Source: Polyangiaceae bacterium
Lineage (GTDB): Bacteria > Myxococcota_A > Polyangia > Polyangiales > Polyangiaceae
Direction of reading: 5' to 3'
DNA length: 45,426 nt
NCBI GenBank assembly: GCA_023150915.1
Contig: JAKLKA010000045.1
Span: 1 to 45,426 of the forward strand
The notes below the pieces were generated by a model. That model made no database searches. It was not told where the DNA came from and saw only the letters and a program-made list of their open reading frames with translations. This document shows, in pieces, positions 1 to 45,426 of this stretch (positions are counted from its first letter, which is position 1; the number at the start of each line of letters is the position of its first letter). The translations under genes and the position numbers were made by a program.

Positions 1-75
1 TGCAACAACCTTTACGCCCGCCAGGTCGCCATCTTCTGCCTCCACCGAAGCCGCCCGCGCGACTGGACCTCCTGA
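1..75 (+). CDS. C-terminal fragment of an unidentified gene (runs in from the left edge)
   Basis: The first 24 codons form an open frame from the window edge to a TGA at 73-75, with a basic C-terminus ending in RDWTS. The fragment begins CNNLYARQ and has a second Cys ten residues later. The first part faintly resembles the tail of HNH-type nucleases, but it is far too short to assign. The stop codon lies inside a 14-bp tandem repeat, and a strong hairpin follows 25 nt later, consistent with a gene end. No function is proposed. Confidence 0.4.
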   Translation, partial: CNNLYARQVAIFCLHRSRPRDWTS

Positions 76-98
76 AGCCTGCAGCCTGAAGTCTGTAG
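71..98. repeat. Imperfect 14-bp tandem repeat
   Basis: Two adjacent 14-bp units, CCTGAAGCCTGCAG (71-84) and CCTGAAGTCTGTAG (85-98), differ at two C/T positions. They overlap the stop codon of the partial gene and sit directly before the hairpin at 100-131. Confidence 0.7.
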
Positions 99-99
99 C

Positions 100-131
100 C
101 TCGGCTTTCGCCCGAAAGGGCGAAAGCCGAG
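100..131 (+). terminator. Perfect 14-bp stem hairpin, terminator-like
   Basis: CTCGGCTTTCGCCC (100-113) and its exact reverse complement (118-131) enclose a GAAA tetraloop. No U-tract follows on either strand, so this is not a canonical intrinsic terminator. Its position just after the stop of the partial gene suggests transcription termination or 3'-end stabilisation. Being a perfect inverted repeat, it would fold equally well in a transcript from the other strand. Confidence 0.6.
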
Positions 132-272
132 TCAGAGCTCCGAAGAAGTAGCTCCTCTTCGTGGCGCTCTTGGCGTCTTGCGGTTGGTCTTCTCCCGTTC
201 CGTTTCACTCCCCTGAGGGTCGGCCGGCGACGAGCCTTGCACGCGGGCGCCCGGACCCGGCAAGCTCGGGCG

Positions 273-845
273 GTGATCGCGCTGGTCGTGTCGGTGCTGG
301 TGGCGGCGGGGTGCATCGGGGTGAGCGCGAAGCGACTGGCGCTGGTGACGGCGATCGAACGCGAAGCCGTGCTGAGTGACGGCCTCGAGCGGGCCAGCCG
401 CGAGCGCTTGCTCGCGAAGCTGCCCGCCGAGAGCGCGCTGGGGCGGGCGGCGCGGGAGGTGCTCGAGGCGCCGTCGCGGCCGCTCGCCGTCGCGAGCCTG
501 AACGAGACGCTGGGCGACGTGGCGCGGGAGCTGGAAGTGAGCCGCGAGGTGCCGAAGAGCGCGACCCGCGTCGCCCTGGCGTCCGGCGCGCTGCTCGGCT
601 TGATCGAGCTCGGCCGCAGGCTCCCCGACGACGGCGCCCAGGCTCTGGCCGGCGCCGCCCCCTCGGTCGCCGCCGGCCTGGTGGGGATGGTCGCCTGCAT
701 GCTCCTGGCGCGCTCGGCCGAGCAGCGCGGCCGGCGGGCCAGGGACGGGTGGGACCGGCTGGGCCGGATTCTGGAGCGCCTGCTCTCGGAGTCGGACAAT
801 GTGGGCCAGCACCAGCGAGTGGACCCGGGGCGCCCCCCCGACTAG
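273..845 (+). CDS. Two-TM membrane protein, MotA/TolQ/ExbB-like
   Basis: The protein has about 190 residues. An N-terminal hydrophobic segment (VIALVVSVLVAAGC) is followed by a polar helical stretch of about 100 residues. A Gly/Ala-rich hydrophobic region follows (ALASGALLGLIEL, then APSVAAGLVGMVACMLLA), and then a basic amphipathic tail. The order TM, cytoplasmic helix, small-residue TM and basic tail resembles a reduced MotA/TolQ/ExbB proton-channel subunit. The next gene encodes a TonB/AgmX-type protein, which fits such a pairing. I chose GTG 273 because it starts right at the first TM; TTG 237 is an alternative. Family membership is an inference, since no diagnostic motif is complete. Confidence 0.6.
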   Translation: MIALVVSVLVAAGCIGVSAKRLALVTAIEREAVLSDGLERASRERLLAKLPAESALGRAAREVLEAPSRPLAVASLNETLGDVARELEVSREVPKSATRVALASGALLGLIELGRRLPDDGAQALAGAAPSVAAGLVGMVACMLLARSAEQRGRRARDGWDRLGRILERLLSESDNVGQHQRVDPGRPPD

Positions 846-939
846 TGTTTGTTCGCCCCGGCGGGAACTTAGCGAGCCTGCCGGCTGTCGGACGCTACCA
901 CCAGGGGTCTTCCTGGCGACAGTTGCGGAGACGAACTCG

Positions 940-2358
940 ATGTCCCAGCACCAGCAGCCGTTCCAACAACCAGGAAGTCAGAGGCCGGGTCAGATGACGG
1001 CCGTGATGCGCGCCGTCGCCCAGACCGGGCCGAAGGTGCTGCGCATCGGCGTGGTGCAGGGTGGCCGCATCCTGGAAGAGCGCATCGTCAAGCAGCGCAT
1101 CCACGTGACCGTGGGCCCGAGCGAGAAGGCGATGTTCGTGGTCGCCACTCAGAACCTGCCCCCGACCTTCCGCCTCTTCGAGCTGGTCGGCAACGACTAC
1201 TGGCTGAACTTCCTGGACGGCATGGCGGGGCGCATCGCGCTCCCGACGGGCATCTCCGATCTGTCCATGCTCAAGGGCCAGGCGCGGCGCACGCCCCAGG
1301 GCGCGTATCAGATCAAGCTGACCGAGGATTCACGCGGCAAGGTGGTGGTGGGCAACACCACCATTCTGTTCCAGTTCGTGGCACCGCCGCCGGTGCAGCC
1401 CAAGCCGCAGCTGCCGGTCAGCGTCACGCAGGGCGCGACCAGCATCGACTGGGGCACGACCATGATCGCGGCGTTCTCGTTCCTGCTGCATTTCCTCGCG
1501 ATCGGCTCGGTGTACTCGGACTGGCTCGATCCGGTGTTCGACGAAGAGGTCAGCGTTGCGGGGCTGGTCGATCAGATGCGATCGCTGCCTCCGCCGCCGC
1601 CGGTCGAGAACAAGGAAGAGGTCACGGACGACAAGGCCGAGAAGGCCGAGAAGGCCGAGAAGGCGGCGCCGAAGTCTGCCGGCGGAAAGGCCGGGGGCGC
1701 CGCGGGGAAGGCCGGGCCGATGTCCGGCGCTCAGGCGGCGGCGCTCAGCAAAGAGCTCGACAACCTCGAGATGGCGACCATCGGCGCGCTCTCGGCGCAG
1801 GGGCCGGCCACCGCCGGCGTGCTGCGTGGCGGTGAGGTTCCGACCGGCGCCCTCGACGCGGCCGCGGCCAGCGGCGCCGGCGTTTCCGCCGGCGGCATCG
1901 GCGGCCTGAACCTGGGCAGCGGCGGTGGCACGATCCGGCCCGGCATGGGCGGGTCGGGCTTGGCCGGCATGGGCACCACCGGCAAGACCGGCGGCACCAG
2001 CGGCACCGGCGAGGTGAAGAAGGTCGAGGGGCCGAAGGGCAGCGCCAACGTGGGCGGTGCGTCGGTCAGCGGCGGCAACGTCAGCAACGCTGCCCGCGTC
2101 GTGGCCGGCATGCGCGCCGGCTTCCGCTCTTGCTATAACCGCGGGCTCGCCGAGAACCCCGATGCGCAGGGCAGCATCCGCCTGAGCATCAAGGTCGGCC
2201 CCGGCGGCGAGGTGCAGGGCGTCACCGCCTCGGCCAGCGGCAACCTGCCCGGCTCGGTGACCAGCTGCGTCCAGGCGCGCGCCCAGGCGGCCCAGTTCGA
2301 TCCGCCCGAGGGTGGCAGCGCGGTGGTCGTGGTTCCGGTCAGCTTCGTCAAGCAGTAG
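940..2358 (+). CDS. AgmX/PglI C-terminal domain protein (TonB/TolA-like envelope protein)
   Basis: 472 residues. Residues 30-150 form a beta-rich cytoplasmic domain with an FHA-like feel. One TM segment lies at about 172-192. A Pro and Lys/Glu stretch follows (216-245, including an EKA repeat), then a Gly/Ala/Ser-rich linker (245-385). The last 90 residues are the AgmX/PglI tail, with the FRSCYNRGL motif and two cysteines (C398, C443) that are conserved in this tail and probably disulfide-bonded outside the membrane. The family occurs in myxobacterial gliding-motility and envelope complexes. ATG 940 is preceded by GGAG at 927-930; the open frame extends back to 799, but that part overlaps the upstream gene. 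It is likely coupled to the ExbB-like neighbour. Confidence 0.85.
   Translation: MSQHQQPFQQPGSQRPGQMTAVMRAVAQTGPKVLRIGVVQGGRILEERIVKQRIHVTVGPSEKAMFVVATQNLPPTFRLFELVGNDYWLNFLDGMAGRIALPTGISDLSMLKGQARRTPQGAYQIKLTEDSRGKVVVGNTTILFQFVAPPPVQPKPQLPVSVTQGATSIDWGTTMIAAFSFLLHFLAIGSVYSDWLDPVFDEEVSVAGLVDQMRSLPPPPPVENKEEVTDDKAEKAEKAEKAAPKSAGGKAGGAAGKAGPMSGAQAAALSKELDNLEMATIGALSAQGPATAGVLRGGEVPTGALDAAAASGAGVSAGGIGGLNLGSGGGTIRPGMGGSGLAGMGTTGKTGGTSGTGEVKKVEGPKGSANVGGASVSGGNVSNAARVVAGMRAGFRSCYNRGLAENPDAQGSIRLSIKVGPGGEVQGVTASASGNLPGSVTSCVQARAQAAQFDPPEGGSAVVVVPVSFVKQ
1630..1665 (+). repeat. 9-bp in-frame tandem repeat encoding EKA units
   Basis: Four consecutive 9-bp units (GACAAGGCC, then GAGAAGGCC twice, then GAGAAGGCG) encode D/E-K-A repeats just after the transmembrane and proline segments of the AgmX-type protein. 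Such a run could expand or contract by slippage and change the length of the charged linker. Confidence 0.8.
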
Positions 2359-2480
2359 CCGGCGGCGCCGTACTCAGCGCTGAATGCGCTTTCCGGTGCG
2401 GGCAACGAACCGGCTGGGCGTCCGGGCTTCGGGCGCCAAAGCTGGCGGAAACATGACACTTATCCCGAAGCGCAGGCTCG

Positions 2481-2509
2481 TTGACAGGGGTGGACCCGGT
2501 TTCTATACT
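2481..2509 (+). promoter_or_regulatory. Sigma70-type promoter of the OPX/beta-barrel operon
   Basis: A perfect -35 TTGACA (2481-2486), a 17-nt spacer and a -10 TATACT (2504-2509) lie 36 nt before ATG 2546. A GGGAGG ribosome site is at 2531-2536. This is one of the two best promoters in the window and marks the start of the 2546-5245 transcription unit. Confidence 0.85.
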
Positions 2510-2545
2510 GGCCCGACTTTGACGGGTAGAGGGAGGTTCGCCTCG

Positions 2546-3109
2546 ATGCTTTCCAAACGGCTCTGGGGGATGGCGATCGCCACTGCGATTTCGTTCGCCT
2601 TCGGCGTGGCGCTCGCACAAGAGGCCGCGCCGGCGCCGCCTCCGGACGTGACGACGCAACGCGACGTGAAGTTGTCGGCGACGCAAATGCGCGACGAGGC
2701 CGAGGCGTATCTGCCCGAGATGGAGCGCGGCGCCAGCACGGTGCGCCGCCAGCTCAGCGAGTCCCGCGAGAAGCGCGACGTCGTGAAGGTGCTCTGCCTC
2801 AACGACAAGCTGAATCAGATCGACGTGGCCACGCGCTCGGCGCGCGACCGCATGCCCAACTTGCGTGGCGCCGCCGAGAAGAACGACGCCGATCGTTCCC
2901 GCCACGAGTTCACCGTCATCCAGGTCCTCCGTGATCGCGTTCGCAGCCTCGTTGCCGAAGCCAATCAGTGCATTGGCGAGGAAACGGGCTTCGTCGGCGA
3001 ATCGCAGGTGACAGTTCAGATCGATCCGACCATCCCCGACGACCCCTCCCAGTACCCCACCGACCCCATCGTCTCCCAGCCCCCCGTGATCGCCAGCCCG
3101 ACCAAGTAG
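2546..3109 (+). CDS. Exported helical protein, first gene of the OPX operon
   Basis: 188 residues. A signal peptide (MLSKRLWGMAIATAISFAFGVALA, cut near AQ) is followed by a Pro-rich start. A largely helical, charged region (about residues 38-140) has two cysteines, in VLCLND and NQCIGE, that could form a disulfide. The C-terminus is Pro/Asp-rich. I do not recognise a family. ATG 2546 is supported by GGGAGG nine nt upstream and by the strong promoter before it; the in-frame extension to 2384 would run through the promoter. It lies 71 nt before the beta-barrel gene and 1.5 kb before the OPX gene, so it is probably a periplasmic partner of that export system. Confidence 0.8.
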   Translation: MLSKRLWGMAIATAISFAFGVALAQEAAPAPPPDVTTQRDVKLSATQMRDEAEAYLPEMERGASTVRRQLSESREKRDVVKVLCLNDKLNQIDVATRSARDRMPNLRGAAEKNDADRSRHEFTVIQVLRDRVRSLVAEANQCIGEETGFVGESQVTVQIDPTIPDDPSQYPTDPIVSQPPVIASPTK

Positions 3110-3180
3110 CGAAACTGGGGCTAGGAACGGCTTCTTCGATCGACTATCACCTCCCGAGACCTTCCGGACGCTGACCTGAC

Positions 3181-4539
3181 ATGCGATTTCGTGCCTTCCT
3201 TGCGACCTCGCTGGTCGTCGCGACAGCAAGCCTGTCCGCGTCGGCTCAGAATCAGCCGTGGATCAAGGACCGGAGGTACGCCGAGGGCATCGGTTACCGC
3301 GCCGGCAACCTCGAGCTTCACCCCGGCGTCAGCGCCGAGCTCGGCTACGACTCGAACTACTTCCTGCGGGCGGACGACGAGAAGCCGGTGATCAGTGTGA
3401 TGCGTCTGCGCGTCACGCCGTCGCTCTCGCTTTCCACGTTGGGGCCGCAGCGACGCGAGGCCGGCGGCGACCCGCCGAAGGTGAACTTCCGCGCGGGCAC
3501 CTTCCTCTCGTACAACAAGCTGTTCGCCACCGACTCGGCCAACGACACCGCGGTCAGCGACAACGACAACGTGGTCAACGCCGGCGTGAACTTCACGCTC
3601 GACGTGCTCCCGCAGAAGCCCTGGGGCTTCGACATGTACGGCGACTTCGTGCGCACCGCCGAGCCGTCGAACAACATCGTCGAGGACCTGGCGTTCAACC
3701 GCGACAGCGTGCGGCTGGGCGCCGGCATCAACTGGCGGCCGGGCGGGGGCCTGTTCGAGTGGCGCCTGGGCTACGAGCTCAACTACAACTTCTTCGAGCG
3801 CGACGCGTACAAGAACCTCAACAACTACCAGCATTACCTGCTCACCCGGGGGCGCTGGCGGTTCTTGCCGCGCACGGCGCTGGTGTACGACGGCAAGTTC
3901 GGCTTCTTGAGCTACACCGACGGGCAGAACACCAATCACAACGCCCAGACGGTCAACAGCAAGATCGGCGTCAACGGGCTCATCACCCACCACTTCGCCA
4001 TGCTGGCCATGGCGGGCTGGGCCGCCAGCTTCTACGAAGCCAGCGGCGGCGTTCCGGTCCACAACTACGACGGCCCGGTCGGTCAGGCCGAGCTCAAGTG
4101 GTACTTGTTGCCGCAGCCGTCACTCGCGCCGGACCAGGCCACGGTCGGCCTGTCCAGCATCGCCGCCGGCTACGTGCGCGACTACACCAACAGCTACCTC
4201 TCGGACTTCTATCGGCGGGACCGCGGCTACGCGAACTTCTCGTACTTCGTGGCGGGCGCGTTCCTGATCAGCCTCGAGGGCGGGTACTCGTACCTCACCC
4301 ACTCGCCGACGTACTTCTCCGACGGCAGCCCGCGGAAGGCCAGCTTCGGCCAGAACCGCGCCGACGCCACGCTGTTCGCCGAGTATCGTCCCAGCGACTC
4401 GATCGGCATCAACACCACGCTGCGCTACGACGCCTCGCTCGGCAACGAGCGCATCCCGCTCGACGCCACGGCTACGGCGCAGGACAACCTGCAGTACAAC
4501 CGCTACGAGCTGTGGGTCGGCGCACGCTGGTTCATGTGA
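3181..4539 (+). CDS. Outer-membrane beta-barrel protein paired with an OPX lipoprotein
   Basis: 452 residues. A signal peptide (ending ATASLSASA) is followed by a long run of alternating aromatic/polar strands (for example SYNKLFATD, YELNYNFFERD, RFLPRTALVYDGKF, YGARW-like end) typical of a large outer-membrane barrel. The protein ends VGARWFM, close to the usual terminal aromatic. In Myxococcus xanthus, short OPX proteins lacking their own outer-membrane helix work with an integral beta-barrel porin encoded nearby. Gene order here (barrel then short OPX) fits that arrangement. The Shine-Dalgarno before ATG 3181 is weak, but the frame and signal peptide fix the start. Confidence 0.85.
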   Translation: MRFRAFLATSLVVATASLSASAQNQPWIKDRRYAEGIGYRAGNLELHPGVSAELGYDSNYFLRADDEKPVISVMRLRVTPSLSLSTLGPQRREAGGDPPKVNFRAGTFLSYNKLFATDSANDTAVSDNDNVVNAGVNFTLDVLPQKPWGFDMYGDFVRTAEPSNNIVEDLAFNRDSVRLGAGINWRPGGGLFEWRLGYELNYNFFERDAYKNLNNYQHYLLTRGRWRFLPRTALVYDGKFGFLSYTDGQNTNHNAQTVNSKIGVNGLITHHFAMLAMAGWAASFYEASGGVPVHNYDGPVGQAELKWYLLPQPSLAPDQATVGLSSIAAGYVRDYTNSYLSDFYRRDRGYANFSYFVAGAFLISLEGGYSYLTHSPTYFSDGSPRKASFGQNRADATLFAEYRPSDSIGINTTLRYDASLGNERIPLDATATAQDNLQYNRYELWVGARWFM

Positions 4540-4585
4540 GCGTGACCGCCCGCGGGGCGAACGATTGTCGGTCGGCGCTCAACCA

Positions 4586-5245
4586 ATGACCGCGGTGACC
4601 CCGCTGCTCCCAGGCCACATGCTCTCGCTGATTTTGCTCCGCCTTCGCCTCACCGTCACGACCCTGGTGGTCGCCGTGATGGGGGTGCTCTGGGTCGTCG
4701 GCTGTTCGGCGGGGCAAGACAACTCGAAGGTGAAGCTTCCGCCTCCGGTCGAGAGCACCACCATTGGGCCGGGTGACGTCTTCACCATGCAGGTGGTGGG
4801 CGAGAAAGAGCTGCCGAGCGAGTACCAGGTGGCCTCGGACGGCACGGTGGATTTCCCCTACGTGCACAGCACGAAGGTGTCGGGGCTCGAGCCGCAGCAA
4901 ATCGCACGCCTTCTGCGCAAGCGGCTGATCGACGCCAAGATCCTGAGTGATCCGAGCGTCATCGTCTCGGTCAAAGAGTACAACAGCAAGCGCATCACCG
5001 TGCTCGGTCAGGTCGCCAAGCCGGGCAGCTTTCCGCTCACACCGGGGCTGACCATGCTGCAGGCGATCTCGCTGGCCGGCGGGTTCACCGCCATCGCCAA
5101 TCACGATCGGGTGAACCTGACTCGGCAGACCAAGAGCGGTCGCACCACCGTGGTCCTGAACATCGACGCCATCACCGACGGGCGCTCGCCCGATCTGGCG
5201 CTTCAGGCGGGCGATTCGATCTACGTGCACGAGCGGGTGTTCTGA
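4586..5245 (+). CDS. Polysaccharide export (Wza/OPX family) lipoprotein, short form
   Basis: About 219 residues. A lipoprotein signal peptide ends VLWVVGC, with the lipid-modified Cys at residue 40. A polysaccharide-export domain follows (begins TIGPGDVFTMQVVGEKEL, contains the SDPSVIVSV element). One SLBB-type beta-grasp domain comes next (VLGQVAKPGSFPL, then LQAISLAGGFT), and the protein ends HERVF. There is no room for the further domains or C-terminal amphipathic barrel helix of E. coli Wza, so it cannot cross the outer membrane by itself. That suggests it uses the adjacent barrel. Start candidates are TTG 4565, ATG 4586 and ATG 4619; none has a good Shine-Dalgarno. No Wzc, Wzx, Wzy or glycosyltransferase lies beside it. 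Confidence 0.85.
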   Translation: MTAVTPLLPGHMLSLILLRLRLTVTTLVVAVMGVLWVVGCSAGQDNSKVKLPPPVESTTIGPGDVFTMQVVGEKELPSEYQVASDGTVDFPYVHSTKVSGLEPQQIARLLRKRLIDAKILSDPSVIVSVKEYNSKRITVLGQVAKPGSFPLTPGLTMLQAISLAGGFTAIANHDRVNLTRQTKSGRTTVVLNIDAITDGRSPDLALQAGDSIYVHERVF

Positions 5246-5273
5246 GCGAGTGGGCAAGCTGGCCCGCCCTGGG

Positions 5274-6308
5274 CTACGGCTGGTAGCGCACCCCGACGAA
5301 CAGCCGAAACCGCGGCGTGGTGACCCCGGCGAAGCGCTCGGCGCTGGCGCCCCCGGCGGTTTCGCGCGTCTCGGTCGACAGCGGTAGCCCGGTGCCCCCG
5401 CCCAAGGAAAGCGCCAGGGGGGCGTCGTGGACCGGCTCCGAGCGCACGCTGACCAGCCACTCGGCGGGGATCAGCACGCCGCCCTGGACCTCGGACGCGG
5501 CGTCGCGTCGGCCGGGCTGCGAGACCAACGAGGGCAGGGCGAAGGCTTCGAGCTCGAGCGAGAGCCACTCTTGCCAGAGGTCCGCGCCCAGGCCCACGGC
5601 AGCGTAGGCTTGCGAGCCGAGGCGTGCGGTGGCGAACGGAACGGCGCGACGCAGGCGGGCGCCGAGCTCGACCCCGGCGTGCAGCGGACCGGCCTGCCAC
5701 CCGCCGGCGATGGTGGGCGCGAGCGTGAAGCCGCCCGAGCCGGCGTACGCGTCGTCGTCACCCAGAGGGAGCGCGAGCTCGGCGCGCGCCTTCACCGCGA
5801 ACGCGCCCTGCCGCCACGGTACGCCGACACCCACCCGCGGGTCGCGCACCGCGACCGCCTTCAGCGGCGGCGCGCTCTGCGAGGTGATGCCTTCGGCGCC
5901 GGCTCCGGTCTGGTGCAGCACCAGCGGGGTCGCCAGCGTCAACTCGAGCTGGTCCGACAGGCCGTAGGCGTAGGCCAGCGAGAGACCCACGCCGCCGCGA
6001 ACCACGTTCACGTCACGGCCCTCGGGATCGGGGGAGGGCACGCTCAGCAGCACCGGGCGGTCGAGGTAACCGACCAGCGCCGCGAACGCGAGCGCGCCAC
6101 GGCGGGGCGCTGCTGCCGAGGCAACGCTGGCGAAGCGGGTTTCGCCCGCGGTCCACCACAGCGTGTCGGCGTCGAAACAGGTCGAGACGCCCGAGGCGGG
6201 GCTGCAGTCGGCGGCCGCCGCGTGCCCGGGCGTGAGCAGGGCCGCGCCGCTGAGAACCAGGGCGAGCGCGCCGATCCGGGCGCGTCTCGGGTCGGCGGCC
6301 TGGGGCAT
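5274..6308 (-). CDS. Probable outer-membrane beta-barrel protein
   Basis: 344 residues starting MPQAADPRRARIGALALVL. A signal peptide ending GHAAA is followed by DCSPASGVSTCFD, with two cysteines that can pair. The remainder is repeated amphipathic beta-strand sequence with many Gly and Ala residues, ending FRLFVGVRYQP. It resembles generic barrel or transporter-like exported proteins of Myxococcota; no substrate can be named. The start at 6308 is immediately preceded by a TATAAC -10-like box, which argues against the longer reading frame that would run into maf. It is divergent from maf and convergent with the OPX operon. Confidence 0.7.
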   Translation of the reverse strand: MPQAADPRRARIGALALVLSGAALLTPGHAAAADCSPASGVSTCFDADTLWWTAGETRFASVASAAAPRRGALAFAALVGYLDRPVLLSVPSPDPEGRDVNVVRGGVGLSLAYAYGLSDQLELTLATPLVLHQTGAGAEGITSQSAPPLKAVAVRDPRVGVGVPWRQGAFAVKARAELALPLGDDDAYAGSGGFTLAPTIAGGWQAGPLHAGVELGARLRRAVPFATARLGSQAYAAVGLGADLWQEWLSLELEAFALPSLVSQPGRRDAASEVQGGVLIPAEWLVSVRSEPVHDAPLALSLGGGTGLPLSTETRETAGGASAERFAGVTTPRFRLFVGVRYQP

Positions 6309-6317
6309 GGTCGCCCC

Positions 6318-6323
6318 GTTATA
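6318..6323 (-). promoter_or_regulatory. -10-like box TATAAC, minus strand
   Basis: On the minus strand TATAAC ends nine nt before the ATG at 6308, so a transcript starting at the usual distance would have almost no leader. No good -35 is visible (GTGCAA at an 18-nt spacing). Confidence 0.4.
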
Positions 6324-6373
6324 TCGGACTTCGGACACAGCTTGCACCCGAGCATCCGTGTTATGCGGGGCGC

Positions 6374-6982
6374 GTGATCCGCGCCGATCGTCCCTTGGTC
6401 CTGGGCTCTGCGTCGCCACGCCGCCGGCAGATCCTGGGCGATCTGGGGATCCCGCTGGTGCAGCGCCCGGGGCACTCGGACGAGAGCTTGCGCTCGGGCG
6501 AAGCCCCGCACCCATTTCTGGAGCGGGTGACCCAAGACAAGCTGGCCAGCGTGCTTTCGCTGGTCGCGGGCGAGAGCTGGGCAGGTGTGATCGTGGCCGA
6601 CACCATCGTGGTCGTCGACGATCAGATCTTGGGCAAGCCCACCGATCCCGGTGACGCGATCCGCTTGCTCGGGCGCATCGTGGGGCGCACGCACACGGTC
6701 TACACGCGCTATCTGGTGGCGACGGCCGAGGCGCCCGCCGCGATCGCCTGCGGGCGCACCGTCGAGACCCGGGTCACGATGCGCGCGGCCAGCGCCCCCG
6801 AGATCGCCGCCTACGCGGCGACCGGCGAGGGGCTCGACAAGGCCGGGGCCTACGCGGCGCAAGGCATTGGAGCCTTCTTGATCGCGCGCATCGACGGCTC
6901 GTACACCAACGTGGTGGGTCTGCCGGCCTGCGAGGTGATCGAGGATCTGTGTCGCATCGGGCTGCTCGAACGGTACCCATGA
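6374..6982 (+). CDS. maf: Maf-family nucleoside triphosphate pyrophosphatase
   Basis: 202 residues from GTG 6374. The protein opens with LVLGSASPRRRQIL, the Maf nucleotide-binding signature, and continues with the VADTIVVVDDQILGKP segment (catalytic Asp and Lys) and the closing GIGAFLIARIDGSYTNVVGLP. Maf proteins hydrolyse non-canonical or modified NTPs to the monophosphate in the cytoplasm. Length is normal for the family. The stop overlaps the start of the next gene (ATGA), so the two are translationally coupled. Confidence 0.93.
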   Translation: MIRADRPLVLGSASPRRRQILGDLGIPLVQRPGHSDESLRSGEAPHPFLERVTQDKLASVLSLVAGESWAGVIVADTIVVVDDQILGKPTDPGDAIRLLGRIVGRTHTVYTRYLVATAEAPAAIACGRTVETRVTMRAASAPEIAAYAATGEGLDKAGAYAAQGIGAFLIARIDGSYTNVVGLPACEVIEDLCRIGLLERYP

Positions 6983-8355
6983 CCGGTCGAGCGCCGCTCC
7001 GCGACGCTCTGGTCGTCGGCCTGGTCGGAGCAGCGCTGCGCGCCGCCATGGTCGTGTGGGCCGCCGGGCGCTTTCCGCCGGTCGAAGACGCCCGCTTCTA
7101 TCATCACCTCGCCACTCGCCTCGCCGAGGGGCACGGCTACACCTGGCGCTGGCCGGACGGGGTGGTCACCTTCGTGGCCCACTATCCGGTCGGCTACCCC
7201 GGGCTTCTGGCGGCGCTGTATTCCGCGTTCGGCCCCAGCCCGGCGTGGGGGATGGGGCTCAACGCTGCCCTGGGAGCGCTGAGCGTAGTGGCGGTCCACC
7301 GCGTGGCGGCGACCAGCACCGGTCGGCGAGGTGCGGCCCTGGCGGCGCTGGCGGTGGCCTTGCACCCGGCGCTGGTCGCTTACACCCCGGCGTTGATGAC
7401 CGAGGGGGTGACAGCGTCGCTCTTGGCGATCGGGGCGTGGGTCGCCGTGGTCGCGCGCAGCGCGACCCGTCCGCTCGGCTGGTGGCTGGTGCTCGGAGCG
7501 GTGCTGGGCCTCGCGACCCTGGTACGTGGCCAGAGCCTGCTGGTGCTTCCGCTCTTCGCGCTGATCGCCGCGGGCGCTCGCGCACGCTGGCGCGCTCTCG
7601 CGCTCGCGACCGCGGTGGTCACGCTCGCAGCCGCGTGCGTGGTGCTCCCCTGGACGGCGCGCAACTGCCGGCGGATGGACCGCTGCGTGGCGGTGAGCGC
7701 GAACCTGGGGTGGAACCTGCTGATCGGGGTCACCGAGCACGCGAACGGGACCTTCGTGCCGATCACGGGCGAGAGCGTTCCCGAGCGCTGCCGGACGGTG
7801 TTCGGCGAGGCCGACAAGGACGCCTGCTTCGCCTCGGAAGCGCTGCGCAGGGTCCGGGCGCGGCCGCTCCGCTTCCTGGGCTTGGTGCCGCAGAAGCTCG
7901 CTCACACCTTCGAGTACTGCGGGGCGGCGGGGTGGTATCTGCGGGCCTCGGGGCCACAGAGCTTCTCCGAGCGCGCCAAGCTCGGCCTGGGCGTGGTCGA
8001 AACGGTGTTCCAGCGCCTGCTCGTGCTGCTCGCCGTGGTCGGGGTCGCGCGGACGCCCGGGCCGCTGCCGCGTGTGCGACGGCTGCTCGCGATCGCTGCG
8101 GGGGCGCTCTTGCTGTCGCCCATGGCCTGGCTCTCGTACGTCGGGCTGACGCTGGCCGCGGTGCTGGCGGGCCGAGGGCTCGCCCAGCGGCCGGCGCTTG
8201 CGCTGGGGGCTTCTGCCGTCGGCACCGCCCTCTTCACCCACGCGGTCTTCTTCGGTGCCGGGCGCTACTCGCTGGTGGTCTTTCCGCTGGTCGCCGCCAT
8301 GGCGGGAACGGCCCTGGCTGGCCGGCGCGGCCCGGGTGAATCGCCCGCGTTTTGA
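6979..8355 (+). CDS. Integral membrane glycosyltransferase, GT-C/ArnT-like (GT39-type)
   Basis: 458 residues with about ten hydrophobic segments. The first loop contains VEDARFYHHLATRLAEGHGYTW, the Asp-containing N-terminal pattern of polyprenyl-phosphate-sugar-dependent GT-C enzymes. A further membrane-proximal motif, TLVRGQSLLVLP, and the periplasmic VLPWTARNCRR match the same superfamily. It probably transfers a sugar from a lipid carrier to an envelope acceptor; donor and acceptor are unknown. It overlaps maf by four bases. Its last codons contain the TTGACA of the next gene's promoter. Confidence 0.75.
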   Translation: MTGRAPLRDALVVGLVGAALRAAMVVWAAGRFPPVEDARFYHHLATRLAEGHGYTWRWPDGVVTFVAHYPVGYPGLLAALYSAFGPSPAWGMGLNAALGALSVVAVHRVAATSTGRRGAALAALAVALHPALVAYTPALMTEGVTASLLAIGAWVAVVARSATRPLGWWLVLGAVLGLATLVRGQSLLVLPLFALIAAGARARWRALALATAVVTLAAACVVLPWTARNCRRMDRCVAVSANLGWNLLIGVTEHANGTFVPITGESVPERCRTVFGEADKDACFASEALRRVRARPLRFLGLVPQKLAHTFEYCGAAGWYLRASGPQSFSERAKLGLGVVETVFQRLLVLLAVVGVARTPGPLPRVRRLLAIAAGALLLSPMAWLSYVGLTLAAVLAGRGLAQRPALALGASAVGTALFTHAVFFGAGRYSLVVFPLVAAMAGTALAGRRGPGESPAF

Positions 8356-8381
8356 CATCCCGCGAGCGGCCGGGTGATACT
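8352..8381 (+). promoter_or_regulatory. Sigma70-like promoter overlapping a stop codon
   Basis: TTGACA (8352-8357), an 18-nt spacer and GATACT (8376-8381) precede ATG 8403 by 21 nt; a GGAGG ribosome site is at 8388-8392. The -35 element overlaps the stop codon of the upstream glycosyltransferase gene. Confidence 0.65.
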
Positions 8382-8402
8382 TCGCTCGGAGGTCGCCCCG
8401 AG

Positions 8403-8666
8403 ATGCCGCTGATCGAGACCGAAGAAGCCGCGCGCCGGCTGGCTCGCGCCATTGCCAGTGATCTTTCGCTCTACAATGAAGAGAAGATCGTGCGCGGCAT
8501 CGAGCGGGACTCGCTGTTCGACGAGCTCGCGGAGGAGATCGAAGAGGGGCGAGCGCTCTACAAGAGCCGCGTGGCTCCCGATCTGTATCAGCGGAATTTT
8601 TACGACCGCGCGCTGGTCGACATCCTGATCAAGTCGAAGGGGCACATCAAGAGCCCCATCTGGTAG
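8403..8666 (+). CDS. Small conserved helical protein of unknown function
   Basis: 87 residues, highly charged and predicted helical, with the pattern LYNEEKIVRGIERDSLFDEL and an end KSKGHIKSPIW. No signal peptide, TM segment or known catalytic motif. The start is fixed by ATG 8403 after a GGAGG site; an in-frame extension to 8352 would begin inside the promoter. It is ten bases upstream of the pseudouridine synthase gene and likely cotranscribed with it. I do not recognise a named family. Confidence 0.75.
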   Translation: MPLIETEEAARRLARAIASDLSLYNEEKIVRGIERDSLFDELAEEIEEGRALYKSRVAPDLYQRNFYDRALVDILIKSKGHIKSPIW

Positions 8667-8675
8667 CAGGCGCGG

Positions 8676-9632
8676 ATGCGCCGCTTCGAAATCGACGCGG
8701 ATCAGGTCGGAGAGCGCGTCGACAAGCTGCTCGTCCGGCTCTTGCCGGGGACGTCCCGCGCCACCGTCCAGCGCTGGATCAGCGAGGGTCGGGTGCGGGT
8801 GGACGGCAGCGCGTGCCGGCCGCGCGACGTGCCCGGAGTCGGCTCGGTGCTCGAAGTCGAGCCGGGGCCGCCGCCGCCCTCCGAAGCGGTCCCTGACGCC
8901 AGTGTGCAGTTTCGCGTGGTGTTCGAAGACGAGCACCTGGTGGTGGTCGACAAGCCCGCGGGGCTGGTGGTCCACCCGGCGCGCGGGCACTGGCACGGCA
9001 CGCTGGTCAGCGGCCTTCTGGCGCGGGCGAGCTTCGGGGGCGCACCCGCCGATCCCCGGGACCCTGCCGGCGCGCTGCGGCCCGGCGTGGTCCATCGGAT
9101 CGACAAGGGCACCAGTGGCCTCTTGGTGGTCGCGAAAGACGAGGCCACCCGCGAGGGCCTGAAGCGGCTTCTCTCGCAGCACGACGTCGAACGCGAGTAC
9201 CGAGCGCTCACGCTCGGGGTGCCGTCGGCGGGGCGCATCGAGACGTTGCATGGGCGCGACCCGCGCTCGCGCCTGCGGTTCACCACCAAGCTGCGTGAGG
9301 GGCGCCGGGCCGTGACTCACCTGGCGGTGCTCGAGCGCCTGGCCGGTGGCCGGGCGGGGTACGTCGCGTGCCGGCTCGAGACCGGGCGAACCCACCAGAT
9401 CCGCGTCCACCTGGCCGAGTGCGCCAAGACCCCGATCTTGGCCGACGCCTTGTACGGCCGACGCTCCGTGGACCCCGAGCTCGTTGCCATCGAAGAGCGG
9501 CTCGAGCGCCAGGCGCTGCACGCCCTCTCGCTGGGCTTCGTCCACCCGATCAGCGGCGAGCGCCTGCGATTCGAGTCGCCGTTGCCGGCGGACCTCCAGA
9601 CCGCGCTCGAGGCCTTGCGCTCACTGCGCTAG
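8676..9632 (+). CDS. rluD: RluA-family (RluD-type) pseudouridine synthase
   Basis: 318 residues. An N-terminal S4 RNA-binding domain (about 1-65; ERVDKLLVRLLPGTSRATVQ) is followed by the catalytic domain, with VDKPAGLVVHP and the signature HRIDKGTSGLLVVAK, where D143 is the expected nucleophile. RluD-type enzymes isomerise uridines in helix 69 of 23S rRNA. The S4 domain and motif support RluD over RluA, but substrate choice is inferred. Its 3' end overlaps the end of the convergent AglD-like gene by 12 bases. Confidence 0.9.
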   Translation: MRRFEIDADQVGERVDKLLVRLLPGTSRATVQRWISEGRVRVDGSACRPRDVPGVGSVLEVEPGPPPPSEAVPDASVQFRVVFEDEHLVVVDKPAGLVVHPARGHWHGTLVSGLLARASFGGAPADPRDPAGALRPGVVHRIDKGTSGLLVVAKDEATREGLKRLLSQHDVEREYRALTLGVPSAGRIETLHGRDPRSRLRFTTKLREGRRAVTHLAVLERLAGGRAGYVACRLETGRTHQIRVHLAECAKTPILADALYGRRSVDPELVAIEERLERQALHALSLGFVHPISGERLRFESPLPADLQTALEALRSLR

Positions 9633-10598
9633 CGCTTCGTCGGCGCCCTGGCGCATCAGCTTGGGAAAGCGCGCGCGCAAGATCGCGAGCGCCACGAAGC
9701 CCACCACCACCGCCCACCAGAGCGTGGCGAAGCGGATCAGGAGCATGGCGCTGGTGGCCGCGCTCTGCGGCACCCGACCCAGGCGCACCAGCTGTTCCTG
9801 GATCATCGCTTCGGCCACGCCCAGCCCTCCGGGCACGGGGATGACCGCACCGGCCAAGGTCGCCGTGGCATAGAAGAACATGGCCAGCGGGGCAGGGACC
9901 TCGACGCCGAAGCCGCGCACCAAGAGGTAGAGCGCCAGCCCCTCTCCGCCCCAGCCCAGCACCGAGAGGAAGCTCGGCCAGAGGAGCGCGCTCGGGCTGG
10001 CCACGATGCGCAGGCTCTCGAACGCCTCTTCCAGCTTGGGGGCGAGCGCGCGGAGCCGCCCCGAGCGGCGCCTGAGGCGGGCGATCGCCCACTCGCCAGG
10101 GGCGCGCCAGATCACCAGCGACAGGCCGCACAGCACCGCGGCCGTGCCGATCCCCGCCCAGATCAGGCCCCCCGAGAATCCCAGGCTGCCGACCACGATC
10201 AGCGTGATGACTCCGATCACGTCGGTGATCCGTTCGGCGAACACGATGGGTGCGGTGCGCGCCGCGGGCACGCCGTGGGTCTCGGCCAAGACCGCGCTCT
10301 TGAAGACCTCGCCGACCTTTCCGGGGGTGACCGTCAGCACGAACCCCGAGAGGAAGACCAGCAAGCTGTCGAGCTTGGGCACGCCTCGGATCTCGAGACG
10401 TGCCAAGTAGTACTCCCACTTGGCGAAGCGCAGGCCGTAGTTCGCCGAGGCGAGGGCCAGCGCGAGGGCGAACGCGCTCCAGCGAAAGCGCCCGAGCGAA
10501 GCCCCAATGTCGCGGTACCCCGCCCACGCCACGAACACGCCGTAGACCACGACGCCGAGCAGCATCGCGATCACCAGCTTGCGCAAGAAACCCTTCAT
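9621..10598 (-). CDS. AglD/MprF-N-type (UPF0104) integral membrane protein
   Basis: 325 residues from ATG 10598, with seven to eight hydrophobic segments. Family-like features include RFAKWEYYL, the TPGKVGEVFKSAVL loop and the late PVPGGLGVAEAMI loop, which match the lysylphosphatidylglycerol-synthase transmembrane (flippase-like) family. Members are linked to lipid or lipid-linked-sugar translocation. The start overlaps the stop of the upstream 64-residue gene (ATGA). The longer in-frame extension would run antisense through that gene and is unlikely. Substrate unknown. Confidence 0.8.
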   Translation of the reverse strand: MKGFLRKLVIAMLLGVVVYGVFVAWAGYRDIGASLGRFRWSAFALALALASANYGLRFAKWEYYLARLEIRGVPKLDSLLVFLSGFVLTVTPGKVGEVFKSAVLAETHGVPAARTAPIVFAERITDVIGVITLIVVGSLGFSGGLIWAGIGTAAVLCGLSLVIWRAPGEWAIARLRRRSGRLRALAPKLEEAFESLRIVASPSALLWPSFLSVLGWGGEGLALYLLVRGFGVEVPAPLAMFFYATATLAGAVIPVPGGLGVAEAMIQEQLVRLGRVPQSAATSAMLLIRFATLWWAVVVGFVALAILRARFPKLMRQGADEALAQ

Positions 10599-10789
10599 CG
10601 CACGCGGCGCCGCCTCGCCAGCACGATGAAGTAGACGAGGGCCACGACCACGATGCCGCTTCCGAGGACGCCGATCCCCCAGGCTGGCCACGAGTACTTG
10701 CCTCGGGCCAGGCCCGGCGGGGGACGCTCGACCACGATGCGGGTGGTCTGAGTCGCCGCGGCGCCGGCATCGGTGACCTCGGTCTGCAC
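10595..10789 (-). CDS. Small single-TM protein coupled to the AglD-like gene
   Basis: 64 residues from GTG 10789: a polar Thr/Ala/Pro-rich part, one TM segment (WGIGVLGSGIVVVALVYFIVL) and a basic RRRRVR tail. That tail suggests the C-terminus is cytoplasmic and the N-terminal part is outside. The stop overlaps the next gene's start by four bases, good evidence that it is real. The frame stays open further upstream without a convincing start, so the N-terminus is uncertain. Possible accessory subunit of the flippase-like protein; no family recognised. Confidence 0.6.
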   Translation of the reverse strand: MQTEVTDAGAAATQTTRIVVERPPPGLARGKYSWPAWGIGVLGSGIVVVALVYFIVLARRRRVR

Positions 10790-10899
10790 GCTGAGCCGGC
10801 TACCACGCGCGTGGGCGTCGGGGCAACCCTTCCCGCGGCCACGAAGCCGGCGCTTTGCGCGCCCAGGGGCGGGCGATCCGGGTATGCTGCCGCCCTTCC

Positions 10900-11904
<1,005 letters not shown>

Positions 11905-11905
11905 C

Positions 11906-12694
11906 TCACTTCGCCCGGAACACGGCCTGGCGCCGCTCGGCGTGCGCAGCCAGCCCTTCTCTGGAGTCGTCGGTGGTGAGCAGCTCGGCCGCGAGCGCCC
12001 GCTCGAGGGCCAGCCCTTGATCGAGCGGCAGCTCGAGGGCGGCGTGCACGGCGCGCTTGATGCGCCCCACCGCCAGCGCGGCCTTGTCGGGCGGCGTGAA
12101 CTTGTGGGCATAGTCGCCCACCTTGGCCTGGAACGACTCGAGCGAATCCGTCTCCCACAGATAGTGCACGAGCCCCCAGCCCAGGGCTTGCTCCAGCCCG
12201 AAATCTTCGCCCTCGATCATGATCTGTAGCGCGCGCGCGGCGCCCACCAGCCGCGTGAGGCGCTGGCTGCCGGCCGGCAATAGGCCGAGCTTCACCTCGG
12301 GTAACCCGAGGCGGAAGGGCCCCTGTCGCGCGATCCGGATGTCGCACGCCATGGCCAGGTCGAAGCCGCCGCCGCTGGCGTGACCATTCAACGCGGCGAT
12401 GCACAGCTTCGGGGTCTCTTCCAGCCGCCGCAGCGTCTCGCTGACGTGCATGCTGAAGTAGTACTTGAAGGTCGCGTCGGACTCGCGCAAGAGGTCGAGA
12501 TCCGCCCCGCTGCAGAAGTGCCGGTCGCCCGATCCGGTGAGCACCAACACGTGGACGTCGGGGTCGAAGCGGGCCTCGACGATGGCGTCGTCGAGCTCCC
12601 GCATCATTTCGTGCGTGTAGGCGTTGGTTGGCGGGTCGTCGAGCGTGATCCGCGCGACGCCGTGATCCGTCTTGTAGCCGACCAGATTGCTCAC
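11906..12694 (-). CDS. Enoyl-CoA hydratase/isomerase (crotonase) family protein
   Basis: 262 residues from GTG 12694, with GGGAGG upstream. Crotonase fold motifs are present: SGADLDLL, the oxyanion-hole loop GHASGGGFDLAMACD and LPEVKLGLLPAGSQRL, which retains the first catalytic Glu (LPEV). At the position of the second catalytic Glu of rat hydratase the sequence reads RALQIM, so it appears to carry Gln. Simple hydratase activity is therefore uncertain. It shares a 100-bp divergent region with the ACP/ketosynthase operon and could act on the same acyl chain, an inference from position only. Confidence 0.85.
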   Translation of the reverse strand: MSNLVGYKTDHGVARITLDDPPTNAYTHEMMRELDDAIVEARFDPDVHVLVLTGSGDRHFCSGADLDLLRESDATFKYYFSMHVSETLRRLEETPKLCIAALNGHASGGGFDLAMACDIRIARQGPFRLGLPEVKLGLLPAGSQRLTRLVGAARALQIMIEGEDFGLEQALGWGLVHYLWETDSLESFQAKVGDYAHKFTPPDKAALAVGRIKRAVHAALELPLDQGLALERALAAELLTTDDSREGLAAHAERRQAVFRAK

Positions 12695-12770
12695 GAGCCC
12701 TCGGTCCTCCCTGAGACCCGAACCCTAGCGCGGAATCGAAGCAGACGCTTCAGTTCCGCCGAGTTCGCGC

Positions 12771-12776
12771 TATGCT
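12771..12776 (+). promoter_or_regulatory. -10-like box TATGCT before the ACP gene
   Basis: TATGCT lies 18 nt upstream of GTG 12795. The -35 region (TTCAGT at a 16-nt spacing) is weak. It sits in the divergent region shared with the crotonase gene. Confidence 0.4.
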
Positions 12777-12794
12777 GCGCTCTCTCAGGCCCCC

Positions 12795-13058
12795 GTGGAT
12801 CACGACGAACTCAAGCGAGCCATCAAGCACATCATCGTCGAAGAGCTGGACCTCCGCGGTACGGAGCCGACGGGGATCGCCGACGACGCAGCGCTGTTCG
12901 GTTCCGGTCTCGGCCTCGATTCGCTGGATGCGCTGCAACTGGCGCTGGCCATCGAAGAGCGCTTTGGTGTGCGCTTGCCCGAGGGCGAGGCCGCGCGCCC
13001 CGTGTTCGCTTCGGTCTCGGCGCTCGCGCGCGAGGTCGAACGCTTGCGCTCGGGTTGA
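12795..13058 (+). CDS. Acyl carrier protein, stand-alone
   Basis: 87 residues from GTG 12795. The four-helix ACP pattern is clear, with GLGLDSLDALQLALAIEE, where S43 is the expected 4'-phosphopantetheine attachment site. Acidic helix II and length are normal. It is followed after only three bases by the first ketosynthase gene, so it probably carries the growing chain for this operon rather than general fatty-acid synthesis. Attachment would need a phosphopantetheinyl transferase encoded elsewhere. Confidence 0.92.
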   Translation: MDHDELKRAIKHIIVEELDLRGTEPTGIADDAALFGSGLGLDSLDALQLALAIEERFGVRLPEGEAARPVFASVSALAREVERLRSG

Positions 13059-13061
13059 TCC

Positions 13062-15161
13062 ATGACGGCCAGCCGGCAGCGGGTCGCGGTCACGGGGGTG
13101 GGGGTGGTTTCGGCACTGGGCAACACGGCGCCCGAGACGTTCGCGAGGCTCTGCGCGGGGGAGCGCGGTTTCGGGCCGGTGACCCTGTTCGACGTGACGG
13201 CTCAGCGCTGCCAGCTGGCGGCCGAGGTTCGGCTCGACCCGCGCGCGCGGCCCTGGGCAGGGACCGAGCCCGGGTCGCGGACCGACCAGATGGCCGTGGC
13301 CGCGGCGCGCGAGGCGCTGGCGCACGCCGGCCTCGACCGGCCCGAGCGCGAGCTTTCGCTGGCCATCGGCGGCACGACGGCGGGGATGCTCGAGGCCGAA
13401 GGGGTCCTGGCCGAACAGAGCGAGCTCGCCCCCGCGCTCGCGGCAGAACGCCTGTTGTCCTATCCGCTCTCGACCCCCCTCGAGCGAGTGCGCGCGGCGC
13501 TCGGGCTCGAGGGCCACCACGCCACGGTGTGCAGCGCTTGCTCGAGCGGGGCCAACGCCATCGGGCTCGGCGCCAGCTGGATCGAAAATGGCCGCGCGTC
13601 CCGCGCGCTGGTGGGTGGGGCCGACGCTCTCTGCCGCCTGACCTTTGCGGGGTTCGACGCGCTGGGGGTGATGTCGCCGGGCCCGTGCCGGCCCTTCGAC
13701 GCCGCCCGCAGCGGTCTCACGCTGGGCGAAGGTGCCGCGTTCCTGCTGCTCGAGTCGGCCGACGCCGCTGCCCAGCGCGGCGCGCGGGTCTTGGCCTGGC
13801 TCGACGGATGGTCGGTCGGCGCCGAGGCGCACCACGTCACCCATCCCGAGGCGTCCGGTGCGACCGGGGCGCGCCTGATCACCGGCGCCCTGGCCCGGGC
13901 CCGCGTGGCGCCTCACGAGCTCACCTGGGTCAACGCCCACGGGACGGCCACGCTTCAGAACGACGCGGCCGAGGCCCGGGCGCTGGCGCTGGCGTTGGGC
14001 GAAGCGCTGGGGCAAGTGTTCGTGTCGTCGTGCAAGGGGCAGATCGGGCACACGCTCGGCGCCGCAGGCGCCATCGAGGCCGCGATCACCGTGCTCGCCG
14101 TCGAGCAGGGGCAAGTCCCACCCACCGCCGGGCTCGAAGCGCCCGAGCGCGAGCTGGGGTTCAGACACGTGATCGGCCGGGCGCAGGCCATGCCCGTCCG
14201 CACAGCGCTCTCGACGTCGTTCGGGTTCGGTGGGGTCGGCACCGTGCTGGTGTTCAGTGAGCGCGACCGCCCGCTGCCCCCGACCGAGCGATCGGTCGAG
14301 CGGCCCTGCGTGCGCGGCGTGGCGGCCTTGGCCACGCCGCCAGCGGAGCCGCTGGTCGACCGCCTCGACGTCGCGCGTTCGCGCCGCTTCGATCGCGCCT
14401 CTGCTCTGGTCACGCTCTGCGCCTCGGCCGCGCTCGGCGCTGGGGCGGGCTCGCGAGAGGGCATCGGGCTGGTCGCCGGCTCTGCCTTCGGCAACGTCGA
14501 TCGAACAGTCGAATTCCTGCGCCGCTTCCTCGAGCGCGGACCGCGCTTCGCAAGCCCCGCCGACTTTCCCCACCTGGTGCCCTCGGCGCCGGCGGGCAAT
14601 GCGTCCATCTATCTCGGGCTCACGGGGCCCGTGCTGGCGACGGCCGATCTCTCGACCTCTGCCGAGTCGGCGCTGTGCATCGCGCTTTCGCTGATCGAAG
14701 ACGGTCAAGCAGAGCAGATGATCGCGGGCTCGGCCGAGCCTCACGACGCGATCACCGAGCGGCTCTTGGCTCCGCTGCATCGATCTCAGGGCTCGAGTCC
14801 TGGCCCGCGGGGCGAGGGCGCCGCGTTCGCACTGGTGGCGCGTACCGGCGCCGCGTCGGATCCGACGGTCGCGTTCTGGTCCGACAGTGCGCATCCCGCG
14901 GACCTTCCGCCTCCTGGCGGCCGCGCGCGGGTCTTCGGCTTCGGCGGCGCCGAGGCCTTCGTGCGGGCGTCGAGCTGGCGGGACGCGCCGCTCGAGCTCT
15001 TGACCTTCGACGGGGTGCCGCGCGAAGCCTGGGGCGGGTTCGGCGTGGTGCGCGCCGTCGAGGCGCTCTGGGCGGGCACCGCCGATCGCACGCTCTTGGT
15101 GTCGCCGGCGCGCGGGCAGACGTACGCTTTCGTGTTCGAACGGCGAGCCGCCGATCCATGA
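13062..15161 (+). CDS. Ketosynthase fused to a degenerate ketosynthase/chain-length-factor-like half
   Basis: 699 residues. Residues 1-400 are a complete FabF-type beta-ketoacyl-ACP synthase with active-site C160 (SACSSG), H293 (NAHGTAT), K325 and H330 (CKGQIGH). Residues 410-699 are a second thiolase-fold half: the stretch 505-560 (APAGNASIYLGLTGP, then MIAGSAEPHD) aligns with a ketosynthase active-site region, but the Cys position is Ser (S531) by ungapped alignment. The arrangement resembles a type II polyketide KS and its inactive chain-length factor joined in one chain. The start ATG 13062 is three bases after the ACP gene, and the end overlaps the next gene (ATGA). Confidence 0.85.
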   Translation: MTASRQRVAVTGVGVVSALGNTAPETFARLCAGERGFGPVTLFDVTAQRCQLAAEVRLDPRARPWAGTEPGSRTDQMAVAAAREALAHAGLDRPERELSLAIGGTTAGMLEAEGVLAEQSELAPALAAERLLSYPLSTPLERVRAALGLEGHHATVCSACSSGANAIGLGASWIENGRASRALVGGADALCRLTFAGFDALGVMSPGPCRPFDAARSGLTLGEGAAFLLLESADAAAQRGARVLAWLDGWSVGAEAHHVTHPEASGATGARLITGALARARVAPHELTWVNAHGTATLQNDAAEARALALALGEALGQVFVSSCKGQIGHTLGAAGAIEAAITVLAVEQGQVPPTAGLEAPERELGFRHVIGRAQAMPVRTALSTSFGFGGVGTVLVFSERDRPLPPTERSVERPCVRGVAALATPPAEPLVDRLDVARSRRFDRASALVTLCASAALGAGAGSREGIGLVAGSAFGNVDRTVEFLRRFLERGPRFASPADFPHLVPSAPAGNASIYLGLTGPVLATADLSTSAESALCIALSLIEDGQAEQMIAGSAEPHDAITERLLAPLHRSQGSSPGPRGEGAAFALVARTGAASDPTVAFWSDSAHPADLPPPGGRARVFGFGGAEAFVRASSWRDAPLELLTFDGVPREAWGGFGVVRAVEALWAGTADRTLLVSPARGQTYAFVFERRAADP

Positions 15162-17005
15162 GCGCAGCGGTCGTGGCCTTCGGCGCGGTGTCGGCCCTGG
15201 GCCGGCTCGAGGCGGCAGTGCTCCCCGGCCAGCTCGGCGCGCGCGCTGCCTCTGCCGTGCGCCACGATCCCGAGCTCGAGGCGGCCGGGCTCACGAAGCC
15301 GTTCGCCGCGCGGGTGCCGAACCTGGCGCTCGAGCCCGGCGCGGATCGCGCCGCGACGCTGCTCGCGATCGCCGCGGACCAGCTGATGGAACGCCTGGCC
15401 GTTCGCATGCCGGACTTCCGCCGGCGCCGGCTGGCCATTGCGCTCGGTACGTCGGGCGGCGGCATGCCGAGCTTCGTGCAAGCCATCGCTCGCCTCGATG
15501 CCGGGCAGCCGTTGGACCGCGAGCTCGCGCGTCGCTGCCCGTACTTCGGGCCGATGGACGCCCTGGTGTCGCGCCTGGGAGCCGACCTCGAGGTGAGCAC
15601 CCAGGTGCTCGCTGCGTGCGCGTCGTCGACCTTCGCCATCGGCCAAGCCTTGCTCTGGCTCGACACGGGAGCCGCCGATCTGGTCATCGCCGGGGGCTAC
15701 GACGCGCTGTGCCCATTCATCGCTTCCGGGTTCGAGTGCCTGGGTGCCACCTGCCAGGCGCCGGCCCCGTTCCGTGCTGGGCGCGCCGGGCTCGCGCTGG
15801 GTGAGGGCGCGGCGCTTCTGGCCCTTGCGCGGGACGAAGCCCCGACCTGTGGCGCGGTGCTGGGCTTCGGCGCCAGCAGTGATGCGCTGCACGTGACGGC
15901 GCCCGACCGAACCGGGAGCGGGCTCGTGCGGGCGGCGCGGGCCGCGCTCGGCGACGCAGGGGTCTTGGCCACGGAGATCGGGCTGGTCAGCGCCCACGGC
16001 ACCGGCACCCCCTACAACGACGCGGCTGAAGCCCAGGCCCTCGGCGACCTCTTCGGCGAGCACGCGCCGGCCGTGGTGGTCCACGCCTTCAAGGGCAGCG
16101 TGGGTCACGCACTGGGCGCAGCCGGAGCCCTCGAGACCCTGGCCGCGCTGGCCGCGCTCGAGCAGGGCGTGGCGCCGGCCACCGCCGGCCAGGGCGAGGT
16201 GGATCCGCTGCTCACCGCGCGGCTGGTGGAGCAGAGCGAGCCCTGCGCCGCGCGCACCTGCCTCAAGCTGTCGAGTGCCTTCGGCGGTGCCAACGCGGCG
16301 TTGGTCGTGGCGTCCGAGCTCGGCCGGGCACGCTCGGTCGAGCCGCGTGGCGTGCAGCTCGCGTTCCTGGGCGAGCCCGTGCTGCAGGCATCGGGCGCCG
16401 ATCTGGCGGGGCGCGTGCTCACCGACCCGATGAAGCTCGGTCGCATGGACGGCCTGTCGTCGCTGGCTGTCGCGGCCGCGGTCGGCGTGCACGGGCGGGT
16501 GGCGATGACCGAACGCACGCTGCTGGTCGTCGGCACCGCGGTGGCCACCCTGGAGATCGACGCCGATTTCGAGCGGCGTCGGCGACGCCGCGGGCCCGAG
16601 CCGCGGCGCTTTCCGGCCACGTCGCCCAACCTGTGCGCGGGCGAATGCACCATCGCGCTCGGTCACTCTGGTCCGTCGTTCAGCGTGGGGGCGAGCCCCG
16701 CGGCGGCCATCGAAGCGCTGCTCGTGGCCCACGATTGGATTGCGTCGGGCCGCGTGGACACGGCCATCGTGATCGCCGCCGAGCACATCGGCGACACGGT
16801 CCGGGCGCTGTGGGCGGCCGGCGAGTGGCCGCTGCCCGCCCACGGATCGGTCGCGGCGATGCTCACCGCGGCCGGGCCAGGGAGCGCGCTCTCCCGGGCC
16901 CGCCTCGCCTCGGACCTGTCCGATGCGCTGGCCTCCGGCGGCGCGCTCGGCCCCGAGGCTCCGGGCTGGCCGTCCTTTCGCCGCGCAGCGCGCCAGACGA
17001 TTTGA
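15158..17005 (+). CDS. Second ketosynthase with a degenerate ketosynthase-like C-terminal half
   Basis: 615 residues from ATG 15158. Residues 1-390 form a ketosynthase with C154 (AACASST), H280 (SAHGTGTPYND), K312 and H317 (FKGSVGH). Residues 400-615 are a shorter ketosynthase-like half containing LGHSGPSFSVGASPAAAIEA; no Cys stands at the corresponding active-site position (GASPA, about 511-515). An Arg-rich loop (FERRRRRRG) precedes it. No ketoreductase, acyltransferase, dehydratase or ACP domain is fused. Overlap with the preceding gene implies matched synthesis of the two didomain ketosynthases. Product unknown. Confidence 0.83.
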   Translation: MSAAVVAFGAVSALGRLEAAVLPGQLGARAASAVRHDPELEAAGLTKPFAARVPNLALEPGADRAATLLAIAADQLMERLAVRMPDFRRRRLAIALGTSGGGMPSFVQAIARLDAGQPLDRELARRCPYFGPMDALVSRLGADLEVSTQVLAACASSTFAIGQALLWLDTGAADLVIAGGYDALCPFIASGFECLGATCQAPAPFRAGRAGLALGEGAALLALARDEAPTCGAVLGFGASSDALHVTAPDRTGSGLVRAARAALGDAGVLATEIGLVSAHGTGTPYNDAAEAQALGDLFGEHAPAVVVHAFKGSVGHALGAAGALETLAALAALEQGVAPATAGQGEVDPLLTARLVEQSEPCAARTCLKLSSAFGGANAALVVASELGRARSVEPRGVQLAFLGEPVLQASGADLAGRVLTDPMKLGRMDGLSSLAVAAAVGVHGRVAMTERTLLVVGTAVATLEIDADFERRRRRRGPEPRRFPATSPNLCAGECTIALGHSGPSFSVGASPAAAIEALLVAHDWIASGRVDTAIVIAAEHIGDTVRALWAAGEWPLPAHGSVAAMLTAAGPGSALSRARLASDLSDALASGGALGPEAPGWPSFRRAARQTI

Positions 17006-17104
17006 AGCGTTCTCGGAAGATCTTGCCCGGCGAGGTGGCGTTTGGCAGTGTGGCGGGCCGGAATGCGCGCGCGGCCTCCGTGCGTTGATGCGAAAACCCC
17101 TGAC

Positions 17105-17587
17105 ATGCCCTCGTTTGCCTCTTTGAGCTGGCTCGGCGTGCTCGTCCCCCTGACCTTGGCGGGGTGCGCGGGCCACACCATTCCGAACACCGACGTCGAG
17201 GACACCACCGACAACCGCAAGGTCGTCGACTTCTGCGAAGAGTACCGACGCGCCGTCGAGCAGAAGAAGGTCGGGCGGCTGCTTCAGCTGGCCGATCCCA
17301 GCTATTACGAGGACGGCGGCAACACCGACGCGGCCGACGACCTCGACTACGCCGGCCTGCGCACCTACCTCGAGGAGCGCTTCGCCAAGACCAAGGGGAT
17401 CCGGTACGAGATCCGGTACCGGCGGGTGGCCAAGGGGCGCAACGCCGCGGTCACGGTCGATTACACCTACAGCGCCAGCTACAAGATCCCGACCGACGCC
17501 GGGGACGTCTGGCGTCACGTCGTCGCCGACAACCGGCTCGAGCTCGTACCCTCGGGCGAGAGTTACCGCATCGTCTCCGGCATGTGA
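17105..17587 (+). CDS. Lipoprotein, SnoaL/NTF2-like size, unknown function
   Basis: 160 residues. The signal peptide ends LTLAGC, with the lipidated Cys at residue 21. The mature part (VVDFCEEYRRAVEQKKV, LLQLADPSYYEDGG, LRTYLEERFAK, then beta strands ending YRIVSGM) has the helix-then-sheet order and size of an NTF2-like fold, suggested only by pattern. ATG 17105 is chosen because it starts the signal peptide; the frame stays open to 17042. It lies 99 bases after the ketosynthase operon and may or may not be part of it. Confidence 0.75.
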   Translation: MPSFASLSWLGVLVPLTLAGCAGHTIPNTDVEDTTDNRKVVDFCEEYRRAVEQKKVGRLLQLADPSYYEDGGNTDAADDLDYAGLRTYLEERFAKTKGIRYEIRYRRVAKGRNAAVTVDYTYSASYKIPTDAGDVWRHVVADNRLELVPSGESYRIVSGM

Positions 17588-17692
17588 GCCGGTCTGACAC
17601 GCCGCGTTAGTCCAGAAGTTGGTGCGCGGGCCGTCCGTCCATCAGATTATGGGCGGAGGCCTCCTCGAGCCTCGTCGTCGGAAAGAGCGCAC

Positions 17693-18613
17693 ATGAAGAA
17701 GCCCACCGTGGCATTCGTCGGGACGGGGGGAGCAGCACGCGGAATCGCACACCTCGGGGTGCTGAAGGCCTGCGAAGAGCTGGGCATCGTCCCCAGCATC
17801 TTCGTCGGCGCCAGCGCCGGGGCCATCGTCGCGGCCACCTACGGGCAGGGCATCCCGCTCGACGTCTTGCTCGATGGCTACCGCCTGCCGTGGAAGCGCC
17901 GGCACCATGGTCCGCGCTTCCACCTGGACACGTTCTTCGGCCTGCCTTCGCTGCGCCAGCTGTTCGACCCCGGGTACCTGGCCAGCGGGCTGTTCTCCCT
18001 CGACAAGCTCGAGCGCTATCTGCGGCGGCACCTGCCGGTCAACGACTTCCGAAAGGTCGACAGTCGCATCGTCGTGACCTCGGTGGACGTCGATCGTGCC
18101 GAGCGCGTGCTGTTCGGCAAGGGGTACGACGCCGAGACCCCCATCAGCCGGGCGGTCGCCGCCTCGTGCGCCGTCCCGGGTCTGTTTCGACCCTACGAGA
18201 TCAACGGCCGCTATCACCTGGACGGCGAGGTCGCGCGCACGCTGTCGGCCGACGTCGCGGTCGAGGCCGGCGCCGACATCGTGATCGTGTCCAACATCTA
18301 CCGCCCCGCCGAGGGCGAGCGCCACCCCCGCAGCATGGCGCGCCGTGGCCCCCTCTCGGTGTTGAACCAGACGCTGAACATCATGCTCACCGAGAAAGAG
18401 CGGCGGGGCCTCGACCTGTATTCCCACACGCACCCGCGCTGCACCTTCATCGACATTGCGCCCGACATCGGTCGCTTCGGCTACCTGAATCGGTACGCCG
18501 CGCGCTCGCTGGTGCTGCGCGGTTATCGCGCCGCGCTGCAGACGCTGGCCCACGCCAAAGAGCGCGGCGTGTTCGACGTGCCGCGGCTGGGCGCGCAAGG
18601 CCGGCTGAACTGA
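17693..18613 (+). CDS. Patatin-like phospholipase
   Basis: 306 residues, no signal peptide. Patatin motifs are complete: oxyanion-hole GTGGAARG (10-17), nucleophile elbow GASAG with S41, and the catalytic Asp in YHLDGE (D177). This is the RssA/NTE-like bacterial group acting as serine acyl hydrolases on lipids. The C-terminal region (TLNIMLTEKERRGLDLY, then FIDIAPDIGRFGYLNR) is typical of single-domain bacterial members. It converges with the minus-strand lipoprotein gene, leaving one base between stops. Confidence 0.9.
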   Translation: MKKPTVAFVGTGGAARGIAHLGVLKACEELGIVPSIFVGASAGAIVAATYGQGIPLDVLLDGYRLPWKRRHHGPRFHLDTFFGLPSLRQLFDPGYLASGLFSLDKLERYLRRHLPVNDFRKVDSRIVVTSVDVDRAERVLFGKGYDAETPISRAVAASCAVPGLFRPYEINGRYHLDGEVARTLSADVAVEAGADIVIVSNIYRPAEGERHPRSMARRGPLSVLNQTLNIMLTEKERRGLDLYSHTHPRCTFIDIAPDIGRFGYLNRYAARSLVLRGYRAALQTLAHAKERGVFDVPRLGAQGRLN

Positions 18614-18614
18614 C

Positions 18615-19268
18615 TCAGGGCAGCGTGAACTCTTCGGCCATGTCCACGATCGCGTAGCGGTTGCCCCGGGGTCGCAGCACGAACACGATCTCGTCGCCGA
18701 ACAGGCGCGTCTTGCCGTACTTCGGCGCGGTGATCGGCACGCGCACCACGACGTCGTCGCCCTGCGCAACCACGCCCAGGGCCCGGGGGGGGCGCAGCGC
18801 GCTCAGATCGGCGGCGCGATAGGTCTCGAGCTCACCCTCGCGAAACACGGCGGCGCCGCCCAGCGCGCCGTAGTCCAGCCGCGAGAGGCGCGTCTCCCAG
18901 TACTGCAGCGCCTTCTGCCGCCCGGCCATGGCGCCGGCGCTGAGCCAAGCGTCTTGCGCGACCAGCGGCCTGAGCTCGTCGATCGAGCCATGACCGACCG
19001 CGCGGAAGAAGCCGCGCACCACCTCGCGCGCCGCTTCTGGATCTTGCGGCGCGCGCAGCACCACGATGCCCTGCTCGGGGTGCGCGACGCGCGTCGGCGC
19101 CGGCAGCTCGGGGGCGGGGTCGACCGCGATGCCGGGCGCGCGCCGCGGGCTGGCATCGAGCGTGGTGGTCGTCTGAAGCGACCCGCGCTGCGCGCCGCAG
19201 CCGACGGCCAAGGCCACAGTCAGCCAGCCGAGGGGACCGGGCTCAGAGAGTTTCGACCAGTGGATCAT
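18615..19268 (-). CDS. Lipoprotein coupled to the glutamine-amidotransferase-like gene
   Basis: 217 residues from ATG 19268. The signal peptide ends ALAVGC. After a Thr/Pro/Arg-rich linker comes a globular domain (EAAREVVRGFFRAVGHGSIDELRPLVAQDAW, described by its ends; then LFGDEIVFVLRPRGNRYAIVDM) resembling NTF2-like stress or transport-associated lipoproteins. Its start lies 26 bases inside the end of the upstream amidotransferase-like gene, so the two are coupled. No family name is certain. Confidence 0.75.
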   Translation of the reverse strand: MIHWSKLSEPGPLGWLTVALAVGCGAQRGSLQTTTTLDASPRRAPGIAVDPAPELPAPTRVAHPEQGIVVLRAPQDPEAAREVVRGFFRAVGHGSIDELRPLVAQDAWLSAGAMAGRQKALQYWETRLSRLDYGALGGAAVFREGELETYRAADLSALRPPRALGVVAQGDDVVVRVPITAPKYGKTRLFGDEIVFVLRPRGNRYAIVDMAEEFTLP

Positions 19269-20073
19269 CCGTCCGCGTGAGCGTGACGATGCTCGGGCTT
19301 TCGACCGCCGTCCAGCCCGTCGGCGTCGATTCGAGCTCGGAGGCGATGAGCGTGAAGTGGGTGCTCTCGATGGCGGGGATTTTGAGGTGCATCCGGCTCT
19401 CGGCGCCCAGCAGCTCTTCGATGTCGTAGCGCCCGCGGAGGACCCGGAACGCCATGCCGCCGTTGCGGTGCAGGGCGACCATCTGCTCGCCGTTGGTGAC
19501 CAGGGTGTCCCCGCTGTTTTCGCCGAAGCCCTCTTCGGCGGACAGCCGATCGACCAGCGCGACGCACGAGCGGAGGGCCGCCGCGACGTGCTCGGTGGCG
19601 ACGTTGCTGTCGTCGAGCTGCCCGGCGTCGTGCAAGAACGACAGGAAGAGGTGGAAGAAGAGCTCGCTGTCGGTCTCGCCGCGCACATTTCGGCGCAGGA
19701 ACTCGGGCAGCGACTCGAGCAGGCGGCCGCGCAGGCGGTCGAAGCCCTGGATGGTCCCGGTCTGGGCGAACAGCCAGGAACGGTAGCGGAAGGGATGGGT
19801 GTTCTCGGTGCGCAGCGCACCGACCGTGGCCCGGCGCACGTGGCCCACCAGCACGTCGGTGCGCAGGCCCTGCGCAGCCTCGGCGATCTCGATCAGCGGC
19901 CGGTCGTCGATCGGGCGCCGGCGCAAGAGCACCTCGCCCGCCTGATAGAAGCCGATGCCCCAGCCCAGCGCCTCGCCGGGAACGGAGCGCACGTTGAGCA
20001 CCCCGGTGTGCAGGTCGAGCACGCGCGCGCCCAGGTCGGCGCGGTTTCCGATGAAGCCGAACATCCTTGCCAT
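19243..20073 (-). CDS. Class II glutamine amidotransferase-like protein lacking the catalytic Cys (predicted pseudoenzyme)
   Basis: 276 residues. The fold of the GATase_4/EgtC-YafJ group is clear: VGHVRRATVG, ENTHPF, GETDSELFFHLF and TLVTNGEQMVALH. Active members begin Met-Cys, the Cys becoming the N-terminal nucleophile. Here the protein begins MARMFGFIGN, with Ala at position 2, and the alternative start (ATG 20064) gives MFGFIGN. The oxyanion loop that usually reads HNG is QTG (FAQTG, 102-106). Glutaminase activity is therefore unlikely, although the general fold and the GETDSE element remain. It is coupled to a lipoprotein gene downstream. Confidence 0.85.
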   Translation of the reverse strand: MARMFGFIGNRADLGARVLDLHTGVLNVRSVPGEALGWGIGFYQAGEVLLRRRPIDDRPLIEIAEAAQGLRTDVLVGHVRRATVGALRTENTHPFRYRSWLFAQTGTIQGFDRLRGRLLESLPEFLRRNVRGETDSELFFHLFLSFLHDAGQLDDSNVATEHVAAALRSCVALVDRLSAEEGFGENSGDTLVTNGEQMVALHRNGGMAFRVLRGRYDIEELLGAESRMHLKIPAIESTHFTLIASELESTPTGWTAVESPSIVTLTRTDDPLVETL

Positions 20074-20134
20074 GGCGCTCTACGCTTCAAGCATGAGACC
20101 TCTGCTCGCGCTTGTCACACATTCGTTGGCGCAC

Positions 20135-20156
20135 GGCCGGGCTCTCCCGGCCTTTT
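20135..20156 (+). terminator. Intrinsic-terminator-like hairpin inside a divergent intergenic region
   Basis: GGCCGGG (20135-20141), loop CTCT, CCCGGCC (20146-20152), then TTTT. The T-run is on the plus strand, so it would end plus-strand transcription 95 bases before the next gene (ATG 20251) although no plus-strand gene precedes it. A second hairpin lies at 20176-20192. Confidence 0.55.
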
Positions 20157-20175
20157 GGCCGAACCCGGCGAGCCA

Positions 20176-20192
20176 CGCACGCCTTGCGTGCG
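20176..20192. other. Short GC hairpin in the same divergent region
   Basis: CGCACGC (20176-20182), loop CTT, GCGTGCG (20186-20192). No T-run follows. Together with the previous hairpin it could form a structured leader or a small-RNA end. Confidence 0.4.
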
Positions 20193-20250
20193 GCGGGCCG
20201 GCCCCCCGCGGGCGCGCGCGCCGGTGGGTGTGGTAGTCTGCGCGGCCAAG

Positions 20251-21057
20251 ATGTCGCATCGCCGTCTGGGTTTCGTCGCGCTCACGCCCCTCGGGGTGCT
20301 GGCCTTGGCGTGCACCGCCGTCTACCCCGAGGTGGCCACGCCGACTCGGCCCGTGGCCGCCGGTCAGGCCCTGGCGCCGCCGGCGCCCGAGGACCTGTTC
20401 TTCATCCGCATGAAGGGCGCCACCATTCCCGAGACGACCCGTGACGGTCGCAAGTGGGACTCGGTGGGCGGCGCCGCGCCCGATCCGTTCGTCAAGGTGA
20501 TCGCGGGCGACAAAGAGCTGTTCCGCACGCCCATCCAGTCGGACACGCTGTCGCCCACCTGGCCCGATGCGCCGCGCGCGAACTATCGCGTGCCCAAGGG
20601 GATAGCCGTGCGGTTCGAGCTCTGGGACTCGAACCCGATCAACAACCACCCGATCTGCGTGAAGATCGTGCGTGCGTTTGCCAGCGAGGCGCGCGCCGGT
20701 TCCATCGACATCGAGTGCGAGAGCGGCGCGAAGATGGCGGTCGTCACCGAGCCGGCCCACGCGCGGATCGGGCTGGGCATGCGCTACGAGTTCCGAACCC
20801 AGAGCGTCTACTTGACGCGCGTCGCGCTCGAATCCCCCGCGGCCCGTGTGGGCCTTCGATCGGGTGATCAGATCATTCGCATCCAGGGCAAAGAGGTGAA
20901 GACGCTGGAAGACGCCGAGGCCCGCAGTCTGATCAACGCGCACTCGCCGGCCGGGCTCGCGCTCACGGTGAAGAAGCCCGACGGCTCGGTGGTCGACTTG
21001 AGCCTGAAAGACGGGCCGGTGTACCCGATGCTCGAGGACGACATTCCGCTCGAATGA
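20251..21057 (+). CDS. Lipoprotein with C2-like and PDZ domains
   Basis: 268 residues. The signal peptide ends VLALAC (Cys21). Residues 47-140 look like a C2 domain: DSVGGAAPDPFVKV, a DTLSPTWPD turn and RFELWDSN, with Asp residues at 70, 78 and 126 placed like calcium ligands. Residues 170-250 are a PDZ domain (VALESPAARVGLRSGDQIIRI, given over its core, then LALTVKKPDG). The family is uncharacterised to my knowledge. ATG 20251 is preceded by TAGTCT 11 nt upstream. Its stop overlaps the start of the YgfZ-like gene (ATGA). Confidence 0.8.
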   Translation: MSHRRLGFVALTPLGVLALACTAVYPEVATPTRPVAAGQALAPPAPEDLFFIRMKGATIPETTRDGRKWDSVGGAAPDPFVKVIAGDKELFRTPIQSDTLSPTWPDAPRANYRVPKGIAVRFELWDSNPINNHPICVKIVRAFASEARAGSIDIECESGAKMAVVTEPAHARIGLGMRYEFRTQSVYLTRVALESPAARVGLRSGDQIIRIQGKEVKTLEDAEARSLINAHSPAGLALTVKKPDGSVVDLSLKDGPVYPMLEDDIPLE

Positions 21058-21974
21058 CCGCCGCTGACGCCGCACGCACCGCCGTCTTGGTGGTCCCCGA
21101 GCCTCTGCGGGGCACGCTGGTGGTCGCCGGCCCCGACCGCTCGACCTGGTTGAACGGCATCGTCACCTGCAACCTGGCCGAGCTGCGTCCCGGCGTTGCC
21201 ACGCTCGGTCTCTTGCTCAACAAGACCGGCAAGATCGTGAGCGACCTCTGGTTCGTGGCGGGCGAAGGGCGGATCTTCGTGGCCACGGCGCCCGGCACTC
21301 ACCAGGAGCTGGCCAGCACCCTCGACCGCATGCTGGTGATGGAAGACGCCGAGCTCGCCGACGCGACGGCCACCCATTGCTGGCTCGCGCTCCACGGTCC
21401 GGCCGCAGCGGCCGCCGCGGCGGGCGCCGCCGAGCGCACCGGGGGCGCTCTGGGCGTGCTCGATTTCACCGGACTGGGCGGCGCGGTGCTGGTGGTCGAG
21501 CGGGATCGCGAGGCCGACGCCATGGCCGCGCTTCGGGCGGCGGCGCCGGGGCTGGCCGTCGCCTCTGCCGACGACTGGCTCTGTCTGCGCCTCGAGCGCG
21601 GCGTCGGCGTGCACGGCGTGGACTACGGCGTCGACGACAACCCCCACGAGGCTGGGCTCGATCAGCGCGCGGTGTCGTGGAGCAAGGGCTGCTACTTGGG
21701 GCAAGAGGTGGTGTGCATGCAGGGCATGCGTGGCAAGCTCAAGCGACGGCTGGTCTCGCTCGTGATCGACGCGGGCGACGTGCCCGCGCCCGGTACGCCC
21801 GTCACGCTCGCGCGGGACGGCAGCAGCGCCGGTCAGATCACCAGCGCGGTCTCGAGCCCGCGCCTGTCGGCGGTGGTCGCGCTCGGGCGCCTGCAGGGGG
21901 CCCTGCTCGACGCTCCCGAGCCCATTCTGGTCGGCGGCCGAGCGGCGAAAATCGTCGAACGGCCCGAGGCGTGA
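21054..21974 (+). CDS. ygfZ: YgfZ/GcvT-like folate-binding protein (Fe-S cluster maintenance)
   Basis: 306 residues. The GcvT-type fold is shown by STWLNGIVTCNL, LLLNKTGKIVSDLWF and the diagnostic YgfZ signature KGCYLGQEVV, whose Cys is functionally important in the family. YgfZ proteins bind folate and help maintain certain iron-sulfur enzymes, including radical-SAM enzymes; an rlmN gene lies 2.6 kb downstream. Length is typical. It is translationally coupled to the upstream C2/PDZ lipoprotein gene, an unexpected partner. Confidence 0.88.
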   Translation: MTAADAARTAVLVVPEPLRGTLVVAGPDRSTWLNGIVTCNLAELRPGVATLGLLLNKTGKIVSDLWFVAGEGRIFVATAPGTHQELASTLDRMLVMEDAELADATATHCWLALHGPAAAAAAAGAAERTGGALGVLDFTGLGGAVLVVERDREADAMAALRAAAPGLAVASADDWLCLRLERGVGVHGVDYGVDDNPHEAGLDQRAVSWSKGCYLGQEVVCMQGMRGKLKRRLVSLVIDAGDVPAPGTPVTLARDGSSAGQITSAVSSPRLSAVVALGRLQGALLDAPEPILVGGRAAKIVERPEA

Positions 21975-22012
21975 CCTCGCGAACTTCGTGGCGTTGAGGT
22001 AGCGTTTCGCCG

Positions 22013-22969
22013 ATGGCGGAGCGCTCGAAGACAGGGGAGCCGAAGCGAGCTCGCCGCACGGCCAGCGGTTTTCGTGTGGCCGACGACGTGCTCGGCCTGG
22101 TGGGGGCGACGCCGCTGGTGAAGCTGGGGCGTATCGGCCCCGAGGGCGGGGCGACGGTCTTCGCCAAGTGCGAGCTGATGAACCCCGCCGGCAGCGTCAA
22201 AGACCGGCCCGCCCTCGGGATGGTGCTCGGCGCCGAGCAGAGCGAGAAGCTCAAGCCGGGGGCCACGCTGATCGAGGCGACCAGCGGCAACACCGGCATC
22301 AGCTTGGCGATGATCTCGGCCGTGCGCGGCTATCGCTGCGTGCTGGTGATGCCGGAAGACATGAGCCTGGAACGCCGCTACATCTTGCGGGCTTATGGCG
22401 CCGAGATCGTGCTGACACCGGCGCTGGACGGGATGAGCGGCGCGGTGCAGAAGGCCATGGCGTTGCTCGACGAGACGCCGGGTGCGTTCATGCCCAGCCA
22501 GTTCGACAACCCCGACAACCCGGCAAGCCACGCGACCACCACCGCCCTCGAGATCTTGGAACAGACCGAGCGCGGGCTCTCGGCCTTCGTCGCCGGGGTG
22601 GGCACCGGGGGGACGGTGTCCGGAGTGGGGCGCGTGCTCAAGGCCGAGCTCGCGGCGGTGAAGGTGATCGCGGTCGAGCCGCAGGCCAGCGCGGTGCTGA
22701 GCGGCAAGGCCCCCGGCATGCACGGCATTCAGGGCCTGGGCGCCGGCTTCGTGCCCGACAACCTCGACCGCAGCGTGGTCGACCAGGTCGTCTGCGTCAG
22801 CGACGTGGCCGCCGAACGCATGGCCCGGCGCATCGCGCGCGAAGAGGGGATCTTGGTCGGGCCCAGCTCGGGCGCCAACGTGCATGCCGCGTGCGAAGTG
22901 GCAGCGAGCCTCGGGTCGGGCGTGGTGGTGACCATTCTGTGCGATTCGGGCGAACGTTACCTGTTCTGA
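22013..22969 (+). CDS. cysK: Cysteine synthase (O-acetylserine sulfhydrylase)
   Basis: 318 residues. A PLP fold-type II enzyme: the Schiff-base lysine K63 is in NPAGSVKDRPA, the substrate loop is EATSGNTGISLA, the phosphate-binding loop is VGTGGTVSG, and the protein ends TILCDSGERYLF as in CysK. It makes L-cysteine from O-acetylserine and sulfide in the cytoplasm. The first 20 residues are basic and extra. A cystathionine beta-synthase activity cannot be excluded from sequence alone. A TAGCGT box lies seven nt before ATG 22013, and no Shine-Dalgarno is evident. Confidence 0.9.
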   Translation: MAERSKTGEPKRARRTASGFRVADDVLGLVGATPLVKLGRIGPEGGATVFAKCELMNPAGSVKDRPALGMVLGAEQSEKLKPGATLIEATSGNTGISLAMISAVRGYRCVLVMPEDMSLERRYILRAYGAEIVLTPALDGMSGAVQKAMALLDETPGAFMPSQFDNPDNPASHATTTALEILEQTERGLSAFVAGVGTGGTVSGVGRVLKAELAAVKVIAVEPQASAVLSGKAPGMHGIQGLGAGFVPDNLDRSVVDQVVCVSDVAAERMARRIAREEGILVGPSSGANVHAACEVAASLGSGVVVTILCDSGERYLF

Positions 22970-22976
22970 GCGCCGC

Positions 22977-23756
22977 TCACCGCCCGTGGAACTCTGGCGT
23001 TCGACGCTGCGCCCAGGCCAGAACGCCCTCGACCAGATCGCTCGACGCGAGCAGGCCGGTCTGCCCCGATTTCTCTCGCGCCAGCGCGTCGTCGATGGTG
23101 CCACCGAAGCTCTCGCGCACCGCCGCGCGGATCTGGGCCAAGGCCAGCGGCGGGCCTTTGGCGAGGGCGTCGGCCAGGCCAAGCGCCGTCGCCGACAGGT
23201 CTTCGGGCGGCACCACCCGGTTGGTCAGGCCCAGGTCGAGCGCCAGGCTCGCGTCGATGCGGTCGCCGAGCAAGAGGTACTCCATCGCGCGGCCCATGCC
23301 GATCAGGCGCGGCAGCCAGAACGTACCCCCGCCGTCGGGCATCAGGCCGATCTTGACGAACTTCTCTTGCAAGTAGGCGCGCGACGACATGACGCGCAGG
23401 TCGCAGGCCAGCGCCAGATCTGCACCGAACCCCACGGCGGGCCCGTCCACCTGGGCGACGAAGGGCTTCTTCGAGTGGGCGATGGCGCGGATCGCTGCGT
23501 GGAACTCGTCGATCCGCGTCTCGACGCTGACCTCACCGAAGTCCGCCATGCCCGCCTTGAGATCGGCACCCGAGCAGAACGAGCCGCCGGCCCCGGTCAG
23601 CACCACCGCGCGCACGGCTTCGTCGCGGTCGAGCTCGTCGAGCGCGTTGCCCAGCGCCTGGATCAGCTGGCGGGTGAGGGCGTTCTTCGACTCGGGGCGG
23701 TTGAGGGTCACGGTGGCGACGGCGCCGTTTCGGTCGACCAGGAGCACGGGTTGCAT
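22977..23756 (-). CDS. PaaG-like enoyl-CoA hydratase/isomerase
   Basis: 259 residues from ATG 23756. Crotonase motifs: ENRPESKNAL-like start (TLNRPESKNAL), FCSGADLKAG, the oxyanion loop DGPAVGFGADLALACD and KFVKIGLMPDGGGTFWLPRLIG. The first hydratase Glu position is not Glu (KFVKIG), while the second is kept (GRAMEYLLLG). This pattern is like PaaG-type isomerases (2-(1,2-epoxy-1,2-dihydrophenyl)acetyl-CoA isomerase) rather than a classic hydratase. It converges with cysK (7-bp gap) and is divergent from mazG, with 33 bp between. Confidence 0.85.
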   Translation of the reverse strand: MQPVLLVDRNGAVATVTLNRPESKNALTRQLIQALGNALDELDRDEAVRAVVLTGAGGSFCSGADLKAGMADFGEVSVETRIDEFHAAIRAIAHSKKPFVAQVDGPAVGFGADLALACDLRVMSSRAYLQEKFVKIGLMPDGGGTFWLPRLIGMGRAMEYLLLGDRIDASLALDLGLTNRVVPPEDLSATALGLADALAKGPPLALAQIRAAVRESFGGTIDDALAREKSGQTGLLASSDLVEGVLAWAQRRTPEFHGR

Positions 23757-23768
23757 GGGCGGGAAGCT

Positions 23769-23775
23769 TAGTCTA
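23769..23775. promoter_or_regulatory. Overlapping divergent -10-like boxes
   Basis: TAGTCT on plus (23769-23774) and TAGACT on minus (23775-23770) overlap within the palindrome TTAGTCTAA (23768-23776). The gap to the mazG ATG is 15 nt and to the crotonase ATG 13 nt. RNA polymerase could bind only one direction at a time if both are real. Confidence 0.4.
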
Positions 23776-23789
23776 AAGCCCCGCCACAG

Positions 23790-24626
23790 ATGACCGACGT
23801 TCCGCCGAAGCTGCCGCTGGCCGAGCAGCGGGGCCAGACCTATCCCAGCCTGGTCGCCCTGATGCAGCGCTTGCTGGCGCCCGGCGGCTGCCCGTGGGAC
23901 CGGGAGCAGACCTTCGGGTCGCTCAAGCGCTATGTGCTGGAAGAGGCCTGCGAGGTCATCGACGCCATCGAGGCCGACGACCGCGAGCTCTTGGTCGAGG
24001 AGCTGGGTGACCTCGCGCTCCAGGTGGTGTTCCTGGGCGAGCTCTTGCGGCGCGAGGGGAAGTACGGCCCCGACGACGTGGTCCGAGGCATCGTCGACAA
24101 GCTGGTGAGGCGGCATCCTCACGTGTTCGGCGAGGTCGAGGTGAGCGGTTCCGAAGAGGTGCTGCGGAACTGGGAGAACATCAAGGCGAACGAGAAGCAG
24201 GGGCGCGGGATCTTGGACGGCGTCCCGCGGTCACTGCCGGCGCTGTATCGCGCCCAGCGCATGAGCGAGAAGGTGAGCCGCGTGGGTTTCGACTGGCCCG
24301 ACCCATCGGGCTCGCGCGACAAGGTGAGCGAAGAGGTGCGCGAGCTCGACGAAGCCATCGCCACCGGCGATGCCGAGCGCATCGAGCACGAGCTGGGCGA
24401 CCTGCTGTTTTCGCTGGTGAACCTGGCTCGGCATCAGAAGGTGGACGCCGAGACCGCGCTTCGAAAGGCCGGCGATCGCTTCCGCGACCGGTTTGCTCAC
24501 GTCGAGGCTCGCGTGCGCGAGAAGCACGGCGGCTGGCCGGTGGGCGAAGACGGCAAACCGGGGCACGGCCTTGGCCTGGAAGAGCTGGACGGCTACTGGG
24601 ACGAAGCCAAGCGGGGCGGAGCGTGA
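23790..24626 (+). CDS. mazG: MazG nucleoside triphosphate pyrophosphohydrolase
   Basis: 278 residues, the usual two-domain MazG length. The N-terminal domain has GGCPWDREQTFGSLKRYVLEEACEV and the metal-binding EELGDLALQVVF; the C-terminal domain repeats it (DKVSEEVRELDEAI, then HELGDLLFSLVNLARH). MazG converts NTPs to NMPs and removes damaging nucleotides. Its stop overlaps the GTG start of rlmN, so the two are coupled; the combination with maf elsewhere in the window covers nucleotide-pool sanitation. Confidence 0.93.
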   Translation: MTDVPPKLPLAEQRGQTYPSLVALMQRLLAPGGCPWDREQTFGSLKRYVLEEACEVIDAIEADDRELLVEELGDLALQVVFLGELLRREGKYGPDDVVRGIVDKLVRRHPHVFGEVEVSGSEEVLRNWENIKANEKQGRGILDGVPRSLPALYRAQRMSEKVSRVGFDWPDPSGSRDKVSEEVRELDEAIATGDAERIEHELGDLLFSLVNLARHQKVDAETALRKAGDRFRDRFAHVEARVREKHGGWPVGEDGKPGHGLGLEELDGYWDEAKRGGA

Positions 24627-25819
24627 GCGCGAAGGGCGAGCTTTCGGCCCGCGCCGAGGGCGGCGTCACCGGCGCCCGGGGGCCGGACGCGATCCATCCC
24701 GTGGCGCGCCTGCCGGAAGAGTGGCAGGCGGTGGTGGCGGCGCTGGGCGAGCGGCCCTACCGCGCGGGCCAGATCTTCCGAGCGATCCACGGTCGGGGGG
24801 TGCTCGAGCCCGAACAGATGACCGACCTGTCGGCGCCGCTGCGTGCCCGGCTGGCCGAGTCGGGCTTCACCGCTCCGGCGCGGGTGGCCCACGTTCACCG
24901 GGCCGCGGATGGCACGCGCAAGCTGGTGCTCGAGCTCGCCGGCGGCGCGCGGGTCGAGTGCGTGCTGATTCCGATGACCGACGCCGCCGAGGTGGATGCC
25001 GACGTCGGCGCCGCGGTCGACGACGAAGACGACGCCGAGCCCGAGGGCGACGAGCCCCGCCGGCGGGTCACGTTGTGCGTCTCGACGCAGTTCGGGTGCG
25101 CCATGGGGTGCGTGTTCTGTGCGAGCGGGCAGGCGGGGCTGATCAGAGGGCTCGGCGCCGCCGAGATCGTGAGCCAGGTGCTGATCGCCAAGCAACACCT
25201 CGAATTGGGCGAATACCTCAGGAACCTGGTGTTCATGGGGATGGGCGAGCCGCTGCATCACTACGAAGAAACGGCGCGCGCCATTCGCCTGATCACTCAC
25301 CCCGACGGGCTCAACATGGGCCCGCGCCGCATCACCGTCAGCACGGTCGGGCTCTCGCCCGGGATCCGCCGGCTGGGCGAAGACTTCGCTGGCAAGGTGG
25401 GTCTGGCCATCTCACTTCACGCGCCCGACGAGGCCACTCGCGGTCGTATCATCCCGATCAACCGGCGCTATCCCCTGGGCGAGCTGATCGAGGCGCTGCG
25501 CCGGTATCCGCTCCCGCGGCGCCGACGCATCACCATCGAGTACACCTTGATCGACGGCGTGAACGACTCGCCCGAGCAGGCGCGCGCCCTGGTGCGTACG
25601 CTGCGCGGGCTGAGGGTGAAGGTGAACCTGATCGCGATGAATGCCATCGGGGCGTCGCAGCTCAGGGCGCCGCCCCCGGCTCGGGTGGAGCAGTTCCGGG
25701 CGGTGCTCACCGACAGCGGGCTGTCGTGCTTCCTCCGCACGCGGCGCGGGGACGACGTGTCTGCTGCCTGCGGGCAGCTGGCGTTGTCCGGCGATCTGGT
25801 GCGGCGCCGCGGCGATTGA
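24623..25819 (+). CDS. rlmN: RlmN radical-SAM 23S rRNA/tRNA adenine-C2 methyltransferase
   Basis: 398 residues. The radical-SAM cluster motif is CAMGCVFC (C159, C163, C166), preceded by C152 in TLCVSTQFGC, which corresponds to C118 of the E. coli enzyme. The second methyl-carrying Cys is in RGDDVSAACGQL (C383). Other motifs: VFMGMGEPLHHY and SLHAPDEATRGRI. RlmN methylates A2503 of 23S rRNA and A37 of some tRNAs. Unusual is a highly acidic insert of about 25 residues (119-145, AEVDADVGAAVDDEDD and so on) just before the cluster domain. GTG start overlaps mazG. Confidence 0.93.
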   Translation: MSAKGELSARAEGGVTGARGPDAIHPVARLPEEWQAVVAALGERPYRAGQIFRAIHGRGVLEPEQMTDLSAPLRARLAESGFTAPARVAHVHRAADGTRKLVLELAGGARVECVLIPMTDAAEVDADVGAAVDDEDDAEPEGDEPRRRVTLCVSTQFGCAMGCVFCASGQAGLIRGLGAAEIVSQVLIAKQHLELGEYLRNLVFMGMGEPLHHYEETARAIRLITHPDGLNMGPRRITVSTVGLSPGIRRLGEDFAGKVGLAISLHAPDEATRGRIIPINRRYPLGELIEALRRYPLPRRRRITIEYTLIDGVNDSPEQARALVRTLRGLRVKVNLIAMNAIGASQLRAPPPARVEQFRAVLTDSGLSCFLRTRRGDDVSAACGQLALSGDLVRRRGD

Positions 25820-25889
25820 TGCATTTAGGCATCATGCCCCGGGCCAGCCGGCCGAGGGTCGAACCTTCTCGCGGGGCGTGCTTGCCACT

Positions 25890-27632
25890 ATGCTCGTGAG
25901 CATGGAGCAGGCGGACTCGAGCATCGACGCGGCCCGGAGGTGGATCGCCCAGGATCCCGACCCAGAGACGCGGGCCGAGCTCGAACAGCTGATCGCCAGC
26001 GGCAACCTGGCCGAGGTTCGCGAGCGCATGCTGGCCCCGCTCGAGTTCGGCACGGCCGGGCTCCGGGGCGTGGTGGGCGCCGGGCTCGGTCGGATGAATC
26101 GCGCGGTGGTGATCCGCGCGACCCGGGGGCTCGCCGAGTATTTGCTGGCGCGCGGGGTCGATGCGCGCACGCTGCCGGTGGTGGTGGGTTTCGACGGGCG
26201 GTTGTCGAGCCGGCGCTTCGCCGAAGACACCGTGGGCGTGCTGGTGGCGGCCGGGATCCCGGTGCGGTTCTTCCCCGAGCCGGTCCCCACCCCGATGGTC
26301 GCCCACGCCGCGCGCGAGCTTTCGGCCAGCGCTGCCATCGTCATCACCGCCAGCCACAACCCGCCCGAGTACAACGGCTACAAGGTGTATGCGGCGAACG
26401 CGGCCCAGATCGTGTCGCCGGTGGACCAAGAGATTTCGGCGCGCATCGCGGCGGTGCAGAGCGCGACGGTCGTGCCGCTGGCGGCCGGCGCGATGAGCGG
26501 TGCGCACCCCTCCGCCGAGCCCGTTCCCGAAGCGTTCTTCGATCGCTACCTGGCCGAGGTGGACGCGCTTCGGCCCCGCATCGAGCGGGACCAGAAGCTC
26601 TGCATCGTCTACACGCCGATGCACGGCGTGGGCTGGCGCTACGTGAAGCGCACCTTCGAGCGGTCTGGGTACCCGAACGTGCACGTGGTGGCCGACCAGG
26701 CCGAGCCCGACGGCCGCTTCCCCACGGTGAACTTTCCCAACCCGGAAGAGCCCGGCGCGCTCGATCGGGCCATGAGCCTGGCCGACGAGAAGAAGGCGGA
26801 TCTGATCCTGGCCAACGATCCCGACGCGGACCGGCTGGCGGTCTGCATCCCCAGCGCCACCGGGCGCTTCCGACAGCTCACGGGCAATCAAGTAGGCCTC
26901 TTGCTCGCCGACTTCATGCTCGAGCACGCGCTGGCCGCTCCGCGTCCGCTGGTGGCGTCGAGCATCGTCTCGTCGCCAATGCTCGGCGCGATCGCTGCGG
27001 CGCATGGCGCGCGCTTCGAGCAGACGCTCACCGGGTTCAAGTGGATCTGGAACGCCGCCCTCGACCTCGAGGCGAAGGAGGGCGTGCGCTTCGCCTTCGG
27101 CTACGAAGAGGCGCTGGGCTACTCGGTGGGGCGCATCGTGCGCGACAAGGACGGCGTCAGCGCCGCGCTCTTGCTCGCCGACCTGGCCGCCCACGAGAAG
27201 ACCCAGGGCCGGGGTCTGGGCGACCGGCTCGAGCGCCTGTACCGCAAGCATGGCCTCTGGGTCAGCGTGCAGAAGAGCATCACGCGGCCCGGCAGCGATG
27301 GCCTGGCCGAGATCGAGCGGGCGATGCAGGGCCTTGCGGCCGCGCCGCCCCAGGCGGTGGGGGGCACCACCGTGGCGCGGGTCACCGACTTCCGCGTCGG
27401 CGCCGACGCTCGGCCGCGCTGGCTGCCCGCGACCCCGTTGATCTCGCTCGAGCTCGAGGGCGGGGGCCGTGTGTTGGTGCGGCCCAGCGGCACCGAGCCG
27501 AAGTTGAAGATCTACGTCGACCTGTGCGTGCCGCTCCGCGAGTCGGAGCGGCTCTCGGTCAGGGAAGAAGAAGCCCTGGCCCAGGCCCAGGCGCTCGCCA
27601 ACCAAGTTGCGGTCCAAGTCGGGCTCGGATGA
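25890..27632 (+). CDS. Phosphohexomutase (phosphoglucomutase/phosphomannomutase family)
   Basis: 580 residues. Active-site phosphoserine loop TASHNPPEYNGYKVY, metal loop ANDPDADRLAV, sugar-binding GYEEALGYSVG and the phosphate-binding end RPSGTEPKLKIY are all present, and FGTAGLRGVVGAG is the family's N-terminal motif. It interconverts hexose 1- and 6-phosphates, supplying sugar nucleotides for polysaccharides. The long version (over 550 residues) resembles PgcA/PGM2 types. ATG 25890 overlaps a TATGCT box (25889-25894). If that box is the -10, the real start is ATG 25902 (MEQADSS). Confidence 0.9.
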   Translation: MLVSMEQADSSIDAARRWIAQDPDPETRAELEQLIASGNLAEVRERMLAPLEFGTAGLRGVVGAGLGRMNRAVVIRATRGLAEYLLARGVDARTLPVVVGFDGRLSSRRFAEDTVGVLVAAGIPVRFFPEPVPTPMVAHAARELSASAAIVITASHNPPEYNGYKVYAANAAQIVSPVDQEISARIAAVQSATVVPLAAGAMSGAHPSAEPVPEAFFDRYLAEVDALRPRIERDQKLCIVYTPMHGVGWRYVKRTFERSGYPNVHVVADQAEPDGRFPTVNFPNPEEPGALDRAMSLADEKKADLILANDPDADRLAVCIPSATGRFRQLTGNQVGLLLADFMLEHALAAPRPLVASSIVSSPMLGAIAAAHGARFEQTLTGFKWIWNAALDLEAKEGVRFAFGYEEALGYSVGRIVRDKDGVSAALLLADLAAHEKTQGRGLGDRLERLYRKHGLWVSVQKSITRPGSDGLAEIERAMQGLAAAPPQAVGGTTVARVTDFRVGADARPRWLPATPLISLELEGGGRVLVRPSGTEPKLKIYVDLCVPLRESERLSVREEEALAQAQALANQVAVQVGLG

Positions 27633-27648
27633 AAGAAGCGGAGGCTAC

Positions 27649-28305
27649 ATGCGTAGACTGATCGGTGTTCTGGCGTTCTCTCTCACCACCTTCGGTGCCA
27701 GCGCGGCGTTCGCCCAGGCCGCAGGCATGGGGCAGTCCGGAACGGTGGCGTTCGGTGCCGAACGGCTGTTCGCTTTCTACAAGGGGAGCATCCACTACGA
27801 GGACGCCAGCGACAACGAGGCGGACTGGGATCAGTCGGGCCTGGGCTTCGGCTGGGGTGCGAATGCGTACCCGTTCAACGTGCCGCGGCTCGGCTTCGAC
27901 TACTTCATCACCGATCAGCTCAGCATCGGCGGCGCATTGGGTTACGCCGAGTTCGACGGCGACGACGACAACAACTTCGACGCAGATACCGAGGCGTTCA
28001 TCCTGGCGCCGCGAGTCGGGTACTTCATCGGCTTCAACGAGACCTTTGCCTTCTGGCCGCGCGGCGGGCTCACCTATCACAGCCTCGATCCCGAGGGTGA
28101 TCGCAACAGCCAGTCCGGTCTGGCGCTCACGCTCGAAGCCATGTTCACCATCTCGCCCGCGCCGCACTTTGCCTTCCTGGCGGGGCCCACGTTCGACATG
28201 GACTTCATGGGTTCGAGCGAGTGTCGCTTCCAGAACCGGGACGAAGACTGCAAGCTGCGCTACCGGTCCTTCGGGTTGCAGGTCGGGTTGCTCGGCTACT
28301 TCTGA
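27649..28305 (+). CDS. Outer-membrane beta-barrel protein (small, OmpW/OmpA-barrel size)
   Basis: 218 residues. A signal peptide ending AAFA is followed by a mature protein of alternating beta strands (GFDYFITDQLSIGGALGY, ILAPRVGYFIGF, FAFWPRGGLTYHS) with acidic turns (DGDDDNN). It ends LLGYF, the terminal Phe expected for outer-membrane barrels. CGGAGG at 27639-27644 supports ATG 27649. Two cysteines (SECRF, EDCKL) lie in a predicted loop. Function unknown. Confidence 0.8.
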   Translation: MRRLIGVLAFSLTTFGASAAFAQAAGMGQSGTVAFGAERLFAFYKGSIHYEDASDNEADWDQSGLGFGWGANAYPFNVPRLGFDYFITDQLSIGGALGYAEFDGDDDNNFDADTEAFILAPRVGYFIGFNETFAFWPRGGLTYHSLDPEGDRNSQSGLALTLEAMFTISPAPHFAFLAGPTFDMDFMGSSECRFQNRDEDCKLRYRSFGLQVGLLGYF

Positions 28306-28319
28306 GCGGCCGCCGGAGC

Positions 28320-28346
28320 GCAGCCGCCGACAGGGTCGGCGGTTGC
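28320..28346. terminator. Bidirectional hairpin between convergent genes
   Basis: A 12-bp stem (28320-28331 with 28335-28346, one G-U pair) with loop AGG lies between the convergent stops at 28305 and 28357. It lacks a T-run on either side; probable 3' boundary for both transcripts. Confidence 0.6.
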
Positions 28347-28356
28347 CGGCGGGCCG

Positions 28357-29664
28357 TCAATCCGCGTCGTGGGCGACGATCTCGTGGGCGCTCAGGCCGG
28401 GGATGGAGGCGCGCACCTCGGCTTCGATTTCGGCCGCGGTGCCCACCACCGCCACCACCAGGTGCTCGGGATCGATCCGATCGCGGATGGCGGCGTTCGC
28501 CCGCTCCAGGCTCACCTCGCCGATGTGGTCGAGGTAGCCCTCGTAGTACCCCGGCGGCAGATCGTAGATCAAAGCGTCGAAGGCCAGCCCCACGCGCTTG
28601 GTCGCGGTGTCGATCGCGAAGGCGTGGCTCCGGGTCAGATAGCGCTTGGCCCCTGCCAGCTCGCGCTGGGTGATGCCCTTCTCGCACCAGGCCGCCAAGA
28701 GCTCGAGCTCGAGCTGGATGCACGCGGCGGCGTCGCTGGCCTTGGGGAAGGTCCACAGGCTGAAGGCCTGGCGGTGCCGATCGTACGGCAAGCTCGAGTA
28801 CGCACCGTAGGACCAGCCGCGCTTGCTGCGCACCTCTTTCATCAGGCGGGCGGTGAACGTCCCACCGAGCACGGTGTTGGCCACGTGCAGCGCGATGTGG
28901 TCCGGGTCCCTGGGGTGTGATCCCAGACCGCCGATCAGGATCTGGGTCTGTGTCCGCTCGGGCTTGTCCACGAACACCAGGCTGCGGCCCCGCGGCCCGG
29001 TCGGATCGGTCACCTGGTCCGCCAACCGCGGGCCGCTGCCCAGGGCCTCGAGCAAGCGCTCGGCGCTGGCTCGGGCGTGCGCCGCATCGATGTCGCCCGA
29101 GAAGCTGAGGACCACGTTCTCGCGGGTCCAGGTCCGCTGGTACAGCGCGCGCACGTCGCCGGCGGTCATGGTCGGCACCGTCGTCAGGTGGCCGCTGACC
29201 GAGCGCGCGTAGGGGTGGCCGGCGAACATCTTCCGCGAGAACCAGCGGCGCGCCAGCGCGCGATCGTTGTCGCGCGCCTCGATCAGCTCGGCCTCGGTTT
29301 CGCGCCGCAAGAGCGCCAGCTCTTCTTCCGAGAAGCCCGGCCGCGCCAGCACGTCGATCATCAAATCGAGGAAGGCGTCGAGATTGCGGGCGATCACCGT
29401 GCCGTTGAACGACACGGTGCTGTGCGACACGTCCGCGCCCAGCGAGCCGCCCAGCGAGTCGATGCGCGTGTCCAGCTGTTGCTGCGTCAGCCCGCCGCCG
29501 GTGCGGCGCATCGCCCGCGCCGTCAGGCGCGTGAGCCCCTCTTTCCCCGCTGGGTCCTCCAGCGCGCCGCTGGTGAGCGCCACGGTCACGTGGACCAGCG
29601 GCAGGGCCGGGCTCGATTCGATCAGCAGGCGGCGGCCGCCGAGGTCGATGCTCTGCACGTTCAC
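28357..29664 (-). CDS. M16 peptidase family, partner-type subunit (no zinc motif)
   Basis: 435 residues from GTG 29664. The two M16 half-domains are visible, but the N-terminal helix that should carry HxxEH reads LTRLTARAMRRTGGG, so no zinc site. The C-terminal half keeps the Arg/Tyr-type substrate motif (RSKRGWSYGAYSSL). This is the partner subunit of two-chain M16B peptidases. It overlaps the preceding active-type gene (GTGA), as expected for a 1:1 heterodimer. No signal peptide is evident. Confidence 0.88.
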   Translation of the reverse strand: MNVQSIDLGGRRLLIESSPALPLVHVTVALTSGALEDPAGKEGLTRLTARAMRRTGGGLTQQQLDTRIDSLGGSLGADVSHSTVSFNGTVIARNLDAFLDLMIDVLARPGFSEEELALLRRETEAELIEARDNDRALARRWFSRKMFAGHPYARSVSGHLTTVPTMTAGDVRALYQRTWTRENVVLSFSGDIDAAHARASAERLLEALGSGPRLADQVTDPTGPRGRSLVFVDKPERTQTQILIGGLGSHPRDPDHIALHVANTVLGGTFTARLMKEVRSKRGWSYGAYSSLPYDRHRQAFSLWTFPKASDAAACIQLELELLAAWCEKGITQRELAGAKRYLTRSHAFAIDTATKRVGLAFDALIYDLPPGYYEGYLDHIGEVSLERANAAIRDRIDPEHLVVAVVGTAAEIEAEVRASIPGLSAHEIVAHDAD

Positions 29665-31040
29665 TCTGCTGCCTCTTTCTTGTCGCCGTTCTGGGCTCGC
29701 ACCATGACCACGCTGCGCTGTCTGGGGACCAAATAGCGCCGGGCCACACGCCGGAGGTCGCTGGCGGTGACGCGGGACAGATCCTCGAGCCGTTCGAAGG
29801 CCGCGGCCGGGCGGCCCAGCACCGTGTCGTAGAACCCGATGGTGGACGCCTTGCCGTCGGCGGTCTCGAGGCCGGCAATCAGCGAGAGCTCGGTGCGGGC
29901 GCGGGCGCGCTCGATCTCGTCGCTCGAGATGGGCTCGTCGCACACCCGCGCAATCTCTTGGTCGATGGCGGCGAGCAACTCTTCGGCCGTGTGGCTGCCG
30001 CGGGCCGAGGCGAAAATCTCGGTGAGCCCGGGGTCGCGGAACGGACCGACGAACACCCGGACCTCGGACGCGATCTCGAGCTGGCGCACCAGGCTCTGGT
30101 GCATGCGGCTGGCGCGCCCCCCGAACAACACCTCGGAAAGCAGCGAGAGCGCCGGGTGATCGAAGTCGCCGATCGCCGGGGTGTGGTAGCCGATGGCGAT
30201 CTTCTCGGTGGCGGTGGGCTTCGACAGCACGGTGCGGCGCTCTTCGAGCTGCGGTGGCTCGGGCTGTACGTCCTCGAGCGGCAGGGTCGACGGGGGCAGG
30301 TGCCCGTAGGCCTCTTGCACCCGCGACAAGAGCGCGTTCTCGGTCACGTCGCCGACCACCACGATGCTGGCGTTGTTGGGCGCGTAGAAGGTGCGATAGA
30401 ACTCCTGGCAGTCCTCGGTGGAGAACGCCTCGATGTCGGCCATCCAGCCGATGGTCGGCCACTGGTAGGCGTGCTTCTGGAAGGCCATCGCCCACAGCGT
30501 CTCGCTGACCGAGCCCTCGACGTCGTCTTCCACGCGGTACCGGCGCTCGTTGGCGACCACCTCTTTCTCGCTCTTCACCTGGGGGTCGCGCAGCACCAGG
30601 TGCGACATGCGCTCGGCCTCGAGCCGGATGACCAGCGGCAGCTGCTGCTTGGGGATGGCGATGGTGTACTGCGTCCAGTCCAGCCAGGTCGCTGCGTTGC
30701 TTTCGGCGCCGGCCTCTTCCAGCTTGCGATCGAACTCACCGGCACCCAGCTTCTCGGTCTCGTTGAACATCAAGTGCTCGAACAGGTGCGCGAGCCCGGT
30801 CTTCCCTGGGCGCTCGTGGCGCGACCCGACGCGATACCAGGTGTGATAGGCGACGACCGGGGCCGAGTGGTCCTCGCAGAGCAGCACCTCGAGCCCGTTG
30901 CCGAAGCGAAAGCGCTCGACCGCCAGCGTCGGTCCGAACCGAGTGGTGCCGGCGTGGCGCACCTGGGCGTGCGGGGCCGCGCCTTGATTGAGTTGGGCTA
31001 GGCGTTTGTCGCGGGCGCGGCTGACCATCGCCCGAAACAT
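29661..31040 (-). CDS. M16 zinc metallopeptidase, catalytic-type subunit
   Basis: 459 residues from ATG 31040 (ATG 31028 is possible). The zinc motif HLFEHLMF is present, with the downstream Glu in the ESNAATWLDWTQY/EKEVVANERR region. The fold continues with GDVTENALL and VLFGGRASRMHQSLV. M16B enzymes degrade or process peptides inside a clamshell; here the second shell is encoded by the next gene. No clear signal peptide. The gene starts 30 bp after lepA on the same strand and may be read through from it. Confidence 0.9.
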   Translation of the reverse strand: MFRAMVSRARDKRLAQLNQGAAPHAQVRHAGTTRFGPTLAVERFRFGNGLEVLLCEDHSAPVVAYHTWYRVGSRHERPGKTGLAHLFEHLMFNETEKLGAGEFDRKLEEAGAESNAATWLDWTQYTIAIPKQQLPLVIRLEAERMSHLVLRDPQVKSEKEVVANERRYRVEDDVEGSVSETLWAMAFQKHAYQWPTIGWMADIEAFSTEDCQEFYRTFYAPNNASIVVVGDVTENALLSRVQEAYGHLPPSTLPLEDVQPEPPQLEERRTVLSKPTATEKIAIGYHTPAIGDFDHPALSLLSEVLFGGRASRMHQSLVRQLEIASEVRVFVGPFRDPGLTEIFASARGSHTAEELLAAIDQEIARVCDEPISSDEIERARARTELSLIAGLETADGKASTIGFYDTVLGRPAAAFERLEDLSRVTASDLRRVARRYLVPRQRSVVMVRAQNGDKKEAAE

Positions 31041-31070
31041 AGTCGAAGCGGGCGGGTCGAGAAGGGGCTA

Positions 31071-32879
<1,809 letters not shown>

Positions 32880-32954
32880 ACGGCGCCGCGATGGAGAATG
32901 GAGCCGGGCCTGTAGCTCGCCCTGGCTCGCAGGACCAGCGCTAACCCAAGCGGC

Positions 32955-33161
32955 TCAGCCCTTCTTGCTGGTCTTGGTCGGCGGCGCGTCGGTCAGGTTC
33001 ATCTGACCGGGGAGCGCGTGCTCGTAGCGCTTGAGCACCAGATCGATGCCCTCACGGATGTAAACCGCGACCGGCACCTTGGTCCGATTGTGCAAGAGGT
33101 GCAGGCGCTCGTTTTGCTCGGGCGTGATGTAGACGGTGGTGGAGATCTTCTTGCGCGACAT
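32955..33161 (-). CDS. Ribbon-helix-helix DNA-binding protein, CdbA-like candidate
   Basis: 68 residues: MSRKKISTTVYITPEQ (beta ribbon), NERLHLLHNRTKVPVAVY (helix 1 and turn) and IREGIDLVLKRYEHAL (helix 2), followed by a Lys/Thr-rich tail. This is a complete RHH fold for a DNA-binding dimer. There is no toxin gene alongside, so an antitoxin role is unlikely. In Myxococcus xanthus a small RHH protein, CdbA, is an abundant nucleoid protein that also binds c-di-GMP. The strong promoter here fits high expression, but identity with CdbA is only a suggestion. Confidence 0.85.
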   Translation of the reverse strand: MSRKKISTTVYITPEQNERLHLLHNRTKVPVAVYIREGIDLVLKRYEHALPGQMNLTDAPPTKTSKKG

Positions 33162-33193
33162 CGTGCGAAACCCGGGCGCGAGTGCCAGCCGTT

Positions 33194-33222
33194 ACAATAG
33201 ATGCCAATATGTCGGTTGTCAA
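33194..33222 (-). promoter_or_regulatory. Strong sigma70-type promoter of the RHH gene
   Basis: On the minus strand a perfect TTGACA (33222-33217), a 17-nt spacer and TATTGT (33199-33194) stand 32 nt before ATG 33161. The surrounding 33190-33260 is the most AT-rich stretch of this part of the window. The rest of the 256-bp gap to 33418 holds only a TAGGAT box (33349-33354) on plus. Confidence 0.85.
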
Positions 33223-33417
33223 TCCGCACCCTCATGATCAAGTGCTGGAAATTGAAGAGCAAAAGCGCGATTTCCGGGCTCGAGCTCGAAGCCGGACGGC
33301 GGCCCGTCGCCGCCCCCCGAATGGGTGTTCCGGGCCGGGACGGTGAGGTAGGATGGCCCCGCCTCGTGGCCTCGGCCCTGGGGCTCTGTGCTTGGCGTTT
33401 CTGAACGGAACTCGAAC

Positions 33418-34155
33418 ATGAAGAGCATTGGGCGGGCCGGGGGCGTGCTGTGCGCGCTCACGCTGCTCGCGTTTCAATCGGGCTGTAGTGAATCGGTCCA
33501 GGCCGGCGCCAAGAGCGCGGAAGGCGGTCCCCAGAAGCGGGACGTTCGCGTCGTGCACGAGGACTGCGCGATTGGCTCGGCCGAGAAGCTGGACGCCAAC
33601 GCCGACGGCAAACCCGACGTCTGGCTGGTCAAGAGCGGCGGCAAAGAGGTGTGCCGCGCCGTCGACCTGAACTTCGACGGCAAGATCGACGGCTACTCCT
33701 ACTTCGACGAAGCCGGCCAGTTGCGCCGCCGCGAGCGCGACTACGACAAAGACGGCCAGATCGAGGAGATCCAGATCTATCGCGCCGGCGCGTTGGTCGA
33801 GCAGCAGCGTTCGACCATCATGGCGGGGCGGCTCGACACCTGGCAGGTCTATCAGGCCGGCAAGCTCGCCCGCACCGAGCGCGATTCGGACGGTGACGCC
33901 GTCGTCGACCAGTGGTGGGAGTTCAAGGCCGACAGCGACAAGTGCCCGATGGTCCACTCCGACGTGGACGGGGACGGGCGCCCGGACCCGGGTGCAACCA
34001 TCGATTACTGCAAGCAGACCGGATACGTGCCGCCGTCGCGCGCCGCGGCTTCGGGCCCGAAGCACACCTTCGAGCGGCCCGGCGGCCTCCCGGAAGAGAC
34101 CGAGAACAAGGAAGCGCCCCCGGGCGAAACGCCGAAGAAGGACGAGAAGAAGTGA
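33418..34155 (+). CDS. Lipoprotein with repeated calcium-type Asp loops (first of a pair)
   Basis: 245 residues. The signal peptide ends AFQSGC (Cys23). The mature protein carries Asp-rich loops DANADGKPD (59), DLNFDGKID (83), DYDKDGQIE (108), DSDGDAVVD (156) and DVDGDGRPD (182), like EF-hand or thrombospondin type 3 calcium loops. Between them are W/Y-x-x-G-x-L-x-R segments. Spacing is close to 24 residues, with one degenerate unit near 132. The tail is Glu/Lys/Pro-rich. Four cysteines besides the lipidated one may pair. It is coupled (GTGA) to a paralogue. Confidence 0.83.
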   Translation: MKSIGRAGGVLCALTLLAFQSGCSESVQAGAKSAEGGPQKRDVRVVHEDCAIGSAEKLDANADGKPDVWLVKSGGKEVCRAVDLNFDGKIDGYSYFDEAGQLRRRERDYDKDGQIEEIQIYRAGALVEQQRSTIMAGRLDTWQVYQAGKLARTERDSDGDAVVDQWWEFKADSDKCPMVHSDVDGDGRPDPGATIDYCKQTGYVPPSRAAASGPKHTFERPGGLPEETENKEAPPGETPKKDEKK

Positions 34156-34916
34156 ACGCCCTCCATCGCATCGGGATCGCGCTCGGCGTCTTTGGTGGGC
34201 TCGGGGCCTTCTTGGCCTGCGGCGGGTCCGAGGCGCCCAAGCCCAAGGCCGCCGGGGACCGCGGGGTGGCGGTCGACAAGCGCAGCCAGGACGATCGCTC
34301 GCAGTGCGACTTCAAGGGGCGGAAAGACCGCGAGGTCCAGGAGACCACCGGGCCCGGCGCCATTCAGCCCAACATCCGTCGCGTGTTCGCCATCGTCGGC
34401 ATCGGCGAAGACGCTCGCCGCGTGCTGCTCTGCCGCGAGGTGGACACCAACCTGGACGGCGTGAAGGACGTCGTGCGCACCTACAACGACAAGGGTGAGG
34501 CCATCTACGAGAAGGCCGACACCAACGGTGACGGCCGGATCGACACCTGGGTCCAGTTCGGGCGCGGGCGCATCGCCAAGGTCGAGCACGACCGCAGCGG
34601 TGACGGCTTGCCCGACGAGGTCCGCTTCTACATGGACGGGCAACTGAGCCGCGCGCAGCGCGACACCAACAACAACGGCAAGCCCGACATCTGGGAGATC
34701 TACGAGAAGGGGCGCCTGCAGCGCATGGGTGTCGACCTCGATCACGACGGCCACGTCGACCGCTGGGACCGCGACGAAGAGGCCGCCCGCGCCGCCGAGC
34801 AGAAAGAGCGCGAAGAAGAGGAAAAGGCCGCGAAAGAAGCCGCGGCCGACGCCGGCAGCGACGCGCCGAGTGACGCCCCGACGGACGCCCCGGTCAGCGC
34901 GCGCAAGAAGAAGTGA
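34152..34916 (+). CDS. Lipoprotein with 24-residue calcium-loop repeats (second of a pair)
   Basis: 254 residues from GTG 34152. The signal peptide ends AFLACGG (Cys23). Five loops, DTNLDGVKD (98), DTNGDGRID (123), DRSGDGLPD (147), DTNNNGKPD (171) and DLDHDGHVD (195), recur at 25, 24, 24 and 24 residues. Each is followed by a segment such as TWVQFGRGRIAKVEHD. A Glu/Lys/Ala helical tail and a DAP-repeat end follow. The exact period suggests a rod or solenoid that needs calcium. It is coupled to the preceding paralogue, so they probably arose by duplication. No partner or ligand is evident. Confidence 0.83.
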   Translation: MNALHRIGIALGVFGGLGAFLACGGSEAPKPKAAGDRGVAVDKRSQDDRSQCDFKGRKDREVQETTGPGAIQPNIRRVFAIVGIGEDARRVLLCREVDTNLDGVKDVVRTYNDKGEAIYEKADTNGDGRIDTWVQFGRGRIAKVEHDRSGDGLPDEVRFYMDGQLSRAQRDTNNNGKPDIWEIYEKGRLQRMGVDLDHDGHVDRWDRDEEAARAAEQKEREEEEKAAKEAAADAGSDAPSDAPTDAPVSARKKK

Positions 34917-34956
34917 CGTTCTTCCGGGGCATACTGAGCCTCGCCGTGGACGCCGA

Positions 34957-35946
34957 ATGAGCAAGCCGGAACGATTGCAGAAGGTGCTGGCGGGCGCGGG
35001 CGTGGCCTCGCGCCGCAAGGCAGAAGAGCTGATCCTGGCCGGGCGCGTGCGGGTGGGCGGGCGCGTGGTGACCGAGCTCGGCACGCGGGTGGACCCTGAG
35101 CGCGATCGCGTCGAGCTGGACGGCAAGCGGCTGATCGCCGAACAGAAGGTCTACATAGTGCTGCACAAGCCGCGGGCGGTGATGTGCACCATGAGCGACC
35201 CGGAAGGTCGACCCACGGTCGCCGGCTTGGTGCGCGGCGCCGGGGCCCGCGTGGTCCCGGTGGGGCGCCTCGACTTCCACACCAGCGGCGTGCTGCTGAT
35301 GACCAACGACGGCGACTTCGCCGCCGTGCTCGGGCACCCGAGCAAGGGTGCGCCCAAGACCTATGTGGCAAAGGTTCGCGGCGTGGTGGACGAGGCCGCC
35401 CTTGCCGAGCTGAGCGAGAGCATCGAGATCGACGGCCGCGCCACCCGGCCGGCGTCGGTGCGCCTGCTGCGGCTCGAGGGCGACAAGAGCTGGATCGAGG
35501 TCACGCTGCGCGAGGGCCGCAACCGCCAGGTGCGCCGCTTGGGCGAGAGCGCGGGCTTGCCCGTCTTGCGGCTCAGCCGGATCAGCTTCGCGGGCATCGA
35601 GGCGCCGGGGCTCCGCCCGGGCGAGTGGCGCTACCTCACCCCCGACGAGCTCACCGACCTGAAGCGCGACTTCGGCGTGCCGAAGCGCGTCCGCGGCGTG
35701 GCCACCGAGCCGGGGGTCCACGGCAAGCTCGCGTCGCGGGCGCCCACCGGCGAAAAGCGGCGCAAGCTGGAGGCGCGCGGGCGGTTCACGCCTTCCGATA
35801 CAGCGCGAACAGCTGACAGCCGTGGGACGACGACGGCGCATTCAAGAAGTTCGCAAGGTACAGCGCGTCGGACACCAGGATCTGCGCGCGGCCATACTTC
35901 TCGACCGCGAACTTCCGGAGGGCGAGCTCGGGGTTCAGGTTCGTGA
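34957..35946 (+). CDS. RluB/RsuA-family pseudouridine synthase
   Basis: 329 residues. An S4 domain (RLQKVLAGAGVASRRKAEELI) is followed by the catalytic domain with PVGRLDFHTSGVLLMTNDGD (D106 the nucleophile) and EGRNRQVRRLGES. RluB modifies U2605 of 23S rRNA; RsuA or RluE cannot be excluded. Beyond about residue 275 the protein has a basic, Ser/Thr/Arg-rich tail. That tail is encoded antisense to the end of the convergent methyltransferase gene; the two reading frames overlap by 161 bp. A CATACT box lies 21 nt before ATG 34957. Confidence 0.9.
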   Translation: MSKPERLQKVLAGAGVASRRKAEELILAGRVRVGGRVVTELGTRVDPERDRVELDGKRLIAEQKVYIVLHKPRAVMCTMSDPEGRPTVAGLVRGAGARVVPVGRLDFHTSGVLLMTNDGDFAAVLGHPSKGAPKTYVAKVRGVVDEAALAELSESIEIDGRATRPASVRLLRLEGDKSWIEVTLREGRNRQVRRLGESAGLPVLRLSRISFAGIEAPGLRPGEWRYLTPDELTDLKRDFGVPKRVRGVATEPGVHGKLASRAPTGEKRRKLEARGRFTPSDTARTADSRGTTTAHSRSSQGTARRTPGSARGHTSRPRTSGGRARGSGS

Positions 35947-36532
35947 GCCACTTGGTCAGGCGATAGACGGGGAAGCCCCAGTTGATCACGCGGGCGAGCT
36001 CGAGGCCCGCGCCGCGGCCCAGCGTCTCGAGCTCGGCCATGCTGGGGTGGGTGGTGTGTCCGAAGTGCTTCTCGGTCGCGAACACCTTGCCCGTGGGGCA
36101 GGTGACCACCAGCGAGCCCCCCGGCGCGACCATCTGCGCCAGGTGAGCGAACGCGGTGGTGCGGGTGTCGAGGTGCTCGATGACCTCGGAGCAGGTCACG
36201 AGCTCTGCCTGCAAGGGCAGCGCGGTGCGCTCGATGTCCAGCACCTCGAAGCCCAGCTCGGGATGGGCGCGCCGGTTCTGGTCGATCACCGCTTCCGACA
36301 GGTCGGCCCCGGTGGCGCGCTCGATCTCGGGGTACCGCGCGCGCATCAGCCGCAAGAGCTCGCCGTTGCCGCAGCCGATGTCGAGCACGCTCCTCTTGGG
36401 CAGATCGTCGACCAGCTGAAAGAGGATGCGCCGCCGATGCCGTGCGCCGGGGTTGTAGCGGATGAAGGGGCCGAGCTCGCGCCACAGCCGGTTGTGGATC
36501 TCCCGATTGCTCCGCGCAGCGCCGGTCGTCAT
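35786..36532 (-). CDS. Class I SAM-dependent methyltransferase (UbiG/Methyltransf_11 type)
   Basis: 248 residues from ATG 36532. SAM motif I is VLDIGCGNGE, the acidic motif is TGADLSEAV, and motif II/III is LVTCSEVIEHLD, then VAPGGSLVVTCPTG. The C-terminal region (FPVYRLTKWLTNLNPEL, FAVEKYGRAQILVSDALYLANFL) suggests a small-molecule or lipid acceptor; substrate unknown. The start is 16 bp after the stop of the hydrolase gene on the same strand, which argues against the longer frame to 36616. The 3' end overlaps the RluB-type gene. Confidence 0.88.
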   Translation of the reverse strand: MTTGAARSNREIHNRLWRELGPFIRYNPGARHRRRILFQLVDDLPKRSVLDIGCGNGELLRLMRARYPEIERATGADLSEAVIDQNRRAHPELGFEVLDIERTALPLQAELVTCSEVIEHLDTRTTAFAHLAQMVAPGGSLVVTCPTGKVFATEKHFGHTTHPSMAELETLGRGAGLELARVINWGFPVYRLTKWLTNLNPELALRKFAVEKYGRAQILVSDALYLANFLNAPSSSHGCQLFALYRKA

Positions 36533-36548
36533 CAGCTTCCGGCGAATG

Positions 36549-39233
36549 CTAGCGCGGGCCCGCTTCCGGATCGGCAATCTCGGCCGGCAGCTGCCAATCC
36601 CAGCCGAAAAACCCACCCGCCAGGGCTCGGGCGTCCCGACCGAGGACGATCTCGGCCGCCGCCGGGCCGAGGTGGTCGTCGTAGATCAGGAAGTCGGGCA
36701 AGAGCTGGGGCAGCGAGAGCGCGCGCCAGATCCCTGCCGCGTCCACCGCCGTCACGACCACGACGTAGCGGGTCGGTGCCGCGGGGTTCGGGTGAATGAA
36801 GATCGCACCCGTTCCCGGGCGCGCGAAGCGGTGAGGCCCTGCCACCAGCGCGGTGCCGTCGTCGCGGATGGGGAGCTTGGCGGCGATCTGGGCGAGCAGC
36901 GCGTGGTCGCGACGCGTCCCCACGGCGACCACGGAGTGGTTCTTCAGCGTGGCTTCGTCGAGCTCGGTGTCGGCCACCACCCGGTAGCCGACCTCGGGCC
37001 CGTGCCGGCGCGACAGCGCGCGCGCGACCTCGCGATTGGCGCGGGTGGTCCGTGGGTCGCCGGTGCCAAAGCTGAAGACCAGCGGCTCGAGAAACACGTC
37101 GCGGATCGGCCCTTCGAGCCCAGCTCGCTTGCCCCGCGGCTCGGCAGCGCCTTTCGCCCAGCCTTCGGTGTGCTTCGTGGCGCGCACCGGCTCGCCGTCG
37201 GCGAACGAGAGCAGAGCGCCGTCGACTTCGAGCTGAACCGCGCCGCTCTTGGGCAAGCGCGGCCCGCGCTCGAGCTCGAACGCATCGATGCCGTCGGTCT
37301 TCACGCGCACCGGAGAGACGCTCGCGTCCGCGTCGAGCGTGCCGGCCTTGCCGGGCGTCGAGAGCGCCTGCACCGCCACCCAGTGCAGCTTCCCGAAGCG
37401 CAGCGAGTCGGTCTTGACGGTGACGTGGGCCTTGCCCGGGTCGAGCCGCGCCCGCGCCAGCCAGGGGAAGAGCCGCGCGCCGGCGTAGGCCTTGGTCCAG
37501 ACGTCGTGGCCGGTGTCGGGCCACTCGTCGGTCATTGCGTACCCCAGCGCACGGTACCGATCGACCAGCACACGAGAGTTTTCCAGGGGGAAGTCCTTCG
37601 TGCCGTGGGCGACCCACAGGGGCAGGTTTCGGCCGCGCTCGGCGAAGCTGGCCGGCGACCAGTGGTGCATGCGCTCGGCTTCCCACGGGCGCAGCGGGCG
37701 ACCCTTGGTGTCGCGACGAACGAAGTAGCTGTGGTAGCCGCACAGCGGGGCGGCCGCCGAGAAGCGATCGGCGTACCACAGGCCGAGGTGGCCGGTGCCC
37801 GTGCCGCCCATGCTGACCCCGCTGATCGACACGCGCGCCGGATCGATGGGATAGGTGTCGAGCGCCCACTTTACTGCCGCCATCACCTCGAGCTCGCCGG
37901 GGCCGCGATAGAACGCGTTGCCATGGGCGTGGGGCGCCAGCACGAAGCCATCGACCGACGGAGTGCGCGCCTTCGAGTCGAGGAACGCTTCCATGATGCT
38001 CCGGGGCGTGCCATTCAGCCCGTGCAGCACCACCACCAGTGGAAATCGCTGGTCGCCCTTCGGGACGTAGCGTGCCGGAATGTGGAGCAGGGTCGGATCG
38101 GGCTCGCCGTCTACCAGCGCGCGCCGGGCGAACGTCACGAGGCCGGGCCGTGCCAGCGGATCACGGCCGGCGTCGAGCTCTGCCAGCAGCTCTCCGAGGC
38201 GAGCTTCCGCGCCGGGGGCGGCGCGGGCCACGGCGTCGGCTTCGGACTCGAGCGTCGCGGCGACGCTGGCGACGTCGACCAGGGGCTCGCGCCGAGCGGC
38301 GAGGCCGGCGCGGGCCTGGGCGGCGCGGGCCAAGAGCGGCGGGGCCGTGACGCTGAGGGAAGCCGTGAGCCTCTGCGTGAGCGCGCCGAGCCGTAGCTCG
38401 ACCTCGAGCGACGGCGCGCTGCCGAGCGCGGCCGGATCGAGCCGCGGCAGAGTGGCCTCGAACGGCGCCACGCCGGCCGGGCCGAGCGGGAGCTGCCCGA
38501 GGGACAGCTCGTGGCGCACGCCACCGGCGCTGACTCGCGCGCGGATCGGCACCGGCGCCGCGAGCGGCGCCCCGCAGGGAAACGTGACCGCGAGCTTCGG
38601 GGTGAACCCCTCGGGCCCGGCGCCGGGCTCGAGCCGGACGCCGACCAGCGCGCGCGTGAGGCGCTCGCCGTCCGAGTCGGTGGTCCCCGCGAGCACCAGG
38701 CGCGCTCCAGCTGGGGGGAGGAGGCGCCGCGCGTCGAGCAGCCTGAGCTCGAGCGCCCACCACGTTCCGGGGTGTTCGAGCCACAGCAAGACCGAGTGGC
38801 TGCCCCGGGGCAGAGTCAGCGGGATGGTCTCCCAACCCCCACCGCGCAGGGACCGCGCGGTCTTCTCCCACACCTGGCGTCCGTCGACGAGCAGGCGCGC
38901 GGCGCCGTCGATCGACGCCAGCAGCACGCCGTCGAGATCGTGCTCGAGCTCGAGCGTGCCGCCGAGCAGGGCGGTGGCGCCGGCCTTCTGACCCGCTGCG
39001 AGCGCACGGTCGAGATCGATGGCGCCGTCTCGGGCGTGGACCAGGCGGTAGCGGTCGTGAACGCTGGCGCGGTCGGCCTGTTCGACCGCCCGCGTCTTCG
39101 GCAGGGGCCCTTTCACCAGCCACGCGCCGAGCTGGCCGTCGGCGGCCGGAATCAGGGCGACGTCGGCGGCGGCCCGCCCCGAGGTCGCGACTGCGGCCGA
39201 GAGCAGCAGCACCGCGACCCCGCGCGAGGTCAC
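36549..39233 (-). CDS. Large secreted alpha/beta hydrolase (esterase/prolyl-oligopeptidase-like)
   Basis: 894 residues from GTG 39233. A signal peptide (ends SGRAAA) is followed by three parts. Residues 30-300 are a beta-rich binding region (TLPRGSHSVLLWLEHPGTWW resembles a PA14/jelly-roll module). Residues 380-595 are the hydrolase, with HGLNG, nucleophile GVSMGG (S474), D547 in HGTKDFP and H576 in DTGHDVW. Residues 600-894 are a further beta domain with a Rossmann-like end. The architecture resembles secreted feruloyl-esterase or PHB-depolymerase-like enzymes with prolyl-oligopeptidase-type hydrolase cores; substrate unknown. The start overlaps the zinc-ribbon gene (GTGA). Confidence 0.83.
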   Translation of the reverse strand: MTSRGVAVLLLSAAVATSGRAAADVALIPAADGQLGAWLVKGPLPKTRAVEQADRASVHDRYRLVHARDGAIDLDRALAAGQKAGATALLGGTLELEHDLDGVLLASIDGAARLLVDGRQVWEKTARSLRGGGWETIPLTLPRGSHSVLLWLEHPGTWWALELRLLDARRLLPPAGARLVLAGTTDSDGERLTRALVGVRLEPGAGPEGFTPKLAVTFPCGAPLAAPVPIRARVSAGGVRHELSLGQLPLGPAGVAPFEATLPRLDPAALGSAPSLEVELRLGALTQRLTASLSVTAPPLLARAAQARAGLAARREPLVDVASVAATLESEADAVARAAPGAEARLGELLAELDAGRDPLARPGLVTFARRALVDGEPDPTLLHIPARYVPKGDQRFPLVVVLHGLNGTPRSIMEAFLDSKARTPSVDGFVLAPHAHGNAFYRGPGELEVMAAVKWALDTYPIDPARVSISGVSMGGTGTGHLGLWYADRFSAAAPLCGYHSYFVRRDTKGRPLRPWEAERMHHWSPASFAERGRNLPLWVAHGTKDFPLENSRVLVDRYRALGYAMTDEWPDTGHDVWTKAYAGARLFPWLARARLDPGKAHVTVKTDSLRFGKLHWVAVQALSTPGKAGTLDADASVSPVRVKTDGIDAFELERGPRLPKSGAVQLEVDGALLSFADGEPVRATKHTEGWAKGAAEPRGKRAGLEGPIRDVFLEPLVFSFGTGDPRTTRANREVARALSRRHGPEVGYRVVADTELDEATLKNHSVVAVGTRRDHALLAQIAAKLPIRDDGTALVAGPHRFARPGTGAIFIHPNPAAPTRYVVVVTAVDAAGIWRALSLPQLLPDFLIYDDHLGPAAAEIVLGRDARALAGGFFGWDWQLPAEIADPEAGPR

Positions 39234-39685
39234 GCGGGCTGCCCGTGCGCCAGCATCCGTGGCCCGTCGCGGAACATGATGCTGACCTTGCCCCCGTCGA
39301 GCACCTCGGCGACGAAGCCCTCACCGAACTTCTTGTGGGTCACGAGCTCGCCCACGGCGTACGTCTTGTCGATGGCGTAGCGGGTGAAAGCATCCATCGA
39401 CTGGCCCGCGATGCGCTTCTCCCAGTCGTTGACCCGCGCCGCTTCGACCCGCGCCTTCTCGGTGACGCGTTGGGCTGCCGGCGCCGGCCGCGGCGAACCC
39501 GGCGTGCGCTTCACCGCGCTGCCCTTCTCCGAAGCCGGCGCGCGGTAGTTGTGCTGAGAGCTACAGGTCTGACAGATCACCCGCTTGGGGCGACCTTCGT
39601 GCATTGCAATGATGCGGTGCCCGAGGTCCATGCGGCACTTGGTGCACCACGAGTCGATTTCGCTGCCTGCTGCGAGGGGTTTCAA
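39230..39685 (-). CDS. Zinc-ribbon protein with a C-terminal Tudor-like (UvrD-tail/CarD-like) domain
   Basis: 151 residues from TTG 39685. The N-terminus has two CxxC knuckles, WCTKC (C14, C17) and VICQTC (C38, C41), forming a zinc ribbon. A basic Pro/Ala linker follows, then a C-terminal domain, YAVGELVTHKKFGEGFVAEV with KVSIMFRDG. That resembles the SH3/Tudor-like tail of UvrD/PcrA and CarD-type RNA-polymerase-interacting domains. Binding to RNA polymerase or nucleic acid is an inference. The TTG overlaps the preceding stop (TTGA), supporting this rare start. Confidence 0.75.
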   Translation of the reverse strand: MKPLAAGSEIDSWCTKCRMDLGHRIIAMHEGRPKRVICQTCSSQHNYRAPASEKGSAVKRTPGSPRPAPAAQRVTEKARVEAARVNDWEKRIAGQSMDAFTRYAIDKTYAVGELVTHKKFGEGFVAEVLDGGKVSIMFRDGPRMLAHGQPA

Positions 39686-40158
39686 TCGGTCTTCTCCTGA
39701 TCCCCCTCGGTCGTCGGCGCCGGTGGCGGGTCCGTTCGGCCTTCGCGGCGAACGCGGACCTTGGAGCGCACCTCCGGTTTGGGCGCAGCGCCCAGGCGCT
39801 CGTCGTTCGGGATGAACCGGACCTCGGTCTTGATCTCGAACGAGAGCATGGTGAGCACCTTGGCCATCTCTTCCGAGAAGTTGGTGTGCTCGAGAAAGTC
39901 GCGGATCTCTTTGGCGACCACGCGGTACAGGCCGTTCTTGGTCTCGTCGATCTGCGCGAGCAGAAGGGCCAAGACTTCCTTCGGGAGCTTCATCTCGCGC
40001 ACGAACTCGCGGACGTTCTCCGGGCCTTCGCTGATCTTCTCGTAGCCGGCTTCGACCAAGCGCTTGATCAGCTCGGGCAAGAGCCGCTCGAGGCGACGCC
40101 GCTCCTTCTCCTCGGGGCGGTCGTCGCCGTCGGCCGGGGGGATCTCGCTGTGGCTCAC
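39682..40158 (-). CDS. Small helical cytoplasmic protein, unknown function
   Basis: 158 residues from GTG 40158. A charged N-terminus (EEKERRRLERLLPELIKRL) is followed by several amphipathic helices (NVREFVREMKLPKEVLALLLAQ, given in part; IRDFLEHTNFSEEMAKVLTML) and then a beta hairpin-like EIKTEVRFIPND. The tail is Arg/Pro-rich. I do not recognise the family. It is the first gene of a minus-strand unit (helical protein, zinc ribbon, hydrolase, methyltransferase) linked by stop/start overlaps or a 16-bp gap. Confidence 0.75.
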   Translation of the reverse strand: MSHSEIPPADGDDRPEEKERRRLERLLPELIKRLVEAGYEKISEGPENVREFVREMKLPKEVLALLLAQIDETKNGLYRVVAKEIRDFLEHTNFSEEMAKVLTMLSFEIKTEVRFIPNDERLGAAPKPEVRSKVRVRREGRTDPPPAPTTEGDQEKTD

Positions 40159-40233
40159 CGCGCCGGGTTAGCCTGGCGCACTGCGTCAGTCAATCGTTTG
40201 GGGTGAAACCGGCAAACGGGCTATGTGCGGGGC

Positions 40234-40845
40234 ATGCGCCGGCTGGGCCAGTTCCTGTGGGTCGTGCTCGCGGTGAGCGCCTGCCGCGACCGTGCTCCCG
40301 CCCCGGGCGCACCGAGCGCCAGCGTCGCGGCAAGCGTCGCTCCCGCGCCGGTTCCGGCGCCCAGCAGCACGCCCGGCTCCTCGTCCGCGCCCGCCGCGCC
40401 GCCGCCCGCGCCGTCGGGGGACGCGGGGCGGCCGGCGCCGAGCGGGGGGAATTGGCTCAAGTGTTACGCGCAGTTTCAGCCGCGGGCACGACCCGATCTC
40501 GACGTGATGCGGCTCGGTCTGATGTGCGGGCCGTCGAACGGGATGCGCAAGGCCGCCGAGGCGCGCGAGACCGCGTCGAGCGAGCCCCGGGAGCACCGCT
40601 TCAAGGTCGAGGCCGGGGATTGCTACCGGATCTTCGCGGTGGCCGAGCCGAGCGTCGAGGATCTCGACGTCGAGGTCTTCGGTCCGACCGGCAGTCGCGT
40701 GGCGTTCGACACCAGCGATGACCGCTGGCCCATCGTGGCCCCCGACGGGCCGTTCTGCGCGTTCGAGCCGGGAGAGCTCCGCGCGGTGGTGCGGGCCCAG
40801 CGAGGCCAGGGCCGTTACGCCATCGAGATCTGGCGCCTGCGCTGA
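40234..40845 (+). CDS. Lipoprotein with Pro/Ala-rich linker, unknown function
   Basis: 203 residues from ATG 40234 (GTG 40225 is possible). The signal peptide ends LAVSAC. A long Pro/Ala/Ser linker (residues 20-70) precedes a globular beta-rich domain with cysteines in WLKCYAQF, LMCGPSNGM, GDCYRIF and PFCAFEPGEL. It ends RYAIEIWRLR. The domain order resembles exported beta-sandwich proteins. No family recognised. It is divergent from the helical-protein gene. Confidence 0.75.
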   Translation: MRRLGQFLWVVLAVSACRDRAPAPGAPSASVAASVAPAPVPAPSSTPGSSSAPAAPPPAPSGDAGRPAPSGGNWLKCYAQFQPRARPDLDVMRLGLMCGPSNGMRKAAEARETASSEPREHRFKVEAGDCYRIFAVAEPSVEDLDVEVFGPTGSRVAFDTSDDRWPIVAPDGPFCAFEPGELRAVVRAQRGQGRYAIEIWRLR

Positions 40846-40917
40846 CCACTCGGCATGGTAGCCGGTCGACGACGCGGGCCGACGCCACTACCTTTTGGCT
40901 TCGAGGACCCACCCCCG

Positions 40918-42213
40918 ATGACGATCGACTTCAAGCAGCGGCGCCAGCGCGTGCTCGATGCGCTGGGCCACGCCGTGCTGCTGCTGCCTTCGGCGCCGCT
41001 CTGCATTCGCAACAACGACGTCGAGCACGAGTACCGCCAGGACTCGGACGTGTTCTATCTGAGCGGCTTCGACGAGCCCGAGAGCGTGCTCTGCCTGCGC
41101 GGCGGGAAGGACAAACCCTTCGCGTTGTTCGTGCGCGCGCGTGATCCCGAGCGCGAGGTGTGGGATGGGCGGCGGGCCGGTGTCGACGGCGCGGTCAGCG
41201 ACCACGGCGCCGACGAGGCGTTTGCCATCGGCGAGCTCGGGCAGAAGCTCCCCGAGCTTCTCGAGAACACCACGCGCCTCTACTATCGCCTGGGCCGCGA
41301 TCGCGACTTCGACGACGCGGTGCTCAGGGCCATCGACAAGGTGCGTGCCCGGGCCAAGCTCGGCGTGTCGTGGCCGGTGGAGATCGTGGACCCGACCACG
41401 CTGGTGCACGAGCTGCGTCGGGTGAAGGCCCGCGAAGAGCTGGACCTGATGCGGAAGGCCGCCGAGATCACCCGCGAGGCGCACCTCGGGGCGATGCGCG
41501 CGGCGAAGCCCGGCAGGCACGAGTACGAGGTCGAAGCGGTGATGCTCGACGTGTTTCGCAAGCACGGCGCCGAGCGGCTGGCCTATGGTCCGATCGTCGG
41601 CTCGGGGCCCAACGCCACCGTGCTCCACTATCGCAAGAACGACCGGCTGATGCAGGCGTCGGACCTGCTCTTGATCGATGCCGGCTGCGAATACCGCTAT
41701 TACGCCTCGGACGTGACCCGGACCTTCCCCGTGGGCGGCAGGTTCAGCGGCCCCCAGCGGGCGGTCTACGAGATCGTGCTCGGGGCACAGCTGGCCAGCA
41801 TTGCCGAGGTGCGGGCCGGCGCCACCCTCGAGACGATCCATGATGCGAGCGTGCGGGTGATCGCCCAGGGCCTGATCGATCTGGGGCTGATCGCGGGCCC
41901 GCTGGAGAGCGCCCTCGAACAGCAAACCTACAAGAAGTACTACATGCACCGGACCTGCCACTACCTGGGCATGGATGTGCACGACGTCGGCCGGTACTTC
42001 ATCGACGGCAAGGCGCGTCCCCTCGACACGGGCGTCGTGATCACGGTAGAGCCGGGGATCTACGTAGCCGAAAATGCCGAAGGGGCCCCAGAACAGTACC
42101 GCGGGATCGGCGTCCGCATCGAAGACGACGTGCTGGTCACGCCGGAAGGCGGCAGCGTGCTCACCAGCGACATCCCGAAGAGCATCGACGACGTCGAACG
42201 GGCGTGTGCCTGA
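40918..42213 (+). CDS. pepP: Xaa-Pro aminopeptidase (PepP, M24B)
   Basis: 431 residues. The N-terminal creatinase-like domain (FKQRRQRVLDALGH, YRQDSDVFYLSGFDEPES) is followed by the pita-bread catalytic domain. Metal ligands are visible: two Asp in LLIDAGCEYRYYASDVTRTFP, His in HRTCHYLGMDVHD, and Glu in ITVEPGIYV and GVRIEDDVLV. PepP removes N-terminal residues preceding proline in the cytoplasm, using two metal ions. ATG 40918 is chosen by the usual family start; the frame extends to 40855. It opens a five-gene run in which each gene overlaps the next. Confidence 0.95.
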   Translation: MTIDFKQRRQRVLDALGHAVLLLPSAPLCIRNNDVEHEYRQDSDVFYLSGFDEPESVLCLRGGKDKPFALFVRARDPEREVWDGRRAGVDGAVSDHGADEAFAIGELGQKLPELLENTTRLYYRLGRDRDFDDAVLRAIDKVRARAKLGVSWPVEIVDPTTLVHELRRVKAREELDLMRKAAEITREAHLGAMRAAKPGRHEYEVEAVMLDVFRKHGAERLAYGPIVGSGPNATVLHYRKNDRLMQASDLLLIDAGCEYRYYASDVTRTFPVGGRFSGPQRAVYEIVLGAQLASIAEVRAGATLETIHDASVRVIAQGLIDLGLIAGPLESALEQQTYKKYYMHRTCHYLGMDVHDVGRYFIDGKARPLDTGVVITVEPGIYVAENAEGAPEQYRGIGVRIEDDVLVTPEGGSVLTSDIPKSIDDVERACA

Positions 42214-42814
42214 GCGGTTCGTCGCGGGCCTGTCCCTAGCGCTGCTGTCCGTGGCAGCGGTGGCGCGTGCCGAGGCGCCCGAGGCCCCGCTGCCGGCGGC
42301 GCTGGCACCGGCGGCGGGGGGCTATCTGCACTGGACCGGGGCGCTCGCCGTGGGGCGCGGGCTGCGCTTCAACAACCCCTACCGACTGGCGACGCCGCTC
42401 GGCGACGACGCCGAGTCGGTGTCGCTCACCGCCACCTACGTGGACGTCGCGCTCGGCGCCACCGCCGGCGAGCCCGACGGCTGGCAGCACGGCGGCAGCC
42501 TGCACTTCGCCGTGGCCGCCCAGGGCATTCCGCAAGAGGTGCTCACTCCTTCTTACTTGCTGATGCATCGCGTGCCGCCCCGCTTCTGGGTGTTCGCCCG
42601 GGCGGGCCTGCCGGTGGTGCTCGGTCCCGACCCCAACTTGGGCTACGAGCTGGCCGTGGGGGGCTCGGCGATGGTCAGCGCCGGACTGGGGGTGACCGGG
42701 GAGCTGGTCGGCGATCTGTTCTACGGTGCCGCCACGCAAGATCAGGCGTACAGCGTGATCCCGATGCTGTCGCTGCAGATCGGCGTGGTCGTGGACCTGG
42801 AGGTGCTGCCATGA
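42206..42814 (+). CDS. Exported barrel-like protein, unknown function
   Basis: 202 residues from GTG 42206, which overlaps the pepP stop by eight bases. A signal peptide (LALLSVAAVARA) is followed by beta-strand-rich sequence (ALAVGRGLRFNNPYRLATPLG, in part; ATYVDVALGATAG; GLGVTGELVGDLFYG) ending LQIGVVVDLEVLP. It looks like a small outer-membrane barrel of Myxococcota. The frame is open further upstream inside pepP, but the signal peptide fixes the start. Confidence 0.72.
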   Translation: MPERFVAGLSLALLSVAAVARAEAPEAPLPAALAPAAGGYLHWTGALAVGRGLRFNNPYRLATPLGDDAESVSLTATYVDVALGATAGEPDGWQHGGSLHFAVAAQGIPQEVLTPSYLLMHRVPPRFWVFARAGLPVVLGPDPNLGYELAVGGSAMVSAGLGVTGELVGDLFYGAATQDQAYSVIPMLSLQIGVVVDLEVLP

Positions 42815-43203
42815 AGCCCCCCTCGTTCCGGCTCTCGCAGCTGGCGCTGGCGGCCATTGCCGTGGCGTTCTGCATGGCGCCCACGCCGGGCGACGTGGGA
42901 GGCTGCGGGCAGAGCCCCGACCTGCTCGATGCCCCGACGTTCTTCGTGAACAAGAAGTCGACGGACTGCTCGCGCTGCAAGGAGTGCGAGCTCATCTCGG
43001 ACGCCTGCGACCATGCGTGCGACGACCAGTTTCCGGTCGCCACCGCATTCCCGGAGGGCTGCTACCCCCTCGTGCACGACGGCGAGGTGTGCCTTCGGGC
43101 GCTGCGTCACGCCAGCTGTGACGACTACGCGAAGTTCGCTGCGGACTCGTCGCCCACCACCGCCAGCGAGTGCAACTTCTGCCCGCCGGAGAAGGCGCCG
43201 TGA
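42811..43203 (+). CDS. Cysteine-rich exported protein
   Basis: 130 residues with 12 cysteines, ten of them after residue 50 (CSRCKEC at 53-59, then C66, C70, C84, C94, C103, C121, C124). The N-terminus is a signal sequence (LALAAIAVAFC), followed by APTPGDVGGCGQ. VGGC (Cys32) might be a lipobox but sits far from the hydrophobic core. The even spacing suggests several disulfides in the periplasm or on the surface; metal binding is another option. It overlaps both neighbours by four bases. Confidence 0.75.
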   Translation: MKPPSFRLSQLALAAIAVAFCMAPTPGDVGGCGQSPDLLDAPTFFVNKKSTDCSRCKECELISDACDHACDDQFPVATAFPEGCYPLVHDGEVCLRALRHASCDDYAKFAADSSPTTASECNFCPPEKAP

Positions 43204-44159
43204 GGGCGCGCATGCTGCTCTTGGCAAGCGCCCTCGGTGGGTGCGCGGCGACCCAGAGCGTGACGGCCGATACGACCGACTACGACCTCTATCGCCGCAC
43301 CCGAACCGCGACCAGCAGCGAGGCGCGGCTCCGGGCGAGCTTCGACTATCTGGAGCGCGCTCCTGACGGGCGCTGGCGGCCCGAGGTGAAGGCCTGGTTC
43401 GATCGCGCCGAGCCGCTGTACTGGGAGCGCATGCAGACCAGCGTCGGGGGGCTCCGCGCCTACCTGGCCACGCTGCCGCGGGGCCCGCACGGCAAGCTGG
43501 CGGCCGAGCGAGTGCTCGAGCAGCGCGCCGGCGCGCGCATGGACCAGGCGCGCGACCGAGAGCTCTTGGACGACGCCCTCTCGGTGGAGCAACGGCTGGC
43601 CGACGCCGATCAGATGCGCAAGACCGTGGTGCGCGAGCTGGGCGAGTGGACGGCGCGGCTGGCGACCATCCCCAGCTTCGGCAAGCCCACCAGCGAGCTG
43701 CCCCACGAGACCATCCACCACTATCGGGTGCTCGAGCCGGTGGCGCGCTGCGCCGACGAGCGCTGCAAGAAGACGCTGGCGCTGCCCTACGCCATCCCCG
43801 ACGGCAAGCGCCTGTCGGCGCGCAAGGCCCTGCTGGACGTGGAGCTTGGCCTGTATCGCGGCAACGTGGTGCGCGCGCGGCTGGCGGGCCCCGAGCTGTG
43901 GAGCCGGCTCTACGAATGCAGCGACCGCACCCCGGTCCGCGCCGACGATGCCCAGGCCCGCACCGAGGCCATCGCGCGCGCGGTGCAGATCGTCGAGTCG
44001 GCGCTGGGCCCCCGCTTCGCCGAGGCGTCGTGCCAGCGCGAGGCGGTGAGCCCCTGGGTGCTCGAGCGAGAGTGCCGAGGCGTGCGGATCCGAATGCAGG
44101 CGGCGCTCACGCCGGAAACCGACGACGAAATCACGGTCGAGCCCGTGCAGCAGCCATGA
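43200..44159 (+). CDS. Lipoprotein, helical, unknown function
   Basis: 319 residues from GTG 43200 (ATG 43212 possible). The signal peptide ends ASALGGC. The mature part is Arg/Ala-rich and helical (YDLYRRTRTATSSEARLRASF, in part; MRKTVVRELGEWTARL), with cysteine pairs in ARCADERCKK, YECSD, ASCQRE and RECRG. Basic and acidic residues alternate, as in periplasmic helical scaffolds. No family recognised. It lies between the Cys-rich gene and the lgt-like gene with four-base overlaps on both sides. Confidence 0.75.
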   Translation: MRARMLLLASALGGCAATQSVTADTTDYDLYRRTRTATSSEARLRASFDYLERAPDGRWRPEVKAWFDRAEPLYWERMQTSVGGLRAYLATLPRGPHGKLAAERVLEQRAGARMDQARDRELLDDALSVEQRLADADQMRKTVVRELGEWTARLATIPSFGKPTSELPHETIHHYRVLEPVARCADERCKKTLALPYAIPDGKRLSARKALLDVELGLYRGNVVRARLAGPELWSRLYECSDRTPVRADDAQARTEAIARAVQIVESALGPRFAEASCQREAVSPWVLERECRGVRIRMQAALTPETDDEITVEPVQQP

Positions 44160-44992
44160 CCAACGAGCCGCGCATCCCGTTCATCCAGATCCCCGACTGG
44201 GAGCTGATCCCCCAGGGCTTCTTCGGCGGCACGTTCCCGCCGGCGCCCTTCTCGTTCAAGCCCTTTGGCACGCTGGTCGCCGTGGGCGTCTACGTCGGGG
44301 CCTGGCTTGCGTTGCGCCATGGCCGCCGGCGCGGGCTGGACGAGAAGAAGTTGATGAGCTTCATGCTCTGGGTCGGGGGCATGGGCTTCTTCGGCGGCCA
44401 TTTCTTCGACACGCTGTTCTACTTCCCCGAGCGCGTGGTCGCCGATCCGCTCTCGCTGTTCCGCGTGTGGGAGGGCCTGTCGAGCTTCGGCGGGTTTGCG
44501 GGGGCGACCATCGGGCTGGTCGTCTGGCGCACGATCAACAAAGAGCCGGCACTCTTCTACGCAGACGTCGTCGCGAGCTGCTTTCCGGTCGGGTGGGTGT
44601 TCGGCCGCATGGGTTGCGCCGTGGCCCACGATCACCCGGGGATCCACAGTCAGCTGTGGATCGCCGTGCGCTACCCCGACGGAGGGCGCCTGGACCTTGG
44701 CTTGATCGAGATGGTGCTCACGCTGCCGCTCGCCCTGGCCTTCTTGCAGTTGCAGCGTCGGCCTCGGCCTTGGGGCTTCTTCCTCGGCAGCATGTGTGTC
44801 GCCTACGCTCCGATCCGCTTCGGCCTCGACTTCTTGCGGATGCGGGTCGGCGCCACCGCGGACGCGCGCTATCTGCACCTGACGCCGGCGCAGTGGGGTG
44901 CGTTTTTGCTGCTGGGCGCGGGCGCGGTGGTATGGCTTCGCTCGCGCCGCCCCGCCGCGATCGAGGGCGCGACGACTCTGGGCAGAACGTGA
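44156..44992 (+). CDS. Prolipoprotein diacylglyceryl transferase (Lgt) family, divergent
   Basis: 278 residues with about seven TM segments. Lgt hallmarks are an N-terminal periplasmic segment, FGTLVAVGVYVGAW, GLSSFGGFAGATIG, GRMGCAVAHDHPG and YAPIRFGLDFLR. Arg151 and Arg221 match the conserved Arg143 and Arg239 of E. coli Lgt. The usual H103 (SFHGG) is Phe here (LSSFGG, F111) and N146 (GRxGN) is Cys (C154). It may be an active but diverged enzyme, or a paralogue with another acceptor. The gene ends a five-gene operon with two lipoproteins or candidates, so a dedicated lipidation role is conceivable. Confidence 0.85.
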   Translation: MTNEPRIPFIQIPDWELIPQGFFGGTFPPAPFSFKPFGTLVAVGVYVGAWLALRHGRRRGLDEKKLMSFMLWVGGMGFFGGHFFDTLFYFPERVVADPLSLFRVWEGLSSFGGFAGATIGLVVWRTINKEPALFYADVVASCFPVGWVFGRMGCAVAHDHPGIHSQLWIAVRYPDGGRLDLGLIEMVLTLPLALAFLQLQRRPRPWGFFLGSMCVAYAPIRFGLDFLRMRVGATADARYLHLTPAQWGAFLLLGAGAVVWLRSRRPAAIEGATTLGRT

Positions 44993-45136
44993 TCGGCCCA
45001 GTCGGGGGCTCCCGATCGGTTCTCGTCAGGGCGACCTGCAGCGTCCGGCTCAGGAGCGAGGCGACCGGACCGGGGTCGAGGCGCGAGGCCCGTCTCTTGC
45101 CGCCATGGGCGCATCACGCCGCGGCCATCGGGGGCG

Positions 45137-45160
45137 GTGACCGGGGTGCCGTGACCGGGG
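45137..45160. repeat. 10-bp direct repeat in the final intergenic region
   Basis: GTGACCGGGG occurs at 45137-45146 and 45151-45160, 14 bp apart. The 212-bp region 44993-45204 shows no other feature and no convincing gene. Confidence 0.4.
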
Positions 45161-45204
45161 CGGGAGATTGTCACAGAGCAGATCGGCGCGAGGCCTGGCG
45201 GTCG

Positions 45205-45426
45205 TCAGTCCGGAGCCGGGGGCAACCGGTGTCGGCGTAGTCCCGCGAGCTCCGCGGCCGTCGCCTTGATGAGCGCCAGCTCGAGGTGGCGCATCACGAC
45301 ACGCCACGGTTTGCTGCGCTCCTGGTCGCTGCGCAAGGTCACGCTGCGCCACAGCGAGAGCAGCGTGTACGCGCCCGAGCCGGTCATCGCAGTTATGCCG
45401 GGGCCGCTGCCGCTGCCGAGGCGACT
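45205..45426 (-). CDS. Partial gene running off the right edge (C-terminal 73 residues)
   Basis: The minus-strand frame is open from the window edge to a TGA at 45207-45205. It encodes a segment beginning SRLGSGSGPGITAMTGSGAY, then LLSLWRSVTLRSDQERSKPW and a helical end ALIKATAAELAGLRRHRLPP. Third positions are strongly G/C, as in the true genes here, which supports coding. The true start is beyond the window (an internal ATG at 45387 would give 60 residues). No function can be given. Confidence 0.45.
   Translation of the reverse strand, partial: SRLGSGSGPGITAMTGSGAYTLLSLWRSVTLRSDQERSKPWRVVMRHLELALIKATAAELAGLRRHRLPPAPD

Follow-up and report, generated by a model that had tools for sequence, protein, structure and literature searches.

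Gene layout and parts of the operon

The window (the whole 45,426-nucleotide stretch of Polyangiaceae DNA that we analyzed) contains a tightly packed operon on the + strand, beginning with a gene for a stand-alone ACP (12795..13058; 87 residues, GTG start, GLGLDS motif; PF00550, E = 1e-9). After a 3-bp gap follows the gene for KS1, a protein of 699 residues that consists of a ketosynthase (KS) part (residues 1 to 400, 13062..14261, + strand; PF00109 and PF02801; C160, H293, K325, and H330) and a fused part resembling a chain-length factor (CLF; residues ~401 to 699, 14262..15161, + strand), in which the Cys is replaced (S531). This gene overlaps by 4 bp the gene for KS2, a protein of 615 residues with its own ketosynthase part (residues 1 to 387, 15158..16318, + strand; PF02801, E = 8e-27, and PF00109; C154, H280, K312, and H317) and a half-size CLF-like part (residues 388 to 615, 16319..17005, + strand; PF00109, E = 8e-7), in which the Cys is again replaced (P514). 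The packing, coordinates, and protein lengths given in an earlier note on this DNA match the sequence, and, as that note stated, two different cis-fused KS/CLF-like proteins adjoin one ACP in an operon without AT, KR, or DH. There is no further gene inside the ACP-KS1-KS2 operon, and by Pfam, KS1 and KS2 contain ketosynthase/thiolase-type domains only, with no further domains of a PUFA megasynthase.

Downstream lies a gene for a small, weakly SnoaL/NTF2-like protein (17105..17587, + strand; PF12680, E = 0.0013, under the cut-off) with, as read by eye, a lipobox-like N terminus (LAGC). Divergent from the ACP gene is a gene for a crotonase-fold enoyl-CoA hydratase/isomerase (11906..12694, - strand; PF00378, E = 1.8e-51), which we assign to the gene set by its neighborhood only.

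The Cys, His, Lys, and His residues that had been noted in the ketosynthase parts are invariant in all 12 aligned rows of each protein, including that of the window. (One genome, G061, was left out of this alignment and of the locus counts because our gene caller did not resolve it; its KS2 was used in one other alignment.) With the NCBIfam models, KS2 scored best against PRK09185 (226 bits, cut-off 407; E. coli ApeO, 556) and the ACP against PRK09184 (65.5 bits, cut-off 70; E. coli APE ACP2, 89.5). Judged by sequence, the KS residues, a Cys-less KS-like partner, and a discrete ACP would place the set among type II PKSs in the wide sense.

The C-terminal parts have no Cys at the active-site equivalent in any of the 12 rows, window included, as the earlier note had seen in the window proteins: the S531 equivalent is S, A, G, E, or Q, and the P514 equivalent is P, G, L, or D. 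The profile check of these parts that had been proposed earlier matched both to a thiolase/ketosynthase-type family. The KS1 C-terminal part alone (14262-15161) matched PF00109 (E = 1.4e-7) and, at 25.2 bits against a cut-off of 25, PF13723 (E = 1.4e-5), a model to which whole KS1 scored 23.8 bits, under the cut-off, and E. coli ApeC 225. The KS2 C-terminal part alone (16322-17005) matched PF00109 (E = 8.2e-7) and was not among the PF13723 matches. In the Pfam scan PF02801 found no match in either C-terminal part, and each therefore corresponds to about half a ketosynthase. The description of these parts as degenerate ketosynthase-like halves thus stands as regards a KS-like fold without the Cys, but they are not whole degenerate ketosynthases; they are reduced CLFs, like those of aryl polyene (APE) enzymes. 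The two belong to one family (hhalign probability 99, E = 2.8e-18) and are hardly alike in sequence to E. coli ApeC (hhalign probability 3.7 and 0.2). Profile scores were 63, 14, and 3 bits against ApeR, ApeO, and ApeC for the KS1 part, and 15 bits against ApeO and under 0 against ApeC for the KS2 part.

Conservation of the gene set

A KS2 profile matched 70 of the 183 genomes of the order. The match spans the KS/CLF junction in 68 of these and ends at a contig end in the other 2, and 3 of the 70 have one internal stop codon. The gene set occurs in 66 genomes of one family, single-contig genomes of 11 to 16 Mb among them; the KS2 profile search found no match in at least 20 genomes of this family, to which the window belongs. 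We compared gene neighborhoods at a sample of loci (the window, 11 relatives, 20 of the 70 KS2-matching genomes, and 5 further loci) with our own codon-usage gene caller, which called at least one of the genes in 34 loci and both KS genes in 28. The six loci without both are G317, G316, G339, G342, G314, and G051; the caller missed KS2 of G339 and the LolB-like gene (see below) of G115, and misses are possible in G342 and G051.

This neighborhood comparison, which the earlier note had suggested, found the operon conserved among related genomes. In all 28 loci with both genes called, KS1 and KS2 are either adjacent (9) or separated by a LolB-like gene alone (19; 8 and 20 once the gene later found in G115 is counted). 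The ACP gene is immediately 5' of KS1 in 26 of the 28, the SnoaL-like gene is immediately 3' of KS2 in 25 and no more than two genes away in 26, and the crotonase gene is upstream and divergent in 18. "LolB-like" is a working name that reflects a lipobox, the company of genes, and a weak similarity of the protein to the lipoprotein-like C-terminal part of the GT2 protein of two clusters described below, G136 and G251 (E = 5e-9 and 2e-7 in a set of 362 proteins). The name does not denote DUF3261 or LolA: seven members scanned with Pfam had no match, and comparison of the family with these E. coli proteins by hhalign and HMMER gave no support. The gene is present in 20 of the 28 loci. A genome search at E = 0.01, for which only 150 candidates were scored in certain genomes, did not detect it in the window genome or in seven relatives; this search also missed the known G251 relative, so that weak relatives can escape it.

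An assembly artifact or frameshift as the source of the fusions is ruled out by the 28 of 28 loci and the 68 junction-spanning matches. Between the window and its nearest relative, G276, dN/dS is near 0.2 in all four halves (0.126/0.62 and 0.159/0.75 for the KS parts, 0.170/0.72 for the CLF part of KS1, and 0.149/0.71 for the other), which, with the 70 KS2-matching genomes, rules out a pseudogene. These same values, the breadth of the KS2 matches, and the invariant catalytic residues make it very improbable that the fusions are non-condensing remnants of a lost pathway, such as decarboxylases, acyltransferases, or scaffolds, although the operon has no dehydratase gene and the LolB-like gene was not found in the window clade.

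Unfused relatives and accessory genes

Two distant relatives, G009 and G136, carry KSa with CLFa and KSb with CLFb as four separate genes, together with an ACP and a hotdog protein, which in G136 is FabA-like by Pfam. The clusters of G003 and G251 contain an ACP, a homologue of this hotdog protein, KSa, and CLFa. An MMPL exporter accompanies the unfused clusters of G136 and G003 (by Pfam) and of G251 (by eye), and LolA that of G003 (by Pfam). In the KS tree, the KS1 rows and the unfused KSa of G009 and G136 form one clade (support 98/92). A grouping of KS2 with KSb was not rejected (p-AU 0.17), yet it was not drawn as a clade, and E. coli ApeO joined KS1/KSa at 82/74 only, on a long branch. 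A recent duplication of one KS-CLF gene as the origin of KS1 and KS2 was rejected: their joint clade costs 56.9 log units (p-AU 0.00037). Across a tree built from 55 chosen rows, the CLF switched between the fused and the separate state at least four times, a count in which fusion and fission are indistinguishable and a KS with a near full-length CLF was scored as fused. The most probable origin of the window set is an APE-like cluster of ACP, dehydratase, and KS/half-CLF pairs, from which it would have arisen by fusion and reduction. The earlier proposal of a small uncharacterized acyl-chain pathway holds in that the set is conserved in related genomes; it needs correcting in that the pathway has unfused relatives, whose clusters carry a hotdog dehydratase and sometimes an exporter or LolA.

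No cluster-type dehydratase lies near the operon in any of the 28 loci. A search of 13 genomes of the family with the dehydratase of the unfused clusters gave no strong match (best E = 1.4e-7; none at all in one genome), and in the source genomes of those clusters it gave 2.9e-97 and 2.8e-80. By eye, we recognized no KR near the operon or in the unfused clusters that were read. PF22818 had no match in the window genome; neither did PF22817, a profile that matched nowhere, so that its absence genome-wide does not follow, and ApeP had no match anywhere in a search that lacked a positive control. On inspection of the loci, we recognized no exporter near the operon. Because the LolB-like gene was likewise not found, an envelope destination of the product is unsupported within the window clade itself.

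The divergent crotonase has one altered Glu, as had been reported. We presume its catalytic positions from rat enoyl-CoA hydratase. The first acid is Glu in 16 of 18 orthologues and Asp in the window and G276, so the change is local to these two; at the second, G099 has Asp and the other 17 of the 18 have Glu. On this evidence, an inactive crotonase is not supported. No canonical APE cluster was found elsewhere in the window genome (G000): PF13723 matched only the C-terminal part of KS1, and no canonical ApeC was found. The other KS loci of this genome, a FabF on C106, a FAS-like set on C25, and a KS set on C5, sit on different contigs and at different places in the KS tree.

Two further readings are to be weighed against an APE-like derivative. 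KS1 and KS2 could be a fatty-acid elongation module, which would take acyl-ACP from the pool of general fatty-acid synthesis and, with housekeeping KR, DH, and ER, extend it to a saturated chain, very long or otherwise unusual, that goes into a lineage lipid; the fused CLF would set the length. FabF is the top NCBIfam model for the KS1 ketosynthase, but at 344 bits the score is below the equivalog cut-off of 494. An operon without KR or DH agrees with such a module. So does the example of the PfaC KS-CLF, which according to the available parts of PMC12895367 carries out the last elongations in PUFA synthesis, and a basic lipid would fit the presence in 66 genomes of one family. Against this, the KS2 profile found nothing in at least 20 genomes of the family, and the dehydratase and occasional exporter and LolA genes of the cluster relatives fit a polyene or decorated lipid better. 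We consider an elongation module unlikely.

Less likely again, to the point of being a long shot, is a role of the fused partners as cyclization factors of the AmcG kind, known from cispentacin and coronafacic acid biosynthesis. The product would then be a small acid with a five-membered ring, and the crotonase or the SnoaL-like protein would act on this ring or on a precursor of it. AmcG is indeed the best NCBIfam model for the KS2 C-terminal part (E = 3.1e-7), but its 30 bits fall far short of the curated cut-off (80), and the KS1 part reached only 16 bits (E = 0.006); against AmcF, KS1 and KS2 scored 249 and 152 bits, below the curated cut-off of 325. In the available portion of PMC10698177, AmcF-AmcG is likewise a KS with a reduced partner missing CLF elements and with its own ACP. 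The authors describe clusters reduced to amcB/F/G/H as well as cispentacin-type clusters in Stigmatella and Corallococcus, but two KS/partner pairs are not described there for cispentacin. The dehydratase of the unfused relatives and the exporter of some, which APE clusters have too, also speak against cyclization factors.

Predicted folds, proposed pathway, and known systems

We also predicted the structures of both whole proteins with AF2 (KS1, pLDDT 84.7 and pTM 0.91; KS2, pLDDT 94.7 and pTM 0.96). In Foldseek searches, the PfaC KS-CLF structure 6riw was the first or third match, with a TMq of 0.78 for the KS1 model (881 alignment columns with gaps) and 0.72 for KS2 (744 columns with gaps), whereas single KS chains among the matches listed had TM scores of 0.51 to 0.59 (0.55 to 0.59 for KS2). 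The KS parts aligned to 1tqy and 6kxd at Z scores of 50 to 60 (VIA; alignment confined to the KS parts). A match to 6riw above single KS chains is expected if the CLF part occupies the CLF position, and each chain is therefore predicted to pair its own KS and CLF. The intramolecular pair that the earlier note wished to see examined by structure prediction is supported by these models, with a predicted thiolase fold in the C-terminal parts and a PfaC-type KS-CLF fold in one chain.

The explanation that we favor, with a modest degree of confidence, is that the operon encodes one ACP and two condensing enzymes, each a KS with a reduced CLF fused C-terminally, which derive from an APE-like system and make an acyl or polyene product. 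KS1 and KS2 would each form a KS/CLF pair within one chain. The KS part would load its Cys with an acyl chain and condense this with malonyl units on the ACP of the operon, and the fused CLF would close a dimer-like pocket and set the chain length or the fit of intermediates. Because KS1 and KS2 differ in ancestry, they may divide the labor, much as ApeR initiates and ApeO-ApeC elongates in APE biosynthesis (available text of PMC8253772). Reduction and dehydration would be carried out by general FabG and FabZ encoded elsewhere, perhaps aided by the divergent crotonase, and the acyl or polyene chain would probably be destined for the cell envelope. The presence of the gene set in 66 genomes of one family suggests that the product matters to these bacteria.

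A fuller version of this scheme is offered tentatively, as one possibility: an envelope-lipid or pigment pathway widespread in the family, in which KS1 and KS2 would act in sequence on one ACP, priming and then extending, with reduction by the general fatty-acid enzymes, the crotonase replacing a lost dehydratase, and the Lol-type lipoprotein route lost and bypassed in the window clade. A KS/CLF pair on a single chain has a fixed 1:1 ratio and would ease the study of length control by CLFs, for which the unfused relatives provide a comparison.

The earlier note did not know of such an arrangement. In the open-access PMC literature we found no description of fused half-CLF pairs or of two such fusions on one ACP (the accessible part of PMC10132072 mentions neither fusions nor myxobacterial names), and to that extent the statement stands; but a fused KS-CLF (PfaC) and reduced partners (ApeC and AmcG) are known separately. 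The gene set now places fused KS-CLF chains outside PUFA synthases. PfaC likewise has KS and CLF on one chain, but the window proteins are stand-alone, 615 and 699 residues long, with a reduced CLF, outside a megasynthase, and 16% identical to it. AmcF-AmcG shares with them a KS with a reduced partner, one ACP, and the weak AmcG match, but it consists of separate chains in a single pair, and the window score is far under the AmcG cut-off. The type II PKSs of actinorhodin (1tqy, aromatic) and ishigamide (6kxd, highly reducing) have the same KS fold and catalytic residues, but their CLF is a separate chain; the actinorhodin CLF has 383 residues and an APE CLF 211 (PMC12664062, as far as available). 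The APE pathway delivers aryl polyene pigments to outer membranes and includes the ACPs ApeE and ApeF. In the APE system, the CLF of ApeO-ApeC is about half the size of the KS and retains the first thiolase fold (PMC8358021, in part), and ApeL is LolA-like, ApeM an RND protein, and ApeN LolB-like (PMC8253772). The window system differs from it in having CLFs fused in cis, one per KS, no KR or DH in the operon, scores under the cut-offs of APE-type families, C-terminal parts little similar to ApeC, and no canonical ApeC elsewhere in the genome. What the two have in common is a KS with an approximately half-size CLF, two KS systems per cluster, the same top NCBIfam models for the ACP and KS2 as for E. 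coli APE ACP2 and ApeO, and unfused relatives with an MMPL exporter (G136 and G003) and LolA (G003).

Domain organization and predicted fold of KS1 and KS2

All on the forward strand, the ACP gene (12795-13058, GTG start) is followed 3 bp downstream by KS1 (13062-15161; 699 residues), which overlaps KS2 (15158-17005; 615 residues) by 4 bp, bearing out the positions in the earlier note. In Pfam searches, the N terminus of each protein matched both ketosynthase domains and the C terminus matched the N-terminal ketosynthase domain alone. Each C-part is therefore a reduced ketosynthase; the description of these regions as ketosynthase-like halves stands as to likeness, but they are not full ketosynthases. 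Across 12 aligned pairs, including the window's, the Cys, His, Lys and His claimed for the ketosynthase parts are indeed invariant, and Cys is absent from the equivalent site of both C-parts, for which S531 (KS1) and P514 (KS2) had been correctly named. Between the window and a relative, G276, each of the four halves gives a dN/dS of about 0.2.

AlphaFold models built on family alignments reached a pLDDT of 94.7 and pTM of 0.96 for KS2 (21 sequences) and a pLDDT of 84.7 and pTM of 0.91 for KS1 (12 sequences). The Foldseek PDB search placed 6riw, the fused KS-CLF of the PUFA synthase subunit PfaC, first for KS2 and third for KS1. Normalized by query length, TM-scores to 6riw were 0.72 (KS2) and 0.78 (KS1), as against 0.51-0.59 for the single ketosynthase chains listed, a gain expected if the C-part occupies the CLF position; the models are thus consistent with the intramolecular KS/CLF-like pair that the earlier note had proposed to test for. 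The VIA structural alignments of both proteins covered the ketosynthase parts alone. In the model secondary structure, the CLF part of KS1 has additional strands and helices beyond its first thiolase-like stretch, and that of KS2 is shorter.

Conservation and gene neighborhood

At a threshold of E 1e-110, a KS2 profile matched 70 of 183 genomes of the window's order (66 from its own family, 4 from a second one), and 68 of these matches spanned the KS/CLF junction; the window's own family also includes at least 20 genomes without a match at this threshold. Of the 34 chosen loci that we compared, each with one or both genes, gene calling found the complete pair in 28, and every one of these keeps the arrangement: KS1 and KS2 are adjacent (9 loci) or separated by a LolB-like lipoprotein gene alone (19 loci; 8 and 20 once a missed gene in G115 is added). 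ACP lies immediately 5' of KS1 in 26 of the 28, a SnoaL-like gene immediately 3' of KS2 in 25, and the divergent crotonase upstream in 18; a cluster-type dehydratase is near the operon in none. The LolB-like gene was not found (E 0.01) in the window genome, G276, G099, G111, G056, G244, G377 or G383; that branch has therefore probably lost it. Among genomes of the second family, the two genes occurred apart: KS2 with the LolB-like gene in G314, G316 and G317, and KS1 with ACP at a contig edge in G234.

In 12 of the 28 loci, a patatin-like gene (window 17693-18613) is found no more than three genes downstream of KS2; behind it in the window, on the opposite strand, lies a gene for a second SnoaL-like protein (18615-19268), with a very weak match (E 0.018) and a lipobox-like start.

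Unfused relatives and the probable origin of the fusions

Two more distant genomes of the same phylum, G009 and G136, encode two ketosynthase/half-CLF pairs (KSa/CLFa and KSb/CLFb) in four individual genes, accompanied by genes for an ACP and a hotdog protein. The hotdog protein of G136 matches a FabA-like Pfam family; that of G009 has no Pfam match and is 38% identical to it. Also in the G136 cluster are genes for an MMPL exporter and for a GT2 protein whose C-part is lipoprotein-like. On the contigs read, G003 and G251 have one unfused KS/half-CLF pair, an ACP and a homologous hotdog protein, with MMPL and LolA genes (Pfam) in G003 and an exporter recognized by eye in G251.

Phylogenetic analysis of 55 ketosynthases clustered KS1 with KSa of G009 and G136 (support 98/92) and placed KS2 in a group with KSb and five other fused sequences (93/96). 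A clade of KS2 and KSb alone was not rejected (p-AU 0.17); a single clade of KS1 and KS2 was rejected (p-AU 0.00037). Judged from these sequences, KS1 and KS2 therefore most likely descend from two old, separate KS/CLF pairs, and we infer that fusion came later, rather than fission of a fused ancestor. The profile of the unfused KSa (E 1e-115) picked out just 4 of the phylum's 377 sampled genomes, including its two source genomes, so near kin of this KSa are scarce in the sample.

Other combinations were seen in other loci. L083 (G184:C6:34500-54400, 5614-13265) holds an APE-like set with a 515-residue fused KS-half-CLF, a FabA-like dehydratase, two ACP-like genes, a ketosynthase grouping with Escherichia coli ApeR (100/99) and a 493-residue protein, by eye a phytoene-desaturase-like oxidoreductase. 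L081 (G030:C32), L084 (G039) and L085 (G064) encode a ketosynthase fused to a near full-length CLF-like part (about 800 residues) beside a separate ketosynthase and half-CLF, L081 with a DUF3261 lipoprotein and MMPL exporter in addition. Single ORFs in L080 (13122-14801) and L136 (4404-6080) join a GT2 glycosyltransferase (by Pfam and by eye, respectively) to a lipobox-like sequence and a region with weak similarity to the LolB-like proteins. In L086 (G251:C398, 6220-14294), six genes resembling those of ketosynthases or CLFs lie close to a single ACP-like gene, and reductase-like genes, judged by eye, adjoin them.

Proposed function and comparison with known systems

Each protein most likely acts as a one-chain KS/CLF that would condense malonyl units on the operon's ACP. 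In the aryl polyene (APE) model, one enzyme starts and another extends (PMC8253772), and by analogy this division may account for the need for two enzymes. Reductase and dehydratase genes are absent from the operon, and both activities may be borrowed from fatty acid synthesis; crosstalk of this sort is inferred in the cispentacin study (PMC10698177). When 13 genomes of the family were searched for the unfused-cluster dehydratase, 12 yielded weak hits at best, presumably FabZ, and G085 yielded no hit. From its neighborhood alone, the crotonase may be an accessory enzyme, and an envelope destination for the product is suggested by lipoprotein and exporter genes of relatives rather than of the window itself. 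On another contig, the window's genome has a second set (L062, G000:C25, 11971-17858), by eye fatty acid synthase genes: FabD, FabI, FabH, FabA, FabZ, KS, ACP and phosphopantetheinyl transferase.

The best NCBIfam models for ACP and KS2 are those matched by ACP2 and ApeO of the E. coli CFT073 APE system, with scores under the cut-offs. The C-part of KS1 barely reached the cut-off for the Pfam family of ApeC (25.2 bits against 25; ApeC itself, 225). Set against this, the C-parts showed little similarity to ApeC when compared directly, and the KS1 C-part profile gave the whole ketosynthase ApeR 63 bits and ApeC 3. We therefore class the gene set as APE-like in layout and some parts rather than as an APE member.

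The earlier note had called the arrangement unfamiliar, which holds in part: our search of the open-access literature found no two proteins combining fusion with a reduced partner on one ACP, but fused KS-CLFs and reduced partners are each already known. PfaC has KS and CLF fused, as in KS1 and KS2, and ApeC and the cispentacin protein AmcG are reduced partners, as are the C-parts of KS1 and KS2. With each element known before, what appears new is the presence of two fused KS/reduced-CLF proteins on one ACP.
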